The notes under the pieces were generated by a model. It worked only from the letters and a program-made list of their open reading frames with translations, had not been told where the DNA came from and made no database searches. Shown here one piece after another: positions 1 through 12,826 of a DNA stretch of 12,826 bases. How positions within the stretch are numbered: the stretch's first letter is position 1; every line of letters begins with the position of its first letter. A program made the translations under genes and the position numbers. This stretch comes from Bacteroidota bacterium (GTDB lineage: Bacteria > Bacteroidota > Bacteroidia > Flavobacteriales > Crocinitomicaceae), in assembly GCA_029558435.1 (NCBI GenBank), contig JAKQEZ010000604.1:1-12826 (forward strand), written 5' to 3'.

Positions 1-13
1 GGTAATATACAAA

Positions 14-114
14 ATGCGCAATATTGATTTTAATCTGATTGCCTGTTTATCAAGAGAATATTCCTGTTTGCTTATTATGTTGATATTTGAAATAAATATT
101 GTATTATTGCGCAT
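14..114. repeat. Inverted repeat ATGCGCAATA / TATTGCGCAT
   Basis: A perfect 10-bp inverted repeat: ATGCGCAATA at 14-23 and TATTGCGCAT at 105-114, separated by 81 bp of AT-rich DNA. Each arm contains the palindrome TGCGCA. The spacing is long for a terminator. Possible readings are paired operator half-sites, the ends of a small element, or the edge of a gene regulatory region lying mostly outside the window. Function is unknown. Confidence 0.45.
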
Positions 115-307
115 ATTTATGAGTTGTAAGCAAGCCTATTACGACACTGCAACGGTTAACATGACAGCTTGAAAACTCGACCTTACACTACCTGGCCAAA
201 CTTTTCAGACGACCTTAACATGGCAGACAATTTCGGTGTAACTCGACAAAGTCCAGCAGACCACCTTGGCGACACACAAGCCAACGCAATAGGTTTTAAA
301 ATTTTTG

Positions 308-350
308 CCCACCCGCATTTAAAAAAGTAATTCTAATCCCACCCGCATTT
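308..350. repeat. Duplicated 13-mer, 30-bp period
   Basis: The word CCCACCCGCATTT occurs at 308-320 and again at 338-350, exactly 30 bp apart, with an AT-rich 17-bp spacer. The second copy leads directly into the left arm of the hairpin at 347-410. The GC-rich CCCACCCGC cores stand out from the AT-rich surroundings. This is either a small tandem duplication or part of a mobile or structured intergenic element. Confidence 0.6.
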
Positions 351-410
351 TGCACATTTGGTTTTGCCCGACACATAAGCCTACCCTTCGCAAAACCAAA
401 AGAGCAAAAT
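347..410. repeat. Long hairpin upstream of the operon
   Basis: The left arm at 347-367 and right arm at 390-410 pair over 19 of 21 positions, including a perfect 11-bp TTTGGTTTTGC / GCAAAACCAAA next to a 22-nt loop. The outer arms carry GCACATTTG (352-360) and CAAAAGAGC (397-405). The same two words recur in the arms of the hairpin at 9792-9857, on the other side of the operon. A run of six T follows the right arm, so it could act as a terminator for a gene upstream, but the shared sequence suggests a repeat family. Confidence 0.6.
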
Positions 411-448
411 TTTTTCCACAGCTCAATAAACGGACAGGAAATAATTAC

Positions 449-456
449 TACATTTG
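449..456 (+). promoter_or_regulatory. Candidate -7 promoter box for the four-gene operon
   Basis: TACATTTG matches the Bacteroidota -7 consensus TAnnTTTG and ends 35 bp before the GTG start of the regulator gene. No clear TTG -33 element lies at the usual distance upstream, so the call rests on the -7 box and its position only. Because the following genes overlap or nearly abut, this would be the only promoter for the whole operon. Confidence 0.4.
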
Positions 457-470
457 ACAAATTCTGACAA
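455..470 (+). promoter_or_regulatory. Possible operator: TGACAA repeated one helical turn apart
   Basis: TGACAA occurs at 455-460 and 465-470, spaced by 10 bp and overlapping the end of the candidate -7 box. Direct half-sites spaced by one turn next to a promoter would suit autoregulation by the XRE protein encoded just downstream. This is inference, since GACAA words are common in this DNA. Confidence 0.2.
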
Positions 471-491
471 GCCAACAATAATACAAGTAAC

Positions 492-779
492 GTGAAGCAT
501 TTAGGACAAAAAATTAGAGAACTTAGAGAGAAGCAAAACCTGCTTTTAAGACAGGTTGCTGCTCATCTTGAAGTTGACACTGCTTTAATGAGTAAGATTG
601 AGAGAGGCGACAGAAACGCTTCCAAACAACAGGTGATTGAGATTGCCAAATTCCTAAAAGCCAACGAAGATGAACTGCTTACGCTTTGGCTGGCTGACAA
701 ATTGGAGAATGTGGTTGGTGACGAAAAAGATTTAGCTCCTGATGCTTTGAATATCCTAAAAAAGAAATTGAAGAAATGA
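492..779 (+). CDS. XRE/Cro-type helix-turn-helix regulator
   Basis: A 95-residue protein made almost wholly of one HTH_3 (lambda-repressor-like) domain, roughly residues 4-62. The recognisable core is the LRQVAAHLEVDTALMSKIER stretch at residues 19-38, followed by the RGDRNASKQQVIEIAKFL helix region. The start is GTG at 492. An in-frame TGA at 465-467 and no ATG before the HTH make it the only sensible start. The last codons overlap the next gene by an ATGA at 776-779, so it is translationally coupled to the helicase. Proteins of this size heading restriction-modification operons are usually controller (C-type) proteins that set the timing of nuclease expression. That role is inferred from position. 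It has no ligand domain and no membrane segment. Confidence 0.85.
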   Translation: MKHLGQKIRELREKQNLLLRQVAAHLEVDTALMSKIERGDRNASKQQVIEIAKFLKANEDELLTLWLADKLENVVGDEKDLAPDALNILKKKLKK

Positions 780-3700
780 AGAAAGGTATTAAACTCATAG
801 ACAATTCATCAAACGAGTATCAGCTTGGTACTGTATTAAAAGAACTGATTCAAGACAAAGCGTTTTCTCAAATTTCTATTGCGACAGGCTATTGGGATTT
901 GCCCGGAATGGTTACAATCCTTGAAGAGTTGAATCAATTTTTAGAAAGGGACAATATTACATTCAGACTGTTATTAGGCGAAGAACCATCTGTTAGGGCT
1001 TATCAGGTTAAAAACCCTAAACAACAAGACCCCGACTTTCCTGAAAAATATTTGAAGAAAGATTTAGAGGACTTGCAACTGAAAGAGGAGTTTCAACAGG
1101 TTGCTGACTTGTTAGGTAAATACATGAACGAAACGAATAGCGGTAAAATTCAAATCAAAGTTTACCGAAAAAACTTTCTTCATGCTAAGTGCTACATTTT
1201 TGGAACTGATGAAGAAAATGCAGTTGGCATTATCGGCAGTTCCAATTTCACTAAGCAAGGTTTGTTCGGCAATCTTGAGTTAAATCAGTTTGAAGACAAC
1301 AACGCAACAGTAAATTTTATCCGTAAAAATCTTTCACAGCATCCTTCACATCGCACATGGTTTGAAGAACTATGGAACGAAAGTGAGGATTGGAGCAAAA
1401 CCTTCAAAGAAGAAATTCTTGCTTTGAGCAAACATGGTGGAACCTGCTTTAGTGCTTACGAAATGTATATCCATGCTTTGTATCGTATTTACGGACAGGA
1501 TTTATTGGACGAGAAAGAAAACAAAGTTGACATAGACGACCCAAGTTCAGGCAAGCCGCAATTATTGAAGTTTCAAATCCAAAATGCCAATTCACTTATC
1601 AAAAAATTGGAACGACAAGGGGTTGCCATGCTTTCTGATTCTGTTGGGTTAGGTAAGACCTACACAGCCATTAAGGTAATTGAATACTACAAACAGAATT
1701 TGAATCAAAGAGTTGTGGTCATTGCACCTGCCGGACTCATTCAGCAATGGAGAAAATCATTTGATGATTTCAAAGTGGTTCATATCCCTGAAATATACAG
1801 TTTGCAGGACACCGAGAAAATCAAAGATGTTCGTGAAAATTTACAATCTATTCCCGTTGGCTTATTTGTGTTTGATGAAAGCCACAACCTGAGGGCATCG
1901 GGCGGACAACGTTTTGATGTATTTATTAAGTGGCGTCAGGAAAATGAAAACGCTAAAACCTTGTTGCTTACCGCAACGCCTATCAACAATCAGTTAGCCG
2001 ACCTTACAAATCAAATCATGTTGGGTTCAGGTGGGGAAATTTTTAAGTTGGGAAAATTTTACGACCGCAGCAGACAAAAATATTTTACATTAAAAGAACG
2101 CCTTGAACTCCTGCAAACGGACATGAGAAGGCAAATCCGTGAGAGCGGATTTATCAATTATCAGCAAATAAAAGAACAACTTACCCCTTTGCTGAATCGC
2201 TTTATCGTCAGACGAACAAGGCAGGGAATTGAAAAAGAATATCCTGATGGATTGGAGATAAATGGCAAACTTCAAAAGTTTCCAAAATCATATCCTGACA
2301 ATTTGGAGTATGAAGTTCCCAATCAGTTCAAATCGCAATTACTCAAATATGCAGAGCCATATCCCGAACTGACAAGAGCTTTCAATTACGAAATCAGCAG
2401 TTTGGCTGAGTTAGAGTATTTGGCTCATCCGCTTGACTTGTTTGACCATTACACCGAAAGAGACAAGCCCATTCATTCATCGCTTGAAATAATTTACACA
2501 GCATTGCTAAGTTTAGGTTTTCCTTGCTACCGCTACAATATTTATCGTCATGCTTACTATGGTAGAAAGCGTGGAGAATTGGAGTTAAATGCAGATGAAA
2601 ACCGAGAACTTAGCAGACAGATTGGTATTTACGGAATTTTCAGAACCGTATTTTTAAAGCGTTTGGAATCATCCCTTTTCTCCATCAATAAATCCATTGG
2701 AAGCTATGAGAAAAAATTGATTGACTTTCAAAACAAATTGGAGCAATTCAATAAAATCATTTCAGTAAAAAATCTATCAGCGTTAAACAAAGCCATTGAT
2801 GCCTACAATGAACAAAATGCTGAGGAAGATGAATTAGACTTTGATATTGAAGATTTTGAAAGTGCAGAAGAAGGATTTACCAGCATTGTAGCCGATGAAG
2901 GTGTTTTTAATGTAACACAACTGAAAGCTGATATCAGCAAAGACCTTGCAGTGCTGAAAATTTTGAAAGAGCAAATCAGGTATTTATTAGACAAGGACGA
3001 TAAGATTCAGGAATTAGCCAAACACTTAAATCAAAATGAAGACCGAAAAGTTTTGGTGTTTACCTACTTTGCCGACACTTTGCAATATCTATCTGAGAAC
3101 CTGCCTCAGTATTTGGTGAAAGGCAAAAACATAGAATTTGCCTTAGGTTCAAAAAGCGAAATTGAGGTCTATGCCAAACGCTTTGCTCCTGTTTCCAAAA
3201 AATACCAACTGAAAAACGGAGAAAAGGAAATTGATTTCTTGATTGCAACCGACAAACTTTCAGAAGGTCAGAACTTGCAAGATTGCGGCATGATAATCAA
3301 CTACGATTTGCATTGGAACCCTGTGCGAATGATTCAACGAAACGGGCGTATCAATCGCTTAGGTAGTAAACACGAAGAAATTTTTATTTACAATTTCCGA
3401 CCCGAAGAACAGTTGGAAAGTTATCTGCAATTAGTCCGCAAACTGGAAGATAAAATCAATCTGATTCGCTACACCATTGGAACCGACCAATCTATTTTGG
3501 ACGAAGATCCCGAACCACAGGACTATACCGAAGACCTTTACAGCCGTGACGAAAAGAAACGTTTGGCTGCATTCCAAAAGATTTTTGAAACATCGGAATT
3601 GCTGGCAGCCGAAGATTTATTTATGGATGACCTGAGAGCATTTGACCGAAATGAGGAATTTGCATTAACCTACAAGGCGCAAATTAAAAACATGCCCAAA

Positions 3701-4279
3701 GGCAAATGGGGCAAAGTGCAAATGCGAAAGGAAGAAGATGATTTTATACATCTGGCTCATTTGGCAGCGGGTGATGAAGAAGCATTGGAAGCAGGATATT
3801 TTGTGGCGTTCACCAAAGATAAAATTGGGGAGTTGCTCACCACTACCGAAGGTTTGTTGCACATTAAAGCAACCAGTGAGCAAAATGAACGCTTTGCCGA
3901 TAAATTCAAACATAAACCTGAAACGGAAGCATACATATTGGATTTTATTCAACGCTACCAGTTTTCGGAAGAAGAACATCAGGTGCGATACAATCAACCG
4001 CAACAGACTGCTATTGCTTTTCTAATCAATAAAATGATGGAATACGGTTATCCTGTTTCGGAAATTGACAAAGTGAGTAATTCTATTTTGCATTCTCAAA
4101 ACGCTTACATCAATAAAGAGAATTTAAAATTGGTGCGATTGGTAAACCGTTTGAACCGCAGAGGCGAACACGTTTCTGATGAAATCATTAAGCAGTTCAT
4201 TTCGTTGGCTAACCAATACAAACCTGAAGAAAAAACGGAGAAAGCTCCACTAAGTGAAATCATTCAAATTTTCGCATGA
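776..4279 (+). CDS. PLD-like nuclease fused to SNF2/RapA-type helicase
   Basis: A 1167-residue two-enzyme protein. Residues about 1-210 form a phospholipase-D-like domain with one HKD-type motif: H136 and K138 in HAKCYIF, then GSSNF at 154-158. The aspartate usual at HxKx4D is replaced by G143. A single motif implies dimerisation to build the active site. Residues about 265-500 are the SNF2 N-terminal ATPase lobe, with Walker A GLGKT at 291-295, DESH at 367-370 and TATP at 399-402. The C-terminal lobe, about 770-890, has motif VI QRNGRINRLG from residue 854. Between the lobes lies an insertion of about 260 residues with a probable coiled coil and a very acidic patch (683-699). The C-terminal 270 residues are unassigned. 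It likely translocates on duplex DNA and cuts it, as in DISARM DrmD- or RapA-like helicases. The gene overlaps both neighbours by ATGA. Confidence 0.88.
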   Translation: MKKGIKLIDNSSNEYQLGTVLKELIQDKAFSQISIATGYWDLPGMVTILEELNQFLERDNITFRLLLGEEPSVRAYQVKNPKQQDPDFPEKYLKKDLEDLQLKEEFQQVADLLGKYMNETNSGKIQIKVYRKNFLHAKCYIFGTDEENAVGIIGSSNFTKQGLFGNLELNQFEDNNATVNFIRKNLSQHPSHRTWFEELWNESEDWSKTFKEEILALSKHGGTCFSAYEMYIHALYRIYGQDLLDEKENKVDIDDPSSGKPQLLKFQIQNANSLIKKLERQGVAMLSDSVGLGKTYTAIKVIEYYKQNLNQRVVVIAPAGLIQQWRKSFDDFKVVHIPEIYSLQDTEKIKDVRENLQSIPVGLFVFDESHNLRASGGQRFDVFIKWRQENENAKTLLLTATPINNQLADLTNQIMLGSGGEIFKLGKFYDRSRQKYFTLKERLELLQTDMRRQIRESGFINYQQIKEQLTPLLNRFIVRRTRQGIEKEYPDGLEINGKLQKFPKSYPDNLEYEVPNQFKSQLLKYAEPYPELTRAFNYEISSLAELEYLAHPLDLFDHYTERDKPIHSSLEIIYTALLSLGFPCYRYNIYRHAYYGRKRGELELNADENRELSRQIGIYGIFRTVFLKRLESSLFSINKSIGSYEKKLIDFQNKLEQFNKIISVKNLSALNKAIDAYNEQNAEEDELDFDIEDFESAEEGFTSIVADEGVFNVTQLKADISKDLAVLKILKEQIRYLLDKDDKIQELAKHLNQNEDRKVLVFTYFADTLQYLSENLPQYLVKGKNIEFALGSKSEIEVYAKRFAPVSKKYQLKNGEKEIDFLIATDKLSEGQNLQDCGMIINYDLHWNPVRMIQRNGRINRLGSKHEEIFIYNFRPEEQLESYLQLVRKLEDKINLIRYTIGTDQSILDEDPEPQDYTEDLYSRDEKKRLAAFQKIFETSELLAAEDLFMDDLRAFDRNEEFALTYKAQIKNMPKGKWGKVQMRKEEDDFIHLAHLAAGDEEALEAGYFVAFTKDKIGELLTTTEGLLHIKATSEQNERFADKFKHKPETEAYILDFIQRYQFSEEEHQVRYNQPQQTAIAFLINKMMEYGYPVSEIDKVSNSILHSQNAYINKENLKLVRLVNRLNRRGEHVSDEIIKQFISLANQYKPEEKTEKAPLSEIIQIFA

Positions 4280-7200
4280 CAATTAACGAAATCAATAAAA
4301 TATTAGCCCAACTGGCAGAAAGTCCATCACGAGAGAACGTGTTGGATTTTGCTTTTGCCTTGCTGCAATGGATGAACATTGAACCTAATGCACAGCAGAA
4401 ACCGCAACTGCTTTCGCCACAAACACAGAAACTAAAAGACTTTTTAGCTCCTGCTCCGCAAACCGTGCAACCACAGTTGTATCGCCTGAGTGCCGACAAT
4501 CAAAATATCCGTGTAAGGTTTGCTGTGCTTAAAAAACTGAAAAAAGATTACATCAGCCAGTTGGTGGATAATGACCCGGGACTTAGCAGCTATCAATCAT
4601 TCATAAAAGGCATTACCGCCAATGGAAGCGGATTTGTGCCTACTCAACCCTACTTCATTCACTTTGTAACCACTCCTGAGTATGACAAATTAGTGCTCAT
4701 TTTCAATCAGGGTGAACAGAAAAGAATTGTTTCTTTCCGCAGAAGATTAACCACCACCCAATACAATAAAATTATTCAGCAATGGCAGGGTGTTGGCTCA
4801 AAGACGAAACCCGAAATTGCCGACCTGCTTTGGAAATCGCTTGACATAAAAGAGGTAAACAAAGAGTTCTATAAACAAGTGAAAGAACGCTTTGATGCTT
4901 TGTTAGGCATTGTAAAAACGCAACATACCACAGCTACCGAAAATCAGGTTAAACAATTTACGGTTCGCCTAATAGGCAGGTATATTTTCTGTTGGTTTTT
5001 GAAAGAGAAAGGCATTATTGCTCATTCACTCATTGGCAAAAAAAACATTGAAGATACAGACAACTATTATCAGAATGTATTGCTAAAACTGTTTTTTGAA
5101 ACACTCAACACAAAAGTTCAGGATAGGAATCCAATAACACACAACAAGCTTTTTGAGAAAATTCCTTACCTAAACGGTGGCTTGTTTGATGAAAGTGAAG
5201 AAGACAAACTGTTCACCGATTTGCACTTAGATGCATGGCTATTGCCTTTTGTAGAAATTTTGGAGAGTTATGATTTTACGGTGGACGAAAGCAGCAGCCA
5301 ATACCAGCAAGTGGCGGTTGACCCTGAAATGTTGGGACGCATTTTTGAAAATCTGCTGGCAAGCCAAAACGAAGAAACCGAAAAATTAGCCAACCAACGC
5401 AAGGCATTTGGTGCTTTTTATACACCACGGGAGATTGTGGACTACATGGTAAACGAAAGCATTAAAGCCTATTTGCAAACACAATGGGAGCAGCACATTG
5501 TAGAACAGAAAACCAAAACACTGAACAACCCCGAACCTGTTGGCGATATTTTTGGCAATAAAAAACCACAGCAATTAGCCATAGAAACCAAACGCTATGA
5601 ACTGAAAGCAGAAGAAAAAACCAAAATAGAAAAAGCCATTGAGCCATTATTTGCTGCCAACCCCGATGCAGGGCATTTGAAGAAAGAAGAAAGGGCATTA
5701 TTAGACGGCTTTCTCAAAAAGATAAAAATTTTAGACCCTGCTTGTGGCTCTGGTGCATTCCCAATGGGTGTGCTTCATAAACTTAAAGACCTGCGTGAGC
5801 AATTAGGTTTATACTCCGACCCATATAAATTAAAGTTGGAAATACTCTCAAACAATATCTATGGTGTGGATATAATGCCCATGGCAGTTGAGATTGCCCG
5901 TCTACGTTCTTGGTTGAGTTTAGTATTAGAATCAGATTATAAAGCCAACTTACCAAATAACAATTTTGGTATTGATGCATTACCAAACCTTGATTTCAAA
6001 TTTGTTTGTGCCAATAGTTTAATTGATTTAGGATTGGACAGTTTTATACAAGAGGCGGGAAAAAGTTTGCTGGCTGGTTTTAATCAAAAACTGTTGACCA
6101 AGTTAAAGTCATTAGAAGCCATACGTAAAGACTATTTTAAGCCCGATATATCCAGCAATGAAAAGGAACAATTAAGATATAACTACATTGAAAAGCGAGA
6201 TGAAGTTGTAAAGGAAATAGATGAGCAGAGTGAGCCGGTGCTGAAAGCCATAGCCCAAAAAATAAAACACTGGAACCCCTTTGACGATAGCCAGCCCAGC
6301 CCCTTCTTTTCACCCACTTGGATGTTTGGTATTGACAAGGGTTTTGATGTGGTGATTGGGAATCCGCCTTACATTCAGTTATCGAAATCTGAAAATGTTT
6401 CTCTTGATTACAAGCAGTATTTGAAAAAGCGATACAATACTTCGGCTGGCAGATTGAACACTTTCGTTTTTTTTATTCATCAATCCCTTGAAATCTTGGG
6501 TCGTGGCGGGCAACTTGCTTTCATTATACCAAACACCATTCTCACCCAGGAATATTACAGTTATACAAGAGAATTGATTTTGAAGAATTACCAGCTGAAG
6601 GAAATCGTGAACTATGAGAATATGCCTTTTGAAAATGCTGTTGTAGAAAATGTCACGTTGTTTGTTCAGTCAAAGCAACCAGATGAAACTTTTCGGGTTA
6701 AAATAAAATCAGATGATTTATCATCAGTAAAACTTTTAGCAGAAAAAAGCAATGGAGAGTTTATCATTCAGGATAATTTCTCTTTTGGTTTTAAGTCATC
6801 TTCACTAATTGATAAATTCTTTTCAAATGAGAGCTACGAAGCAGTAGGTGAAATTTGTTTTGTCAATCAAGCAATTGCTTTAAAAGGTGATAAAAGTTTA
6901 TCGCTAAGAAATCAAAACCCCAACAACAAATATTATAAGTTGCTTGATGGAAGAAACATCAACAAGTATGAGATTAATTGGACAGGTGTTTTTCTTGATT
7001 ATTCATTAAGTAGGATTCATTCATGTAAGAGAAAGGATATTTTTCAGAGTAATGAAAAACTTTTATTTAGACGAGTTTCAGAGAATTTAGTTTTTACTTA
7101 TGATGATGAACAATATTTTGCCCTGAACACAATTGTTGTAATCAATCTTAAACCGAACAAGAAATACAAACTTAAATTTTTATTGGCACTTCTCAATTCA

Positions 7201-7506
7201 TCATTGATGAATCATATTTACAAAAATCGGTTCAAGTCAACCAAAAAAGTGTTTTCAGAAATTCAAGCAAATACAGTTGAGAAATTACCAATAAAAAAAG
7301 CGACTAGGGAAATTCAAGCTGGTTTTATTTCCAAAGTAGATAAAATTCTTTCTCTTAAAAAGAAAAACCAAGACACCACCGCATTAGAGCGTGAAATTGA
7401 TGTGTTGGTTTACAAGCTCTATGAACTCACGTATGATGAAGTGAAAATAATTGATAAAGATTTTTGGTTGAGTGAGGAGGAGTATGGGAAAGTAAAATTG
7501 GGGTAA
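4276..7506 (+). CDS. Eco57I/TaqI-type N6-adenine DNA methyltransferase
   Basis: A 1076-residue gamma-class adenine methyltransferase. FGAFYTP (378-384) is the conserved lead-in to the catalytic domain. DPACGSGAF (487-495) is motif I, which binds S-adenosylmethionine. NPPY (696-699) is catalytic motif IV. Residues about 770-1030 should be the target-recognition domain. The end contains the helical REIDVLVYKLYELT segment (from 1039) common to Eco57I-like enzymes and BREX PglX. The N-terminal 330 residues are long enough for the nuclease half of a type IIG enzyme, but I see no clear PD-(D/E)xK motif, so it probably methylates only. The neighbouring PLD and PD-(D/E)xK proteins could supply cutting. 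It overlaps the helicase gene by ATGA (4276-4279), and the next gene starts 3 bp after its stop. The likely role is marking host DNA; the target sequence cannot be read. Confidence 0.88.
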   Translation: MTINEINKILAQLAESPSRENVLDFAFALLQWMNIEPNAQQKPQLLSPQTQKLKDFLAPAPQTVQPQLYRLSADNQNIRVRFAVLKKLKKDYISQLVDNDPGLSSYQSFIKGITANGSGFVPTQPYFIHFVTTPEYDKLVLIFNQGEQKRIVSFRRRLTTTQYNKIIQQWQGVGSKTKPEIADLLWKSLDIKEVNKEFYKQVKERFDALLGIVKTQHTTATENQVKQFTVRLIGRYIFCWFLKEKGIIAHSLIGKKNIEDTDNYYQNVLLKLFFETLNTKVQDRNPITHNKLFEKIPYLNGGLFDESEEDKLFTDLHLDAWLLPFVEILESYDFTVDESSSQYQQVAVDPEMLGRIFENLLASQNEETEKLANQRKAFGAFYTPREIVDYMVNESIKAYLQTQWEQHIVEQKTKTLNNPEPVGDIFGNKKPQQLAIETKRYELKAEEKTKIEKAIEPLFAANPDAGHLKKEERALLDGFLKKIKILDPACGSGAFPMGVLHKLKDLREQLGLYSDPYKLKLEILSNNIYGVDIMPMAVEIARLRSWLSLVLESDYKANLPNNNFGIDALPNLDFKFVCANSLIDLGLDSFIQEAGKSLLAGFNQKLLTKLKSLEAIRKDYFKPDISSNEKEQLRYNYIEKRDEVVKEIDEQSEPVLKAIAQKIKHWNPFDDSQPSPFFSPTWMFGIDKGFDVVIGNPPYIQLSKSENVSLDYKQYLKKRYNTSAGRLNTFVFFIHQSLEILGRGGQLAFIIPNTILTQEYYSYTRELILKNYQLKEIVNYENMPFENAVVENVTLFVQSKQPDETFRVKIKSDDLSSVKLLAEKSNGEFIIQDNFSFGFKSSSLIDKFFSNESYEAVGEICFVNQAIALKGDKSLSLRNQNPNNKYYKLLDGRNINKYEINWTGVFLDYSLSRIHSCKRKDIFQSNEKLLFRRVSENLVFTYDDEQYFALNTIVVINLKPNKKYKLKFLLALLNSSLMNHIYKNRFKSTKKVFSEIQANTVEKLPIKKATREIQAGFISKVDKILSLKKKNQDTTALEREIDVLVYKLYELTYDEVKIIDKDFWLSEEEYGKVKLG

Positions 7507-7509
7507 GCG

Positions 7510-9777
7510 ATGGAGCAGTTTCAAATTACATCAAGACCAAGACACCTTCGCTATGTGTTTTTTGTGGATGAAAATTATCCCTATGAAGCATTGCTTTCAA
7601 TTATTCATACCAATCAGAAAATTTGGGGAGGCAGATACAATCCAATCGTTCCTGTTAAAGACAATACGATTACTGACAGATGGAAGGAGATTCTGAAATA
7701 CTACGACCCTGATTATGTTTTCTACTCAAAGGAAATTGACCCGGAAGTTCTAAAAAGGTTACGCATTTTCAATCCCTGTGGATATTACAACCTTGACGAC
7801 CAACCAAGGCGAGAAGATATTTCAGGAGTAAGCGGCTTTTATTTGCTCTCACAGTTTCATGTAAAGTCAAAAATTATTTTGACAGCTGAAACATGGAAAA
7901 CAGAAAGCCCATTGCTCCCATACTACAAAACCAATTTCGGCTTTGAAACAAGTTTAATGCACCATGAATATGAACTAAGCAAAGACTTTGACAGAACGAT
8001 TGTTGGAGAAAAAGAATTTGGATCACTGAATAAACTAATTGCAGAGCAGAGACCAATAAATCAATCGCACTTTTCGAGACGAAACTTAAACACCGTAATT
8101 CTAAGAAGCAAAAATTACACAGGTGGTTACCATTTTGAAATTGTAATTGCGAAAGACAAGTCTTCCAACGCTGATTTATTTTACTACTGGAACAGAATGT
8201 TGTTTGAGTTGCGGAACATCATGTATGTAACAGTTGAAGAATTGAACCTGCTTTGTGCTGATGAATATTTCGGACAGGTTCTTTATGATATGGATTGGGA
8301 TAATTCCATTCTTGTTACTTCTGAATCATTGTCAAAGGAAGAAGTTCAGGAAATCATTGACAACAAACTGAGAAAGACAAAAGCAAACAGGCGATTTGAA
8401 AATGGAAGACTGGAATCATTTCCTTTTGAGGTGCAGGATGCTCAAGGTTTGTATGAAAGAAATTTTGGAGAAGTTCCAACAGTGCAAACACTTCATTCAA
8501 GAAAGGGATTGCTTCATTTACCGAAGCTGAGTTTCGCTGATAAGGTCGGGTTTTATCCGCAAGGTTTGGCATTGGATATTCACATCAATCAAATCGGTGA
8601 ACATACACAGAATGTTTTGGCATTACCTTTTACAACGGAAACTCAATTCATAGTTAAAGGAGTGAAAGGAAGAATCAACCGCAGAAGAAACATCTCTGTT
8701 ATTCTTCGCAATCAGGAAAACACATCAGGCACTTTGGAAATAAATATTCCTGAGTTCAAAAGTTTGCTTCGCCAGTTACTTCAAAGCCCAGTGATTGACG
8801 GAAAACCAAAAGACACAAAATATATTGATAGCGGAGCACATGATGATAGCAATAAACTCACTGCATTTCTGAAAACATTCAATTACAATTTCTTGGCGGT
8901 AGATGATTTCTTCGCTGACATATTTTGGGTGAATATTTTTGAAAAACTTGCAACGAGCAAGAAGGCAACAGGCGATTCCATTTCGCTTGATGAAATTTTG
9001 GAAAGATGCAGAATTGCTTTGGCTACCAAAGGTGAAGTGCAGTTGGATGAAAACGGAAAATTGGCTGGTAAGAAAGGGGAAACATTTAGGAACGATGAAA
9101 ACTTAGAATTGGGCATCAAGGAAACGATAAAGGAATTGTGCAACTACAAAGTTTTTCTTAAAGGGTTTAATCTGAAATGTAAAAATTGTTCATCACAATT
9201 TTGGTATCACATCAATGAAGCAAAAGAGACAATCAACTGCAAAGGTTGCCTTGAAGATTTTCCGTTTCCTATTGAGCCGAAGTTTGCATACAAACTGAAT
9301 GACCTGATTAAAAACAATATCTTCCGACCAGACGGTTCGAGAGACGGAAATCTTACAGTCATCCGAACTCTTGTAAGTATGCAGCAAAGAAGAAGTCATC
9401 AATCATTTTTCTATAGCCCGCAATTAAATCTTTACGACAACTATCATTCAAATGCCCCTTGTGCTGAGCTTGACATTATTTGCCTTTCAGACGGGCAGCT
9501 AGTAATTGGAGAGGCAAAACATGACAGCCGAGGATTCTTTGAAAAAAACAGTAAGGGCGAAAATTCATTGGATACGCTTATAGAAATATCAAAAGCAATA
9601 AGACCGGATAAAATTCTCTTATCATGTTATGCGGACAATAATGACAAACTGGAAAAGGCAAAGAAATATCTAGAAGGAAAATTTTATCAATATGATTTTG
9701 CCCCAGCAATTGAAACATTACCATTGCATACACCAGACGATTTTCACTTAGGACATCACAGATATTTTTACTACTAA
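7510..9777 (+). CDS. Unrecognised protein with zinc ribbon and PD-(D/E)xK nuclease signature
   Basis: A 755-residue soluble protein I do not recognise by name. The N-terminal ~130 residues are distinctive: HLRYVFFVDE, then IWGGRYNPIVPV and YDPDYVFY, an alternating strand/helix pattern that may be a Rossmann-like sensing domain. The middle (about 150-540) has no motif I can assign. A zinc ribbon follows, with C557-x2-C560 and C577-x2-C580. Near the C-terminus E653 and D655 in CAELDII, then E668 and K670 in GEAK, fit a PD-(D/E)xK nuclease core (D-x12-E-x-K), so it probably cuts nucleic acid. It is the last gene of the operon, 3 bp after the methyltransferase, and so most likely works with it and the helicase. 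Alternatives are a specificity or sensor subunit whose nuclease acts only after target recognition. The nuclease call is fairly firm, the role inferred. Confidence 0.7.
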   Translation: MEQFQITSRPRHLRYVFFVDENYPYEALLSIIHTNQKIWGGRYNPIVPVKDNTITDRWKEILKYYDPDYVFYSKEIDPEVLKRLRIFNPCGYYNLDDQPRREDISGVSGFYLLSQFHVKSKIILTAETWKTESPLLPYYKTNFGFETSLMHHEYELSKDFDRTIVGEKEFGSLNKLIAEQRPINQSHFSRRNLNTVILRSKNYTGGYHFEIVIAKDKSSNADLFYYWNRMLFELRNIMYVTVEELNLLCADEYFGQVLYDMDWDNSILVTSESLSKEEVQEIIDNKLRKTKANRRFENGRLESFPFEVQDAQGLYERNFGEVPTVQTLHSRKGLLHLPKLSFADKVGFYPQGLALDIHINQIGEHTQNVLALPFTTETQFIVKGVKGRINRRRNISVILRNQENTSGTLEINIPEFKSLLRQLLQSPVIDGKPKDTKYIDSGAHDDSNKLTAFLKTFNYNFLAVDDFFADIFWVNIFEKLATSKKATGDSISLDEILERCRIALATKGEVQLDENGKLAGKKGETFRNDENLELGIKETIKELCNYKVFLKGFNLKCKNCSSQFWYHINEAKETINCKGCLEDFPFPIEPKFAYKLNDLIKNNIFRPDGSRDGNLTVIRTLVSMQQRRSHQSFFYSPQLNLYDNYHSNAPCAELDIICLSDGQLVIGEAKHDSRGFFEKNSKGENSLDTLIEISKAIRPDKILLSCYADNNDKLEKAKKYLEGKFYQYDFAPAIETLPLHTPDDFHLGHHRYFYY

Positions 9778-9791
9778 AATGCCAGGCACAG

Positions 9792-9857
9792 TTTCAAGCA
9801 CATTTGCAAACCGCTACAAGCCCACACGCAGACCAAAGTTTGCAAAAGAGCTTGAAA
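9792..9857. repeat. Hairpin just downstream of the four-gene operon
   Basis: The left arm at 9792-9810 and right arm at 9839-9857 pair at 17 of 19 positions around a 28-nt loop. It begins 15 bp after the stop codon, so it may serve as a transcription end or an mRNA-stabilising structure, although no T-run follows directly. Its arms share GCACATTTG and CAAAAGAGC with the hairpin at 347-410, and the loops are also alike (CCG...ACA...AGCC). The two therefore look like diverged members of one family flanking the operon. Confidence 0.6.
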
Positions 9858-9870
9858 CTCTCCCGCCCGA

Positions 9871-9920
9871 GAAGAATAACTTTTTTAAATTTCCACCCCT
9901 TCTAAAAAATTTTAATACCT
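9871..9920. repeat. AT-rich blocks resembling the operon's left flank, inverted
   Basis: The block at 9871-9890 matches the reverse complement of 317-336 at 17 of 20 positions (shared ACTTTTTTAAAT). The block at 9905-9920 matches the reverse complement of 291-306 at 15 of 16. Order is kept and spacing is similar (14 versus 10 bp). With the flanking hairpins this could be the remains of terminal inverted repeats around the four-gene operon. The blocks are AT-rich, so chance similarity must be allowed for. Confidence 0.35.
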
Positions 9921-9984
9921 GCCATCTCACAGCCGACACAGCCAGCAAAACACTTACGGACAGCAGCTTGACAATGACGAAGAC

Positions 9985-10126
9985 AGAAGGCCAGCTTACA
10001 ACAGCGGTTTTGCAAAAGCGGGGGTGCAGTGCTTCGGTTGACAGTTTTTTCGTATTATTGGAGTGCGGTTTTTCAAATAAGCTGTTGTGCTAAAAAGCCC
10101 CGCCTTCGCAAAGCCGCCAAACGTTA
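9985..10126. repeat. Large inverted-repeat element, copy 1 (attC-like)
   Basis: An element of 142 bp. The inner arms GCGGTTTTGCAAAAGCGGGG (10004-10023) and CCCCGCCTTCGCAAAGCCGC (10098-10117) pair at 17 of 20 positions. The outer ends are ACAAC on the left (9999-10003) and ACGTTA on the right (10121-10126), so AAC/GTT can pair beyond an unpaired stretch, as in integron attC sites. The loop contains GCAGTGCTTC and TTGTGCTAAAAAGCC. All these parts recur in copy 2 at 12554-12693 in the same order and orientation. The right-end GTTACAG departs from the attC core GTTRRRY, so an unrelated repeat family remains possible. Confidence 0.6.
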
Positions 10127-10223
10127 CAGGCAACCCTAACGAGCGACCGCCCAGACATTCAGCAAAACGGACAAACACGAAAATTTCCACTCTGACAACG
10201 ACTGACAAACCGATTAAAAATGC

Positions 10224-10231
10224 TAACTTTG
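10224..10231 (+). promoter_or_regulatory. Candidate -7 promoter box for the restriction-modification pair
   Basis: TAACTTTG matches the Bacteroidota -7 consensus TAnnTTTG exactly and lies 25 bp before the ATG of the methyltransferase gene. No clear -33 TTG is visible. It would give the two-gene unit its own promoter, independent of the four-gene operon upstream. Confidence 0.5.
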
Positions 10232-10256
10232 CCCTATAACTTTTTTAGACAGACAA

Positions 10257-11630
10257 ATGCTGACAAAAGAATACATAAAAGACTTGAAAACCAACGGAAA
10301 CGGTGCTATTGGAAAACTTGTGGAACAGCACAAGACCAATAGCGGAAGTTTGGTTTTTATCTTGGAAAGTTTGGGACAACTGCCTAAAAACTTTGACAGT
10401 TCTTTTCTGCCCGACTTGACAACTCACAAAAGTTCAGACGTGCGACTTTTAGCAGTTAAGAACATTGGAAAATTAGCAGACGAACAAAACATTCAGTTGC
10501 TTTCATACATTTCAAAACACGACAACGACACAACCGTAAGACGTGAAGCAATTTCTTCAATCGGACGAATGAGAAAAGAAATCGTGAAGCCGTATTTGGT
10601 TGATGCTCTACAAGACGAAGACCCAAAAGTTGTGTGCCAAGCCATTCGTGGACTTTTGGTTTTCAAAGGCAATGGAGTTGATGAAGAACTTAAAAAACTT
10701 ATCAACCACGAAAACGAAATGGTAAGAACAGTGATTTATAAAGAGTTTTTTGCTACGCAAAAAACTCATAAAAATCAGCCTCATACCGAAAGTTACGACT
10801 ACTTGAAAAACGTTGTTGTAAATGCCGATACCATTGAAACTATGAAACTTTTAGAAGATGAAAGTATTCATTTGACGTTCACTTCGCCACCATATTACAA
10901 TGCAAGAGATTATTCCATTTATCCAAGTTACAAAGCGTATTTGGAGTTTCTTGCTGACGTTTTTAAAGAAGTTCATCGTATAACAAAAGAAGGACGATTT
11001 TTAATTGTAAACACTTCGCCAATTATCATTCCGAGAATTAGCCGTTCTCATTCAAGCAAGCGTTATCCAATTCCGTTTGACATTCACCCGTATTTAATGG
11101 AAATGGGTTGGGAATTTATTGACGACATTGTTTGGCTCAAACCCGAAGCAAGCGTAAAAAATCGCATTGGCGGTTTTATGCAGCACAGAAAACCGCTTGG
11201 CTACAAACCAAATTCTGTAACCGAATATTTAATGGTTTACCGAAAATCAACTGAAAAATTGTTGGATTGGAATATTAGAGAATACGACTACAAAACAGTT
11301 CAGGAAAGCAAAGTTGCTGACGGCTACGAAACTTCAAACGTTTGGAAAATTGACCCTTGTTTTGACAAAGTTCATTCGGCAGTTTTTCCTGTTGAACTTT
11401 GCAAACGAGTTATACAGTATTATTCATTCAAAAATGATTTAGTTTTTGACCCATTTGGCGGAAGCGGAACAATGGGAAAAACTGCAAAAAGTTTAGGGCG
11501 TAATTTTTTCTTGACAGAAAAAGACGAAACCTATTTTGAATATATGAAGTCAAAAAAATCAAAAGAAATTTTTGACAGCAGAGAAACGAAATTTTTATCA
11601 CTCAACGAATTTAAGCAAACGATAAAATGA
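10257..11630 (+). CDS. HEAT-repeat / SPPY DNA methyltransferase fusion
   Basis: A 457-residue modification enzyme of a type II system. Residues about 45-170 are helical HEAT-like repeats (units around DVRLLAVKNIGKL, TVRREAISSIGRM, KVVCQAIRGLL, MVRTVIYKEFF). The catalytic domain follows, with motif IV TSPPYY (209-214) and then motif I FDPFGGSGT (397-405). This IV-before-I order defines beta-class amino-methyltransferases. The SPPY form is most often found in N4-cytosine enzymes but also occurs in N6-adenine ones. The segment between (about 235-380) should recognise the target. The HEAT extension is unusual for such a small enzyme and may contact DNA or the partner endonuclease. The gene overlaps the endonuclease gene by ATGA (11627-11630). 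It protects host sites cut by that enzyme. Confidence 0.88.
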   Translation: MLTKEYIKDLKTNGNGAIGKLVEQHKTNSGSLVFILESLGQLPKNFDSSFLPDLTTHKSSDVRLLAVKNIGKLADEQNIQLLSYISKHDNDTTVRREAISSIGRMRKEIVKPYLVDALQDEDPKVVCQAIRGLLVFKGNGVDEELKKLINHENEMVRTVIYKEFFATQKTHKNQPHTESYDYLKNVVVNADTIETMKLLEDESIHLTFTSPPYYNARDYSIYPSYKAYLEFLADVFKEVHRITKEGRFLIVNTSPIIIPRISRSHSSKRYPIPFDIHPYLMEMGWEFIDDIVWLKPEASVKNRIGGFMQHRKPLGYKPNSVTEYLMVYRKSTEKLLDWNIREYDYKTVQESKVADGYETSNVWKIDPCFDKVHSAVFPVELCKRVIQYYSFKNDLVFDPFGGSGTMGKTAKSLGRNFFLTEKDETYFEYMKSKKSKEIFDSRETKFLSLNEFKQTIK

Positions 11631-12535
11631 CATTAACAGAACAAGTAGCAAAGAACATAATCCGTAAGTTGCTTAAAGGCGAAGATTACAGAATTGAAGT
11701 TGTAACACTGATAAATGCGGAGTTTCTGCAATTCGCAATAGACTTTTTCAAAAAGATTGTTGAGGCAAAATTGCAAAGCAAAAGCATTACAAGCGATTGG
11801 TATAAAGAAGCATTTCTAAATCCGAAATTGACAACAAGTGAAATTGCAATTAATTCGGGTTTGAACAAAAAGACCATTCACAATATGTTCAATTCTTCCA
11901 CGAAAGAAATTGTGATTGATGCAGCAAATGAACATTACGATATTTTGTATCAAAGCATACAAAATCTTGTTGAAACAGAAAACGAATTGGAACTAACGCT
12001 TACAATAAAATTCAAAGGAGTTTCAGTTGATTTGAATGTAAGCGAAAGTTTGATTGTTGTAAATACACTTGCCGTAAAACGTGCAGAACTTCGTGGCGGA
12101 CTTTGGAGCACAGCAGGAAAACGAGTTGAACGACCTTTGGTAGAAACGCTTTGCAAATTGTATTCTGTTAGTGAGAAAAACTACAAAGCGAAATTCAAAA
12201 AAGACAACTCAAAAGGCTTTGACAGAGAAATTGATTTTTACCTACTCAAAGACGACAAAGAATTTTTATGCGAAGTAAAACTTATGGGACGTGGAAATCC
12301 CGAAAGTGCAGACGCAGTTATTGCAAGAGCGACAAACGTTTTTGTTGCCGACAAACTTTCTGACCAAAACAAAAACCAACTTGACAGTTTAGGAATAAAT
12401 TGGATAGAACTGCGGACTGAAAACGGGTTCAGACGTTTCAAAAAAGCGTTAGAAAAGTTGGACATTCCGCATAAAGACTTCAACGGAAACTTAGAAAAAG
12501 ACCTTGACAAAGTATTTGACGAAATATTTGAATGA
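11627..12535 (+). CDS. Type II restriction endonuclease, probably CfrBI-like
   Basis: A 302-residue endonuclease partnered with the methyltransferase it overlaps. The catalytic core is E201 and D203 in REIDFYL, then E216 and K218 in CEVKLMG: a PD-(D/E)xK site. The GNPESADAVIARATNVFVAD stretch that follows and the earlier GLWSTAGKRVE remind me of the CfrBI restriction family, whose founder cuts C/CWWGG and is paired with an N4-cytosine methyltransferase. I rate the family name as moderately sure and the target as a guess. Residues 68-90 (LTTSEIAINSGLNKKTIHNMF) look like a helix-turn-helix and may bind DNA for recognition or autoregulation. There is no signal peptide. Stop TGA at 12533-12535. 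Length and layout are normal for a complete enzyme, with no sign of decay. Confidence 0.8.
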   Translation: MTLTEQVAKNIIRKLLKGEDYRIEVVTLINAEFLQFAIDFFKKIVEAKLQSKSITSDWYKEAFLNPKLTTSEIAINSGLNKKTIHNMFNSSTKEIVIDAANEHYDILYQSIQNLVETENELELTLTIKFKGVSVDLNVSESLIVVNTLAVKRAELRGGLWSTAGKRVERPLVETLCKLYSVSEKNYKAKFKKDNSKGFDREIDFYLLKDDKEFLCEVKLMGRGNPESADAVIARATNVFVADKLSDQNKNQLDSLGINWIELRTENGFRRFKKALEKLDIPHKDFNGNLEKDLDKVFDEIFE

Positions 12536-12553
12536 CGACAAGACGAAAAAACA

Positions 12554-12693
12554 AGAAGGGCAGCCTGTAACAAGGGTTTGGCGTAATGGCGGGTGAAGTG
12601 CTACTATTGAACTTTTGTGCTGTAACAAACGGCAGTGCTTCTATTGAACATTTGTGCTATAAAGCCGCCACTACGCCAAGCCCCGAACCGTTA
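12554..12693. repeat. Large inverted-repeat element, copy 2 (attC-like)
   Basis: An element of 140 bp, homologous to copy 1 at 9985-10126. The first 29 bases agree at 22 positions. The inner arms at 12574-12592 and 12665-12683 pair at 17 of 19. Left end TGTAAC (12567-12572) and right end CCGTTAGC (12688-12695) allow TAAC/GTTA pairing outside a bulge, like the R''/R' boxes of an integron attC. TTGTGCTATAAAGCC (12652-12666) matches copy 1 at 14 of 15. It directly follows the endonuclease gene, where a cassette's recombination site would lie. Confidence 0.65.
12597..12662. repeat. Direct 29-bp repeat inside the element's loop
   Basis: The 29-bp segments at 12597-12625 and 12634-12662 agree at 26 positions and start 37 bp apart. 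Each begins AGTGCT and ends TTGTGCT(G/A)TAA. They fill nearly the whole loop between the arms of the large element. Copy 1 keeps recognisable pieces of the same units (AGTGCTTC at 10028-10035; TTGTGCTA at 10085-10092). Confidence 0.7.
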
Positions 12694-12767
12694 GCGGTCA
12701 TGCTATGGCGACACTGCAAACTTGAAACGGACTACATAAAACAAACGGGTAACTCAACAACAATAAA

Positions 12768-12826
12768 ATGAAACGAGGAACATTTATATTATCGGCACTT
12801 TCACTATTTCCTTTGAGTATTTTTGC
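12768..12826 (+). CDS. N-terminus of a secreted protein (partial)
   Basis: The ATG at 12768 opens a frame that runs off the window, giving 19 full codons that begin MKRGTFILSALSLFPLSIF. This is a typical signal peptide: two basic residues, then a hydrophobic stretch of about 15 residues. No lipobox cysteine is reached. The product is therefore exported, but its function cannot be told from what is visible. It lies 75 bp after copy 2 of the large inverted repeat and is probably not part of the restriction-modification unit. Confidence 0.6.
   Translation, partial: MKRGTFILSALSLFPLSIF

Follow-up and report, generated by a model that had tools for sequence, protein, structure and literature searches.

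The closest described counterpart of the locus analyzed here is an operon (orf33-orf35) of the Lactococcus plasmid pLd8, interpreted in a 2018 paper (PMC6098607) as a putative restriction-modification (RM) system of type II with a IIG-type methylase. According to the passages of that paper on pLd8, a protein combining PLD and SNF2 helicase domains is followed by a methylase that carries a pfam12950 (TaqI_C) domain and in which no restriction domain was found; the authors assigned cutting to the PLD protein and noted the likeness of the operon to class I DISARM (PMC6098607). Another plasmid, CP016750 (15,360 bp), which carries one of the loci compared below (L074), figures in PMC6458302 among the plasmids whose type II system is "apparently complete". 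Type-2 BR (BREX-related) systems are described as possessing an N-terminal HKD nuclease on a Swi2/Snf2 helicase together with an N6-methyltransferase, and BR systems as being centred on a DUF499 ATPase (PMC12839542). Few descriptions of a PLD-SNF2 protein paired with an Eco57I-type methyltransferase were found in the literature that we searched, which covered few subscription papers.

We analyzed a 12,826-nt stretch of DNA (the whole of which is called the window hereafter) that contains a block of four genes, A to D. The same pair of a PLD-SNF2 protein and a TaqI_C methylase is found in the window and in pLd8, a likeness drawn from the published description rather than from the pLd8 sequence. 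The passages on pLd8 mention no protein resembling D, and section 10 of the paper does not describe orf35. The window also shares the HKD-Swi2/Snf2 protein and the N6-methyltransferase with the Type-2 BR systems as these are described, but lacks the DUF499 ATPase. With DISARM class 1 (DrmD, DrmMI), it shares an SNF2 helicase and a large adenine methyltransferase as judged from PADLOC scores; however, separate DrmA, DrmB and DrmC are missing from the window and the PLD domain is fused to the helicase.

Gene content of the locus

A first-pass annotation had placed four genes on the plus strand between positions 492 and 9777, and the ORF listing of the window recovered A, B, C and D at exactly these positions. 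The junction sequence agrees with it as well: an ATGA overlap joins A to B and likewise B to C, and three bases separate the stop codon of C from the ATG of D. The component types that it had assigned (XRE, PLD-SNF2, Eco57I-type methyltransferase and zinc-ribbon PD-(D/E)xK) are upheld by profile matches, conservation and a structural model, including the two nuclease types, PLD in B and a predicted PD-(D/E)xK domain in D. With such domain matches or relatives, predicted ORFs of 755-1167 aa are no chance products. The features of the window are as follows:

492..779, plus strand: gene A, XRE-type helix-turn-helix regulator, control-protein-like, 95 aa, GTG start (HTH_31, 1e-10; PADLOC Control_protein, 2.9e-9)
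776..4279, plus strand: gene B, N-terminal PLD nuclease and SNF2 helicase, 1167 aa, proposed restriction subunit (PLDc_2, SNF2-rel_dom, Helicase_C)
4276..7506, plus strand: gene C, Eco57I-type N6-adenine methyltransferase with TaqI_C recognition domain, 1076 aa, proposed modification/specificity subunit (Pfam, PADLOC, motifs)
6526..7506, plus strand: 3' third of gene C (residues 751-1076, recognition-domain region), proposed specificity module (identity drop, lowest GC of the window)
7510..9777, plus strand: gene D, orphan protein, 755 aa (conservation, model)
9154..9264, plus strand: zinc ribbon of D (residues ~549-585, with C557, C560, C577 and C580; conservation, modelled strands)
9472..9519, plus strand: predicted PD-(D/E)xK active-site stretch of D, D655 to K670 (conservation, modelled fold)
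10257..11630, plus strand: gene E, HEAT repeats and N6/N4 DNA methylase, 457 aa, outside the four-gene block (N6_N4_Mtase, 8.8e-40; HEAT_2, 2.6e-14)
11627..12535, plus strand: gene F, CfrBI-like restriction endonuclease, 302 aa, outside the four-gene block (RE_CfrBI, 1.4e-24; PADLOC REase_II, 1.1e-110)

Genes E and F constitute a second, separate RM pair (10257-12535), located 479 bases downstream of D and beyond the 492..9777 range. As in CfrBI-type RM pairs, an RE_CfrBI endonuclease adjoins a HEAT-repeat N6_N4 methylase, and F is likely the partner of methylase E.

The B protein matches the Pfam families PLDc_2 (6.5e-11), SNF2-rel_dom (2.4e-15) and Helicase_C (6.5e-15). It presents the motifs HxK at 136, GSxN at 154, a Walker A at 291 and DESH at 367, and these motifs were kept in all nine B sequences compared (window included), with DEAH replacing DESH in two. 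The best PADLOC model for B is C3a139 "HKD+Snf2" (3.1e-51, residues 113-945); DrmD (1.8e-35), BrxHI (4.6e-28), HmaA (1.5e-27), DrmA (1.6e-19) and DrmC (0.0075) also score, and the NCBIfam DrmD model reaches 150.5 bits against a cut-off of 610. Residues 1-500 of B matched 3,679 proteins (E ≤ 0.001; remote ones included) among 7,993 scored, which were the candidates sharing the most words with the query.

The C protein matches Eco57I (4.6e-36) and TaqI_C (6.4e-25) in Pfam and contains the motifs DPACGSGAF at 487 and NPPY at 696; the exact DPACGSGAF is absent from two of nine C proteins (L073 and L074). Its PADLOC matches include REase_MTase_IIG (3.7e-98), DrmMI (4.1e-21) and PglX models, and the NCBIfam BREX-1 PglX model gives 88.7 bits against a cut-off of 500. 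In a strict type IIG enzyme, nuclease and methylase share one chain; in profile searches, no nuclease family of Pfam was matched on C, but the PADLOC IIG models do score. C displays the catalytic motifs and target recognition domain of a type II/IIG-like RM methyltransferase, and the nuclease expected beside it (PLDc_2 with HxK/GSxN) is found in the adjoining B. Separate DrmA, DrmB and DrmC, the BREX proteins PglZ, BrxC and BrxL and, by Pfam, a DUF499 ATPase were all unmatched among the six proteins of the window, whose scope is set by the ends of the contig (PADLOC negatives for B, C and E refer to the best 25 families of each).

Conservation of the B-C pair

We compared the window to 18 other loci with B (L067-L077, L086-L090, L092 and L093), whose B identity ranges from about 25% to 90%, part of the set being remote. 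These loci are not a random census and consist of sampled genomes, one D-carrying genome and hand-picked matches from a plasmid collection. B was found in five of 395 sampled genomes of one phylum (E ≤ 1e-50) and in five of 294 sampled genomes of one family (E ≤ 1e-150); the large genome searches scored two or three candidates per genome, which makes their negatives soft. In the plasmid collection, 574 records presented a B match (any identity below 60%), and the nearest Lactococcus plasmid relatives of B are 33-35% identical. A further remote B place, outside the 18, was observed in L064, where the short locus contains no D match.

The order A-B-C is kept in L086, where A is 86%, B 90% and C 81% identical to the window (C over the part present, the contig ending inside this gene). 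A also adjoins B in L087 (A identity of 71%), where the two are followed by genes of the RhuM and 23S-IVP families and then by C. B and C are directly adjacent in 13 of the 18 loci (L067-L074, L086, L089, L090, L092 and L093); other frames lie between them in the remaining five (L075-L077, L087 and L088). The pair occurs in genomes as well as on plasmids of lactic acid bacteria. As judged from gene order, A-B-C is the conserved part of the four-gene block.

The gene behind C differs from locus to locus: a DUF559 nuclease in L067, DarT with Macro in L070, an AbiC-type protein in L072 and an SMC-like ATPase with a Schlafen protein in L089; in L093, an annotated abortive infection protein lies 0.8 kb past C. 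We infer from these neighbors that the position behind C would be a variable accessory slot, filled by defence genes of other kinds in other B-C loci and by D in the window.

Uneven divergence of gene C

The recognition region of C diverges faster than the remainder of the gene in both loci used for this comparison, L087 and L067 (the contig of L086 stops before this region). Relative to the window, and over aligned residues only, the identity of C in L087 goes from 87% (residues 1-225) and 78% (1-600) to 29% (751-1076, 284 aligned), and that of B is 88% for residues 1-600 as well as for 751-1167. In L067, C drops from 58% over residues 1-600 to 18% over 751-1076, and the matching parts of B are 66% and 59% identical. 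Exchange of the recognition part, as in other RM systems, is by analogy the likely meaning of this uneven divergence, and we propose that the 3' third of C acts as a specificity module that is exchanged or evolves fast.

The GC-content of C in the window is 30.8% beyond the point located 60 aa past NPPY and 39.2% upstream of it. The 600-bp minimum of the window (28.2%; window mean of 37.4 with a standard deviation of 2.8) lies at position 6701. Among seven other C genes, six show a fall of 1.2 to 7.8 points towards the 3' part and one, L074, a rise of 0.5. Because a low 3' GC-content is common to six of these seven genes, it belongs in part to this region as such, and the drop in GC does not prove a recent exchange. 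L074 and L068 each have a second C-end fragment that faces C; the one in L074 bears TaqI_C and is accompanied by a gene annotated as an Mpi-type DNA invertase. The inverted match spans 321 nt at 71% identity in L074, and those of L068 are shorter (up to 66 nt). In L092, where an invertase gene is present, no inverted match was found besides a small palindrome. Inversion of the recognition part is proposed, tentatively, for the Lactococcus case only.

The gene D family

No Pfam, PADLOC or NCBIfam family matched D at E ≤ 0.1. The model of D comprises an unassigned Rossmann-like N-terminal region (~1-335), a beta region, a helical region, the zinc ribbon (~549-585) and a PD-(D/E)xK domain (~600-742). 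Two alignments, of 27 and of 24 sequences (window included), show C557, C560, C577, C580, D655 and E668 without exception; K670 is likewise unchanged throughout the former and at least 90% conserved in the latter. The modelled nuclease domain matches Can2, Card1, EndoMS and EcoT38I, and the conserved D...E-x-K falls on a modelled restriction-nuclease fold, as in the PD-(D/E)xK superfamily. Based on this model, D is predicted to be a PD-(D/E)xK nuclease whose domain resembles those of the CRISPR ancillary nucleases Card1 and Can2. The likeness concerns the C-terminal half of D, which differs from them by its zinc ribbon and by a large N-terminal region to which no solved structure is clearly related. 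Card1 and Can2 are CARF effectors, a class defined by an N-terminal CARF domain and by activation through cyclic oligoadenylate.

We found 115 D-related proteins in one protein search and 55 loci in a genome scan. The remote relatives come from several phyla, as named in the records, and from two Burkholderia plasmids. Among the sampled genomes, D was detected in two of 395 and two of 294; three of these were already-known carriers (G003, G014 and G411) and one was new (G612). By its sequence relationships, D is a new family of putative accessory nucleases without a name.

Genes of RM systems lie near several relatives of D. Type I RM genes were found in four loci, at a distance of 1.4 kb in L005 and also in L021, L026 and L031, the neighbor in L026 being named HsdR-like solely through its clustering with that of L021. 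The D relative of L031 is flanked by a specificity gene and a methylase gene, and a small frame also lies there. L025 and L034 have methylases of type II or IIG nearby, and a DrmD-like helicase is encoded three genes upstream of the D relative in L043. Neighbors of other kinds are Schlafen-domain genes in L018, STAND-like NTPases in L006 and L007 (under the Pfam cut-off) and a HIRAN helicase in L012, and some D relatives adjoin plainly non-defence genes. These examples come from targeted scans and carry no claim of enrichment for defence genes. We also tallied 149 neighboring proteins of 150-1300 aa, up to two per side, from 45 loci (L001 omitted); 145 were profile-scanned together, and of the other four (1064-1259 aa) three were scanned singly and the fourth is in L026. 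Among the 25 of 302 PADLOC families listed, the commonest models were mad2 (4) and MTase_I (3), followed by MTase_I, MTase_III, MTase_II and pAgo models (2 each). In Pfam, the tally yielded Schlafen AlbA_2 (4), N6_Mtase (3), radical SAM (3) and purine-synthesis and transposase families.

Association of D with the B-C pair

We searched for the window proteins by BLAST in the frames of 55 D loci and one plasmid locus, 49 of which (out of 56) presented a D frame. In none of these 49 loci did the search return an ortholog of B or C, and L002 and L004 (D 79% identical) are among them. At least 5 kb is available on both sides in 26 of them and at least 9 kb in 16; the other 23 have less than 5 kb on one side, so the absence of B and C is not absolute in each locus. 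The other matches were a 123-residue match to a methylase in L025 (the type II methylase), a 57-residue match to a helicase in L043 (the DrmD-like one) and, in L028, one to A at 30%. At the level of whole genomes, B was undetected at E ≤ 1e-20 in 16 of 17 D carriers; the seventeenth possesses a B relative of 27-36% identity on another contig. Conversely, D was found in none of the 18 B loci, 14 of which have a contig that continues well past C (all except L071, L086, L087 and L088). In L086 and L087 the contig stops within C, and the place that D would take lies beyond its end.

We further compared the length of the longest contig of each B and D cluster, using the best 120 of the 3,679 B matches, an approach that can miss pairs. 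The B cluster P0202 (82% identical over residues 1-500) and the D cluster P0016 (73%) both present a longest contig of 56,701 bp, and the chance of such a shared value among long contigs is 0.017 (jitter test). This coincidence, an indirect sign, suggests that B and D are probably carried together by at least one more contig, at whatever distance and in whatever order. P0202 is one of 42 listed B clusters whose longest contig measures at least 20 kb; the other 41 match no listed D cluster in that length, and these include a B cluster 98% identical over residues 1-500 on a contig of 169,392 bp. Overall, D appears to have a distribution that is largely separate from that of B-C.

Discussion

The reading that we favor, and that we consider probable, is that the locus combines an RM trio of known kind, A-B-C, with an independent family of PD-(D/E)xK nucleases, D, located directly behind C. 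The kind is known, though little studied, in that an operon of the B-C type has been described, in the passages on pLd8, as a putative RM system (PMC6098607). What was observed computationally are the domains, the motifs, the gene order, the uneven divergence of C and the largely separate distributions of B-C and D. The first-pass annotation had found no named system matching the block; this still applies to D in PADLOC, NCBIfam and Pfam, but the kind of operon formed by B-C had been published before, as that of a putative type II(G) RM system, according to the same passages. Its suggestion that gene order be checked across genomes gave a divided answer, with A-B-C recurring in L086 and B-C in 13 of 18 loci, but with D not seen to accompany B-C elsewhere.

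That annotation had treated the four genes as one system. In its strongest form, this would be a defence system of a Bacteroidota lineage in which C supplies the self mark, B the restriction and D a second nuclease that the system cannot do without. The three-base C-D junction on the same strand would fit such a system, as would the 56,701-bp longest contig shared by P0016 and P0202, and the closest A-B-C relatives, L086 and L087, are cut inside C. However, an obligate D is at odds with the 49 D loci devoid of B or C orthologs, L002 and L004 included, with the near-total lack of B in D-carrying genomes (the single exception being a remote relative on a separate contig), with the 18 B loci devoid of D, 14 of them sequenced beyond C, and with the 41 of 42 B clusters whose longest contig differs in length from that of every listed D cluster. 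The single system is left unsupported by these counts, and we judge an obligate four-gene system unlikely. Still less probable, and in our view very improbable, is that B-C represents a reduced DISARM- or BREX-related system whose core genes were lost or lie outside the contig. Models of DrmD, BrxHI, HmaA and DrmA do score on B, and those of DrmMI and PglX on C, but these scores fall on the helicase and the methyltransferase themselves and stay far under the cut-offs where these exist. Beyond these two proteins, no separate DISARM or BREX core protein was found among the six of the window, in agreement with the first-pass annotation, and neither was a DUF499 protein. Moreover, the pair resides on an 11.8-kb plasmid with such genes in none of its eight features, which are all of its features, and on a 15.4-kb plasmid with such genes in none of the eight features listed out of 10.

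Under the favored combination of an RM trio and an independent D, we infer that A-B-C would be a type II-like, ATP-dependent RM system, and discrimination of self from non-self by methylation, as suggested at first pass, is likely its principle as far as the sequences indicate. In line with general RM biology, C would methylate adenine at a site picked by its TaqI_C-type recognition domain, and A would tune expression in the manner of RM control proteins. B would act as a separate restriction subunit that C recruits to unmethylated sites; it would then travel along DNA by its SNF2 motor and cleave through the PLD domain with ATP. Exchange or fast evolution of the 3' third of C would change the site, with B and the N-terminal part of C remaining matched. 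The Rossmann-like N-terminus of D probably senses a ligand or partner and thereby licenses the nuclease. Any joint action of D with A-B-C, including the layered cutting by two nucleases suggested at first pass, is conjectural; more speculatively, D could provide a second or backup cut when restriction is blocked.

D might instead be a sensor-gated, cell-harming effector, similar to Card1/Can2, that guards nearby RM systems rather than cutting incoming DNA. This possibility, which we hold only tentatively, is compatible with the favored reading. In a broader version that we consider equally tentative, D would found a cross-phylum family of sensor-gated PD-(D/E)xK effectors, repeatedly attached to methyltransferase-based restriction of different types and firing when this restriction is blocked or bypassed. 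The sensor of such a family would be a new Rossmann-like region with conserved WGGR-NP, DPD and WN motifs, coupled to the zinc ribbon and the Card1/Can2-like nuclease.

To judge from our results, the pair of a PLD-SNF2 protein and an Eco57I methyltransferase resembles a mobile restriction system of minimal size, one part of which can change to alter specificity; a relationship with the DISARM helicase and methyltransferase is possible. D, as a family without a name and with relatives in several phyla, some of them beside RM genes, constitutes a clear candidate for defence assays.

Inverted repeats and a second RM pair in the window

Features of the window outside genes A to D:

347-410: inverted repeat, 21 nt, 90%, spacer 22 nt, upstream of gene A (XRE regulator)
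9785-9811 and 9838-9864: longest inverted repeat of the D-E gap, 27 nt, 85%
10257-12535: RM pair behind D, a HEAT-repeat N6/N4 methylase and a CfrBI-like endonuclease

The repeat upstream of gene A is a possible operator. The gap between gene D (zinc-ribbon PD-(D/E)xK protein) and methylase gene E (9778-10256) holds several imperfect inverted repeats. The two genes of the RM pair present an ATGA overlap, and the presence of this second pair downstream of D makes the contig RM-rich.

Genomic context of the relatives of D, B and C

In one Bacteroidales and one Aminicenantes genome, D is separated from a gene of the type I R-subunit type by a small gene of an unnamed family (189 aa, L021 8421-8990; 242 aa, L026 12456-13184). 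The context of D is different, and partly metabolic, in three loci of Cloacimonadota (L027, L029 and L032): D adjoins genes from shared clusters, and its neighbors in L029 are an ATPase and an aminotransferase-type protein, followed by a purine-synthesis gene. A remote relative of D, carried by a plasmid of Burkholderia glumae (L001 7536-15612), follows three tyrosine recombinase genes after a 0.7-kb gap holding one small gene, a position resembling that of mobile-element cargo.

In L087, a close relative of A-B-C, one gene of the RhuM family and one of the 23S-rRNA-IVP family (3321-4591) separate B (PLD-SNF2 helicase-nuclease) from C (Eco57I-type adenine methyltransferase). On two Lactococcus plasmids (L074 8763-10230; L092 8796-10272), C is followed by a gene facing it and an annotated Mpi-type invertase. 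The domain scan covered the facing gene of L074 and identified TaqI_C in it. The facing gene and the invertase behind C point to switchable specificity on these plasmids.
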